From positions 1 to 41,469 of IMG/VR virus record IMGVR_UViG_3300028829_006607: a DNA stretch of 41,469 bases; one strand, given 5' to 3'. This document shows, piece by piece, positions 1-41,469 of the stretch. The translations under genes and the position numbers were made by a program. The notes beneath the pieces are model-generated. The model ran no database searches and was not told where the DNA came from. It was given only the letters and a program-made list of their open reading frames with translations. Each line of letters starts with the position of its first letter. Within the stretch, counting starts at the first letter, position 1. The DNA comes from a virus.

Positions 1-832
1 TAGTATCACTGTCTATAAAATTAACACCTGCTGAAGCTCTTTGTATCTTTTCATTAGTAGTAGTCTGTTCTTTACCAGTAACTGTATTGTATGTAATAGC
101 AGTTGGTGAAAATCCAAGATCCTCTCCAGAAAGTTCGAATAGTTTACATCTTAATTTATATTGATAGTTATCACCTACTTGGAAGAAAGCACCATCATGG
201 AATGTAGTTACTCGAGTTATTTCAAATATTTTAGGAACGTATTGATTTTTATTCTGAGCTGATCTACCAAAAGGAATAACAACTAAGTCACCCTCTAAAG
301 GTCTTTGTCTATTATAAAACGCTGAGTCACTATCAGATAGATCACTGTCATAATCTTTATGTTTATTATTAAAGTTATTAATAGCAACAGTCATAATAAC
401 TTCTTCTCTAAATTCAACTCCGTAAGTAGTCATTACATCGCCTTCACCTTCGAAGCCGGCTGCTGCTAATAACATCATATCTATTTGGTAACCTGCATGA
501 AACTTAGATTCAGGTCTTTCGTTGAATACTGAATCAGTATACTTAGAATGTCTAGGCATATATCTAACAGTTATACCATTAGTATTAATTGACTCTCTTA
601 CTAAATTTTGTACTAGTCTTTGTTCATTTGTTGAAAAGTTTGCTGATGAACCGAATTGGTTAATATAACCATCAATAAAAGTATTTTGAATAGCTGCTTT
701 GTAGTTGTAATTTTCGTTTATAGTTCTTATATTTCTATTTTGACTAGCGCCAAAATCAGAATCATTATCTGTTTTTGTCAACTCTGTAGTAGTTGCAATT
801 GTAAATCCTAGATAATTGTTTACTATAGCCAT
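1..832 (-). CDS. 14: Neck protein gp14 (T4-like), 3' end beyond the window
   Basis: About 277 codons of a neck protein that in T4 joins the DNA-filled head to the tail. The product starts MAIVNNYLGFTIATTT. A block of residues reading QRLVQNLVRESI, then a VRYMPR segment, then the region around FEGEGDVMTTYGVEFREEV, follows the order and spacing of T4 gp14 (VAESI...YYVPR...[22 protein letters not shown]). The ATG overlaps the stop of the upstream gene as TAATG, so the two are translationally coupled. The C-terminus lies outside the window. It contains four Asp-Ser-Asp tripeptides, like many virion proteins here. The gp14 call rests on remembered T4 sequence and on its place after the baseplate wedge genes. 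Confidence 0.82.
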   Translation of the reverse strand, partial: MAIVNNYLGFTIATTTELTKTDNDSDFGASQNRNIRTINENYNYKAAIQNTFIDGYINQFGSSANFSTNEQRLVQNLVRESINTNGITVRYMPRHSKYTDSVFNERPESKFHAGYQIDMMLLAAAGFEGEGDVMTTYGVEFREEVIMTVAINNFNNKHKDYDSDLSDSDSAFYNRQRPLEGDLVVIPFGRSAQNKNQYVPKIFEITRVTTFHDGAFFQVGDNYQYKLRCKLFELSGEDLGFSPTAITYNTVTGKEQTTTNEKIQRASAGVNFIDSDT

Positions 833-1563
833 TACGCATAATACCCTGCGTCTCTTCCAGAAGTACTTTGTCTAACTGTTAGTTCTACTATTGCATCTTC
901 AACAGTTTGAGCTTGTATTCTTACGCTATTAGCCGCTCCCTGATTTAATTTTAAATATTCTGCATACATTTCTAATTGTTCAGCTCCAGTTTTCTCTGAA
1001 GAAGCAGTACCAGTTGATAGTCTTGATAGTGCACTATCAAAATCAAATGTAATATTTTTAGCACTATTACTGTGCTCTAATGCAAACTTACTACCGTTAT
1101 ATTTTAGTAATGAACCTGCAGATATACTATAAACACCATTTGTTAAATTAAAGCTTGCACTTGTTATTTTATTAGTGTATACTGGAGTAGCATCAGGATT
1201 AAGTGTTAAAATACTCTCTGATAAAATAACTGTATCATTACTATTAGGGCTCAAAGCAGTAATTTCTGTATAAGTTTTTGCACCTAAAAATGTACCAGCA
1301 GATGATAAAGATGTTATATCTGCATTAACGTTAACATTAGTTCTATATGAAGCTTCAATAAAGTTATTAAGTTTTTGAAAAGCTGTTCTTAGAGGATCAC
1401 CATCATTAGAGTTGGGAGACGTACCTGTGTTAACTCTTGTATTGGTATTTACAGTATAATCAGTTAATGGTATAACAGAATTACTATTAGCTGGATCAAC
1501 AAGCGATGGCTTATTAACAGAACTATTTTTACTTAGATAATCTGATAAGAGTGTATTAGCCAT
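832..1563 (-). CDS. Hypothetical virion-associated protein (243 aa)
   Basis: I do not recognise this family. The product is 243 aa, polar and rich in Ser, Thr and Asn, with no membrane segment or signal peptide. The middle (roughly residues 95-170) has a beta-strand-like alternation around KYNGSKFALEH, and the last 60 residues look helical and end in GRDAGYYA. It starts in an 8-nt overlap with the upstream small gene (ATGGCTAA) and its stop overlaps the ATG of gene 14, so it belongs to the baseplate-neck operon. In T4 this position holds 12, wac and 13; I see no convincing gp13 or fibritin signature. A minor structural or fibre-linked role is a positional guess. Confidence 0.6.
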   Translation of the reverse strand: MANTLLSDYLSKNSSVNKPSLVDPANSNSVIPLTDYTVNTNTRVNTGTSPNSNDGDPLRTAFQKLNNFIEASYRTNVNVNADITSLSSAGTFLGAKTYTEITALSPNSNDTVILSESILTLNPDATPVYTNKITSASFNLTNGVYSISAGSLLKYNGSKFALEHSNSAKNITFDFDSALSRLSTGTASSEKTGAEQLEMYAEYLKLNQGAANSVRIQAQTVEDAIVELTVRQSTSGRDAGYYA

Positions 1564-1741
1564 TTTTCTCTAGTATCCTTTCTAACAAGTTTTCTATTCT
1601 ATTTAATCTATATTCTAAATCGTTCAATCTTTTTTGTTCTTTACGTCTTTTATTAATAGTTGCTTTAAGAGACGGATCAGTATTAATAATAGCACCGCCT
1701 CTCTTTTCAAGATACGGATGACCTTGTATATTTTTATGCAA
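1556..1741 (-). CDS. Small coiled-coil protein (61 aa), probable TTG start
   Basis: A 61-aa basic protein whose second half (residues about 28-58, INKRRKEQKRLNDLEYRLNR and on) has heptad-spaced Leu and Ile residues and should form a short coiled coil. The frame has no in-frame ATG; TTG at 1741 is the likely start, with an AAGGA-like site about 10 nt upstream. It overlaps the end of the previous gene by 8 nt and the start of the next by 8 nt, the normal packing of this operon, which is the main reason to call it real. Function unknown; a small assembly or oligomerisation factor is possible. Confidence 0.5.
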   Translation of the reverse strand: MHKNIQGHPYLEKRGGAIINTDPSLKATINKRRKEQKRLNDLEYRLNRIENLLERILEKNG

Positions 1742-3587
1742 CTGCTAATATCCTTAAATTTTTAAGTCTAGGCACATATGCTTCGTTTTTAGTTTTCATT
1801 CTAACTCTAACTCTAAACTCTTGAAAATCTTCTCCTACTGCATGTTCTGCTGAATATTCTTTAAAGTCTTCAGCACTATTAAACGCACCGTAATTTTTTT
1901 CACTTATAAATGTATTAAGTTTAAAATCTTCCCAATCTTGAGCATCTATATCTGCAGTATCACCTATACGTTTCACTTTAAATGCAATTTCAATTTCATT
2001 AGTAGGATTCATATCAGCTAAAAATTTAACTATTAAAGTATCAGCAGGTGTAGCTAATTCTGTAATCTTAGTAATGTAGTCTGCATGATCTTGTTTAGCT
2101 GCTGTAAGTGACGCAATATAAGAAGCTAACTTAGCTTGTATATTTGCATTGTCAGAATCTCCTTCTTCTAAAAAGTCAGAGTCATTAGCTCTTTTTGATT
2201 CAAAAATTGGATACTTATTCTGTAGATCTGAATCATCAGGCTGCATTCCAGCTCTATTTCTTAGTAACTTAATTTTATTTACAACCCCTTGTGATGGAGA
2301 TTCAACTGGTATTACAGGTGAGTATCTTTCATCAGCTGTGTTAAGTTCTAGTTGCATTTCAAATGATCTATTAGTAGAATTAACAGTAGATAAAATTGAT
2401 TTAGGATTAGTAAAAGTTGTTACTTTATCTGTTTCAACATATGCATAAGCTTCATCTATACTACCTACAGCTTGATAACTTTCAGCTGAAGTATCTAAAC
2501 CTAGTAGTTGACTTGATATAACGTTATCAATAGTACTACCAGTTGTAGTTTTAATCTTAGCATCCACTTTAGTAAAGAGATTGTTTATAGGATTAAGATT
2601 AGTGTATAGATAATCGTACTGTAAGTTAGAACTCACTTTCATATTATAACCACCTGCATCTAAAGTTTCTCTTGCATTAGAAGCTACTTTTATAAAATAA
2701 GTATCTTGTGTAGCATACAATACATCATGTGTATCTACAAAAGAACTTGATGCGGCGTCAGCTTGCGTATTAATATCAGTAACCGGAATACCTGCTATTT
2801 CAGATGCTCCGTTTGGTCCCTCAACTCCTGATACTACGACTTTTTGTCCTGATCCATACATTCCATGATTAGGATGCTTTATTAAAATATATGGTGAATG
2901 CTTAAAAGTTCTTATTGGTGTGCCGTTATTCACAGTACCAATATTAACTGCTAGTTTACTTAACTTAGATCTTAACTGTGCTGTAGCTACTCCAGTATTA
3001 AAACTAGCTCTATATAATTTAAACTTTAAATCTTTATTAGGGTCCGGTATATAAACTCCACCATTTTCTGATGTAAAGAACGAACCACCTGAACCTCCTA
3101 TACTAGGCGGCGAAGATATTAATCCACCTAATCCAGAAGTCAAGTCTGGCTTACCTATTTCAGCTGTCCATAAACTTGTAAGAGAAGATTGGGTTCTTAC
3201 TACTATACAATATTCCTGAGCAGAAATCAACTTAACAGGTGAATTAAATCTAAAATTAGTTGGTGTCGATGCTACTGCTCTACCTGAACCGGTACCATCT
3301 GAATCAGATAAAAATTTGGAAGCGTATCCAACTACTATTTGTCCTGGTCTACCTTGTACTGTATTTCTAATTTCAACTCTAACTTGATTTTGGTTTGAGG
3401 ATAAATCTACTACGTCAAAAAACAAATCAATAGCAGTGACAAAAGCTCCTTCTTTTATCTTAACATCGTTTTCGTAATCCTCACCACCAGAAGTATCAAC
3501 TGGTCTACCGTCACCATCAACACTAATTAATTTTTTTATGATAGCTGGTAACGTGAACGTTTGTGCTATTGCGCCTTTAACTGCCAT
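1734..3587 (-). CDS. Baseplate/fibre protein resembling the C-terminal part of DUF4815-type proteins
   Basis: A 617-aa virion protein. The N-terminus carries AQTFTL, then GAFVTAIDLFFDV, VRVEIRNTVQGRPGQIVV, a YCIVV strand, and later KDLKFKLYRASFNTG. As I recall the family, these motifs occur in this order in the C-terminal portion of large cyanophage and pelagiphage DUF4815-type structural proteins, where the block starts with DPLAQTF. Here it is a separate gene whose ATG follows directly on the desaturase stop (TAAATG) and has a GGGGAG ribosome site. It appears to be a detached partner of the protein at 4357-8997. Four Asp-Ser-Asp motifs are present. The location, after gp8 and before gp14, is that of T4 genes 9-12. 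Exact role in the baseplate is inferred. Confidence 0.6.
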   Translation of the reverse strand: MAVKGAIAQTFTLPAIIKKLISVDGDGRPVDTSGGEDYENDVKIKEGAFVTAIDLFFDVVDLSSNQNQVRVEIRNTVQGRPGQIVVGYASKFLSDSDGTGSGRAVASTPTNFRFNSPVKLISAQEYCIVVRTQSSLTSLWTAEIGKPDLTSGLGGLISSPPSIGGSGGSFFTSENGGVYIPDPNKDLKFKLYRASFNTGVATAQLRSKLSKLAVNIGTVNNGTPIRTFKHSPYILIKHPNHGMYGSGQKVVVSGVEGPNGASEIAGIPVTDINTQADAASSSFVDTHDVLYATQDTYFIKVASNARETLDAGGYNMKVSSNLQYDYLYTNLNPINNLFTKVDAKIKTTTGSTIDNVISSQLLGLDTSAESYQAVGSIDEAYAYVETDKVTTFTNPKSILSTVNSTNRSFEMQLELNTADERYSPVIPVESPSQGVVNKIKLLRNRAGMQPDDSDLQNKYPIFESKRANDSDFLEEGDSDNANIQAKLASYIASLTAAKQDHADYITKITELATPADTLIVKFLADMNPTNEIEIAFKVKRIGDTADIDAQDWEDFKLNTFISEKNYGAFNSAEDFKEYSAEHAVGEDFQEFRVRVRMKTKNEAYVPRLKNLRILAVA

Positions 3588-4394
3588 TTACCATTTCTCC
3601 CCTTGTATTGCTAACTTAGATGATAATAAAAATTTTATCATAGAACCAGTTATATCTATTTCATACCATGCTCTGCTAAAATTCCAATCCCAGGGTTCAG
3701 CATGATGATTATTATGCCACCCTTCACCGAATGTTAACAGTGCTACCCACCACACATTTGAACTATCGTTATCTTGTTTATATCTTTTATAACCAAGTTC
3801 GGAGTGTGCGAACGTATTATTTATTATACTTGTAGTGATTCCTATTACAGATGGTAAAATGAATCCCCAATATAATCCATACATACCAAAAATACTAAAC
3901 ATTACAGCTGCATGAATTAAAATTATTAGAAAATAATATTGATGTAAAAGTACTTGAAACTTATCTTTTATAATATGTCTATACTCTAATAAGTTAAACT
4001 TAAACGAATCATACTTATCATTCTTTAAAAAAACTAATCCTTTATCTGGTGAATGAGGATCTTTTTCCGTATCAGCATGCTTATGATGCTCCCAGTGAAC
4101 TATAACCCAAGTTAAAGGACTACCTGTACCTTGAATAGCTCCTAGGTATGAACCTAATCTTTCCATCCATTTGTACTTGAACTCAAATGATTGATGTGTA
4201 AGACATCTATGTAAAGTCATAGTTATTCCTATGCATCCAGTTAAGAAGTATACAAATAATGATATTGAAAAACCTAGTAAATCAATAGGAAAACTAAAAG
4301 TAAAAGGTAAAGTTAATGCTAATAGTATAAGTAAGTAATGTAGTAACTTTATTTTTCTACCAGTTGGACTGAATACGTTTAATCGATCTAACAT
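3588..4394 (-). CDS. Membrane fatty-acid (acyl lipid) desaturase
   Basis: A 268-aa integral-membrane di-iron desaturase of the delta-9 acyl-CoA/acyl-lipid type, which introduces double bonds into fatty acyl chains. All three histidine boxes are intact: HRCLTH (residues 62-67), HWEHH (100-104) and HNNHH (227-231), with the extra NNTFAH motif near 192-197. Hydrophobic segments lie at about 20-60 and 150-190. Length fits short bacterial and phage members. Lipid desaturases are known in cyanophages as auxiliary metabolic genes. It overlaps the 3' end of the giant baseplate gene by 38 nt and is followed at once by another structural gene, so it should be expressed late with virion genes. A role in altering host membrane fluidity during infection is inferred. 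Confidence 0.92.
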   Translation of the reverse strand: MLDRLNVFSPTGRKIKLLHYLLILLALTLPFTFSFPIDLLGFSISLFVYFLTGCIGITMTLHRCLTHQSFEFKYKWMERLGSYLGAIQGTGSPLTWVIVHWEHHKHADTEKDPHSPDKGLVFLKNDKYDSFKFNLLEYRHIIKDKFQVLLHQYYFLIILIHAAVMFSIFGMYGLYWGFILPSVIGITTSIINNTFAHSELGYKRYKQDNDSSNVWWVALLTFGEGWHNNHHAEPWDWNFSRAWYEIDITGSMIKFLLSSKLAIQGEKW

Positions 4395-7300
4395 TTGCTT
4401 TCTTTAGATATCCTTTCTGAACTAATTTACCAGTAAACCAAACTATAGGTCTAAACAATCTTAAGACTAAACTATTAAATGTAAAATAGTTACCCTTCAT
4501 TTCTTCTTGTAGACCATGAGTTCTAGTTTTTGCAAACCATTCTAGAGCAGTTCTTATATAAGTATTTGTAGGCATCTTCTTTACAAAGTATAAGAACAGT
4601 TTATGATATCCTAATTCATAAGCATCATCAAGTTTCTTAAATTTATTATATCTCATCCATACTCTATTAGAATACATTGGCATATTGTACATTTTATTCA
4701 TCATAGTACATACAATTTTACCACCGCCGCCTCCGCCGCCTTCGGAACTGCTTCCATCGTCATGACTTCCGTGACCAAAGTCACCATAATTCATATCCAT
4801 ATAACTAGGATTATAAGATGGTGGACTATCACCCCAAGAGTCACCGCCTCCTCCGCCACCGCCGTAATTTAAGTACTCAGTAGAAGATGAAGTAACAGTT
4901 TGCTCTTCTGTTCTAATTATAACGTCTTCAACTCCATCAGTTCTAAACTTAGATAAAAATCCTACTTCATACTTAGAAGCGACAATATAGATAGCTGATG
5001 CTATAGTAGTTTTAGTTGAATCAAATAATGTAAATCTTAATTGACCAGTTTTAAAAGTTGAAGGAGGAATAGTAAATCTACCTCTTATCATTCCTAATGC
5101 ATCAGTAGTTAATGTACCTTTATTTGTATTAATATAAGTAACATCACCTGTAGAATTATCAGTCATCTGACATAAATCAGTAACATTAATATATTCAAAA
5201 GTAGCTATAAGACTTACATCAGGTCTTAAACCTTCTGCTTTAAAAACAATTTCTCTAGAAGGACAAAATGCATCTCTATCAATTTTAACTTGTTCTAAAT
5301 TAAAACTATTAGCTGTATCTCTAGTAACGAATTGCTTCTGTTTTATATTTCTAATTTGATTTTGAGCTGTATTAACTGTTCTTCTATTACCGCTTCGTGA
5401 AGTAGTTACAGAAGCATCACCTATATCATTCCAAGATTCTGACCAAGGCTCTGACATCGGAATAGGTACTACGTTTAAGTTAAATTCATTTACTGATACT
5501 TCTGAGTCATTTACTATACCATTTCTATCAATAAGAAACTTAGTAAGTTCTTTTTTAGCTGGGTCTACGTTAAACTCTCTAGCGGGATCTAATGTAATAT
5601 AACCTTTATATGTTAACTCAGCATATGGGTTTATTCTTACACTTGAAGAAGCTTGAGGTTGATCTAAGAATGTACTTTGCGTATAAGTCTTAGTTAAAAA
5701 ACCTTGATCAAAATAATAAGGATCTATACCTGCTTCAGTAAGCGCACCAGCTGATGAATCTAATATTTCTGTTTCTACATAAGTAGGTACTGATAATGGT
5801 CTTAAAGATTCATCTGCAATTGATGCTTTAGATGTAGATAAGTCATTATCTTGAATAACATCATCTTTATCAGTCTTAAAATCATCTACGATGAATCCTA
5901 ACTTAGTTCTATTAGCTGTATCATCAGTTAAAGCTTGAGTTTCTAAGAATGATAATGAAATGGCATCTTCTAAATTTCTAATTCTTTTTTCAATACCACC
6001 AATATCTTTCATAGTATATCGTTTATTGTCTTGAGGTACAGTTATAATTTCACTTACATCTTTAAATGCAGCTGGTATTAATGCAGTTGCAATTGGCATA
6101 CCTAATGATGAATCAAACTTTGGTATTTGAGGATTTCTTGCTGCTAATGAGCTAAATCTTTTCAATCCAAAATAAGGTTTAGTAGCTACATAATAGATAT
6201 CATATCTAGATAGATACTCATCATAAGTCATTGTAAATTTAGCTGCAGGAGTAGCTCCTGTTTCACCTATACCAGGTAATAAGAAAGGTCTATTTGTAAT
6301 AGACTTGTGATTAAAATGGAAAGTATTTTGTCCAGTATTATTATTTGTAGTTACTTTCTTTCTAAAATCAATTACGTCTCTTAACTTTATACCTTTTGTT
6401 CTATCTTTATTACCTAAGTCAACTGGCTTTTCGAAAAATCTAGGATCAGTAGCGAAGAAGCCTGCTGAAGAATAACTATCAGCATTGTAATAAAACTTAT
6501 TAGTTGTATCTTGATCTTCAAAATAAGAAAAGAATATAGTTAAATCACCTACTTCAGGAGCTCTAATTAATGGTTTTCTTATAATTCTTCCAGTTTCTAA
6601 TATATTATTTCTTTGACCATCATCTAAGAAATAATTATCTATAATATCAGTACCGAATTTTTCAAGAGTGTCTACTATTATTGCAGTTCTATCAGAAACA
6701 TAAGTTACTTGATTTACAAAACTATCTAAGTCATTAGGTGTTGTAACTAATAATATCTCATTAGCAATAAAATTAGATGTAGCGTTTTCTTTAATAATTT
6801 CTAATACTTCAGTAGAACCTGTACCTGATCTACTAGTATGGTAACCTGCAGAACCTGTTAATTCAGATTGATTTTTATCGCTATTAGATAAAGCAACTAA
6901 ACCTCTACACTTAGAAGTTGTTCCAGTTACAATTGAACCTTGAGGTATAATACCTCCGCCTGATATTGTAATGTTTATTTGTTTAAAGTGAGAGAAAGTA
7001 TTATTAGCATCACTCTTACTTATTCCATATACATCATAGATATCAGAATACAATAAAGTTGATTCTCTATCTTGAGCAGACCAACCATAGTTAATTGAGC
7101 TTGTTCTATCATTTCTAATTTTTAAGTAAACATACTTAAGCTTTTTACTTATTTCATTACCATCATCAATTCTAGTTCTAGTAAAATCACCATTAGCATT
7201 AGCAGTAGAAAATAATGTATCAGCTGTATTGGGTGTTATAGCTGTAGATCCAGAAGTACTAGCAATCACAGGTGGATTAGCAAACAATACTTCAAAATCA

Positions 7301-8997
7301 TTATCGAATACTTTAGCGTCATCTCTAGCAGTTTTAACTGCACTTTGAGTTTCACCAAATAATTTTCCAGTAGCATTTTGTACTTTAGCTAAAGATTTTT
7401 TCTCTACTTTAAAATTACCTGTTTTACTTCTAATGTTAGTTATGTTAGCCCAACTATAAGTAGTTGTAGCTGCAATAGTTGAATTAAATGAAGTATTAAC
7501 AGAAGATCTAATTACTTGACCTTTTCTAAAAGGTTTGTTAAAATCAATAACTAATATTTCAGAATCAGTTACGTGATCAACATCTGCAGCTCCAGTGCTT
7601 TCTAACTCTACATAATAACCTTTAGTATCTCTAGTTGATTTAACATCATTACCTATACTTAAAGTTTTAGGAGGACCTTCTAGTCTTAACTTTTGGAAAA
7701 ACTTTATATCGTATAAATGCAACTTAGGTTGATTTCTATCTTCTAATGCGTATGCTCTAGCATAACCATAAGTACGACTATCTGAATCTTGTAATAATAA
7801 TCTATTAGCATGTAAGTGAGGATCGTTACTAGTGGCGCTTGTAAAACCACCCATTGCAACATCTGCTTCTTTATTTACATTAATATAAGGTACACCAGTT
7901 ACTGCAATAGTTTGACTATTAACTCTATTAAATGATAACGGTTTTGGTACTTTTAGATTAGTATTAACTCTTTGATCAATTCTAAAACCTCTTACATAAG
8001 CTTTAATCTTTGATGAGTTAACATAGAATGCATCTTCGCTATCAGATCTACTATACTTTATTGAAATAGGATCTACTGAAAAGTCACCATGACCTTCAAA
8101 TGTTCTAGTTGCTAAAACATCTCCTATACCGCTATTAACGCCGCCTCTAGTACTTTGTTGTTGAGCAACACCGTTTTCAATAACCATAACTTGAAAAAAG
8201 TTAGGATCATTATTAGCAGTTAATGATCTAATACCAAACGATAAAGTCTGTTTTAGTCTATGAGCTCCAGGAGCTCCTTCATTAGTACTACCTCTTGCAT
8301 TATCAAATAAAGTAGCATCACTATTCGGTGTAATTAAACTTTCACTAACTGTAAATCCTAATTTAACTGAAGGATTTTTATTTGTAGCATCAATTACAAC
8401 TGTTTGTTTAGCTACTCTAGTAAAGAAACCTTGTATATAATATACACCTTCTTCAATATGAGCTAATGAACAATCAGATATAGCTGAATAAGTATTGTAT
8501 ATCTCAGCTGTTAAAGAAGGGTTATCTGCAACAGTAGCATATATGTATCCACCAGCTGTAGAAAAAGTAGTTGAAGTAATATATTTTAAGTAGATAGAAC
8601 CTACTGAATTAGTACCTACTGTTCCAACAGGGTTAGATAATACTACAGCTTTAACAGAACCTGATGCATTTGAAATTACTTTACCTTCTAAAGTAGATAA
8701 ATTTGCTAGTATAGCTCCTATTCTAGCTCCTGTAGAAGGAAATGAAATATTAGATGAGCCAGTTAAAGTCATCTTTTTACTTTGATTGTCAAAATCAATT
8801 TTAGCGCCTGTTACTCTGGAACCATCTTTAAACAGATAATTACCCATTCTTGTAATTTGTTGCTGTAAAATTGTTTGTGCTTGTGATAACTCTCTTGCTT
8901 GAACTGGAAAACCAGGTCTAAACAAAACTCTTAAAAAGTCTTTGTTATCATCAAAGTCATCAAAGTAAGGACTTATATTTAAATCTATATTGGCCAT
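4357..8997 (-). CDS. Giant DUF4815-type baseplate/fibre protein (1546 aa)
   Basis: The largest gene in the window. The N-terminus (MANIDLNISPYFDDFDDNKDF, then FRPGFPVQARELSQAQTILQ) is the hallmark of the DUF4815 family of marine T4-like phage structural proteins. An Ig-like region near residues 1230-1330 (REIVFKAEGLRPD...GMIRGRFTIPPSTFKTG) precedes two runs of seven glycines flanking a Ser/Asp/Tyr-rich linker (about 1370-1425). The tail then begins KIVCTMMNKMYN and is helical and basic; similar modules end several marine phage tail proteins. The poly-Gly codons form a GC-rich island in AT-rich DNA. The start is fixed by an AATAAATA box 4 nt upstream and no other ribosome site. Position after gp8 suggests a T4 gp9/10/11-like peripheral baseplate role. 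Confidence 0.75.
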   Translation of the reverse strand: MANIDLNISPYFDDFDDNKDFLRVLFRPGFPVQARELSQAQTILQQQITRMGNYLFKDGSRVTGAKIDFDNQSKKMTLTGSSNISFPSTGARIGAILANLSTLEGKVISNASGSVKAVVLSNPVGTVGTNSVGSIYLKYITSTTFSTAGGYIYATVADNPSLTAEIYNTYSAISDCSLAHIEEGVYYIQGFFTRVAKQTVVIDATNKNPSVKLGFTVSESLITPNSDATLFDNARGSTNEGAPGAHRLKQTLSFGIRSLTANNDPNFFQVMVIENGVAQQQSTRGGVNSGIGDVLATRTFEGHGDFSVDPISIKYSRSDSEDAFYVNSSKIKAYVRGFRIDQRVNTNLKVPKPLSFNRVNSQTIAVTGVPYINVNKEADVAMGGFTSATSNDPHLHANRLLLQDSDSRTYGYARAYALEDRNQPKLHLYDIKFFQKLRLEGPPKTLSIGNDVKSTRDTKGYYVELESTGAADVDHVTDSEILVIDFNKPFRKGQVIRSSVNTSFNSTIAATTTYSWANITNIRSKTGNFKVEKKSLAKVQNATGKLFGETQSAVKTARDDAKVFDNDFEVLFANPPVIASTSGSTAITPNTADTLFSTANANGDFTRTRIDDGNEISKKLKYVYLKIRNDRTSSINYGWSAQDRESTLLYSDIYDVYGISKSDANNTFSHFKQINITISGGGIIPQGSIVTGTTSKCRGLVALSNSDKNQSELTGSAGYHTSRSGTGSTEVLEIIKENATSNFIANEILLVTTPNDLDSFVNQVTYVSDRTAIIVDTLEKFGTDIIDNYFLDDGQRNNILETGRIIRKPLIRAPEVGDLTIFFSYFEDQDTTNKFYYNADSYSSAGFFATDPRFFEKPVDLGNKDRTKGIKLRDVIDFRKKVTTNNNTGQNTFHFNHKSITNRPFLLPGIGETGATPAAKFTMTYDEYLSRYDIYYVATKPYFGLKRFSSLAARNPQIPKFDSSLGMPIATALIPAAFKDVSEIITVPQDNKRYTMKDIGGIEKRIRNLEDAISLSFLETQALTDDTANRTKLGFIVDDFKTDKDDVIQDNDLSTSKASIADESLRPLSVPTYVETEILDSSAGALTEAGIDPYYFDQGFLTKTYTQSTFLDQPQASSSVRINPYAELTYKGYITLDPAREFNVDPAKKELTKFLIDRNGIVNDSEVSVNEFNLNVVPIPMSEPWSESWNDIGDASVTTSRSGNRRTVNTAQNQIRNIKQKQFVTRDTANSFNLEQVKIDRDAFCPSREIVFKAEGLRPDVSLIATFEYINVTDLCQMTDNSTGDVTYINTNKGTLTTDALGMIRGRFTIPPSTFKTGQLRFTLFDSTKTTIASAIYIVASKYEVGFLSKFRTDGVEDVIIRTEEQTVTSSSTEYLNYGGGGGGGDSWGDSPPSYNPSYMDMNYGDFGHGSHDDGSSSEGGGGGGGKIVCTMMNKMYNMPMYSNRVWMRYNKFKKLDDAYELGYHKLFLYFVKKMPTNTYIRTALEWFAKTRTHGLQEEMKGNYFTFNSLVLRLFRPIVWFTGKLVQKGYLKKANVRSIKRIQSNW

Positions 8998-9001
8998 GTT
9001 C

Positions 9002-9009
9002 TATTTATT
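9002..9009 (-). promoter_or_regulatory. T4-type late promoter box AATAAATA
   Basis: AATAAATA on the minus strand directly follows the gp8 stop codon and ends 4 nt (GAAC) before the ATG of the giant baseplate gene. It differs by one base from the T4 late box TATAAATA. At T4 spacing, transcription would start within a base or two of the ATG. Confidence 0.6.
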
Positions 9010-9010
9010 C

Positions 9011-10477
9011 CTAAAATGTCAATACAAAGTTGAATGATTCAATTTGATCTATTGCTCTTGTTATTTGTTGTGATCTTATATCAGATATAATAATATCTCC
9101 TGAGTTAAACAGTACTTCTCTATTAGCTACCGAAGAAATAGTTAAAGGATTACCAGTCAAAGAGCCTGTTGCATTTACTAATTGTAAGTTGTCTCCAGCT
9201 ATGAATGAATCTTTATCTTTTGTTTTACCTAAGTTTACATAATAATATTTTTTCTTACTAGAATCTATAGCTACTATTCTTCCTACTTTACTTGTAGTAC
9301 TAGTAAAATTATTACCAGATACAGTTCCTGTAGCAACAATATCACCAACGTTAAAAGTAGCATTACCACCATCGCTGTCACTTGCTACAAAAGCTTTACA
9401 TGCAATTAAAAAATCATTCTTAGCTACTTTACCTGTTGATCTATCAATAGGATTTCTCAATAAGTTAACTTGTCTAAAATTATTTCTAGTAAATTTAGTA
9501 ACGTCTCCATCAGGTGTATTTCTTACACTCACCATAACATTTTTTGCATTTAATTCTAATGGAGCATTAGTTCCGTGTCCTAATCCAGGAGCTACATTTA
9601 CAGTTAAACCGTTAGGTGTATTAGATCCTATCTTAGCAATAGCACCTTTACTGTAACCTTCACCTGGTGTAATTAAATTAAAAGTAAAATCAGAATCAGT
9701 CTTAGTTATAGATCCTGCAAATGTTGTTACTGGTGTTGTAGAAGTACTATTCTGTAAAGTTAGTGTAATGGTAGTTGGTATACTAGTCCAGTCACCGTAA
9801 ATAGTTCTTAACGAAGTTTCGAAAGTTGAATCATTTATTGCAACATCATAAACTGTACCTACTTTACTATCTCTTTGAACTTGAAATTGTTTAAATTTAG
9901 CTGTACCAGGATTTAAAGTTAAAGCTTCAGCTACAGATACTGCTTCCGGTATAGGAATATAACTTTCAGTAACAAATCTTAGACTATCAGAAGCATCAAT
10001 AGTGTACATATAAATCCAATGATAACCATCAGCAGTCGTAAACGGCAAGCTCGCGTCTCCAGAAGGTGACGCAGTTGAAGGGCTTCCCGGATAATGAAGT
10101 ACCTTGTAAACATTTAATTTTGTAACCCCTTGAATGATTGACGTAACCATTGCGTAACTATCTGCTATATAAGTTGTACCACTAGTCCAGTTTACTCTTG
10201 GGACAACTCTTGATACACCACCTTTAGCTAATTTATGAGCACTTATTGCATGCTGCATATAATAAGTTTGGTCGTCATTATTAAAACCAGCTGATTCACC
10301 GCCAACAAATTCAGCGTCATCATCTATTCCATCACTATCAGTATATCTTTGTAAATCAGAATCATTATTAAAACATATAAACGCATAATACTCATCATCA
10401 TTTAAAGTATCTCTTAGATTGTCTCTAAAAGATTTTGCTACTAACACATTTAATCCTGTCGTAATTTTTGCTGTCAT
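9011..10477 (-). CDS. 8: Baseplate wedge protein gp8
   Basis: A 488-aa homologue of T4 gp8 (334 aa), a structural subunit of the baseplate wedge. Shared landmarks with T4 gp8 are an N-terminal segment in which VARSFRDN-like residues precede a YYAFICF strand, then VVPRVNW (T4 VIPRRDW), DGYHWIYMY (T4 DGYVWEYLF), an ESYIPIPE segment (T4 NEYIVVPWPE), and the extreme C-terminus IESFNFVLTF (T4 INILFTF). The extra length is an insertion of beta-rich sequence in the middle. Its ATG overlaps the gp7 stop by one base. It carries four Asp-Ser-Asp motifs. Gene order 6-7-8 is as in T4. Confidence 0.85.
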   Translation of the reverse strand: MTAKITTGLNVLVAKSFRDNLRDTLNDDEYYAFICFNNDSDLQRYTDSDGIDDDAEFVGGESAGFNNDDQTYYMQHAISAHKLAKGGVSRVVPRVNWTSGTTYIADSYAMVTSIIQGVTKLNVYKVLHYPGSPSTASPSGDASLPFTTADGYHWIYMYTIDASDSLRFVTESYIPIPEAVSVAEALTLNPGTAKFKQFQVQRDSKVGTVYDVAINDSTFETSLRTIYGDWTSIPTTITLTLQNSTSTTPVTTFAGSITKTDSDFTFNLITPGEGYSKGAIAKIGSNTPNGLTVNVAPGLGHGTNAPLELNAKNVMVSVRNTPDGDVTKFTRNNFRQVNLLRNPIDRSTGKVAKNDFLIACKAFVASDSDGGNATFNVGDIVATGTVSGNNFTSTTSKVGRIVAIDSSKKKYYYVNLGKTKDKDSFIAGDNLQLVNATGSLTGNPLTISSVANREVLFNSGDIIISDIRSQQITRAIDQIESFNFVLTF

Positions 10478-13400
10478 TAATCTGTTCTCGTTTTATAATA
10501 CTGACTTGGACTTCTATAGTCACTATCACCTTCTAAAAGATTTAATTCTGTCTTATTTAATGGGTCTAGATAAGTATTGGTCCAAACGATATTGTTTGGT
10601 TTAACCCAAAAATCTCTCTTAACAGGATTCTTTTCTTTCGCATACTGCGGTATTTTATTTAATTGGTAGTAGAACTGTCTTACTTTATGACCTTCAGCAG
10701 CGTTTTGTATTGCAGAAGACCAGCCTGCTATTTCCCAACCTTCTTTATTTACTCTTGCAACATGAATAGTATTCCATTTTTGTTGAAAAGCTTCAAGATC
10801 AAATAACTCCTGACTACCAATATTAAAACTAAATTCGTTATTTAGTTTATTAGCTTTAATAAAATCTTTTTGCATTTCTAAATTATACTCAAAATCTCTT
10901 TTAGTAATATTTTGTTTTACAATATCAGAATCATTGTCTTTTAATTTTTGATAATTAATACCTTTAAAGAGATGTTTATCATCACTGTCATTAGAGTATC
11001 TACCATCACTATCATTTAAGTAGTCAAATCTAATAAATTTAATTCTATTAACTTTTTCTGAATCAAAAAGCAAAAAGTTATTTTCTCCTGCTGGGAATGT
11101 AGTTTGACCTATTTCAATTATTTTTTCATCTGGAAATCTATCCAAAGTTTTATTTTTAAAATAATCTTGATAGTGTTCACTATCTAAATTTACATCAGGG
11201 TATAACTTTGTAGTAAAAGTTTTTTCATGAACATTGATAGATCCATCTGAATCTTTTGTTTGAGTAGATCTAGGATCAATATAACCTAATGGTTCATAAT
11301 CCCAAAAACTATTTCCAAATTCTGCATCATCTCCTTCTTCAGCTACTGATGATAAATTATCAGCTGATATACTTCTACCATCTGGTGTAGATATATTAAA
11401 GAAGTTAAAAGGGTTAGAAGCATATAATACTGAAGATGCAGTAAGTAAATTGGCTGAAGTAGTTGCGTTTATACTATGATCCATTGATCTATCAAAAGTC
11501 ATTTTATGCTGTTCACCAGAATCGTACCCGCTACTTGATTTATTTGAAGTATCTGAAACGGCTGAATTAATGTTTAATTGAGCTAATAATCTAAATCCAG
11601 CTGGGTGTAAAATTTCTTTAACATACTCTCTCCACTGAGCAATAGATAAATTTGATTTTAAACTGTATGAAAAATTATCAAAGAATAAATTATCTCTAAT
11701 TACTCCACCTGATAAACTATTACTAAAACCTTTATCATCTAAAAATTGTTTACTAGTTTTTCCAGAACCTTCAAATGATAATGTACCGGTTGCTCTTTGA
11801 TGGTTTGCAATAATATTTTTATAAGGAAAAGTTTCACTGACTACTGTTTCGTTAGTTTCTGTATCAACAGGAGCTAATCTTAAAACTTTATATCTCTGAT
11901 TTTCAATAACTGATAAATCTGAATCAATAGGAAATCTATCAGTAGAAACAATTCTAGGTGCTTGAGTTAACTTAACAACATTTTTATTAGCTGTTACAGA
12001 AGTTATTCTTCCTATAAAATTAGTATCTTGAAATCTACCTACACTATCATTTAAACCTACAAAAGGTGTATTCTTAAGTTGTTTAAATGATATCTGTCTA
12101 TACTTATCACTATCTTCATAACTAGTTAATTGGTCAAAATGAAAATTATCTAGACCTTTTAGTCTAGGGTCTTGTAAAAATATTCTTAAACCTTCAGAGT
12201 CACGGTTACCTTTATCATCACTGTCTATAACATCAAACCTGTAAGTACTATCTGATCCTATTTGATTCTGTAATAAAGTTCTAAATGACTTAGATAAATT
12301 TTCACCAATAGTATGACTAAATTTAAATTCACTATCTACCCATTGATAATTTTCAAAATCAAACTTATAAGGTATTCTAACTCTTATATCTTCAGAGTCA
12401 TTTGTAGTAAATTTTCTATTAGTAAACTTTACAGATATTCTAAAACTATCTGAATCATCTAAAAACCCATCAGAGTCAGCTTCAAATCTTTGAATTCTTA
12501 CTGTTTGTCCTTCAGTGAGATCTGACTGACCATGAACAGTTATATTCATAGGAAATATAACATCTACACCATCTGAATCAAAGTAACCTTTATTAAAGAA
12601 ACTAAAATTATTAATCTTACCTATTTGATTAGAGAAAGGAACTATCTCTGTATTAGTTCCGTTTAGAGATAATATTTTTACATCAGGTAACTCGTTAAAG
12701 TTACCACCTTCATTGATAGGAACTGTTACGTTTTGAAAATCGTTAGCAAGAAAACCAGTACCTAGTTGTCCTAATCTAACGTTATTATTATCTATCTCAG
12801 TTATTCTTCCTGCGTTATCAACTCCTGTAATAATAGCACTACCACCAGAACCAGAACCAGAACTTTTAGAAGTAAAAGTTATTGCATCTCCAACAACGAA
12901 ATCTATTCCTCTATTTTTTACAGTTGCACCTGTAACAGGGCCTGCTTGTAAACCTTCTATAGGTACACTAAACTCTCTATTATTTTGAATTATTCTAACT
13001 TCATCTCCGGCACTATAACCACCTATATCACTATCATCTATTTTTATAGATTTAATTTGTCTTAAAACTGTACCAGTAATAAAGTTTGAATTATCTATAG
13101 TACTACTCACAACTATTTCAGAACCAACAGTTAAGTTTAATGCAGCTGCAGAAATTAGTTGCACTACAGATTTAGATCCTATAGTATTAACTTTAGTACC
13201 AGATAAACCTGTTCCTATTTCACTATCATCTTTTATTATGCTTGTTTTTGAAAAATCGATATTGTTCAAAACTTTGTCTGAGTCATTTACTAATAAAGCT
13301 AATGTATCAAATGATATGTAGTTACCTTCGGAAGCATCTAGTATTTGCTGACCAGGTTGTATTACATCTATCTCAGTATTGAATAATAATCTAAAAAGTA

Positions 13401-13758
13401 ACTTAAAGCTATTAGGTGTGCCTTTACTTAGATAAACATCTCTTATTTTTTTAATTAAAAATCTATCATCAGAACCTTCAGGTACAACTGCAATAGGTAG
13501 AATATCTCTTTTAAAATATTCTAAAAACTTAACAATAGTTTTATCTATGTCTCTATTTTCAGTTTGTCCTTGAATAAGATTATTAGCATTACCTAATTTC
13601 TTGTAAGCTGTTAATCTAGTAGTAGTTTCTGAATCATTAACTTTTTCAAGATATTCATAGTAAGCCTCCATAAATGATACTAAAAGAGGATTATTAGCTC
13701 TTATAAAGTCAGGAATCTGCTCACTGATATATGGAAATACTTTTGTATACTGAGTCAT
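10477..13758 (-). CDS. 7: Baseplate wedge protein gp7
   Basis: A 1093-aa wedge protein. Residues 15-140 (FIRANNPLLVSFMEAYYEYL, then FLEYFKRDILP, then YLSKGTPNSFKLLFRLLFNTE) match the C-terminal region of T4 gp7 (FEAFCEAYIQYL...FYSTKGIEASYKFLFKVLYNEE). Residues around 725 (WREYVKEILHPAGFRLLAQL) match T4 gp7 (WKSDVIRFVHPVGFGFIAITL). The T4 N-terminal half is absent and long beta-rich insertions are present instead, so the architecture is reorganised relative to T4. It has about 13 Asp-Ser-Asp tripeptides encoded with both AGT and TCN serine codons, far above expectation. Start and stop overlap gp6 and gp8 by single bases. Confidence 0.82.
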   Translation of the reverse strand: MTQYTKVFPYISEQIPDFIRANNPLLVSFMEAYYEYLEKVNDSETTTRLTAYKKLGNANNLIQGQTENRDIDKTIVKFLEYFKRDILPIAVVPEGSDDRFLIKKIRDVYLSKGTPNSFKLLFRLLFNTEIDVIQPGQQILDASEGNYISFDTLALLVNDSDKVLNNIDFSKTSIIKDDSEIGTGLSGTKVNTIGSKSVVQLISAAALNLTVGSEIVVSSTIDNSNFITGTVLRQIKSIKIDDSDIGGYSAGDEVRIIQNNREFSVPIEGLQAGPVTGATVKNRGIDFVVGDAITFTSKSSGSGSGGSAIITGVDNAGRITEIDNNNVRLGQLGTGFLANDFQNVTVPINEGGNFNELPDVKILSLNGTNTEIVPFSNQIGKINNFSFFNKGYFDSDGVDVIFPMNITVHGQSDLTEGQTVRIQRFEADSDGFLDDSDSFRISVKFTNRKFTTNDSEDIRVRIPYKFDFENYQWVDSEFKFSHTIGENLSKSFRTLLQNQIGSDSTYRFDVIDSDDKGNRDSEGLRIFLQDPRLKGLDNFHFDQLTSYEDSDKYRQISFKQLKNTPFVGLNDSVGRFQDTNFIGRITSVTANKNVVKLTQAPRIVSTDRFPIDSDLSVIENQRYKVLRLAPVDTETNETVVSETFPYKNIIANHQRATGTLSFEGSGKTSKQFLDDKGFSNSLSGGVIRDNLFFDNFSYSLKSNLSIAQWREYVKEILHPAGFRLLAQLNINSAVSDTSNKSSSGYDSGEQHKMTFDRSMDHSINATTSANLLTASSVLYASNPFNFFNISTPDGRSISADNLSSVAEEGDDAEFGNSFWDYEPLGYIDPRSTQTKDSDGSINVHEKTFTTKLYPDVNLDSEHYQDYFKNKTLDRFPDEKIIEIGQTTFPAGENNFLLFDSEKVNRIKFIRFDYLNDSDGRYSNDSDDKHLFKGINYQKLKDNDSDIVKQNITKRDFEYNLEMQKDFIKANKLNNEFSFNIGSQELFDLEAFQQKWNTIHVARVNKEGWEIAGWSSAIQNAAEGHKVRQFYYQLNKIPQYAKEKNPVKRDFWVKPNNIVWTNTYLDPLNKTELNLLEGDSDYRSPSQYYKTRTD

Positions 13759-15566
13759 TATACACTTCTTGATTTATTCAATAGATCAATTAGATCTTTA
13801 TTATCTTTCTCTACAACATTAATAACTGATGAGTCTAAACTTATTCTAAGAATATATTCATTAGCTGATTGAACGTCGAATGAATCAGGTACGGCTGTAA
13901 ATTGAATAATACCATCTGAAGGGTCAAAATCTTGTATGTTTATTTCACCAGAGTTGTAGTCAATTGTACCTGCTTTGTTATTTGCATATACTTCAATACC
14001 ATCTAAGATATCAAACAATCTTATATTACCTTTACCATCATCGTTAAAACCTGAGTTAAATGATCTACCTACTCTAGTAAATTGATTTGAAGATAGTACT
14101 CCACCTTTTTCAGAATTATATCCAGTGAATGGGTGAAATAAAGGGTTATTATATCTTATTTGATACTTATTAAGTATACCATTAGTTACTGTAGCATCAT
14201 ATCTTAAACTAGTTCTAGTATTAACAGATAGAATTGATTCATCTAATAGTTTTATTTCTTCTGCTAATTGTGATTCAAAAAAGCTTTGTTTAAATTGGCT
14301 TAATCTATCAGTATTAAATGTTGAGAATAATGCTAGTATATTTGTTTTAACTGTATCAACGCTCGTTGTTAGCTTAGCATTGTCAAAGATAACAACAGTA
14401 TTAAGTACTAACTCTAAGAAAGAAGGATCGACGATTTCAGGAGTTACAGTTACTATGTTAAACTTATTAAGAATATTATTTTTTATTGTTAGCTTAGCTG
14501 CATCGGTTAATTTATCACCTTGTTTAGGTTTTATAGATAAAAACACTTTACCTGGTTTACCTACTGTTTCTCCACCATAAACATTTATTGATTGAATGTC
14601 AGGAAAGTTTTTCTTAACTATGACTTCATAGTCATTTGTAGTTACAGCTCTAAACTGTGATTGAAACCAATGAGGAGCATTGTCCTTTATTGATCTTTCA
14701 GTTTCTATTTCTGCACCACCGTAAGAGGTTCTAGTTGTTGTAATTGAAGCGTCACTTTTATTTTGTATAGTAACAGAAAAAGCATTTATACCATTAGCTG
14801 TAGAACCATTTGTAGAAATATAAGAACAAATAATATCATCACCTGCAACTAACTTTTTACCTATAACTCCATTACCAAATCTTAGTCTATGTCTTTCATT
14901 ATTTGTTTCTTCTACAAAGTAAATTAAACTATTAGCATCAGCATTTGTAACACCTTCAGTTTCAGGCATTACTTTTGTATATTTTACTCCATTAACACTT
15001 ACATTAATAGTTTGAGTATCAACACCTGAATTTAAAATATCAAATGTAGGGAATGAATCTGTTGTATTCGAATGAATAAATCTTTGAGTAAGTTGAGTAC
15101 CTTCATAGAATTCAACATCAATATTTTTTGTAACATCACCTGTATTGTATTGAACTACGTAGTCTTGAATAGTAAAGAAATTGTAACTTGTATTACCTGA
15201 AGTTGCAACTGCTAATGAACCAGCTGGAATAGTAAAAGAAGCTTCTGTACCAGTTCTTGGTATAGCAATTGTTAGTTTTACTCTTGAACTAGTCGCAGAG
15301 GTTGGTATATAATTTAAAGTCTTAGCTAATGAAACTATATTTTCTCTTCTTTGAGCAGTATCTAAAAACATTTCATTTATAGAAAAGTTAGCTGTAATAT
15401 TATTAAGATGTGTATTGTAAGCTAGTACATCTATAATAGTGTTTAGTGCTGACCCTGTAAAATTATAATCTTTAAACGTAGGATTGTCTTTATAATGATT
15501 AATGATATCTTCTTTAATATCATCAAAATCTAAATTAGCTACTACTGGTTTATTATTGCTAGCCAT
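13758..15566 (-). CDS. 6: Baseplate wedge protein gp6 (Baseplate_J-like)
   Basis: A 602-aa homologue of T4 gp6 (660 aa), whose ring joins the wedges around the hub. The N-terminus (LDFDDIKEDIINHYKDNPTF, GSALNTIIDVLAYNTHLNN, MFLDTAQRRENIVSLAKTLNYIP) is the classic gp6 opening, followed by the Baseplate_J-type core, with GGAEIETERSIKDNAPHWF (about residues 270-288) and AVTTNDYEVIVKKNFPDIQS. Ribosome site AGGTTAAGG precedes the ATG. The stop overlaps the start of gp7, and the start overlaps the gp25 stop. Unlike its neighbours it has no Asp-Ser-Asp motif. Confidence 0.92.
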   Translation of the reverse strand: MASNNKPVVANLDFDDIKEDIINHYKDNPTFKDYNFTGSALNTIIDVLAYNTHLNNITANFSINEMFLDTAQRRENIVSLAKTLNYIPTSATSSRVKLTIAIPRTGTEASFTIPAGSLAVATSGNTSYNFFTIQDYVVQYNTGDVTKNIDVEFYEGTQLTQRFIHSNTTDSFPTFDILNSGVDTQTINVSVNGVKYTKVMPETEGVTNADANSLIYFVEETNNERHRLRFGNGVIGKKLVAGDDIICSYISTNGSTANGINAFSVTIQNKSDASITTTRTSYGGAEIETERSIKDNAPHWFQSQFRAVTTNDYEVIVKKNFPDIQSINVYGGETVGKPGKVFLSIKPKQGDKLTDAAKLTIKNNILNKFNIVTVTPEIVDPSFLELVLNTVVIFDNAKLTTSVDTVKTNILALFSTFNTDRLSQFKQSFFESQLAEEIKLLDESILSVNTRTSLRYDATVTNGILNKYQIRYNNPLFHPFTGYNSEKGGVLSSNQFTRVGRSFNSGFNDDGKGNIRLFDILDGIEVYANNKAGTIDYNSGEINIQDFDPSDGIIQFTAVPDSFDVQSANEYILRISLDSSVINVVEKDNKDLIDLLNKSRSV

Positions 15567-15976
15567 TACCTTAACCTCTCTAATACAATATCGACTTCTG
15601 CATCAGTATTTTTTTCAATAAATGTGTATAAAATTCTTACGTATACTCTGTTAAAATCAATTCCTGCTTCATCAACTCTAACTGATTGAACTTTAATACG
15701 AGGTTCGTAATTATCTAAGACGTTTTTAACAGCGTCTTCTATTGCAGAAGTTGTTATTGGAGATGCAGGCTCAAATAGTAGAGCATAAACATCGCTGCCT
15801 ATTTCAGGATGAAAAGGTCTTTCGCCAAAATTAGTAGTTACTAAATTTTTGACCGATTGATTAATTGCATTAGTATCAGTTTTAGTTCCTAAGTCTCTTG
15901 ATAAAGCAAGAGAGTTGAAACTAAAATCTAGATCTTTATATACATTTTTTCTTTCAAATACATGTGGATTTGCCAT
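15566..15976 (-). CDS. 25: Baseplate wedge protein gp25
   Basis: A 136-aa member of the GPW/gp25 family, the wedge component that initiates sheath assembly on the baseplate. The conserved core is GERPFHPEIGSDVYALLFEP (about residues 51-70), then an acidic/aromatic NYEPRIKVQSVRV segment, as in T4 gp25 (GSRPFDPEFGCDL...NYEPRIDKL). The length equals that of T4 gp25 (132 aa). There is no Shine-Dalgarno sequence; instead a CATAAATA box ends 4 nt before the ATG. First gene of the 25-6-7-8 operon. Confidence 0.93.
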   Translation of the reverse strand: MANPHVFERKNVYKDLDFSFNSLALSRDLGTKTDTNAINQSVKNLVTTNFGERPFHPEIGSDVYALLFEPASPITTSAIEDAVKNVLDNYEPRIKVQSVRVDEAGIDFNRVYVRILYTFIEKNTDAEVDIVLERLR

Positions 15977-15980
15977 AAAG

Positions 15981-15988
15981 TATTTATG
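15981..15988 (-). promoter_or_regulatory. Late promoter box CATAAATA before gp25
   Basis: CATAAATA on the minus strand, then CTTT, then the gp25 ATG. One mismatch to T4 TATAAATA, with the same 4-nt spacing as at four or five other genes here. Predicted transcript is leaderless or nearly so. Confidence 0.6.
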
Positions 15989-16000
15989 ACGGTTATCCTA

Positions 16001-16501
16001 TTAACGATAAAAGAGATGGTCACCTATTCTTACAATAAACTCTTTCTCTTTAGCCCATTTAGGATTAACATAAGTTGCATGATAATAATTAGCACCTTCT
16101 ACTAAAGAATGATTAGCTCTTAAAGCATCAAATGCAGCAGTAAAAGAACTTTTCCATGTATATTCATATTTTATCTCGTCTGATTTACCATCACAGAACC
16201 AGCTAAACTGACATTTGTTTCTAACAGGTACGTCTTTACCATGTTGTTCTTTCCACCATTTACTCATGACTGATTGCTTTACAACACCACAAATAGTATT
16301 AGGATACTTAGTTGAATTTAAACGATTAATCGTCACTTCTGCTACTGCGCGTTTACCAGCATACGCTTGGTTCCCTGCTTCAAAATAAACATTTTGTACT
16401 AAACAATACATTTCAGAAGAAATATTGTTTAGCTCCTTCGGAGGAGTACTAATACTTATCTGAGAAGCCAACATTAGACTTATTAAATAATTAACTACCA
16501 T
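16001..16501 (-). CDS. SleB-type cell wall hydrolase with signal peptide
   Basis: A 166-aa peptidoglycan hydrolase of the SleB/Hydrolase_2 family (lytic transglycosylase type). The motif VYFEAGNQAYAGKRAVAEVTINR contains the likely catalytic Glu41; NTICGVVKQ and CQFSWFCDG are typical of the family, and the protein ends with GDHLFYR. The N-terminus MVVNYLISLMLASQ looks like a signal peptide, so it should act in the periplasm. I chose the ATG at 16501 rather than the upstream TTG at 16516 because a TATAACTA box ends exactly 4 nt before it, as at other starts in this genome. It is divergent from the fibre gene and sits just upstream of gp25. It may serve lysis together with the GH24 enzyme. Confidence 0.85.
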   Translation of the reverse strand: MVVNYLISLMLASQISISTPPKELNNISSEMYCLVQNVYFEAGNQAYAGKRAVAEVTINRLNSTKYPNTICGVVKQSVMSKWWKEQHGKDVPVRNKCQFSWFCDGKSDEIKYEYTWKSSFTAAFDALRANHSLVEGANYYHATYVNPKWAKEKEFIVRIGDHLFYR

Positions 16502-16505
16502 ACTA

Positions 16506-16513
16506 TAGTTATA
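16506..16513 (-). promoter_or_regulatory. Promoter box TATAACTA before the SleB gene
   Basis: TATAACTA on the minus strand followed by TAGT and ATG. One mismatch to TATAAATA; TATAAC would also serve as a sigma-70-like -10 element. Same box-to-ATG distance as the divergent fibre gene. Confidence 0.45.
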
Positions 16514-16535
16514 CAAGTTTTACCAAAAAAGGTTG

Positions 16536-16543
16536 AATAAATA
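16536..16543 (+). promoter_or_regulatory. Late promoter box AATAAATA before the fibre gene
   Basis: AATAAATA on the plus strand, then AGAC and the ATG of the fibre gene, without a ribosome site between. It forms a divergent pair with the TATAACTA box at 16506-16513. Confidence 0.6.
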
Positions 16544-16547
16544 AGAC

Positions 16548-17435
16548 ATGGCCAAGAATAATAGAAGAATTTTCAATCAAATCGGAAGAGCACAAGTCAC
16601 TGGTTTAGTTGATAAAAATAATAATAGTTTATTAGCTGATTCTGAATCAAGTGGTATTGTATCTTTTGATAACGTACGAATTAACGGAGAGCTAAAAGTA
16701 TACGGTAATCAAACTACCGTTAATTCTGTAACATTAAATGTAGCAGATAAAAATATTGTTTTAGCAAAAGGTGCATATGATTCTGATTCATATGACAATG
16801 TAGGTATTACTGTTGCAGATAGTGATGCATTATTTGAAAGAGGTACTTCTCCTACATTACAATATAATGCTCAAAGAGATGCTTGGATTGCTAATAGAAA
16901 AATATTAGTTAATACTAACAAAGAAGCAGCTACAGATTCAGACGCAACAGTTACTATTGGTGGTTTTAGTACTCAATTAGCAGCTAATACTAAATTTGCT
17001 GACTTAGTTGCTAGAGCAGATTCAGATACAATTAAAGTATCTTCTCTTCAAACTTTTGTTAATAAGTTAAGAATTGATTTAGATTCAGATACTTCTAAAC
17101 TTCAGTCACTTGATACTACAATAGGTTCAATTAAAGCTAAATTAGATTCTGATAGTAACAGACTACAAGCAATAAGTACTGAGTTTAAAGCTAGATTAGA
17201 TTCTGATACAACTAGAATAAGTTCTATAAATCGTCAATTGAATATTAATACTGCTAGCATTCAAAGTATTACTCTAGACTCAGATGGTGTTGTGAATATG
17301 TTCAATGAGCATTCATTAATTAACATTACTGCTGATTCAGATATTCTAAAGCCGCTCTTTAGAAAAGTTATGAACGACTTTACAATAAGAGATGTTGGTA
17401 ATAATATAGTATTCAGCTTCTTCGACGAAACTTAA
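16548..17435 (+). CDS. Tail fibre-like coiled-coil protein with LDSD repeats
   Basis: A 295-aa protein with the module INGELKVYGNQTTVNSVTLN followed by VADKNIVLA (residues about 45-74), which is widespread in fibre and structural proteins of marine T4-like phages. Residues 150-240 are heptad-like, with LDSD recurring at 178, 199, 217 and 243. Nine Asp-Ser-Asp tripeptides occur in total, eight with TCN serine codons. There is no signal peptide or membrane segment. It is the only structural gene on the plus strand in this part of the genome, between the lysis genes and gp25, which are both on the minus strand. Its 3' end overlaps the endolysin 3' end by 4 nt. Likely a trimeric fibre or fibre connector; the receptor-binding role is unproven. 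Confidence 0.65.
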   Translation: MAKNNRRIFNQIGRAQVTGLVDKNNNSLLADSESSGIVSFDNVRINGELKVYGNQTTVNSVTLNVADKNIVLAKGAYDSDSYDNVGITVADSDALFERGTSPTLQYNAQRDAWIANRKILVNTNKEAATDSDATVTIGGFSTQLAANTKFADLVARADSDTIKVSSLQTFVNKLRIDLDSDTSKLQSLDTTIGSIKAKLDSDSNRLQAISTEFKARLDSDTTRISSINRQLNINTASIQSITLDSDGVVNMFNEHSLINITADSDILKPLFRKVMNDFTIRDVGNNIVFSFFDET

Positions 17436-17875
17436 GATAAAAATAACGTTCTTTCGTCTTTTCTTCTCTTAACTAGACCAGGAAGAACTCTTCCTGCTGC
17501 TTTTCTCCACTTAGGGAACTCATCAGCAGCTCCTTCATAGTCGCCTCTATTAAGTTTTCTTCTTAGAGTACTTGCTTGTAGATTACCATTACCGACATTG
17601 AATGCAAAACAAACTAATGCATCAAATTGATTTTGATTTAAAGAAACTGTAATAAGAGCATCTACACCGTTTTCAAATCTTGCTATATCTTTTCTTAGCA
17701 ATTCATCTACTTCAGCATCGGTTCTTTTTCTATTCCAGTCTTTAGGTCTAGTTTTACCATTACCCATTAAATGACCTACTCCTACAGTCCATAAACCAAT
17801 AGGATCTTGATAGGGCATATTTCTAACACCTTCATGATGTTTAATTAGCTTTACACAATTATCGCTTATTCTCAT
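17432..17875 (-). CDS. Endolysin, GH24 (T4-type) lysozyme
   Basis: A 147-aa muramidase of glycoside hydrolase family 24 that cleaves the peptidoglycan glycan chain during lysis. The catalytic triad pattern E-x8-D-x5-T is intact as Glu15 (HHEG), Asp24 (QDPIG) and Thr30 (WTVGVGH). The C-terminus carries FPKWRKAAGRVLPGLVKRRKDER, the usual GH24 ending. Length is close to phage lambda-Rz-linked and P22-type lysozymes. No signal peptide, so export through a holin is expected; a holin candidate lies at 18864-19313 in the same operon. Ribosome site GGAGTG lies just upstream of the ATG. Confidence 0.95.
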   Translation of the reverse strand: MRISDNCVKLIKHHEGVRNMPYQDPIGLWTVGVGHLMGNGKTRPKDWNRKRTDAEVDELLRKDIARFENGVDALITVSLNQNQFDALVCFAFNVGNGNLQASTLRRKLNRGDYEGAADEFPKWRKAAGRVLPGLVKRRKDERTLFLS

Positions 17876-17886
17876 TTAACACTCCA

Positions 17887-18141
17887 TCAAAACGGTTTCA
17901 ATTCACTCTTCTGAACATCTATAAAGTTAATAATTTCATTTTTATTATCTACTTCTACATTTAATTTTTTACACGCTATTCTCATAGTTCCTTTATATTC
18001 ACTAGCACCAGGAGCTTTAACATTACGTGTAATTGTACGTTTAGCTTTAAGACACTCACTTAGTCCGTCTCGAACAGAAAATTCTTGTAACTGTAGTGGG
18101 CTACCAAAAAACATTAACAAAACTATAGCTTCTTTAATCAA
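17887..18141 (-). CDS. Small two-cysteine protein with N-terminal hydrophobic segment (84 aa)
   Basis: Unknown function. The first ~16 residues (MIKEAIVLLMFFGSP) are hydrophobic and could be a signal peptide or anchor. The body has ECLKAKR, then about 22 residues later ACKKLNVEV, and a FIDV-like strand. The next gene upstream is a paralogue (DCLKAKR...TCQKRLVEV). Start is a TTG, 3 nt after the upstream stop. Lying inside the lysis cassette and carrying two cysteines that could form a disulphide in the periplasm, it may help lysis or envelope modification. It is part of a wider family in this window (see findings). Confidence 0.65.
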   Translation of the reverse strand: MIKEAIVLLMFFGSPLQLQEFSVRDGLSECLKAKRTITRNVKAPGASEYKGTMRIACKKLNVEVDNKNEIINFIDVQKSELKPF

Positions 18142-18143
18142 AA

Positions 18144-18413
18144 TTACCCGCCTAATTTTTCCGTGACGCTTTTAGCTTTCACTCTAGGGTTTTCGTCAGT
18201 ATCTAATAAACGGATAATATAATCTTTACCATTTTTATCTTTACCAACTTCTACTAGTCTTTTTTGACAAGTGTATCTAAATGGTTTTTCACCATCATAA
18301 CTTTTTTCTTGTGATCGTTTTGCTTTTAAACAATCAACCATTTTATGATGGCCAACGTGTGATTCAATTGCGCCGTTTACATACAATAAAAGTGTTATAC
18401 ATACCATTTCCAT
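18144..18413 (-). CDS. Small two-cysteine protein, paralogue of the neighbour (89 aa)
   Basis: Unknown function. It opens with the hydrophobic MEMVCITLLLYVNGA, then DCLKAKR near residue 27, TCQKRLVEV near residue 49 and a DYIIRLLD strand, followed by a basic tail. The order and spacing match the 84-aa neighbour, so the two arose by tandem duplication. It lies 3 nt downstream of the membrane coiled-coil gene. Periplasmic location with one disulphide is likely but inferred. Confidence 0.68.
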   Translation of the reverse strand: MEMVCITLLLYVNGAIESHVGHHKMVDCLKAKRSQEKSYDGEKPFRYTCQKRLVEVGKDKNGKDYIIRLLDTDENPRVKAKSVTEKLGG

Positions 18414-18416
18414 TTT

Positions 18417-18839
18417 TCAGTGTCCATTCTTTTTTCTAATTTCTAATTGAGTATCTTTAATTTTCTCAATTGCTTCTTCTAAAGAGTTTATTCTTTTCTC
18501 ATAAAACTCTAATGTCAATTTTTGCTGTTGATCAAATGGTGCTTTACCTGATTCAATTTCATTTGTTAGTTTTTCTAACTCACCAGCCAAATGTTCAATA
18601 AGCATAAATTGTTCATTATCAGAGGGTAAAGTACCCATTTCACCTCTTGGCCATTTTATACGGAATTCTGTATTCTGTACCAAGTCAGCTTTAATCAATT
18701 GTTGTTGTATTTCAATAGCATTTAATCTTTCTGTAATACCGAAGTAGCCCCAAGTTGCAAGAGCAGTAATAAAAATCATACTTACAATATTACGTAAAGG
18801 TAATGCTACCTCTGTTCCTTCATTAATTTTAGTCGCCAT
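18417..18839 (-). CDS. Membrane-anchored coiled-coil protein (140 aa), lysis cassette
   Basis: One N-terminal membrane segment (about residues 16-35, NIVSMIFITALATWGYFGI), then a soluble part with the motif TEFRIKWPRGEMGTLPSDNEQFMLIE and a long charged coiled coil (about 83-135). I recall this family as common in marine T4-like phages without a known function. The topology, a single anchor followed by a coiled coil, and the position between holin candidate and endolysin suggest an Rz/i-spanin-like role, although no lipoprotein partner is seen. The ribosome site AAAGGA lies about 10 nt upstream of the ATG. Confidence 0.72.
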   Translation of the reverse strand: MATKINEGTEVALPLRNIVSMIFITALATWGYFGITERLNAIEIQQQLIKADLVQNTEFRIKWPRGEMGTLPSDNEQFMLIEHLAGELEKLTNEIESGKAPFDQQQKLTLEFYEKRINSLEEAIEKIKDTQLEIRKKNGH

Positions 18840-18863
18840 AATATAATTTTCCTTTAGCTAAAG

Positions 18864-19313
18864 TTAACGTTTAATAGCACGAGAACCAAACCAAAAACTA
18901 ATAATAGCCGCAAAAATGGACGACGTTTCTTCGGACCAAAGCGTTGATGCGACGATACTAATGTCCCCACCATCTCGTAAAACCACATAAGCTGCAACTC
19001 CTTCTGCAAAAAAGAAGAGTACGAAAAATAAATATGTAATTATAGGTCGTACAGAACTTCTTAGATTATGAACCCAAGTAGATGCATTCTTCGCTGTTTG
19101 CGTATCATGTTCTAGTAGAGCTAGATCTCTTTGAGTTTCATTAGCTGCATCCATCATTTCTGCTTTCACAGCTAACATTTTTTCTTCTCGTTCTATCTGT
19201 AAAGCCATGACTTTTAATTCTTGTGCTTTATCAGATTTGTCTTGCATAAAATCTAAAAGTTTAGGTACAAAAGAAGTACTGAATCCTAATAGAGATGATA
19301 ATAATGTAAGCAT
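18864..19313 (-). CDS. Holin candidate, three-TM GTA-holin-like (149 aa)
   Basis: Resembles the 'holin of 3 TMs' family described for gene transfer agents. The N-terminal LLSSLLGFSTSFVPKLLDF segment is amphipathic, followed by a charged helix (about 25-80). Then come a WVHNLRSSVRPIITYLFF membrane segment (about 80-110) and a C-terminal segment ending FAAIISFWFGSRAIKR; the RP..TY and FWFGSR motifs are typical. Holins form the inner-membrane lesion that releases the endolysin; here the GH24 enzyme lies three genes downstream in the same operon. Ribosome site AAAGGA. The assignment is by motif memory and context. Confidence 0.72.
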   Translation of the reverse strand: MLTLLSSLLGFSTSFVPKLLDFMQDKSDKAQELKVMALQIEREEKMLAVKAEMMDAANETQRDLALLEHDTQTAKNASTWVHNLRSSVRPIITYLFFVLFFFAEGVAAYVVLRDGGDISIVASTLWSEETSSIFAAIISFWFGSRAIKR

Positions 19314-19316
19314 AGT

Positions 19317-21695
19317 TTATTCCTTTGTTTCAAATACTACCGGCGGAAGTAACGCCCTTATCTTTTCAAAAATTGGTCCGGCTGCTTTAGAGTTTCTTAA
19401 GTTCACTTCAAAACTTAATATTACGGACGCTATTGCTACATTTCTATCGTTTTCTGTAGCTATACCTTCTGGAGCTAATTGATAAGCTGCCAATCTCTTC
19501 ATTCTTTCTAAATGTTCTTTATCTTCATCGCTAGAATATTTAACCCATAACTTATCAGTTTTTGCATTTTCTAGATCTTTCCTACATGAAGTAGGTTCAA
19601 CTGATGCAGATAAATCTTTTTCTCCTACTTCAATGAATAGTTTTACTACTTCTTCTGCTACAGCTACAACTTCAGTACATTGCCATACATCACTAGCTAA
19701 GTATTTGTTAGCGACTAAAGTCTTATCATTAATAGCAGCTGGTCTAAATTTCTCAAAGAAGTTAGCTTCTGCTTCTGAAGCACCACCTTGTTCAATTAAT
19801 TTTCTAGCACTTATCTTTTTTTCCTTACATTTCTTTGCTAAGGATTTGAATTCAGGTAAAGTTTTTAAACGTTTATATTCAATATCATTAGCAGCTATTT
19901 TTGGATCCCAATAAGCAGCGTTTATAGCTCCTAACTTTTTTAAGAAATCTTGATGCATTCTTTTTACTTTATATCCAGATCCTATATCATTATAAGGTAC
20001 ACCACTAGTATCAGTAAAGGTTTTTTCTTTAGGAGCTCTTTCGATAGGTTTAGCTTCAGGAACAGTTTTAGGAGGTGCTAAATTAAATTTAGTTATTTTA
20101 GAAGATATTGGTACACCATTTGCTATATCTAATTTAGAAAGAGGAGGTATCTTTAATTTAATTTTAGGGATGTCAGTACAAGTATTCAAAGTTCTAGAAC
20201 TGAAAGCTTCACCTGGTTTAATTTCAGGGCCCTTATAAGTATAAGTTACTTTTATTTCTGCAAATTCGCTAGATACAGTTACTTTATTTCCAGACTTTTT
20301 AAAATTTCTTTCATTAAAGAAAAAATTTGTATCAGGTTTACGTACTTCTACTACTTGAATTTCTACAGGAGTCTTACTTAAAGTAACACTTCTAATTAAT
20401 GGACCTGGTACTTTATCACTTACTCTACTTCCAGCTCTATCAATTTCAGTTAAATTTGGTGTTGAAGGTCTCATTGATGTTATTGATAACAGACCGGTCA
20501 ATGCAGTTGTAGGGTCAGTATTTTTAGCTTTAGTAAGATCAAAACTAGCTGGTAATCCAGGAATGGATCCTCCGGTTTTTTGTAAGTCTAAACCTTTATT
20601 AAAAGCACCAGTTATATCCCCTGATGTTAAAGATTTAACTGCCCCTTCAACGCTAGTACCTGCTGCTGATTTATTAGCTAAATCACTCGCCATTGACATT
20701 GTTTTACCAAAGTCAAGTTTACTTATATCTAAACCACCAGCTCCTGATGCACCTTGAAATTGTTTAAGAATATTACCTGCAGGTCCAGATGTGTCAGCTC
20801 CTTGTAATGCATTGTTAATATCTGCCTGATGAGAGCCCATTAAACCTTTTACTTTAGCTGAATCTAGACTTTTCAAATCATTAGTAGTGAAATTTTTATC
20901 TTTAGTAACTTTAGCTAGAATTTGATTTATATCAAAGTTTCCATTAGCGCCTTTAGCAACAGATGAAGTACCCGGTACTGTATATTTTACTTTAACTTCT
21001 TTATACACTTTTTCTTTATCAGGCTCACCAGGTACATATAATTGTACAACATTACCTATTAGTTTAAAACTTCTTGTACCGAAGAAAATATTAGTTCCTT
21101 CTTTCATAACAAATACTTTTACTATTTGCAAAGGTGTGTCATCTAAGTTAACTGTACTTGTATTTTTATCTCTTTTTTCAACTACAACGCTACTAGGTTG
21201 TGGGGTACTTGCACCATACAAATTTTGCATTTCAGTTGCTTTAGCCATAAATGAATTTATATCTTTTACACCTTTTAATTTATCAACATCTTTTTGTAGA
21301 TCAAAAGTTTTACTTCCATCAGGTACTAAAGATATGCATTTTATTACACCATACTCTTCAGCAGTTACGATTTGTTTTTCGCCACTTTCATCTTTAGTTT
21401 CTAATTTAAAATCAGTTACTAAGAAAAATATACTAGATCCTACTTTAGAAGCTTTTACTTCTTTTACTAAAAGTAAATTTTCAGGAACATCACAAGTAGT
21501 TCCTCCACCTTGAGTAGGTACTTCAATAACTTTTTGAGGAATCTTAAAACCTTTTTTAGCAGAGACTTTTTGCAAAAGACTACTTTGTTGAAGAGTGCCA
21601 AGCATAGACTTGCCTAACTTCATATTGTTCATCATATCTTTCTGAACGTCTTTAATCTCTTCTTTATTTAAACTTTTTCCACAAACTAATGGCAT
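19317..21695 (-). CDS. Unknown large baseplate-linked protein with three internal repeats (792 aa)
   Basis: I do not recognise the family. A strand-rich unit of the form (I/V)-V-K/E-V-x-V-x3-G/D-T-N-x-F-F-x3-x-F-K appears near residues 76-98, 191-215 and 448-475 (for example EGTNIFFGTRSFKLIGN and DTNFFFNERNFKKSGN), so the N-terminal two thirds contain three diverged copies. A low-complexity Gly/Ser/Ala/Lys region lies around 240-400. The C-terminal 240 residues are helical and charged, with WQCTEVVAVAEEVVKLFIEV. It begins 8 nt after the gp5 spike gene, so it is probably a virion protein associated with the hub or spike, perhaps injected or acting on the envelope. Function is unknown. Confidence 0.65.
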   Translation of the reverse strand: MPLVCGKSLNKEEIKDVQKDMMNNMKLGKSMLGTLQQSSLLQKVSAKKGFKIPQKVIEVPTQGGGTTCDVPENLLLVKEVKASKVGSSIFFLVTDFKLETKDESGEKQIVTAEEYGVIKCISLVPDGSKTFDLQKDVDKLKGVKDINSFMAKATEMQNLYGASTPQPSSVVVEKRDKNTSTVNLDDTPLQIVKVFVMKEGTNIFFGTRSFKLIGNVVQLYVPGEPDKEKVYKEVKVKYTVPGTSSVAKGANGNFDINQILAKVTKDKNFTTNDLKSLDSAKVKGLMGSHQADINNALQGADTSGPAGNILKQFQGASGAGGLDISKLDFGKTMSMASDLANKSAAGTSVEGAVKSLTSGDITGAFNKGLDLQKTGGSIPGLPASFDLTKAKNTDPTTALTGLLSITSMRPSTPNLTEIDRAGSRVSDKVPGPLIRSVTLSKTPVEIQVVEVRKPDTNFFFNERNFKKSGNKVTVSSEFAEIKVTYTYKGPEIKPGEAFSSRTLNTCTDIPKIKLKIPPLSKLDIANGVPISSKITKFNLAPPKTVPEAKPIERAPKEKTFTDTSGVPYNDIGSGYKVKRMHQDFLKKLGAINAAYWDPKIAANDIEYKRLKTLPEFKSLAKKCKEKKISARKLIEQGGASEAEANFFEKFRPAAINDKTLVANKYLASDVWQCTEVVAVAEEVVKLFIEVGEKDLSASVEPTSCRKDLENAKTDKLWVKYSSDEDKEHLERMKRLAAYQLAPEGIATENDRNVAIASVILSFEVNLRNSKAAGPIFEKIRALLPPVVFETKE

Positions 21696-21703
21696 TGTTC
21701 TCT

Positions 21704-23107
21704 CTAATTATTAGGTGTTGAAGTTTCGGTTCCATGTAATGCGTGAGCAGGATCTGTATGAGTATGACTAGTTAGAGTTATACCTGTACCTCCTCCATTT
21801 TTAGCAGTTACTTCACTTCCATTTCCGTTAAACGCTAATGTAGCTACTCCTGTTACGGTTTCATCTTTCGTTCCCGTTACAGTTTGAGTTTCATTACCTC
21901 CTATAGTAGTAGTGACATTAGTATCTACTTCTGTAATCATATTAGCAGGTGTATCAATCTTTATATCTTCTTTAGCAGTTACTTTATATTCACTTTCAGT
22001 AAAATTAGTAAACATATTTTTTGAATAGATATTAGTTCTATTATCTGTGTACAAGAAATAATCGCTATCTATGTATAAAGTATTAGTAGCTCCTACAGTA
22101 GTGTCTCTTCTTCTTACTACATCTCTTGTTTCATCATTACCTATTCTAGTAGCATAATCTTCAGCTATATTAGCAGAGTAATCTTGATCGATTTCCATAT
22201 TAAGAGAGTTACCTATCTTAATTTGTTTATCTCCTGCAATATCTTCTGTATAATTACCATCTACTTCTAAGTGATAATTACCTTCTACTTTTAATCTCAT
22301 ATCTTTTCTGATAGTCATGTTCATATCACCTTTGACTATCATATTATTATCTTCAAAAATTACTTCAAAATTATCACCTACTACTCTTACAGTTCTAGTT
22401 CCATCTGCAATTATTTCTTCATAGGTACCTGCAGTATGATATTGTAATAAACTTTCATTGTTAGGAGTATCATTTACCTCAAATATATGACCTCTTTCAG
22501 TTTCTTTAACTTTATTATATGGATAGTCTGGGAGACTACCGCCGTAAGGGTATGGTTGATCCCACTTTACAGCTTCATAATAAGATGAATCTTTATCTGG
22601 AGCTACGGATGTAACCTTAGGAGGTGATGCTGTATCTACACTTTCGACTCTTGTATTAAGTCTGTCTAAATGATTATCAGTTTCTTCTACATTAATTTTT
22701 TGAGCATTAAAAGGAACATCATTTTCTCTAGTACCTGGTCCTGCAACTCTTACAGGATTGACTCCCATAGGGTCATTGAATCCTTTAGTCTGATCCACTT
22801 CACCTGGAATCTCTCCATGAAAAGTTCCCATAACAAACGGCTGTTGCATATTAGCACCATCAGTAAAGAAACCTACAACTGTTGAACCTTGAGCTATACC
22901 AGTAGGTGAATCTCCTATACCTGCAACCGAAGCTGATGTAACAGGCATCATTACTTGTGCCCAAGGTAGACTATCAGTAGGTATTGCATTCTTATCAGCT
23001 GAGTGTATACTATAACATCTTACTCTAACTCTCCCCATTTCCATAGGGTCGTTTCTGTCTTCTACTACTCCTATAAACCATGTAAAATTATTTCCAAAAT
23101 AACTCAT
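21704..23107 (-). CDS. 5: Baseplate hub and tail spike protein gp5, without lysozyme domain
   Basis: A 467-aa central spike. Residues 1-120 form the OB-fold domain (FIGVVEDRNDPMEMGRVRVRC, then GFFTDGANMQQPFVMG). From about residue 200 (GHIFEVNDTP, then DGTRTVRVVGDNFEVI) a run of short repeats such as GNYHLEVDGNYTEDIAGDKQ forms the trimeric beta-helix needle. The tip has SHTHTD, the HxH metal-binding motif seen at spike apices. The lysozyme domain that T4 gp5 carries between these parts is absent; only a linker occupies that place. It overlaps the gp27 stop as ATGA. Peptidoglycan cutting at entry must therefore be done by another protein. Confidence 0.9.
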   Translation of the reverse strand: MSYFGNNFTWFIGVVEDRNDPMEMGRVRVRCYSIHSADKNAIPTDSLPWAQVMMPVTSASVAGIGDSPTGIAQGSTVVGFFTDGANMQQPFVMGTFHGEIPGEVDQTKGFNDPMGVNPVRVAGPGTRENDVPFNAQKINVEETDNHLDRLNTRVESVDTASPPKVTSVAPDKDSSYYEAVKWDQPYPYGGSLPDYPYNKVKETERGHIFEVNDTPNNESLLQYHTAGTYEEIIADGTRTVRVVGDNFEVIFEDNNMIVKGDMNMTIRKDMRLKVEGNYHLEVDGNYTEDIAGDKQIKIGNSLNMEIDQDYSANIAEDYATRIGNDETRDVVRRRDTTVGATNTLYIDSDYFLYTDNRTNIYSKNMFTNFTESEYKVTAKEDIKIDTPANMITEVDTNVTTTIGGNETQTVTGTKDETVTGVATLAFNGNGSEVTAKNGGGTGITLTSHTHTDPAHALHGTETSTPNN

Positions 23108-24312
23108 TCGTACGCTCCGTTAGATGCTGACTCCCTTATACATTGTAAAACTGTAAAAGATGTTTTACTTGTAAATACTTGTCTCTTTGACATAGTAACA
23201 TATTTACCAGACAATGCATAGTCAGTTATATCTTGTCCTTCTCTAGGTGATGCTTGTGGTATTTTAATTTCAATTAATTGACCTATATCAGTAATAGGAT
23301 TACCAGGAATTGTGATATCTAATATATTGTTGCTTTTTCTATAATTAGTTTTTGTAATTCTACTTACGTCATTTAACTTATCTAATCTTTTAGCTTCATC
23401 ATCAGAAAATCTAGAAATAGAATCCATTCTCTTTCCTATTCCAGGTGGAGTATATTCGCCCCATAAAGACTTTTCATTGTCTGATTTTTCTTTGTTAAAT
23501 TTAAATTTATGTTCAATAGTTTGAAAAGATTTAGAAGTCGTATTATAATCAAATAATGAACCTGCTAAGTAACCATTCTTAGCTGTTTCTAATAAATCAT
23601 AGCTTTGATTAGCTTCATATTTGTTAATTGTTATCATATCAGATTTAGTTTTTTCTGTAGGGTGAAATTTTTCTGAACCATATACAAATTTTTGAGGTTC
23701 ATCAGTAACTGAATTTAATCTTTCTAATGGAGTGAAATTATATTTACCGAACGAATCTTGAAAAAAGAAAAATCTTGTATCTGATATTTTTGATTTTGCT
23801 CTACTAGCTAACCATAATATAGAATTAATTGGAGACCAATCTGGTATTATAACTGATTCTGAGTTTAAACTATCATCCCATAAACCTATTTTTTCAGTTG
23901 AGTCTTTGTGTTGGTTAAAAATATCTTTAGCTATATTACTTAAACTACCTTCGAAGTGTTTACTAATAGTAAAAAAATTAGACTTTATAAGTAAGGGTGA
24001 ATAGCATTTTAAACTGTAACTTTGTTCATGATCATTATTTTCAATATCATTAATTGAACCTATAACAGCATTCCAAGTTTTAATTTCATTACCATATTCA
24101 ATTTCAATATTAATATTTTGTCCACCTCTTAGAGGTAATTTATTAATAAGGTTTCTATTGTCTCTTACAGTCACAACAATAGTATACGTAGGTTGAGTTA
24201 CATATGCGTTTACGTTGATTTCTAGAACAAGTTTTGTGATATCAGCTTCTTTACCATCTTGTCCTTTAATATCAACTTTCTTTAACCTGTATGCGCCAAC
24301 GTAATCACTCAT
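23104..24312 (-). CDS. 27: Baseplate hub protein gp27-like
   Basis: A 402-aa hub protein of the gp27/gpD type that forms the trimeric ring supporting the gp5 spike at the end of the tail tube. Features include an N-terminal beta domain (LVLEINVNAYVTQPTYTIVV), the LKCYSPLLIKSNFFTISKHF segment that leads to the second barrel, WLASRAKSKISDTRFFFFQD, and a C-terminal SGKYVTMSKRQVFTSKTSFT strand pair. T4 gp27 is 391 aa. It overlaps gp53 by 8 nt and gp5 by 4 nt. The partnership with gp5 in adjacent genes supports the call; sequence likeness to T4 itself is weak by eye. Confidence 0.78.
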   Translation of the reverse strand: MSDYVGAYRLKKVDIKGQDGKEADITKLVLEINVNAYVTQPTYTIVVTVRDNRNLINKLPLRGGQNINIEIEYGNEIKTWNAVIGSINDIENNDHEQSYSLKCYSPLLIKSNFFTISKHFEGSLSNIAKDIFNQHKDSTEKIGLWDDSLNSESVIIPDWSPINSILWLASRAKSKISDTRFFFFQDSFGKYNFTPLERLNSVTDEPQKFVYGSEKFHPTEKTKSDMITINKYEANQSYDLLETAKNGYLAGSLFDYNTTSKSFQTIEHKFKFNKEKSDNEKSLWGEYTPPGIGKRMDSISRFSDDEAKRLDKLNDVSRITKTNYRKSNNILDITIPGNPITDIGQLIEIKIPQASPREGQDITDYALSGKYVTMSKRQVFTSKTSFTVLQCIRESASNGAYE

Positions 24313-24958
24313 TCAAGATCTTTCTTAGTTCATCGTATAATTGTGTAACAACTGTTTGTTTAAGAATTAAAATAGTCCTTTTACTCTCATTAAGATCTTC
24401 TTCGTATGAACGAATAGATACCGGCGAAGCAGTAGGCGCGGTAATAGATCTTCCGAAAGCATCTTTTCTACTAGAATTGTTAACTATAAAATCGTACGTG
24501 TATTCATTTTTATTACTATCAACAAAATGATGAGGTCTAGCTGTAGCTTTATCACCTATTACTGTAGTATAATTGTTACTACTAGTACCCACAAAATCAA
24601 TAAAGTTCATAGTTTCTTGTCTAGTTAAAGTAACTGGATTACTATCAGAATCTTTTTGTACTTTATATTTTTGGTATAATTTTTCATCTAATGCAAAACC
24701 ACTTAATGGCATATCTAGGTAAGGGCTAATCATATCATTAGCTAACATTACAGCCCAATGTAAGTTAACATCTCCGTAATATTCATTAGCTATAAGCTCA
24801 ACTGTATCACCATCTCTAATAGTATGGGTAATAAAGTTAGCTCTTTCATTCTTAACAGATTCAATAATAGCAGGTTTGATAGATATGTTTTTCAATTGTC
24901 TATAGACGTTATCTGGGAACTGATAATTTATATATGGAAATTGTTCAAAGTAAGCCAT
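24305..24958 (-). CDS. 53: Baseplate wedge protein gp53 (LysM-like)
   Basis: A 217-aa homologue of T4 gp53 (196 aa), which attaches wedges to the hub. It opens with YFEQFPYINYQF. The LysM-like segment THTIRDGDTVELIANEYYGD, then NLHWAVMLANDMISPYLDMP (about residues 45-85), corresponds to T4 gp53 YYIKGSPRPEELANAIYGNPQLYWVLLMCNDNYDPY. The C-terminus SKRTILILKQTVVTQLYDELRKIL also agrees. The ATG overlaps the stop of the tube-cap gene as TAATG. Confidence 0.9.
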   Translation of the reverse strand: MAYFEQFPYINYQFPDNVYRQLKNISIKPAIIESVKNERANFITHTIRDGDTVELIANEYYGDVNLHWAVMLANDMISPYLDMPLSGFALDEKLYQKYKVQKDSDSNPVTLTRQETMNFIDFVGTSSNNYTTVIGDKATARPHHFVDSNKNEYTYDFIVNNSSRKDAFGRSITAPTASPVSIRSYEEDLNESKRTILILKQTVVTQLYDELRKILNE

Positions 24959-25989
24959 TATGGTGTTCCTGTTCCGTCAGGTGCTCTAAATGGAGTTGAG
25001 CCTGTATTACCAGCTAAACCTCTGTTACTTCCACCAACTGTTTGACCTGCACCTTTAAGGTCAGCATTTAATACTCCACCTCCAAATGAATCTCTGAATA
25101 ATGGTTCTACTTCTGTATAAACTATATCTAAGTTTACATCCATTGGAGATCCGTCTGTATGTCTATGTGCACCACCAGCAGCTCCATAAGTTACATTCAC
25201 TGATGTAAGAACAGATCTATTAGGGCTTTCTAAAAATTTATTTTCACCACCATACCACTTATAGTTTATATCCCACTGTAAAGGTATTTCTACAAATTGA
25301 AATTCACCAGCTGGATCTCTAGCAGGTAATTGATAGTACATAAACGAATCACATATCTTTTTAATAAGTTCTGATTCCATAGGGTCTTTAGGTGCAAATT
25401 GAAAGCTATAGTTAAATGTTCTATGAGTCATACCTTGGAACAAAGTAAATGAGAAAGGATTAGTTACTTGACCTGTAGCAACCTGAACTACGTTTCCTGC
25501 AGCTCCTATTAAGTCTGTAGCTGCACCAGCTAATAATTTTTTAATACCGCTTATCTGCTCATCTCTTCCTGAACTAGTTCCTAATGCAACAGCAGCTGCT
25601 CCTGTAGCTCCAATATTAGCTTGAGAATAATTAGCTGATTGAACTGCTAATAAATTTTGAGGCATAGGTAAAGATATATGACCATAAGTCTTAACACTAT
25701 CTCTTCCTGTTTGCATTTTCATACCACTTACAACGCTTTTAAGCTTCCCAATATTTCCAGGTAGTTGATTTTTAATTTTATCAACGATACTATTTACCCC
25801 TGGAGCAGGTAAGTTAGGAATGTTAGGTATACCTAAACCACCAATACCACCACTAGCAGGATTCTTAACAGTCTTAGTTGCACCGAATTCTACTTGTCTT
25901 GGAAAGAATTCAATTACACCTGGTATTTCTTGAGTACCCAATTCACCTGGGTATGAATAACTAAAATATCTTGGCTTAGATGATGGCAA
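24958..25989 (-). CDS. 48: Baseplate-tail tube protein gp48-like, TTG start
   Basis: A 343-aa protein resembling the tube-initiation proteins gp48/gp54. A Gly/Pro/Ala-rich N-terminal region (about 35-80, 110-170) precedes TFNYSFQFAPKDPMESELIKKICDSFMYYQLP, comparable to T4 gp48 KVFTWDLTPRSTEDLMAIINIYQYFNYFSY, and a beta-rich C-terminus with a Gly-rich tail. No ATG opens the frame; TTG at 25989 is chosen because AGGAG lies 6 nt upstream. A CATAAATA box further upstream gives a short leader. It sits next to gp53 and upstream of the hub, as in marine T4-likes. gp54 is an alternative, but a better gp54 candidate is at 30374-31090. Confidence 0.72.
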   Translation of the reverse strand: MPSSKPRYFSYSYPGELGTQEIPGVIEFFPRQVEFGATKTVKNPASGGIGGLGIPNIPNLPAPGVNSIVDKIKNQLPGNIGKLKSVVSGMKMQTGRDSVKTYGHISLPMPQNLLAVQSANYSQANIGATGAAAVALGTSSGRDEQISGIKKLLAGAATDLIGAAGNVVQVATGQVTNPFSFTLFQGMTHRTFNYSFQFAPKDPMESELIKKICDSFMYYQLPARDPAGEFQFVEIPLQWDINYKWYGGENKFLESPNRSVLTSVNVTYGAAGGAHRHTDGSPMDVNLDIVYTEVEPLFRDSFGGGVLNADLKGAGQTVGGSNRGLAGNTGSTPFRAPDGTGTP

Positions 25990-26015
25990 TATTGACTCCT
26001 AAATATATTATAAGG

Positions 26016-26023
26016 TATTTATG
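26016..26023 (-). promoter_or_regulatory. Late promoter box CATAAATA for gp48-53-27-5
   Basis: CATAAATA on the minus strand, about 26 nt before the TTG start of the gp48-like gene. Here, unlike elsewhere, a ribosome site (AGGAG at 25996-26000) lies between box and start, so this transcript should have a short leader. Confidence 0.45.
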
Positions 26024-26024
26024 C

Positions 26025-26609
26025 ATGTATCACAAAGGAAAATTCACAGATATTAAACACCCCGACAAGTATGTAGGTGATATAAGAAATATTACTTACA
26101 GGTCTCATTGGGAAAGAAATGTTATGCGCTGGTTGGATAACAACAATGATGTTATTGAATGGGCTTCTGAAGAGGTTTCTATTCCATATCAACACCCTAT
26201 CTACAATAGAAGAGCAAAATATTACCCTGACTTCTTTATGAAGTTTAAAGATGGTAAGATTAAAATTATTGAAGTGAAGCCTAAAGAACAAACTGAAAAG
26301 CCTATGCAAAATAAATCTAAAAGAATGACTAAAAAGTATGTTCATGAAATGATGGTATGGGCTGTTAATTGTGAAAAATGGGATGCGGCATTAAAATACG
26401 GTGAACAATTTAATTATAAATTTGAAGTATGGACTCAAGATACATTAAAAGAAATGGGTATACTTAATTGGGAAACTGATAAGACTGTTCTTTTAGCAGA
26501 GAGAACAGCGTCAAATAAACCTAAACTTCAAAGTATATTTAAAGCTAAAAAGAAATATAAAACCAGTATATCTAGAAATAAAAGACCTAGACCTAAACGT
26601 AAGAGTTAA
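26025..26609 (+). CDS. 4: Head completion protein gp4 (nuclease-like)
   Basis: A 194-aa homologue of T4 gp4 (150 aa), needed to complete DNA-filled heads before tail joining; it has a TnsA-like PD-(D/E)xK nuclease fold. Landmarks shared with T4: DKYVGDIRNITYRSHWERN (T4 SKYRGDPKKITYRSNWEKF), EWASEEVSIPYQHP, KYYPDFFMKF followed by IIEVKPKEQTEKP (T4 RRYFMDIWMKD...FIEIKPKKETQPP), and KYVHEMMVWAVNCEKWDAA. Catalytic Asp and the ExK pair are present. I start at ATG 26025 (MYHKGKF), which aligns with the T4 start, rather than the longer frame from 25980. A basic tail of about 40 residues is extra. It is the only plus-strand gene in the tail block. Confidence 0.92.
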   Translation: MYHKGKFTDIKHPDKYVGDIRNITYRSHWERNVMRWLDNNNDVIEWASEEVSIPYQHPIYNRRAKYYPDFFMKFKDGKIKIIEVKPKEQTEKPMQNKSKRMTKKYVHEMMVWAVNCEKWDAALKYGEQFNYKFEVWTQDTLKEMGILNWETDKTVLLAERTASNKPKLQSIFKAKKKYKTSISRNKRPRPKRKS

Positions 26610-26737
26610 TCTTTATTACATTTCACACAGCTACATCCTGTGCATATATCATTAGGGCACTTTTGACATTCTTCGTTACAATGACTCTCATGTAAACATT
26701 TTTTGCATAATGTATTATGGTATTGCTGAGAATCCAT
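26606..26737 (-). CDS. Cysteine-rich mini-protein (43 aa), candidate zinc binder
   Basis: A 43-residue frame with nine cysteines at 11, 14, 20, 24, 27, 32, 35, 37 and 40, giving four CxxC pairs plus histidines at 7, 16 and 19; for example ICTGCSCVKC. This would suit one or two structural zinc ions. The start lies inside the last codons of the tape-measure gene, and is preceded by GGGGAGGG, the strongest ribosome site seen in this AT-rich window. The stop overlaps the convergent gp4 stop. The frame fills what would otherwise be a 105-nt gap. Function unknown; nothing in the sequence says whether it enters the virion. Confidence 0.6.
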   Translation of the reverse strand: MDSQQYHNTLCKKCLHESHCNEECQKCPNDICTGCSCVKCNKD

Positions 26738-28394
26738 CTGGTCCCTCCCCGAAGTTATTTGTACTTTCATACGGTTTAATTTTTACTTGAGTTTCGTTTT
26801 TAGTCTGAATTGAGTTATCAATATTATTATTTTGTGTGGTCTGTCCACTTTGCATTCTCTGTTGATCTTTTAATATTTGATTCTTCTGAGCATCAGTTAA
26901 GTTATCAGGAGATGCTTCATTACCGTCACCTATTTGATTTTTAGAACCTAGAATATATTTGTTAAGAAAACTCTTACCGCCCTCTGTATTCTTAGCTAGA
27001 TCGTAAGCTGTATAACCTAGATCAGCAACCATTGCTGCAGTCATTAACCAACCTACACCAGGTACAAATAATCCAGCAGCTCCCATTGCTGCTTTTCTTA
27101 ATATAGATTTACCAGCAACTTGTGCTGCTTTACTTGTTAAATTTTTACTTGCATTAGGAGTTAACTTTTTAGCTGCGTCTAATGCTGGATTAGTAGGTTT
27201 AGGTACATTCAGTCCTTTAGGTGCTGCTTTATTAGCATTGTAAGTTTGACCACCGACTTTTTTACCATCAATTGTAGTGCCGGCAGGATATTGTTTAATG
27301 TTTGGTTTTGGTTTTGTATTTACATTTGGTTTAGGATTAGACTTAGTTAATTTAGTGCTTAAGTCTTTACCTCTTTTCATAAACTTACCTAAAAGAAGAC
27401 CTACTGCTCCTACCATACCTAATACTTTAAGTAAAGGCAAAGCTAAAAAAGCAACTAAAATAGCTGATAAAATAGGAAACTCTTTTACAAAAGCTTTTAT
27501 CTTACCTAATATACCATCAGCTTCAAATACTTTTTTTATACTTTTAAAAGTTCTTTCAAAAAAATCACCAATACCAGTAAAGAAATTCTTAATTTTTATA
27601 GCTAAAGCTTTTTGTTCTTCTTCGTCATAACCTAAAATGTTACCAATAACTCTAGTAAGACCTGATATAAGTATCTCTCCAAATGAAGCATTTTCACCAA
27701 ACCATTCAGAAGCTTTTTTTAATCCTTCTAAAAATGATATAGCTGCAAAAGCTGCAGCGCCTCCTAGAATAGCAGTTTTAAAAGTGTCTTGTATACCTTT
27801 AAGTGCTTTAGTAATACCTGTTAAGTCACCAATTTTAGAAAATGTTTTTTGAATACCTAAGCTAGTCTTTTTTAAAGTTTCAAATACTGCATCTCTTTTC
27901 TTCTGTCTTTGAGCTGTATCACCAGCAGTATCGCCAGTAGGAGATGCTTTTAACTTTGCAGTTTGTGCTTGTAAATCTTTTTTAGTAATATCAGCTTCTT
28001 TACTAGCTGCATCAGCAGATAAAAATCTACCCTTATCATCTCTAGGATCAGGAGACTGTAATCTCTCAAGTTTTTCAGATAACTTTTTAACAGTATCAGC
28101 TAACTTGTCTCTTGTTTCTTTTTGTGCAGCTAACTTTTCAGGGGAAGCAGCTCTGTTGAGAGCTTTATCAAAGGCAACTGCCATACCTTTGAAAGTAGCA
28201 TTCATAGTTATATTAAAACCTTTACCTAATGCAGTCGACGCATTACCTGCTAGTTTATCAAAAGAAGGTTTAGATGACCCACTCCTTCTTTTTTCAGCAG
28301 TTTCGTTAGTATCTTTTTTAGAGTTTTGATAATTCTGCTCTTTAAGTATTCTAACTATTTCTTGTAAGGACTGTGCTTCGGTTTTATCTGCCAC
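26715..28394 (-). CDS. 29: Tape-measure protein gp29-like, GTG start
   Basis: A 559-aa protein close in length to T4 gp29 (590 aa), the ruler that sets tail length and is ejected at infection. The N-terminal 190 residues are charged and helical. Hydrophobic segments follow near 205-225 (TAILGGAAAFAAISFLEGL), 305-340 (ILSAILVAFLALPLLKVLG) and 430-455 (AAMGAAGLFVPGVGWLMTAA), as is usual in tape measures. The C-terminus is Gln/Asn-rich. The start is GTG at 28394, overlapping the small chaperone frame, with ribosome site AGAGAGGG. Its position straight after two chaperone-like frames mirrors the lambda G-GT-H order. Confidence 0.82.
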   Translation of the reverse strand: MADKTEAQSLQEIVRILKEQNYQNSKKDTNETAEKRRSGSSKPSFDKLAGNASTALGKGFNITMNATFKGMAVAFDKALNRAASPEKLAAQKETRDKLADTVKKLSEKLERLQSPDPRDDKGRFLSADAASKEADITKKDLQAQTAKLKASPTGDTAGDTAQRQKKRDAVFETLKKTSLGIQKTFSKIGDLTGITKALKGIQDTFKTAILGGAAAFAAISFLEGLKKASEWFGENASFGEILISGLTRVIGNILGYDEEEQKALAIKIKNFFTGIGDFFERTFKSIKKVFEADGILGKIKAFVKEFPILSAILVAFLALPLLKVLGMVGAVGLLLGKFMKRGKDLSTKLTKSNPKPNVNTKPKPNIKQYPAGTTIDGKKVGGQTYNANKAAPKGLNVPKPTNPALDAAKKLTPNASKNLTSKAAQVAGKSILRKAAMGAAGLFVPGVGWLMTAAMVADLGYTAYDLAKNTEGGKSFLNKYILGSKNQIGDGNEASPDNLTDAQKNQILKDQQRMQSGQTTQNNNIDNSIQTKNETQVKIKPYESTNNFGEGPDGFSAIP

Positions 28395-28545
28395 TTTGCT
28401 TTGCTTCCCTCTCTAAGCGTTGGTTCTCTTCTTTAACGTGCGTTTCTAACATATGAAAGTATACATCCCTCTCCCACGGTAACATCATTTCTATCTCTTC
28501 AAATGACCATTTATGAAACTGTACACACGCAAAAACATTTTTCAT
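28384..28545 (-). CDS. Small frame between gp26 and tape measure; probable GT-type chaperone extension (53 aa from its first ATG)
   Basis: A 53-residue frame starting MKNVFACVQF, with HKWSFEEIEMMLPWERDVYF and a charged helix. The 'x-W/F-S-x-E-x-I-x-x-M/L-P-x-x-E-R' pattern is what I recall from the second member of tail assembly chaperone pairs and from small gp51-type annotations in marine phages. It has no good ribosome site. Its frame stays open upstream for 12 more codons to the T8 run at the gp26 stop, exactly in the -1 frame relative to gp26. It is therefore most likely made as a gp26 fusion (234 + 65 = 299 aa). It overlaps the GTG of the tape measure by 11 nt. Confidence 0.62.
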   Translation of the reverse strand: MKNVFACVQFHKWSFEEIEMMLPWERDVYFHMLETHVKEENQRLEREAKQSGR

Positions 28546-28577
28546 AAATGTTACCAAGTTGATGTGGGCGAGGTTAA

Positions 28578-28587
28578 CTAAAAAAAA
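28578..28587 (-). promoter_or_regulatory. Candidate -1 ribosomal frameshift site (T8) at the gp26 stop
   Basis: Eight consecutive T (minus strand, 28587 to 28580) run into AG, so the gp26 frame reads AGT TTT TTT TAG. A T TTT TTT heptamer is a standard -1 slippery sequence; slipping once gives TTA GTT AAC and an open frame of 65 codons that includes the 53-aa frame. A GGG lies about 8-10 nt upstream and could act as a stimulatory internal ribosome-binding element. Confidence 0.6.
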
Positions 28588-29282
28588 CTTTGCATACCCG
28601 TCAAACTCTCTTTATTTATATGCTTACAGTGAGTACATTCAAATTCATAATCAATATGAGCTTTTGGTATTGACTCATAATAATTATTCAAAGTTACGAA
28701 TTGATCAGAGTTTAATTGATTTAAAAGGTCTCTTAAATCATCCTTATCAGTTTCTGTAACATCAATAATTTCACCGTTATTTTGAATTTGAGCAATAGTG
28801 TTAGTGAATATCTCAATAACATTATCAACTTCGCTTCTTTCTTCTTTAAAAGAATGTAGCATATCAATTTTAGGAGGATGCATAACAAAAACTAATTCAT
28901 CACTTATAACAATTTCAGGTTTGAACTCTTCGTTTTCTTGAACATACACAGTATCAAGTTGTATCTCTATTTGATTGTCACCTTCACATTTATTACATTT
29001 TATCGTAACATTAACTGATTCACCAACTGATTTAGATCTTATCTTAGTAAAAAGATACTCAATATCATAAAAAGTTAAATTTTCAGCATCTAAACCTGTA
29101 CATGAACTAATAATATTTTTCATAGCTGTAGCCATTTGAACTGAGTCTTTTGATTCAGCTGCAACAAGAAGTATTTTTTCTTCAGCTACTCTAAAAGGTC
29201 TATATGTAAATTTTTCTTTAGATGAAGGAACTACATCGCTGTACTCTGGCTGAGCAAGCTTAATATTTTTTATCGCGCCCAT
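28578..29282 (-). CDS. 26: gp26-like tail/baseplate hub assembly protein (T4_baseplate family)
   Basis: A 234-aa protein of the T4 gp26 family (PF12322-like): YRPFRVAEEKILLVAAESKD (about 27-46), NLTFYDIEYLFTKIRSKSVG (about 68-87) are conserved landmarks. Two CxxC pairs, CNKC (96-99) and CTHC (216-219), could form a zinc ribbon. T4 gp26 acts in hub assembly. Its place two frames upstream of the tape measure, plus the slippery stop, suggests it acts as a tail assembly chaperone like lambda gpG. Ribosome site GAGGA lies just upstream of the ATG. The stop TAG is embedded in TTTTTTTTAG. Confidence 0.82.
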   Translation of the reverse strand: MGAIKNIKLAQPEYSDVVPSSKEKFTYRPFRVAEEKILLVAAESKDSVQMATAMKNIISSCTGLDAENLTFYDIEYLFTKIRSKSVGESVNVTIKCNKCEGDNQIEIQLDTVYVQENEEFKPEIVISDELVFVMHPPKIDMLHSFKEERSEVDNVIEIFTNTIAQIQNNGEIIDVTETDKDDLRDLLNQLNSDQFVTLNNYYESIPKAHIDYEFECTHCKHINKESLTGMQSFF

Positions 29283-29289
29283 TTTTTCC

Positions 29290-29853
29290 TCATATTATAT
29301 TTGTATAGTTTTTTATGAACTCTTTAAATTCATAACCATCTATATATACTCCAGTCTTAGATGTCTTAAGATAAGTAATATCTAAGGGAGTTAAATCATA
29401 CAAAACCTTTTTAATATCAAGACTACTAGCAGTACTATCGCTATCAGTATAAATTCTTGTTATCGATTTAGATAATGTATCTATTTCATCACTATCAGTA
29501 AAGTCTTCTTTAAAGTAATGATGTTCTGTTTCAAAAGCTATATTATCACATTTAATAATATTTTCATGCTCGTCTTCTGAATCTCTTATTTTAGTCTTTA
29601 ATGAACCAACAGTAAGTTCTAATATTTTACCAAATGTATATTGAATTACAATATTTGATTGAATATGAATATTTTTTAAATCACTATTATTACCTACTAT
29701 TTCTAAGATATAATCAGCAATAGTTTCTTTATCTAACTTAATAACAGTTAAAAACTTTTTATATTCTGAATAAGACATTCCTGTAATCCATATTTGATCA
29801 ACATATGGAGATCTATGTATATCTACAGGAGTTCTCTTATAATTAATTTCCAT
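29290..29853 (-). CDS. Hypothetical tail-cluster protein (187 aa)
   Basis: Starts MEINYKRTPVDIHRSPYVDQ. A longer frame reaches 29946, but its first 31 residues are a basic shadow of the upstream gene, and the ATG at 29853 gives a normal 11-nt overlap with that gene, so I use it. Residues around ILEIVGNNSDLKNIHIQ and IVIQYTFGKILELTVGS are loosely similar in layout to the gp26 region with LTFYDIEYLFTKIRSKSVGE, so it could be a diverged relative of gp26 or the counterpart of T4 gp51. Two Asp-Ser-Asp motifs. No membrane segment. It lies 7 nt upstream of gp26. Confidence 0.6.
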   Translation of the reverse strand: MEINYKRTPVDIHRSPYVDQIWITGMSYSEYKKFLTVIKLDKETIADYILEIVGNNSDLKNIHIQSNIVIQYTFGKILELTVGSLKTKIRDSEDEHENIIKCDNIAFETEHHYFKEDFTDSDEIDTLSKSITRIYTDSDSTASSLDIKKVLYDLTPLDITYLKTSKTGVYIDGYEFKEFIKNYTNII

Positions 29854-30319
29854 CTTTAAACGCCTTATCAATTTTCTCTTGATTCTCTCTAATCTTTTCT
29901 GCATTAGATTGAATAACAGCATCTTGAGATGCTTGAGAAGCTGCAATTAATTCTTTTATTCTTTTACCTTTAGTTGCATCACTATCTAGGTGTAAGTCTT
30001 TATTAATAATCTTTTCTATTTTTTGAGTAGCTAATCTGTCATTCGCAATATATCTCCAGGTATAACCCTTTTCAGTATATACACCGAATACAGTTTGTGA
30101 TAAACCTATCTTAACAATTATAGCATCTTTACCATCTAGAATTATATGATCGCCCTCATTGAACGATTGATTACTTTTGAACGCCCAACCTTTGGCAGCG
30201 TTCGTAGCGAAGTCTTTTAGCCATATCGCTATTATCACTGATGTGATAATACCTATCCATGGTAGTATAAAAGCAGTAATCTCTAGACTCATTGAGCTTA
30301 TATTTCCAATATTGTCCAT
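29843..30319 (-). CDS. MscS-like small mechanosensitive channel domain protein (158 aa)
   Basis: One membrane helix (about residues 14-35, AFILPWIGIITSVIIAIWL) leads directly into an MscS-type pore-flank and beta domain: LKDFATNAAKGWAF, then FNEGDHIILDGKDAIIVKIGLSQTVF and WRYIANDRLATQKIEKI. This matches the MscS order of pore helix, 'GD.I...G..G.V..I.L..T' and 'PN..L....I.N'. The C-terminal 50 residues are a charged coiled coil. Full MscS has three TM helices and a large C-terminal vestibule; both are reduced here. It lies inside the tail gene block between the gp54-like gene and the gp26 group, an unexpected place for a channel. It may alter host membrane tension responses late in infection; a virion role cannot be excluded. 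Confidence 0.7.
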   Translation of the reverse strand: MDNIGNISSMSLEITAFILPWIGIITSVIIAIWLKDFATNAAKGWAFKSNQSFNEGDHIILDGKDAIIVKIGLSQTVFGVYTEKGYTWRYIANDRLATQKIEKIINKDLHLDSDATKGKRIKELIAASQASQDAVIQSNAEKIRENQEKIDKAFKDGN

Positions 30320-30373
30320 GTCTTTTCTTTCTGTCTCTGTAGTTAGTTGTCGCTGTTACTGGTGTAACTCTCA

Positions 30374-31090
30374 TTATAAAGTCCTTGTATATTTTCTAAA
30401 ATTAAAACTAATTGATATTCTTTGAACGTCACTATTGTTATAGTCGTAAGTAAGGTTTCCGATATTAGTAACATAAGCTTCTTCAAATCTATATTCAGCC
30501 ATTTTTTTAGTTAATCCATAATCCCATTGTTGTACTTCTACTCTTCCTGTATATTCTTTGTAATAACCAACACCTTTAGTTTCAGGATCAAATACCATAT
30601 TTTGCCATTCTTCAAAAAATCTTCTCTCTCTTAAATCTTCAGCACAATAATATTGTAATGTTAATTGAGGATGTACATGATTAAAACCAATCTGTCTTCT
30701 TTCTCCATAATGTTTATGCTCAAAAGCTTCAACGTCTCTAGATGGAATCTCTGCACCCATACAAAATAAAGATAATTGTTCTCCTCTACCTATAAGATTT
30801 TGAAATATAAATCCTGAAATAGGTCTTCCTAATTTATTTGCAAATTTAGCTACTGATTGATTCGATATAAGATTTCTAATAGGCTGTGCAACATCAATAT
30901 TAAGTCCTGGTGTACCAGTAAAAATACCAGGAATGTTTAAAGTAGAACTCCTACCACCAAATAAAGCTCCAATAAGCCCTCTTCCTTGACTAGTTTTTGC
31001 GTTAGGTAAATATACATTTGCTATAAATTTATTACCTCTTGCTACTCCCGTGTCGTTAAAAATAGACGTTTTCATTAATTGTAAGCTCAT
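30374..31090 (-). CDS. 54: gp54-like baseplate-tail tube junction protein
   Basis: A 238-aa protein beginning MSLQLMKTSIFNDTGVARGN. The C-terminal half follows T4 gp54 closely in layout: HPQLTLQYYCAEDLRERRFF and EEWQNMVFDPETKGVGYY (T4 LDPLVISFRMDSEACNYRAMQDWVNSVQDPVTG), then NIGNLTYDYNNSDVQRISIS followed by FNFR (T4 SAPELSYDGDNQITTFDVTFAYR). T4 gp54 starts tail tube polymerisation on the baseplate. I use the ATG at 31090, which overlaps the upstream TGA as ATGA and has AAAGG 7 nt upstream; an earlier ATG at 31108 would add six residues. Because gp54, gp48 and tube protein gp19 share a fold, a second tube-like protein is the alternative. Confidence 0.7.
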   Translation of the reverse strand: MSLQLMKTSIFNDTGVARGNKFIANVYLPNAKTSQGRGLIGALFGGRSSTLNIPGIFTGTPGLNIDVAQPIRNLISNQSVAKFANKLGRPISGFIFQNLIGRGEQLSLFCMGAEIPSRDVEAFEHKHYGERRQIGFNHVHPQLTLQYYCAEDLRERRFFEEWQNMVFDPETKGVGYYKEYTGRVEVQQWDYGLTKKMAEYRFEEAYVTNIGNLTYDYNNSDVQRISISFNFRKYTRTL

Positions 31091-31707
31091 GTACGTGCCT
31101 TTCTCCAAACCTGTTGTACCGTCGACTTTTCAAAAGCTTCGAAAGGTAACTGTATTACAATTTCCCATTCTTGTCTAGGTATAACTGACATTTGGCTAAC
31201 CATTTGACTACTCAAATATCTTTTACATGCATGTTGTAAATATTGACTCTGTTGTAATTTTCTAGCAATTTTATCTAATGCTACTCTTCTTGTCCAACCA
31301 ACTTCAATTAATATATCTGCTCTTATTTTTGGAGGTAAATAATGCATGTTAATTCCATACCACCCATCTCTAGTTCTTTCTAATAATATAATTAAAGGTT
31401 GAGTATCATAATATGGTAATCTTTTTTTCCATTTAGGGTCATATTGATACATGACCATACTACCTATTCTTGGTCTTTCAACAGTCTTAAACCCATTTGA
31501 TACTCTATCAAACCCTTTATTCCTACTATCTTTTCTTAATCTATTTCTAAACCAATCAATAGATTCTTTTGTTCCTCTAGAAATATTTGCTTTTCTAGCT
31601 AAATTTTTATACTTATCGACTATAATATTTTTATCTAGAGGTTTTTGAGCCTCATCAATACGATTACTTCGACGGGTTTGCTGCAATGTTATACGTTTTT
31701 CGGCCAT
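31087..31707 (-). CDS. Conserved T4-like phage protein with LPYYD/HYLPPK motifs (206 aa); possible DNA end protector gp2
   Basis: A basic 206-aa protein. The N-terminal 75 residues are helical and highly charged. The core RPRIGSMVMYQYDPKWKKRL, PYYDTQPLIILLERTRDGWY, GINMHYLPPKIRADIL (about 80-130) is a motif I associate with a family found in T4-like phages, in some of which it is annotated as DNA end protector (gp2). In T4, gene 2 lies next to gene 4 near the head-tail genes. I cannot confirm gp2 from the sequence, so I leave the symbol empty. It is the first gene of the minus-strand tail operon, with ribosome site AGGAT, divergent from the plus-strand replication operon. Confidence 0.6.
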   Translation of the reverse strand: MAEKRITLQQTRRSNRIDEAQKPLDKNIIVDKYKNLARKANISRGTKESIDWFRNRLRKDSRNKGFDRVSNGFKTVERPRIGSMVMYQYDPKWKKRLPYYDTQPLIILLERTRDGWYGINMHYLPPKIRADILIEVGWTRRVALDKIARKLQQSQYLQHACKRYLSSQMVSQMSVIPRQEWEIVIQLPFEAFEKSTVQQVWRKART

Positions 31708-31715
31708 TTCAATCC

Positions 31716-31723
31716 TATAAATA
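31716..31723 (+). promoter_or_regulatory. Perfect late promoter box TATAAATA (plus)
   Basis: TATAAATA in the divergent gap 31708-31758, read toward the 56-aa gene and the ClpX operon. The predicted start near 31729 leaves a leader with AGGAG at 31745-31749 before the ATG at 31759. A minus-strand TATAAT (31728 to 31723) overlaps it and may serve the opposite operon. Confidence 0.65.
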
Positions 31724-31758
31724 TTATAACTTATTTAATCGAATAGGAGATAGTTATT

Positions 31759-31929
31759 ATGGAGCAATACATGTATTCTAAAGCAGCTCTAGGAGCAGCA
31801 CAAAAAGCATGGAATAAACTATCTAATCTTATAGACAGTAAACCTATGCTATTTAAACACCAGATGGAATTTAAGACTTTCTATGATGAGTTATGTAGAA
31901 AGATTCTATCAGATAAAGAGCAGGATTAA
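31759..31929 (+). CDS. Small hypothetical protein (56 aa)
   Basis: A short gene read from ATG 31759, nine nt after an AGGAG ribosome site and downstream of a perfect TATAAATA box. The product starts MEQYMYSKAALGAAQKAWNK and is helical, with Cys at residue 47 and an acidic end. Its stop overlaps the ATG of the next gene as TAATG, so it heads the plus-strand operon. Function unknown. Confidence 0.7.
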   Translation: MEQYMYSKAALGAAQKAWNKLSNLIDSKPMLFKHQMEFKTFYDELCRKILSDKEQD

Positions 31930-32171
31930 TGCCAACATATAATTTTAGAAATAAAGAAACTGATAAAGAGTTTACAGAATTTTTTACTACGTTTACAGAT
32001 TGTGAAAAATATCTTGAAGAGAACCCACAAATACAAAAATTACTTACTACAGCAAAATTTATCAGTGGTGTAACTACTGAAGGTGGTAAGTTACCAGGTG
32101 GTTTTAAAGATAGATTAAAAGAGATGAAGAAAAAGCATCCTAGAGCAAAAGGCGTAGATCACTTAATATGA
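31929..32171 (+). CDS. Conserved small protein, FmdB-like opening without cysteines (80 aa)
   Basis: Starts MPTYNFRNKETDKEFTEFFT, which resembles the opening of FmdB/zinc-ribbon regulators (MPTYEYRC...) but has lost the metal-binding cysteines; only one Cys (residue 25) remains. The middle AKFISGVTTEGGKLPGGFKD and the basic C-terminus are typical of a small family I recall from marine T4-like phages. Function unknown. It overlaps clpX as ATGA, so the two are coupled. Confidence 0.68.
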   Translation: MPTYNFRNKETDKEFTEFFTTFTDCEKYLEENPQIQKLLTTAKFISGVTTEGGKLPGGFKDRLKEMKKKHPRAKGVDHLI

Positions 32172-33307
32172 GTATGTTAATTAAGAAAGATAATGAGTTT
32201 CTAACTAATATGTTAGAAGGTCTTAGAGAAAAGGTTGAGCTAGCCGACGAATCAGCAGCAATTATAGATTTTACTTTACCTACCCCTAAAGAGATATACG
32301 ATTATCTAAACGAGTATGTAGTGGGTCAGGATAGAGCTAAAAAAGTTCTTTCAGTAGCAGCTCATAATCATTATAAAAGATTATTAATATACAGAGATAC
32401 TAAGTTTCAAGATAGGTTAGATAAAACTAACGTTATGCTTATAGGTCCTACTGGTACTGGTAAAACTTATCTTGTAAAAAGATTAGCTGAGTTCATGAAA
32501 GTACCTTATCACATTGCTGATGCTAATAGTTTAACTGCAGCAGGTTATGTAGGTAAAGACGTCGAAACTTTAGTAGATGGATTAATAGCTGCAGCTAACG
32601 GTGCGTTTGAAGCAGCAGGAACTGGTATTATTTTTATAGATGAGTTTGATAAGATAGCTAGAAGATGGAACGGTGGTAAGCAAAGAGATGTAGGCGGCGA
32701 AGGTGTACAGCAAGCATTACTTAAGCTTATGGAAGGTACTATGGTTGAAGTAGAACGCAACACTGGTCTAACTAGAATGAAGATACAAATTGATACTACT
32801 AATATATTCTTTATTGTAGGCGGCGCATTTGTAGGTCTTGAAGAAAATATAGGCAAGAGATTAAAAGTAGCACCTACTACTAATATTGGTGTAAATGCTG
32901 ATATAAAAGAGCATGAATACAATTCTACTTTATTAAAATATTGTAGTCCTCAAGATATAGAAGAATATGGTTTTATTCCTGAATTAATAGGTAGAATACC
33001 TTTGACTGCATCTTTAGATGAATTAACTATTCAAGATTTAATTTATATTCTTACTAAAGTAAAGAACAATCCAGTAGACCAATATACAAAGTTATTTGCA
33101 AAGTCCGATGCAAAGCTAGAGTTTACTCAAGAAGGATTGGAAGCGATAGCTAAGTTGGCTAAAGATCAAAAAACTGGAGCGCGAGGACTTAAAACTATTA
33201 TGGAGAATGTACTTTTAGATGCAATGTTTGAACTTAAAAGTACTACAGTAACTAATGATGACGTCAAAAAAATTCAATCATCTTTGGAAAGATATTCCGA
33301 AGATTAA
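32168..33307 (+). CDS. ClpX-like AAA+ protein unfoldase lacking the zinc-binding domain
   Basis: A 379-aa AAA+ ATPase close to ClpX. Walker A GPTGTGKT (93-100), pore-1 loop GYVG (126-129), Walker B IIFIDEFDK (154-162), the VGGEGVQQALLKLMEGT segment, IPELIGRIP, and sensor 2 GARGLK (337-342) are all intact, so it should hydrolyse ATP and thread substrates. The N-terminal C4 zinc domain of cellular ClpX, which recruits adaptors, is missing. The RKH loop is replaced by an NTGLTRMK-type loop and the ClpP-contacting IGF tripeptide reads IGV (240-242). It may redirect or replace host ClpX, or act without ClpP as a remodelling chaperone. Coupled to genes on both sides. Confidence 0.93.
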   Translation: MSMLIKKDNEFLTNMLEGLREKVELADESAAIIDFTLPTPKEIYDYLNEYVVGQDRAKKVLSVAAHNHYKRLLIYRDTKFQDRLDKTNVMLIGPTGTGKTYLVKRLAEFMKVPYHIADANSLTAAGYVGKDVETLVDGLIAAANGAFEAAGTGIIFIDEFDKIARRWNGGKQRDVGGEGVQQALLKLMEGTMVEVERNTGLTRMKIQIDTTNIFFIVGGAFVGLEENIGKRLKVAPTTNIGVNADIKEHEYNSTLLKYCSPQDIEEYGFIPELIGRIPLTASLDELTIQDLIYILTKVKNNPVDQYTKLFAKSDAKLEFTQEGLEAIAKLAKDQKTGARGLKTIMENVLLDAMFELKSTTVTNDDVKKIQSSLERYSED

Positions 33308-33935
33308 GCAAGTAAATAGTGAAGAAGGAAGATTATATGAAGTTAATGGAGAGAGTGCGTATCCTTCCATTACAACTGTCTTATCTAAAACTAAAGACAA
33401 AGGTCCACTTTTACGCTGGCGTAAAAGGGTTGGTGAGGAACACGCGAATAGAGTTACAATATCTGCTACAAGACGTGGCACGTCGATGCATAAGCTTTGT
33501 GAATCTTACTTGTCAAATGAGGTTTTGGATCTTTCTGCTGACACTACTGGTGAGTTACTCTTTAGGAGTATACGTCCACAGTTAGATCATATTGATAATG
33601 TTAGGTGTTTAGAAACTCCTTTATTTTCTCATATACTAAAAGTAGCTGGTACTGTCGATTGTATTGCTGAATTAGATGGTAAGCTTACAGTTATAGATTT
33701 TAAAACTTCTACTAAACCTAAAAAGACTGAGTGGATAGAAGATTATTTTATGCAAGGTTGTTTTTACTTAATTGCATATAGAGAAATTACTCAAGAAATG
33801 CCAGAACAAATAAGTATTTTAATATCAGTACAGGATGGTTCTATTCAAAACTTTACACTAACTAAAAAAGATATTATTCATTATACTAACATGTTAAAAG
33901 AAAGAATAGAGGAATATTATGGAAGCATTAATTAG
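33255..33935 (+). CDS. RecB/Cas4-like PD-(D/E)xK exonuclease
   Basis: A 226-aa nuclease of the PD-(D/E)xK superfamily. The N-terminal FNHLWKDIPKIKQVN and YPSITTVLSKTKDKGPLLRW blocks and RRGTSMHKLCE (His79) are typical of phage RecB-like exonucleases, followed by the catalytic residues Asp135 (GTVDCIAEL), Asp148 and Lys150 (VIDFKTS) and the QxxxY motif (Gln167, Tyr171). It starts inside clpX and overlaps it by 53 nt; the shared N-terminal FNHLW motif suggests that the early start is right. It probably works in recombination or host DNA breakdown with gp59 and gp32 encoded downstream. Confidence 0.85.
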   Translation: MMTSKKFNHLWKDIPKIKQVNSEEGRLYEVNGESAYPSITTVLSKTKDKGPLLRWRKRVGEEHANRVTISATRRGTSMHKLCESYLSNEVLDLSADTTGELLFRSIRPQLDHIDNVRCLETPLFSHILKVAGTVDCIAELDGKLTVIDFKTSTKPKKTEWIEDYFMQGCFYLIAYREITQEMPEQISILISVQDGSIQNFTLTKKDIIHYTNMLKERIEEYYGSIN

Positions 33936-34140
33936 CCCTTCTGATATTGAAAAAGTAGCAACAGATATTGCTAATTTCGAAACAAAATCAGAATTAGGTA
34001 TTCAGGATAAAATAAAGATCCTAACTATGACTAGAGACTATTATAGAGATAGGAACTTAACTTCAGTTGATCAATGGTTAGCTGGTTTATGTGATATAAC
34101 TCTAGGAAGAATAAGGGAGAAGGGTTTTGAAGAAAATTAA
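33919..34140 (+). CDS. Small hypothetical protein upstream of gp33 (73 aa)
   Basis: A 73-aa charged helical protein (MEALISPSDIEKVATDIANF onward) with an AGGAAT-type ribosome site, overlapping the nuclease gene by 17 nt and gp33 by 14 nt. In T4 the gene before 33 is dsbA, a dsDNA-binding protein of 89 aa, but I see no clear sequence match, so the link is positional only. Confidence 0.62.
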   Translation: MEALISPSDIEKVATDIANFETKSELGIQDKIKILTMTRDYYRDRNLTSVDQWLAGLCDITLGRIREKGFEEN

Positions 34141-34366
34141 AGACTCAGATTTTGGAATGAATAGCAAATCATTTCCAGTACTTATCGAAGAAATGGTTAA
34201 AGATAGTAAACTGTCTTATATTGATGCTACTCTAGAAGTATGTGATCAATATGATATTGATCCTAGAGACTGTAAGAGACTACTCAACAAAAGCATTAAA
34301 GAAAAAATTGAAAGAGATGCTTTAAATTCAAATCAACTAAAGTATAAAAAAAGAACACTAGTGTGA
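34127..34366 (+). CDS. 33: Late transcription co-activator gp33
   Basis: A 79-aa homologue of T4 gp33 (112 aa), which bridges RNA polymerase and the sliding clamp at late promoters. PVLIEEMVKDSKLSYIDATL (residues about 17-36) and IKEKIERDALNSNQL align with T4 (IIEKMVEEFGMSYLEATTAF... IIEKIQSEAIDENLL). Only the core is kept; the T4 N-terminal extension is reduced. The start is TTG at 34127, chosen for the strong GGGAGAAGGG upstream; the first ATG ten codons later lacks a ribosome site. Its presence agrees with the TATAAATA-like late promoters in the window. The partner sigma gp55 is not in the window. Confidence 0.85.
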   Translation: MKKIKDSDFGMNSKSFPVLIEEMVKDSKLSYIDATLEVCDQYDIDPRDCKRLLNKSIKEKIERDALNSNQLKYKKRTLV

Positions 34367-34962
34367 CGCGAACAGGTTATCAAGCTTATCAAATGTATTT
34401 GGCTTTACAGAGACATTTTAGCTCTAACTATGATTATTTCAAATATCAAGGTAAAGTTAATGCTAGTGTAGATGCATACAATAAACGAAGTGATTATTTT
34501 TCGTTTGAAAAGTTAGGTAAGATAGTACCACAAAAAGAATGGATGGTGTTCTTTGTAGCTCACTTTATTGATAAGCCAAATTGTTGGATAAGAGATATGG
34601 GTAAATCTGATTATGAACTTTATAAAGCAAAGTTAAAAAACTTCCCTAAAACTTTTCAAGAAGAAATGGAATTTTTAGCTAGTCAATATTCACCTCCTGA
34701 ATTAGTAGCTGTTAAAGATGATTTTCAAATACCTTTAATACATGATTTAGCTATAAAGAAAAAAATCAGTTTAGAGACTATAATATTAATAGACATGTTT
34801 TACTCATTTATTGATAATCACGAAAAGTTAATTAAAGTACCTATGTTGTGGCCGCAGCATATTACTAAGGTAAAAAATTATTCACCTTTTGTGAAAAAAT
34901 TCTTAAATATTGAGTATTATAATGATATGGCTCTTGAAACTTTCAAGAGATACAAAACGTGA
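34363..34962 (+). CDS. 59: Helicase loader gp59
   Basis: A 199-aa homologue of T4 gp59 (217 aa), which loads the gp41 helicase on forks coated with gp32. YQAYQMYLALQRHFSSNYDY then FKYQGKV and YNKRSDYFSFEKL match T4 (VYKLYLMIKQHMNGKYDVIKYNWCMRV...YQKRRDKYFFQKL). Later blocks NCWIRDMGKSDYELY and the region around FETIILIDMFYSFIDNHEKL agree as well (T4 ISFETFILLDSFLNIIDKHD). The start is GTG, overlapping the gp33 stop as GTGA. Gene order 33-59-32 is as in T4. Confidence 0.9.
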   Translation: MTRTGYQAYQMYLALQRHFSSNYDYFKYQGKVNASVDAYNKRSDYFSFEKLGKIVPQKEWMVFFVAHFIDKPNCWIRDMGKSDYELYKAKLKNFPKTFQEEMEFLASQYSPPELVAVKDDFQIPLIHDLAIKKKISLETIILIDMFYSFIDNHEKLIKVPMLWPQHITKVKNYSPFVKKFLNIEYYNDMALETFKRYKT

Positions 34963-34984
34963 AACAGAGAAACTGGAGAAGAAT

Positions 34985-35905
34985 ATGACGTTTGAAGACT
35001 ATATGCAGAACCGTAAGTCTGCTTTTGAAAAACTTACGACTAACCTTAAACAAGACCTTCAAGGCAATCAAGACAATAGAACTGACGACCGTATCTGGAA
35101 ACCTAAAATGGGTCAAGATGGTACTGGTTATGCAGTTATTAGATTGCTTCCAGGTAAAGACTCAAGTAAGACTCCTTGGGTAAGAATGTATGATCACGGC
35201 TTTCAAGGTCCTACTGGTAAATGGTATATTGAGAACTCTCTAACTACTATTGGTCAAAAAGATCCTGTAAGTGAGCATAATTCTGTACTATGGAATTCTG
35301 GTATTGAATCTAATAAAGAAGTTGCTAGAAAGCAAAAGCGTAGAACTTCATACTATGCTAATGCTCTTGTACTTAAAGATCCTAATAATCCTCAAGCTGA
35401 GGGTTCAGTAAAGATCTTTAGATTTGGTCAGAAGATCTTTGATAAGATTATGGGTGTAATGCAACCTGAGTTTGCAGATGAGCAACCTATTAATCCTTTT
35501 GACTTAATTGAAGGTGCTAACTTTCGTATTAAGATTAAAATGGTTGCAGGTTACTGGAACTATGATTCATCTGAATTTGAAAAAGGTGCTCCTTTATCAG
35601 ATGATGATAATAAACTTAAGTCTGTATTCGAAGCTCAACATGACGTTCATGAGTTAATTGCGCCTGAGCAATTTAAAACTTATGAAGAGTTAGCTGCAAG
35701 GTTAAAAGAAGTAACTAATACTTCTACTGAACAACCTGTTCAAGAAGTAGCTAGTACTAGTCCTGTAACTGCTGAGTCATCTAAAAGTAGCGGTGAATGG
35801 AATGATGTTTTTGCGTCAGATACTGCAGTAAAAACTGAGTCTGCATCATCTGCTGATGATGATAACTTAGAAGATTACTTTAAGCAACTTGCTGAAGATA
35901 AGTAA
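34985..35905 (+). CDS. 32: Single-stranded DNA-binding protein gp32
   Basis: A 306-aa homologue of T4 gp32 (301 aa). The basic N-terminal segment NRKSAFEKL stands for the cooperativity domain; the OB core includes GTGYAVIRLLPGKD, YDHGFQGPTGKWYIENS, KQKRRTSYYANALVLKDPNN and FRFGQKIFDKIMGV; the C-terminus is Ser-rich and then acidic (DDDNLEDYFKQLAEDK) for partner binding. T4 zinc ligands Cys77, Cys87 and Cys90 are replaced; only the His of the HGF motif remains. I start at ATG 34985 with GGAG upstream; the frame is open to 34910, but that part overlaps gp59. A strong terminator follows the stop. Confidence 0.93.
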   Translation: MTFEDYMQNRKSAFEKLTTNLKQDLQGNQDNRTDDRIWKPKMGQDGTGYAVIRLLPGKDSSKTPWVRMYDHGFQGPTGKWYIENSLTTIGQKDPVSEHNSVLWNSGIESNKEVARKQKRRTSYYANALVLKDPNNPQAEGSVKIFRFGQKIFDKIMGVMQPEFADEQPINPFDLIEGANFRIKIKMVAGYWNYDSSEFEKGAPLSDDDNKLKSVFEAQHDVHELIAPEQFKTYEELAARLKEVTNTSTEQPVQEVASTSPVTAESSKSSGEWNDVFASDTAVKTESASSADDDNLEDYFKQLAEDK

Positions 35906-35912
35906 CTACCAT

Positions 35913-35936
35913 AACGAGGAGCTAACGCTCCTCGTT
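35913..35936 (+). terminator. Intrinsic terminator after gp32
   Basis: A perfect 10-bp stem (AACGAGGAGC / GCTCCTCGTT) closed by a TAAC tetraloop and followed by T residues. It starts 8 nt after the gp32 stop and ends at the stop of the convergent gene, so it may stop transcription from both sides. Confidence 0.88.
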
Positions 35937-36427
35937 TACCAAGATGATGGATGTCCTAATATATCAACAGCCATCATAAACCCACCTACACATAATCCAC
36001 CTATTGCAATAACTAAAACAATAATACCTATAGCATTAAGTATTTCTCTACGACGTTCTTCTTGAGCATATATTTGAGCTTTTCTGTCTTTCCTTATATT
36101 AGCTTGTAGTTGTAGAATCTCATTCCAACTACCAGGACCATGAACCATATTAACATACTGTCGTAGTTCTTGCTCCATTGCTTCAGCTTTCTTTTTAGCT
36201 GCAAATATATTCATTGCTTCTTCTTCAATAGAAGAACCAGCAAATATCTTTTTGAACAGAGGCGGTTTCTTATTCATTTTTTCAGCTTGGTCAATGTCTG
36301 AGACTGCACCCATCCATCTACCAACATCACCATACATACTCTCTATATCTCTACCGACTTCAAAACCTTTTTTAATGGTATTGAAAGCAGTTGTAGCCAT
36401 CGCTATAGCACTAATTGGATCAATCAT
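35936..36427 (-). CDS. Membrane protein, C-terminal anchor (163 aa)
   Basis: Starts MIDPISAIAMATTAFNTIKK. A long helical, charged middle (about 55-130) is followed by one hydrophobic segment (about 131-153, AIGIIVLVIAIGGLCVGGFM) and a short polar tail HPSSW. I recall relatives in marine myophages with no assigned function. It overlaps the next gene upstream by 8 nt. Possibly acts on the host envelope, as do its small secreted neighbours. Confidence 0.7.
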   Translation of the reverse strand: MIDPISAIAMATTAFNTIKKGFEVGRDIESMYGDVGRWMGAVSDIDQAEKMNKKPPLFKKIFAGSSIEEEAMNIFAAKKKAEAMEQELRQYVNMVHGPGSWNEILQLQANIRKDRKAQIYAQEERRREILNAIGIIVLVIAIGGLCVGGFMMAVDILGHPSSW

Positions 36428-36641
36428 AAACTTTCACCGTTTTACTATTAACTTTACTAGGTTCACAAACCGCTTTGTAATAGCGCTCTTTAGCGCCTCC
36501 GTCATTATCTACTCTGTTTGGTACACCAACATTCTTATTAATTCTTACCGCAAAATATAAACAATCATCTATACTTCTAAAGTAACTTGTATCTAATTTT
36601 TGTATACCTAGATACGTTATCAACGCAAAAACTAATTCCAT
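36420..36641 (-). CDS. Small two-cysteine protein with hydrophobic N-terminus (73 aa)
   Basis: Opens MELVFALITYLGIQ (signal-like), has DDCLYFAVRIN near residue 27 and KAVCEPSKVN near residue 59, and ends in a short basic tail. The layout, hydrophobic start, (D/E)C-L, then one more Cys 20-35 residues later, is shared with the products at 17887-18141, 18144-18413 and 41115-41378. Ribosome site AGTAGG. Function unknown; likely periplasmic with a disulphide. Confidence 0.65.
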   Translation of the reverse strand: MELVFALITYLGIQKLDTSYFRSIDDCLYFAVRINKNVGVPNRVDNDGGAKERYYKAVCEPSKVNSKTVKVYD

Positions 36642-36647
36642 TGTTAC

Positions 36648-37001
36648 CTACTTTTTTATGGAGTTCAAACTATCAACTATATCATCAATGCTTGGTTCTT
36701 TACTCCACGGATTATATACACATTTAAATTGAGAAGGACAATTTTTCTCATACATTAATTCAAATGTTTTATTACCACCGCGATAGACACACGCTTGCAT
36801 TCCTGTTGTACGTGATTTTATTCTTTTCCATAATCTACATGTAGTATATTCTTTATTGTCTCCTTGACCTCTATTAGTCTTTTGTCTTTTAGTATACTGT
36901 TTCGACGTTCCATATTTTGGGTCTTTAGGTTCATAATTCTTACCTCCTGCATGAGCTGTAGTCACTAATAGTAGCATCACACATAAGATTTTAATCATCA
37001 C
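36648..37001 (-). CDS. Secreted basic protein with signal peptide (117 aa)
   Basis: A clear signal peptide MMIKILCVMLLLVTTAHAGG with an AHA-G cleavage site, then a basic, Tyr-rich region and four cysteines (TTCRLW, QACVYRGG, KNCPSQFKCVYNP), which probably form two disulphides in the periplasm. Ribosome site AAAGGTG. It overlaps the upstream gene by 4 nt. I do not recognise the family. Confidence 0.7.
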   Translation of the reverse strand: MMIKILCVMLLLVTTAHAGGKNYEPKDPKYGTSKQYTKRQKTNRGQGDNKEYTTCRLWKRIKSRTTGMQACVYRGGNKTFELMYEKNCPSQFKCVYNPWSKEPSIDDIVDSLNSIKK

Positions 37002-37273
37002 CTTTTTACCTTTTTTTTCTTTTCTTCTAATTCTGCTACAGCTTTAAGTCTCAAAGTTTCAATATCGTCTTCTCTGCTAAACTTAGGTTTCTCTCTCATC
37101 TTTAATTGAGATTCAAAGAGAGATTTAACGTCAGGATTGTTTCCTGTCGCTCTAATAAACATTGTTATCGCTCTATAACCATCACCCAAAAACATGAGTT
37201 TGTTATTTTCATACAGCTTTGCTTTACTTGAACTGTTTAAGTCCAAGATAAAAGCACCATGTTTATGTACCAT
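36998..37273 (-). CDS. Small hypothetical protein (91 aa)
   Basis: A 91-aa protein beginning MVHKHGAFILDLNSSSKAKL, with a strand-rich first half (FLGDGYRAITMFIRATGNN) and a charged, Lys-rich helical end. No signal or membrane segment. Ribosome site AGGTGA. It has a leader of about 50 nt after an AATAAATA box at 37330-37337. Function unknown. Confidence 0.65.
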   Translation of the reverse strand: MVHKHGAFILDLNSSSKAKLYENNKLMFLGDGYRAITMFIRATGNNPDVKSLFESQLKMREKPKFSREDDIETLRLKAVAELEEKKKKVKR

Positions 37274-37329
37274 AGTTCACCTATAATATAAGGCAGACGC
37301 AATGTAAGGGGATTATATAACTGCTAGTT

Positions 37330-37337
37330 TATTTATT
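37330..37337 (-). promoter_or_regulatory. Late promoter box AATAAATA
   Basis: AATAAATA on the minus strand, overlapping the stop codon of the upstream membrane-protein gene. It would give a ~50-nt leader for the 91-aa gene and the secreted-protein operon downstream. Confidence 0.45.
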
Positions 37338-38328
37338 AACCTGGGCTTGATTTTGCACCGGCATTCTTTTTAACAAATTTATTGAATACAGTTTTTTGAT
37401 CATCAGGTAGGTCATCAAAGTTAGAAGCTAGTATACCTGATATTTGTTTTTCAGTATACTCATGACCAGCAATAATAATTGACTTTTCTTTCTTGTCATT
37501 TACTTTAACTTTAGCATCATCAGGTACTTCAAACATTACCTTCTTCTTTTTAACGTGAGCAGACTTACTTATAGTTTGCTTAGGTCTATCTATTATTACT
37601 AAGTGAGACCAAGCAACTAATAACGCTACTGCTAGCGGATCAAATACTATAACTAGTACTATAATGACCCATCTTACTGCTTCTTCGAGCATAGTTTTGT
37701 CAGCTTTATTACCATATACAAATTCAGCAATGTATTTGATAGGACCAACCTCTGCTTCAATAGCTATTTGTTCTTTTTCTAAAATTAATTTCTCATCTAA
37801 GTATTCGTCAATCTTACCTTCTGCACCTCTAATAACATTAGACAGTTCTTGTCTTTCTGGCTTTTGTTTTTCTCTAGTAGCGATGGCTCCAGTGTCACCT
37901 CTTATTCTATCAAATTCTATAAGAACTGCAACTGCTTTATCTAATTGAGTCAATACTGTTTCAGCATCTTTAATAATTCTATTTTCTCTTTTAATGTTAT
38001 TTTCTATTCTTTCAATCTTAACAGTATTATCACCAGATGTTACTGTTTGCTCTATGTGAGCCTTTGAGAGAAAGCCGAAAATACCCATTGACGTAATAAA
38101 CATCAGAAGAGCGATAGCTGATATAAAATAACCTTTAAGAAGGAATGGAACTTGATCCCATTTTTGGTGTAAGTAAGCTACTGATACAAGTTTACCTACT
38201 TCTAAAGCAGAACCCATTACTATAACAGGTATCACACTAGCAGCGAATATAGCAGCTAGCCCGACTATTGAATAATATGCAGCTATAAGTGATATAGCTA
38301 ATGCTGTGATAAAGACTAAAAATTTCAT
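37336..38328 (-). CDS. Polytopic membrane protein with central coiled coil (330 aa)
   Basis: Hydrophobic segments at about 3-25, 27-48, 64-90 and 218-242, with a long charged coiled coil between (about 95-190). IVMGSALEVGKLVSVAYLHQ and LMFITSMGIFGFLSKAHIEQ are conserved blocks I recall from many marine T4-like phages; no function is known. A C-terminal cytoplasmic basic domain ends with VFNKFVKKN. It has no Shine-Dalgarno; a perfect TATAAATA box ends 4 nt before the ATG. Candidates for its role are superinfection exclusion or control of lysis, both speculative. Confidence 0.78.
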   Translation of the reverse strand: MKFLVFITALAISLIAAYYSIVGLAAIFAASVIPVIVMGSALEVGKLVSVAYLHQKWDQVPFLLKGYFISAIALLMFITSMGIFGFLSKAHIEQTVTSGDNTVKIERIENNIKRENRIIKDAETVLTQLDKAVAVLIEFDRIRGDTGAIATREKQKPERQELSNVIRGAEGKIDEYLDEKLILEKEQIAIEAEVGPIKYIAEFVYGNKADKTMLEEAVRWVIIVLVIVFDPLAVALLVAWSHLVIIDRPKQTISKSAHVKKKKVMFEVPDDAKVKVNDKKEKSIIIAGHEYTEKQISGILASNFDDLPDDQKTVFNKFVKKNAGAKSSPG

Positions 38329-38332
38329 AACT

Positions 38333-38340
38333 TATTTATA
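38333..38340 (-). promoter_or_regulatory. Perfect late promoter box TATAAATA
   Basis: TATAAATA on the minus strand, then AGTT, then the ATG of the 330-aa membrane protein. Exact match to the T4 late box with the 4-nt spacing seen at other starts here. Confidence 0.7.
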
Positions 38341-38348
38341 TTTCCTAT

Positions 38349-38356
38349 TATAACTA
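38349..38356 (+). promoter_or_regulatory. Promoter box TATAACTA
   Basis: TATAACTA on the plus strand, then TTAT, then the ATG of the primase-like zinc gene. Back to back with the TATAAATA at 38333-38340, eight nt apart; the same variant box precedes the SleB gene. Confidence 0.45.
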
Positions 38357-38360
38357 TTAT

Positions 38361-38828
38361 ATGATAGCGAATCAAATGCAAATTGTTTGTGAACTTGAAA
38401 ATAGAGTTCGTAATTATAGAAGAAAGACTCAGTATATGTGGAACTGGTCTTGTGATATATGTGGAGATAGTAAAGCTAAATCTCACAGAGCAAGATTCTA
38501 TGTAAATAAAGTCGAAAGTGAATTACTATGTTATTGTCATAATTGTGGCTATTCCGGTTCTTTTACTAACTATACGAGATTCAAACACCCAGATCTATAT
38601 TCAAGACTATCTCATCAGAAATTTATAGATACAGCTAATGTAATGTTTAATTATGAAACTATAGTTAATCGTAAAGGTATGAGAGATGAGATATTAGTTA
38701 AACTCTTCTATATCGAAAAGTTCAAAGATACAGTTCAATGGTATGACTTCTTTAGACGTAAAAAAATTAATATTGATAATAAAACTATGATAAAGTTAGA
38801 ATCAGTACGAAAAAATTACTATAATTAA
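38361..38828 (+). CDS. Stand-alone zinc domain of gp61-type primase (155 aa)
   Basis: CDICGDSKAKSHRARFYV (Cys31, Cys34) and LLCYCHNCGYSGSFTNY (Cys59, Cys62), then FKHPDLYSRL, match the N-terminal zinc-binding module of T4 primase gp61 (CPVCGDSKTDQNKARGWYY...IHCYNCNYHAPIG...EFEPDLYREY). The rest, about 65 residues, is basic and lacks any TOPRIM motifs; T4 gp61 is 342 aa. No continuation is found in any frame downstream, so this is a separate short protein, not a frameshifted primase. It may bind template DNA for a catalytic subunit encoded elsewhere or act as a regulator. No ribosome site; the TATAACTA box ends 4 nt before the ATG. Confidence 0.8.
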   Translation: MIANQMQIVCELENRVRNYRRKTQYMWNWSCDICGDSKAKSHRARFYVNKVESELLCYCHNCGYSGSFTNYTRFKHPDLYSRLSHQKFIDTANVMFNYETIVNRKGMRDEILVKLFYIEKFKDTVQWYDFFRRKKINIDNKTMIKLESVRKNYYN

Positions 38829-38855
38829 CTATAATATAATTGAAGGAGAAAATAA

Positions 38856-39068
38856 ATGTATCAAAGAAAAGGTAAAATGGTTGCTAAGGAACCCGCTAAT
38901 CTAAACAGCATGGGACTTGTTTCCTTTTTAAAAGAAGCAAGTAGTCAACTAGAACTTAATGATGAGAAAGATGCGTCGCATTATTTCGATATGGTAATTG
39001 ATCATATTAGAAGTGGCAAACCTCTTTCTTCAGATGTGAGGCAGGTATCTAAAATACTTGGATTATAA
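38856..39068 (+). CDS. Small hypothetical protein (70 aa)
   Basis: Starts MYQRKGKMVAKEPANLNSMG after an excellent AAGGAG ribosome site and an AT-rich stretch with TATAAT-like elements. Helical and charged; the stop overlaps the next ATG as TAATG. No recognised domain. Confidence 0.7.
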   Translation: MYQRKGKMVAKEPANLNSMGLVSFLKEASSQLELNDEKDASHYFDMVIDHIRSGKPLSSDVRQVSKILGL

Positions 39069-39265
39069 TGGTAAGAGATAAGATTACAAAGAGAATGGAT
39101 GATTTGCAGAATTGTATGGAAGGTAATGAACATCTTTCAGATCCATTAAAAGTAAAACGAATAATAGTATCAGTTAGAAAATTTTGGTCAGTACTTAATG
39201 ACGAAGATAAAGACTATATAGACGCAGCAACATTTGCAATTGAGGAGAAAAGAAAATGGGAATAA
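39068..39265 (+). CDS. Small hypothetical protein (65 aa)
   Basis: A charged helical protein (MVRDKITKRMDDLQNCMEGN onward; KVKRIIVSVRKFWSVLNDED). Translationally coupled to the previous gene through TAATG and overlapping the next by 10 nt. Function unknown. Confidence 0.66.
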   Translation: MVRDKITKRMDDLQNCMEGNEHLSDPLKVKRIIVSVRKFWSVLNDEDKDYIDAATFAIEEKRKWE

Positions 39266-39486
39266 AGACTAAATCAACTTATCAAACACTATACGATTTA
39301 ATTGAACAGTCAATATACATTAACCAAGCTCCTAATGTAGAAGCTATCATTAAATACATAAAGCAAAACAGTCAGTTTAGATCTCTAAACAAAACTGAAA
39401 TAGAAAAAATTATGTTAAGAGTATGTACCCCTTATGCGAAAAATCACAATCAAGAAAACCGCGGGTTCAAAACCCCAACTTCCTAA
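39256..39486 (+). CDS. Small hypothetical protein (76 aa)
   Basis: Starts MGIKTKSTYQTLYDLIEQSI with GAGGAG upstream, and looks like a small helical DNA-binding-type fold (YINQAPNVEAIIKYIKQNSQ). Its last 17 codons overlap the next gene in another frame by 53 nt. Function unknown. Confidence 0.62.
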   Translation: MGIKTKSTYQTLYDLIEQSIYINQAPNVEAIIKYIKQNSQFRSLNKTEIEKIMLRVCTPYAKNHNQENRGFKTPTS

Positions 39487-40606
39487 AAATGAATATGCCT
39501 TTATTATAGGTAACGGAACAACCCGTAAAGATAAAGATATTAAACAACTAATGGACTACGGTCTATTATATGGTTGTAATTGGTTCTTTAAAAAAGAATT
39601 TAGACCGCATATCTTAATTAGTTCTGATGAGCCTTTAACTAAATCAATATTCAAATTACATGCAGATTATGCTAGAAGAAACTGGTTCTATACCTGGTAT
39701 CCTAAACCTGGAACTGGAGCTAAAAAATGCACTACACCAGAAAAGTTTGCTGCAGGTGCAATGGCTACTCATGTTGCAGTTGATCTATATGAAGCTCCTA
39801 AAGTGTTTCTTATAGGAATGGACTTCTTTGGTTTAGGTTCTAAAGGTGCAGAAGCAAATGGTGAACTTAATAATTTATATGTTAATGAGAAACATTATCA
39901 AAAAGTAGAAGAAGGTAAAAAGGGTATAGCACCAACTTATAGAAACTGGCAAAGAAGATTTCAATGGATGCTAAAAACATATCCTAATACTCATTTTTAT
40001 CATGTCAATCCTTTAGATGGTAAATCTCCTGAAAGACTTATAGCAGCTCCTAACTGGCATCAGATTAGCTGGGATAATCTTATTGCTCATGTTACCGAAG
40101 ACCGCGATTTAATAGATATAAAGAATCCGACTCCTGAAGAGCAAAAGCTTTTTATTGAAGAAAATCCTGACGATACTCGGGCCTGTTTTGAGCGCCAGAT
40201 CTCAGGTCAAGAAAACGTTGTTATGAAGGATCGGATTCATCCTGAAGATGTTCTTAAAATTAGATTAAACGCAGCTAAGTACTTTAGACAAAATCCTAAT
40301 GCAGATGTTCAGATGCAAATAGAAGGTCATAATGTAGGTATTGCACCTATGATCGTACAAGACAATAATGGTAATGTATTTGTTCCTAATGATGAAATGA
40401 TAAGACAAAACTGGGAAATAGAATGTAGAGAAAGACATCCTCAGTACCAGATTCCTCCTAAGGTAATGGCTCCACCATCTAACAATCTTACTCCACCACC
40501 ACCTCCTCCGGGTATGGCAGGTCTTGCACCTCCGCCTCCTCCACCTGCAGGTAAACCACCTGAAAAAATGTTTGAAGGATTAGCACCTCCTCCACCGCCG
40601 TCATGA
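39434..40606 (+). CDS. Rossmann-like (DUF115-type?) protein with C-terminal polyproline tail (390 aa)
   Basis: The N-terminal 220 residues look like a nucleotide-binding Rossmann domain: YAFIIGNGTTRKDKDIKQLM, YGCNWFFKKEFRPHILISSD, KVFLIGMDFFGLG, LNNLYVNEKHY. This layout recalls DUF115/MptE-like and sialyltransferase-like proteins of marine phages, for which no clear role is known. The last 45 residues contain two runs of six prolines and one of five, separated by Gly/Ala/Leu (TPPPPPPGMAGLAPPPPPPA), like a formin FH1 or WASP linker. Translation of such runs normally needs EF-P. The start at 39434 lacks a ribosome site and depends on coupling. Its actual substrate is unknown. Confidence 0.7.
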   Translation: MRKITIKKTAGSKPQLPKNEYAFIIGNGTTRKDKDIKQLMDYGLLYGCNWFFKKEFRPHILISSDEPLTKSIFKLHADYARRNWFYTWYPKPGTGAKKCTTPEKFAAGAMATHVAVDLYEAPKVFLIGMDFFGLGSKGAEANGELNNLYVNEKHYQKVEEGKKGIAPTYRNWQRRFQWMLKTYPNTHFYHVNPLDGKSPERLIAAPNWHQISWDNLIAHVTEDRDLIDIKNPTPEEQKLFIEENPDDTRACFERQISGQENVVMKDRIHPEDVLKIRLNAAKYFRQNPNADVQMQIEGHNVGIAPMIVQDNNGNVFVPNDEMIRQNWEIECRERHPQYQIPPKVMAPPSNNLTPPPPPPGMAGLAPPPPPPAGKPPEKMFEGLAPPPPPS

Positions 40607-40758
40607 ACGAATGTGAAAACTGCAGAATAGTAGTTAGCCCAACAAAAGGTATAGAGATTGAAGATACAGGTAATCTTTATACAGAAGCAAGTGTGTTAAT
40701 TGGTATAGCAGTTATACTTTATGTTGGTAAAAAAATAGTAGATAAGATCTTTAAATAA
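40603..40758 (+). CDS. Tiny membrane protein with CxxC (51 aa)
   Basis: Read from ATG 40603, overlapping the upstream stop as ATGA. The product starts MNECENCRIVVSPTKGIEIE, so two or three residues in it has a C-x2-C pair (Cys4, Cys7), and residues about 30-43 (SVLIGIAVILYVG) form one membrane segment followed by a Lys-rich tail. Coupled translation and a clear topology support it as a real gene. Function unknown. Confidence 0.62.
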   Translation: MNECENCRIVVSPTKGIEIEDTGNLYTEASVLIGIAVILYVGKKIVDKIFK

Positions 40759-40770
40759 CTAATTTCTCCT

Positions 40771-40778
40771 AATAAATA
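40771..40778 (+). promoter_or_regulatory. Late promoter box AATAAATA
   Basis: AATAAATA on the plus strand in the 70-nt gap before the 78-aa gene. The predicted leader contains a small GAGG-TAGTT-CCTC hairpin (40786-40798) and an AAGGAG ribosome site before the ATG at 40829. Confidence 0.5.
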
Positions 40779-40828
40779 GTCTATAGAGGTAGTTCCTCGA
40801 TTGTAAAACAACTAACAAAGGAGAAAAT

Positions 40829-41065
40829 ATGCGATATACACTCGTAACTAAAGAACCTATATTCGATGACTATAAGTGTCACGAACAATTCCAATCACTA
40901 GATGAAGCAGTAGATTACATTGAAGAGTTAGCAGTTAGAGCTTCTCACTCTCCATGGTTATTACCTGTTGATTCATTTAGACTCAAAATGTATAATATGA
41001 AGAGGCGGAAGTTTCGATTGTTCGATAACTTTCTGAAGATGGAAGTTGAGCTATTGCGTAAGTAG
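40829..41065 (+). CDS. Small hypothetical protein (78 aa)
   Basis: Starts MRYTLVTKEPIFDDYKCHEQ with a strong AAGGAG site. The sequence alternates strand and helix (SLDEAVDYIEELAVRASHSP) and ends in a basic, Phe-rich segment. No recognised motif. Preceded by its own late-type promoter box. Confidence 0.68.
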   Translation: MRYTLVTKEPIFDDYKCHEQFQSLDEAVDYIEELAVRASHSPWLLPVDSFRLKMYNMKRRKFRLFDNFLKMEVELLRK

Positions 41066-41083
41066 ATAGCTGACATTACTCAT

Positions 41084-41120
41084 AGTCATAACGTAGTTTA
41101 TTAAATATTACGTTATGACT
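41084..41120. repeat. 12-bp perfect inverted repeat enclosing a start codon
   Basis: AGTCATAACGTA at 41084-41095 and its exact complement TACGTTATGACT at 41109-41120, separated by 13 AT-rich bases. The right arm contains the ATG (41115) of the downstream gene. It may be a terminator for the gene before, an operator, or an RNA hairpin that hides the start codon. Confidence 0.75.
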
Positions 41121-41378
41121 TATTTCATTGTAGTAATGATGCAAGTTCTAACAATCGCCGGCGAGGTTCAGTTTTACATTTATACGAAACCTACCTTTGA
41201 AGTGCAATACGAGTGCTTAGACTTTGTTCGAAAAAATAACTACTCAATAGGTTATAAGGCTGCTAAAGAGTATAAATTCCAGAATCAACCTCATTCACTA
41301 TATTGTCTTACTAAAGACGAGATGTTAGAAATGCAAAAAGAAATTGAAGGAAAGACACCTAATAAACTAGATGTCTAA
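41115..41378 (+). CDS. Small two-cysteine protein with hydrophobic N-terminus (87 aa)
   Basis: Opens MTYFIVVMMQVLTIAGEVQF (signal-like), has YECLDFVRKN near residue 34 and LYCLTKDEML near residue 64, then a charged tail. The layout is that of the three other small two-cysteine proteins in this window. No Shine-Dalgarno; the ATG lies within the right arm of an inverted repeat. Probably periplasmic with one disulphide; function unknown. Confidence 0.65.
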   Translation: MTYFIVVMMQVLTIAGEVQFYIYTKPTFEVQYECLDFVRKNNYSIGYKAAKEYKFQNQPHSLYCLTKDEMLEMQKEIEGKTPNKLDV

Positions 41379-41388
41379 CCATAAGTGA

Positions 41389-41469
41389 TTATAGAGTTTT
41401 CGGATGAAAACCTAATTGACGATCTATGTGTGAATAACCTTTTTTTCTATTCCATATAGGGTCATAAGT
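41389..41469 (-). CDS. C-terminal end of a minus-strand gene entering from the right edge
   Basis: Reading from the window edge, 26 codons are open and end in TAA at 41391-41389: YDPIWNRKKGYSHIDRQLGF then HPKTL. The composition is protein-like and the end is convergent with the 87-aa gene, 10 nt away. Too little is visible to identify it. Confidence 0.55.
   Translation of the reverse strand, partial: TYDPIWNRKKGYSHIDRQLGFHPKTL

Follow-up and report, generated by a model that had tools for sequence, protein, structure and literature searches.

In the window, by which we mean the whole stretch of 41,469 nucleotides of viral DNA that was analysed, an intact fatty-acid desaturase gene lies between the two parts of a split VrlC baseplate gene. 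Together with the C-terminal domain encoded directly upstream of it, which we call CTM, this gene makes up a sharply bounded, exchangeable cassette set at a linker between VrlC domains, and the cassette has been exchanged between phage contigs that are otherwise dissimilar. The features of the locus are as follows.

4726..8997, minus strand: first (N-terminal) part of the two-layer baseplate protein VrlC, with a Gly/Ser-rich linker as its last stretch, next to CTM (phrog_358, alignment to Mosig)
4360..4725, minus strand: CTM domain, the last 122 aa encoded by the 1546-aa ORF, with the motif K-I-V-C-T-x-M-N, all-helical in the model (motif and alignment)
4357..4394, minus strand: 38-nt overlap of the upstream ORF end and the desaturase start
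3588..4394, minus strand: desaturase ORF, 268 aa, ATG start, TAA stop at 3588-3590 (PF00487)
4194..4211, minus strand: His box 1, HRCLTH, residues 62-67 (sequence and alignment)
4083..4097, minus strand: His box 2, HWEHH, residues 100-104 (sequence and alignment)
3804..3818, minus strand: Asn193 to His197, further invariant ligand positions (alignment, n=38)
3702..3716, minus strand: His box 3, HNNHH, residues 227-231 (sequence and alignment)
1734..3587, minus strand: C-terminal part of VrlC, a separate 617-aa ORF with its ATG straight after the desaturase stop (phrog_358, alignment to Mosig)

The desaturase and the split VrlC gene

The preliminary description of this DNA had reported a membrane desaturase with all three histidine boxes intact, and this was borne out by the ORF itself, by its match to PF00487 (FA_desaturase, E 2.3e-20, with 73.9 bits where the cut-off is 29.7) and by the alignment of 38 desaturases from viruses and bacteria. 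Invariant in that alignment are H62, H67, H100, H103 and H104 as well as N193, H197, H227, H230 and H231, and these ten positions, nine His and Asn193, are what we take to be the ten di-iron ligands of SCD1. When the AlphaFold model of the enzyme (mean pLDDT 93) was compared with the PDB, the top four matches were SCD chains (E 1e-9 to 4e-9, TMq 0.75-0.77), whereas the fold match to AlkB was far poorer (E 0.33), and likewise the profile comparison gave E 7e-42 for SCD 4ZYO as against E 1e-3 for AlkB. These data confirm that the ORF is not there by chance and is an intact gene of the SCD (stearoyl-CoA desaturase) family. An alkane-type, non-lipid hydroxylase is ruled out by fold and profile, in agreement with the earlier assignment to the lipid desaturases, and the expectation that the enzyme should be active is supported to the extent that, with its ligands invariant and its profile and modelled fold those of SCD, it is probably an active desaturase of the lipid-desaturase (SCD) type. 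Its ligand positions and fold are those of SCD1 (4ZYO, 4YMK, 6WF2) and of the PF00487 bacterial Delta-9 desaturases, but it is virus-borne, is 268 aa long and is only 21-23% identical to the SCD chains.

Among the best 80 cellular matches listed for the window desaturase the highest identity was 38%, and none of the 80 was titled SAR11 or Pelagibacter. Two desaturase queries each matched the same three of 50,697 phage records, none of which is a cyanophage. The earlier remark that no photosynthetic genes are in view agrees with a search for Photo_RC (PF00124), the sole family sought, which gave no match in the 41,469-bp record, possibly a fragment, and was positive in the Synechococcus control. 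The Pelagibacter phage Mosig EXVC030M (MT647606), a related myovirus with VrlC, also has a PF00487 desaturase, which is 28.5% identical to that of the window over 76% of the query; it lies about 14 kb from an undivided VrlC, beside an annotated Asp_Arg_Hydrox gene, whereas the window desaturase splits VrlC. A quickly built tree with 127 rows (37 of 74 bacterial desaturases, 8 viral ones linked to CTM and 82 other viral ones) and 36 forks left open placed the bacterial rows nearly all together, at 2 label changes; the 8 CTM-linked rows needed 6, of which at least 4 were forced. One viral contig (L018, L060 and L064) has six desaturase ORFs in a stretch of roughly 16 kb, the last of the six being truncated in L064 by the end of the locus.

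VrlC of Mosig is one gene encoding 2045 aa, whereas its homologue in the window consists of two ORFs with the desaturase between them. The upstream 1546-aa ORF matches positions 2-1237 of phrog_358 (E 6e-173) and aligns to Mosig VrlC as far as residue 1512, and the downstream 617-aa ORF matches positions 1764-2055 (E 9e-72) and aligns to Mosig residues 1541-2044, which places the break between Mosig residues 1512 and 1541, in the linker ahead of the 'DPLAQTF' domain. Directly upstream of the ATG of the second part there is, by eye, a Shine-Dalgarno-like AAGGGGAG. Because the desaturase gene overlaps the upstream ORF and its stop touches the ATG of the second part, VrlC appears from the sequence to be produced as two separate proteins whose ORFs flank that of the enzyme; the minus strand, the 38-nt overlap and the abutting stop are additions to the preliminary description. 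A 16.8-kb contig, L001, is the window's virus in another assembly (99.98% identity over 12,394 bp) and extends the window leftward with more late genes that are tail-like by eye. From homology and gene position, VrlC-CTM and the other carriers are presumably part of the virion. The third codon positions of CTM plus desaturase are G or C in 85 of 390 codons and those of the VrlC flanks in 261 of 2041 (p 8e-6), a contrast that is weak because the other genes of the window range from 0.115 to 0.254. As a separate observation, the predicted proteins of the window contain the tripeptide DSD 40 times as against 4.2 expected from composition, the ORFs that bear it including 10477-13758 (minus) and 16548-17432 (plus), and by eye DSD is also frequent in the L001 proteins past the left edge of the window.

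VrlC is split by CTM at Mosig residues of about 1512-1541 in the window, L093 and L106, and L100 fits this point with a C part that starts from 1529. There is a second split point at about 1313-1345 in L104 and L271, and a single linker common to every VrlC split is ruled out by the alignment to Mosig, which gives two different linkers. At the splits of L104 and L271 there is a desaturase together with a PF05118 hydroxylase. No desaturase was found at the VrlC split of L093, L100 and L106, and it follows that the split itself needs no enzyme. A plain association of VrlC with a desaturase was also rejected, since it is to the CTM end that the desaturase is tied, and this end is found on carrier proteins unrelated to one another.

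CTM and the desaturase as an exchanged cassette

The CTM domain of about 120 aa falls outside the match to Mosig VrlC and follows the Gly/Ser-rich linker. It has the motif K-I-[VI]-C-T-x-M-N, and K3, I4, C6, N10, Y13, W23, Y40, H41, V48 and T69 are invariant among 30 sequences. Nothing of known function matched it: PHROGs had no family for 29 members, Pfam gave one marginal match to a single member (E 0.007), its helical model (pLDDT 84) had no match to a fold in the PDB, and in BFVD the matches were phage proteins without known function alone (best E 4e-3). Weak sequence matches to Pumilio-like proteins (best E 0.011) were set aside as chance similarity between helical sequences. CTM stands at or near the C-terminus of ORFs that are 138 to 1546 aa long, some of them truncated by contig ends. 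In the 50,697 named phage records the CTM of the window (query at E 0.01) matched one record and another CTM matched two, and the cultured pelagiphage HTVC033P has the domain. In four loci (L107, L120, L158 and L161) an ORF of 366-367 aa starts at most 10 bases behind the CTM ORF, and it is NrdB (PF00268) in both of the loci checked, L107 and L120.

The CTM sample consists of the best 80 of at least 565 IMG/VR relatives, ranked by likeness to four desaturase-linked CTMs, and hence it leans toward desaturase-linked ones. A desaturase lies directly behind 19 of 86 CTM ORFs when refetched contigs are counted, and when duplicates (L081, L084, L085 and L128) were removed, 12 of the 67 distinct CTM domains in this best-80 sample had a desaturase next to them and 55 did not. 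The linked domains make up 12 of the 22 rows of one long-form clade as compared to 0 of the 45 other rows of this likeness-ranked sample, for which Fisher's test gives p 1e-7 with the relatedness of the rows ignored. Behind seven of the CTMs that lack a desaturase (L092, L101, L105, L106, L112, L126 and L143) no convincing desaturase remnant was found, the best match having an E of 6e-4 and the matches being short or on the opposite strand.

The borders of the cassette can be read from DNA comparisons between contigs. When L001 was compared with L002 and L003, which are podovirus-like as judged by eye from their neighbour genes, the sole DNA match began at the first codons of CTM and ended with the stop codon of the desaturase, with identities of 76% and 78%, respectively. 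L104 and L271 are both VrlC-type loci with related flanks and they carry different desaturases, that of L271 resembling the desaturase of the podovirus-like L091 (73% DNA identity). L097 and L076 have flanks that are 95-98% identical, and what lies between these, a stretch that starts within the carrier protein and takes in the enzyme, has been replaced, being CTM, desaturase and hydroxylase in the one and a different C-terminal domain with its desaturase in the other.

Sister cassettes and neighbouring genes

This other end, which we call TIC, is a divergent C-terminal tail domain paired with a desaturase. TIC plus desaturase is the only match between L069 and L076 (98%), and it alone matches between L069 and L253 (93%). 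A desaturase lies behind TIC in 12 of 12 ORFs, three of which are refetched contigs, and in 5 of 5 at 90% non-redundancy, and TIC had no match among the 50,697 named phage records. That TIC may be a remote relative of CTM is suggestive only: hhalign gave a score of 23.3 with 8 TIC rows, one of them a stray 26-residue piece, and the best of 20 column-shuffled controls scored 19.5.

In another set of loci (L015-L017, L020/L021, L024/L028, L041, L042 and L062) a small gene of the HlyC family directly adjoins the desaturase. Five of these HlyC ORFs were scanned and matched PF02794 (E 1e-19 to 3e-28), and the remainder were called by a local profile. The HlyC ORF touches a desaturase in 12 of 12 cases in the first locus set, in 17 of 18 in the larger set, where the sole exception, L247, is at a contig end, and in 6 of 6 non-redundant cases, rates that are not unbiased, the loci having mostly been collected via their desaturase. 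The longest block common to L041 and to L042 or L062 consists of HlyC, the desaturase and the first 46-52 or so residues of the next, Gly-rich protein, with 79-80% identity to both, and beyond this N-terminal peptide the Gly-rich protein is unrelated between L041 and L042 and related (44%) between L042 and L062. The peptide ends in KFICFGEGG, and by eye this is like the K-I-[VI]-C with which CTM starts behind its Gly-rich linker. In the cultured pelagiphages HTVC111P, HTVC026P and HTVC112P (L259-L261) HlyC comes straight before a tail protein, and no desaturase was found near it or matched elsewhere in these records. This tail protein, possibly an acylated tail tip judging from its sequence, has an N-terminus that by eye is hydrophobic and in HTVC111P also rich in lysine. 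Pairs of RTX toxins and HlyC-type acyltransferases (PF02794) resemble the cassettes in that the gene of an acyl-modifying enzyme stands beside its presumed protein target and in that HlyC itself adjoins the sister desaturases; the differences are that no HlyC was found in the window, where the PF02794 search is weak because its control was silent, and that the presumed target is a protein of the phage structural region.

A gene for a PF05118 Asp/Asn-hydroxylase lies behind the desaturase in L104, L091, L264 (the contig of L095) and L271. Relatives of the CTM-linked, L091-type desaturase that are 57-71% identical to it (L272-L277) had no CTM in their available DNA, and in the three loci checked, L272 (TauD), L273 (PF05118) and L277, a 2OG-Fe(II) oxygenase gene lies behind the desaturase. 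Since the oxygenase is kept in these CTM-free relatives, it may be the steadier partner of that desaturase family.

Possible roles of the enzyme

The reading that we put forward, tentatively, is that the window enzyme is a dedicated partner which tailors an acyl chain attached to, or in contact with, the CTM-bearing protein. The desaturase would act at the inner membrane late in infection and would carry out a Delta-9 type reaction using O2 and a host electron donor, both of which it would need. Its substrate would be an acyl chain that the baseplate protein either carries on its CTM end or binds there, with the invariant Lys or Cys of the CTM K-I-x-C as the candidate attachment residue, and the particle would thereby bear a lipid-modified or lipid-contacting tail part. 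In the sister cassettes the HlyC-type acyltransferase would attach the chain to the N-terminal peptide exchanged in the same block. What supports this reading is that the borders of the CTM plus desaturase and TIC plus desaturase modules are exact in the contig comparisons, together with the replacement between L097 and L076, the block that HlyC, desaturase and N-terminal peptide form, the desaturases behind TIC and within one CTM clade, and the two linkers at which CTM splits VrlC. Counting against it are the 55 of 67 distinct CTMs with no desaturase behind them, including those in the split VrlC of L093, L100 and L106, the CTM-free relatives with an oxygenase gene, the lack of an HlyC match in the window and of a CTM match with known function, the cultured pelagiphages that have HlyC and a tail protein without a desaturase, and the viral desaturases of the 80 desaturase loci, of which 83 of 92 non-redundant ones stand beside neither CTM nor TIC nor HlyC. 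In addition, the known relatives of the enzyme work on acyl-CoA or acyl-lipids and not on protein-bound chains.

Almost as likely is host-membrane remodelling by an auxiliary metabolic gene, the enzyme desaturating host membrane lipids during infection, for fluidity, lysis, DNA entry or membrane-associated assembly, and the late-gene position meaning late expression only. Viral fatty-acid desaturases were reportedly read as auxiliary metabolic genes by Roitman in 2018. The same interpretation is given in the available portion of PMC7300359, whose viral desaturases are of the same family as the window enzyme and have the three His boxes, but that portion gives no link to a virion-protein domain, whereas the gene in the window splits VrlC and travels with CTM. 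The SCD-type family and fold of the window enzyme and the same 83 of 92 sampled desaturases outside the CTM, TIC and HlyC contexts also favour remodelling of the host membrane, which nevertheless leaves unexplained both the pairing with HlyC and the near-codon-exact co-exchange with one end-domain of the structural region. Since the gene lies inside a split VrlC and moves with CTM, a role tied to the CTM-bearing protein is about as likely, and the earlier statements that the enzyme has a general membrane-fluidity function and that its target must be the host membrane are not upheld in that form; a tailed virion without a membrane could nonetheless bear protein-bound acyl chains.

It is improbable that the desaturase is mere cargo with no functional tie, recombination being anchored in the conserved CTM or TIC end and in the junction that follows it. 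Mosaicism is typical of phage late operons, CTM also precedes other genes such as the NrdB gene of L107 and L120, and it occurs with no desaturase in the three split VrlC genes named above, all of which fits with hitchhiking, but in the long-form CTM clade the gene that comes next is a desaturase in 12 of the 22 rows, these desaturases being of different lineages, and behind TIC it is one in every ORF. Slightly less probable still is that what the enzyme oxidises, by itself or jointly with the 2OG-Fe(II) hydroxylase of the sister cassettes, is not a fatty acid but side chains of CTM or of the structural protein, or some other small substrate that the two share. The PF05118 genes behind four of the desaturases, the PF05118 or TauD genes behind the CTM-free relatives (L273 and L272) and the Asp_Arg_Hydrox gene beside the Mosig desaturase are in line with this, while by sequence and fold the enzyme belongs with the acyl desaturases and not with the alkane hydroxylase, and the window had no PF05118 match in a search whose control was silent. 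The cassette also resembles polymorphic toxin-immunity cassettes, in which a C-terminal domain and an overlapping downstream gene are swapped together on unrelated carriers, and the large, variable carriers with a Gly-rich linker and a C-terminal domain of about 115 aa have the same architecture. That the domain is a virion-delivered effector and that the membrane enzyme protects the producer or excludes rivals is nevertheless very improbable, as CTM has no toxin-like match, the downstream gene encodes a lipid-type enzyme and we know of no desaturase that serves as an immunity protein.

In a literature search of open-licence papers no account of a link between CTM and a desaturase was found; the available portions of PMC7029224, PMC7300359 and PMC11480375 hold none, PMC9599517 gave no match to a lipid term, and no open-licence paper was found on HlyC-type acyltransferases and phage virions, on RTX toxin acyltransferases and phage tails or on the acylation of virion proteins. 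If the enzyme is a partner of CTM, one may go further and suppose that tailed phages hold a dedicated system for lipid modification of virion proteins, made up of an acyl-accepting or acyl-binding end and a cognate desaturase, a generalisation that we regard as doubtful. The exchangeable ends of such a system would be CTM, TIC or the N-terminal peptide with HlyC, and the cognate desaturase would set the unsaturation of the chain and so give a non-enveloped particle a tuned lipid foot that would serve membrane contact or genome entry.

The cassette borders define a precise pair of domain and enzyme, and cultured representatives of the cassette parts are at hand in HTVC033P (CTM) and in HTVC026P, HTVC111P and HTVC112P (HlyC and tail protein). 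The usual view is that viral desaturases tune host membranes. If the enzyme is indeed the partner of a virion domain, many phage lipid genes would need to be read anew, and tailed virions that are held to be 'lipid-free' might bear acylated parts.
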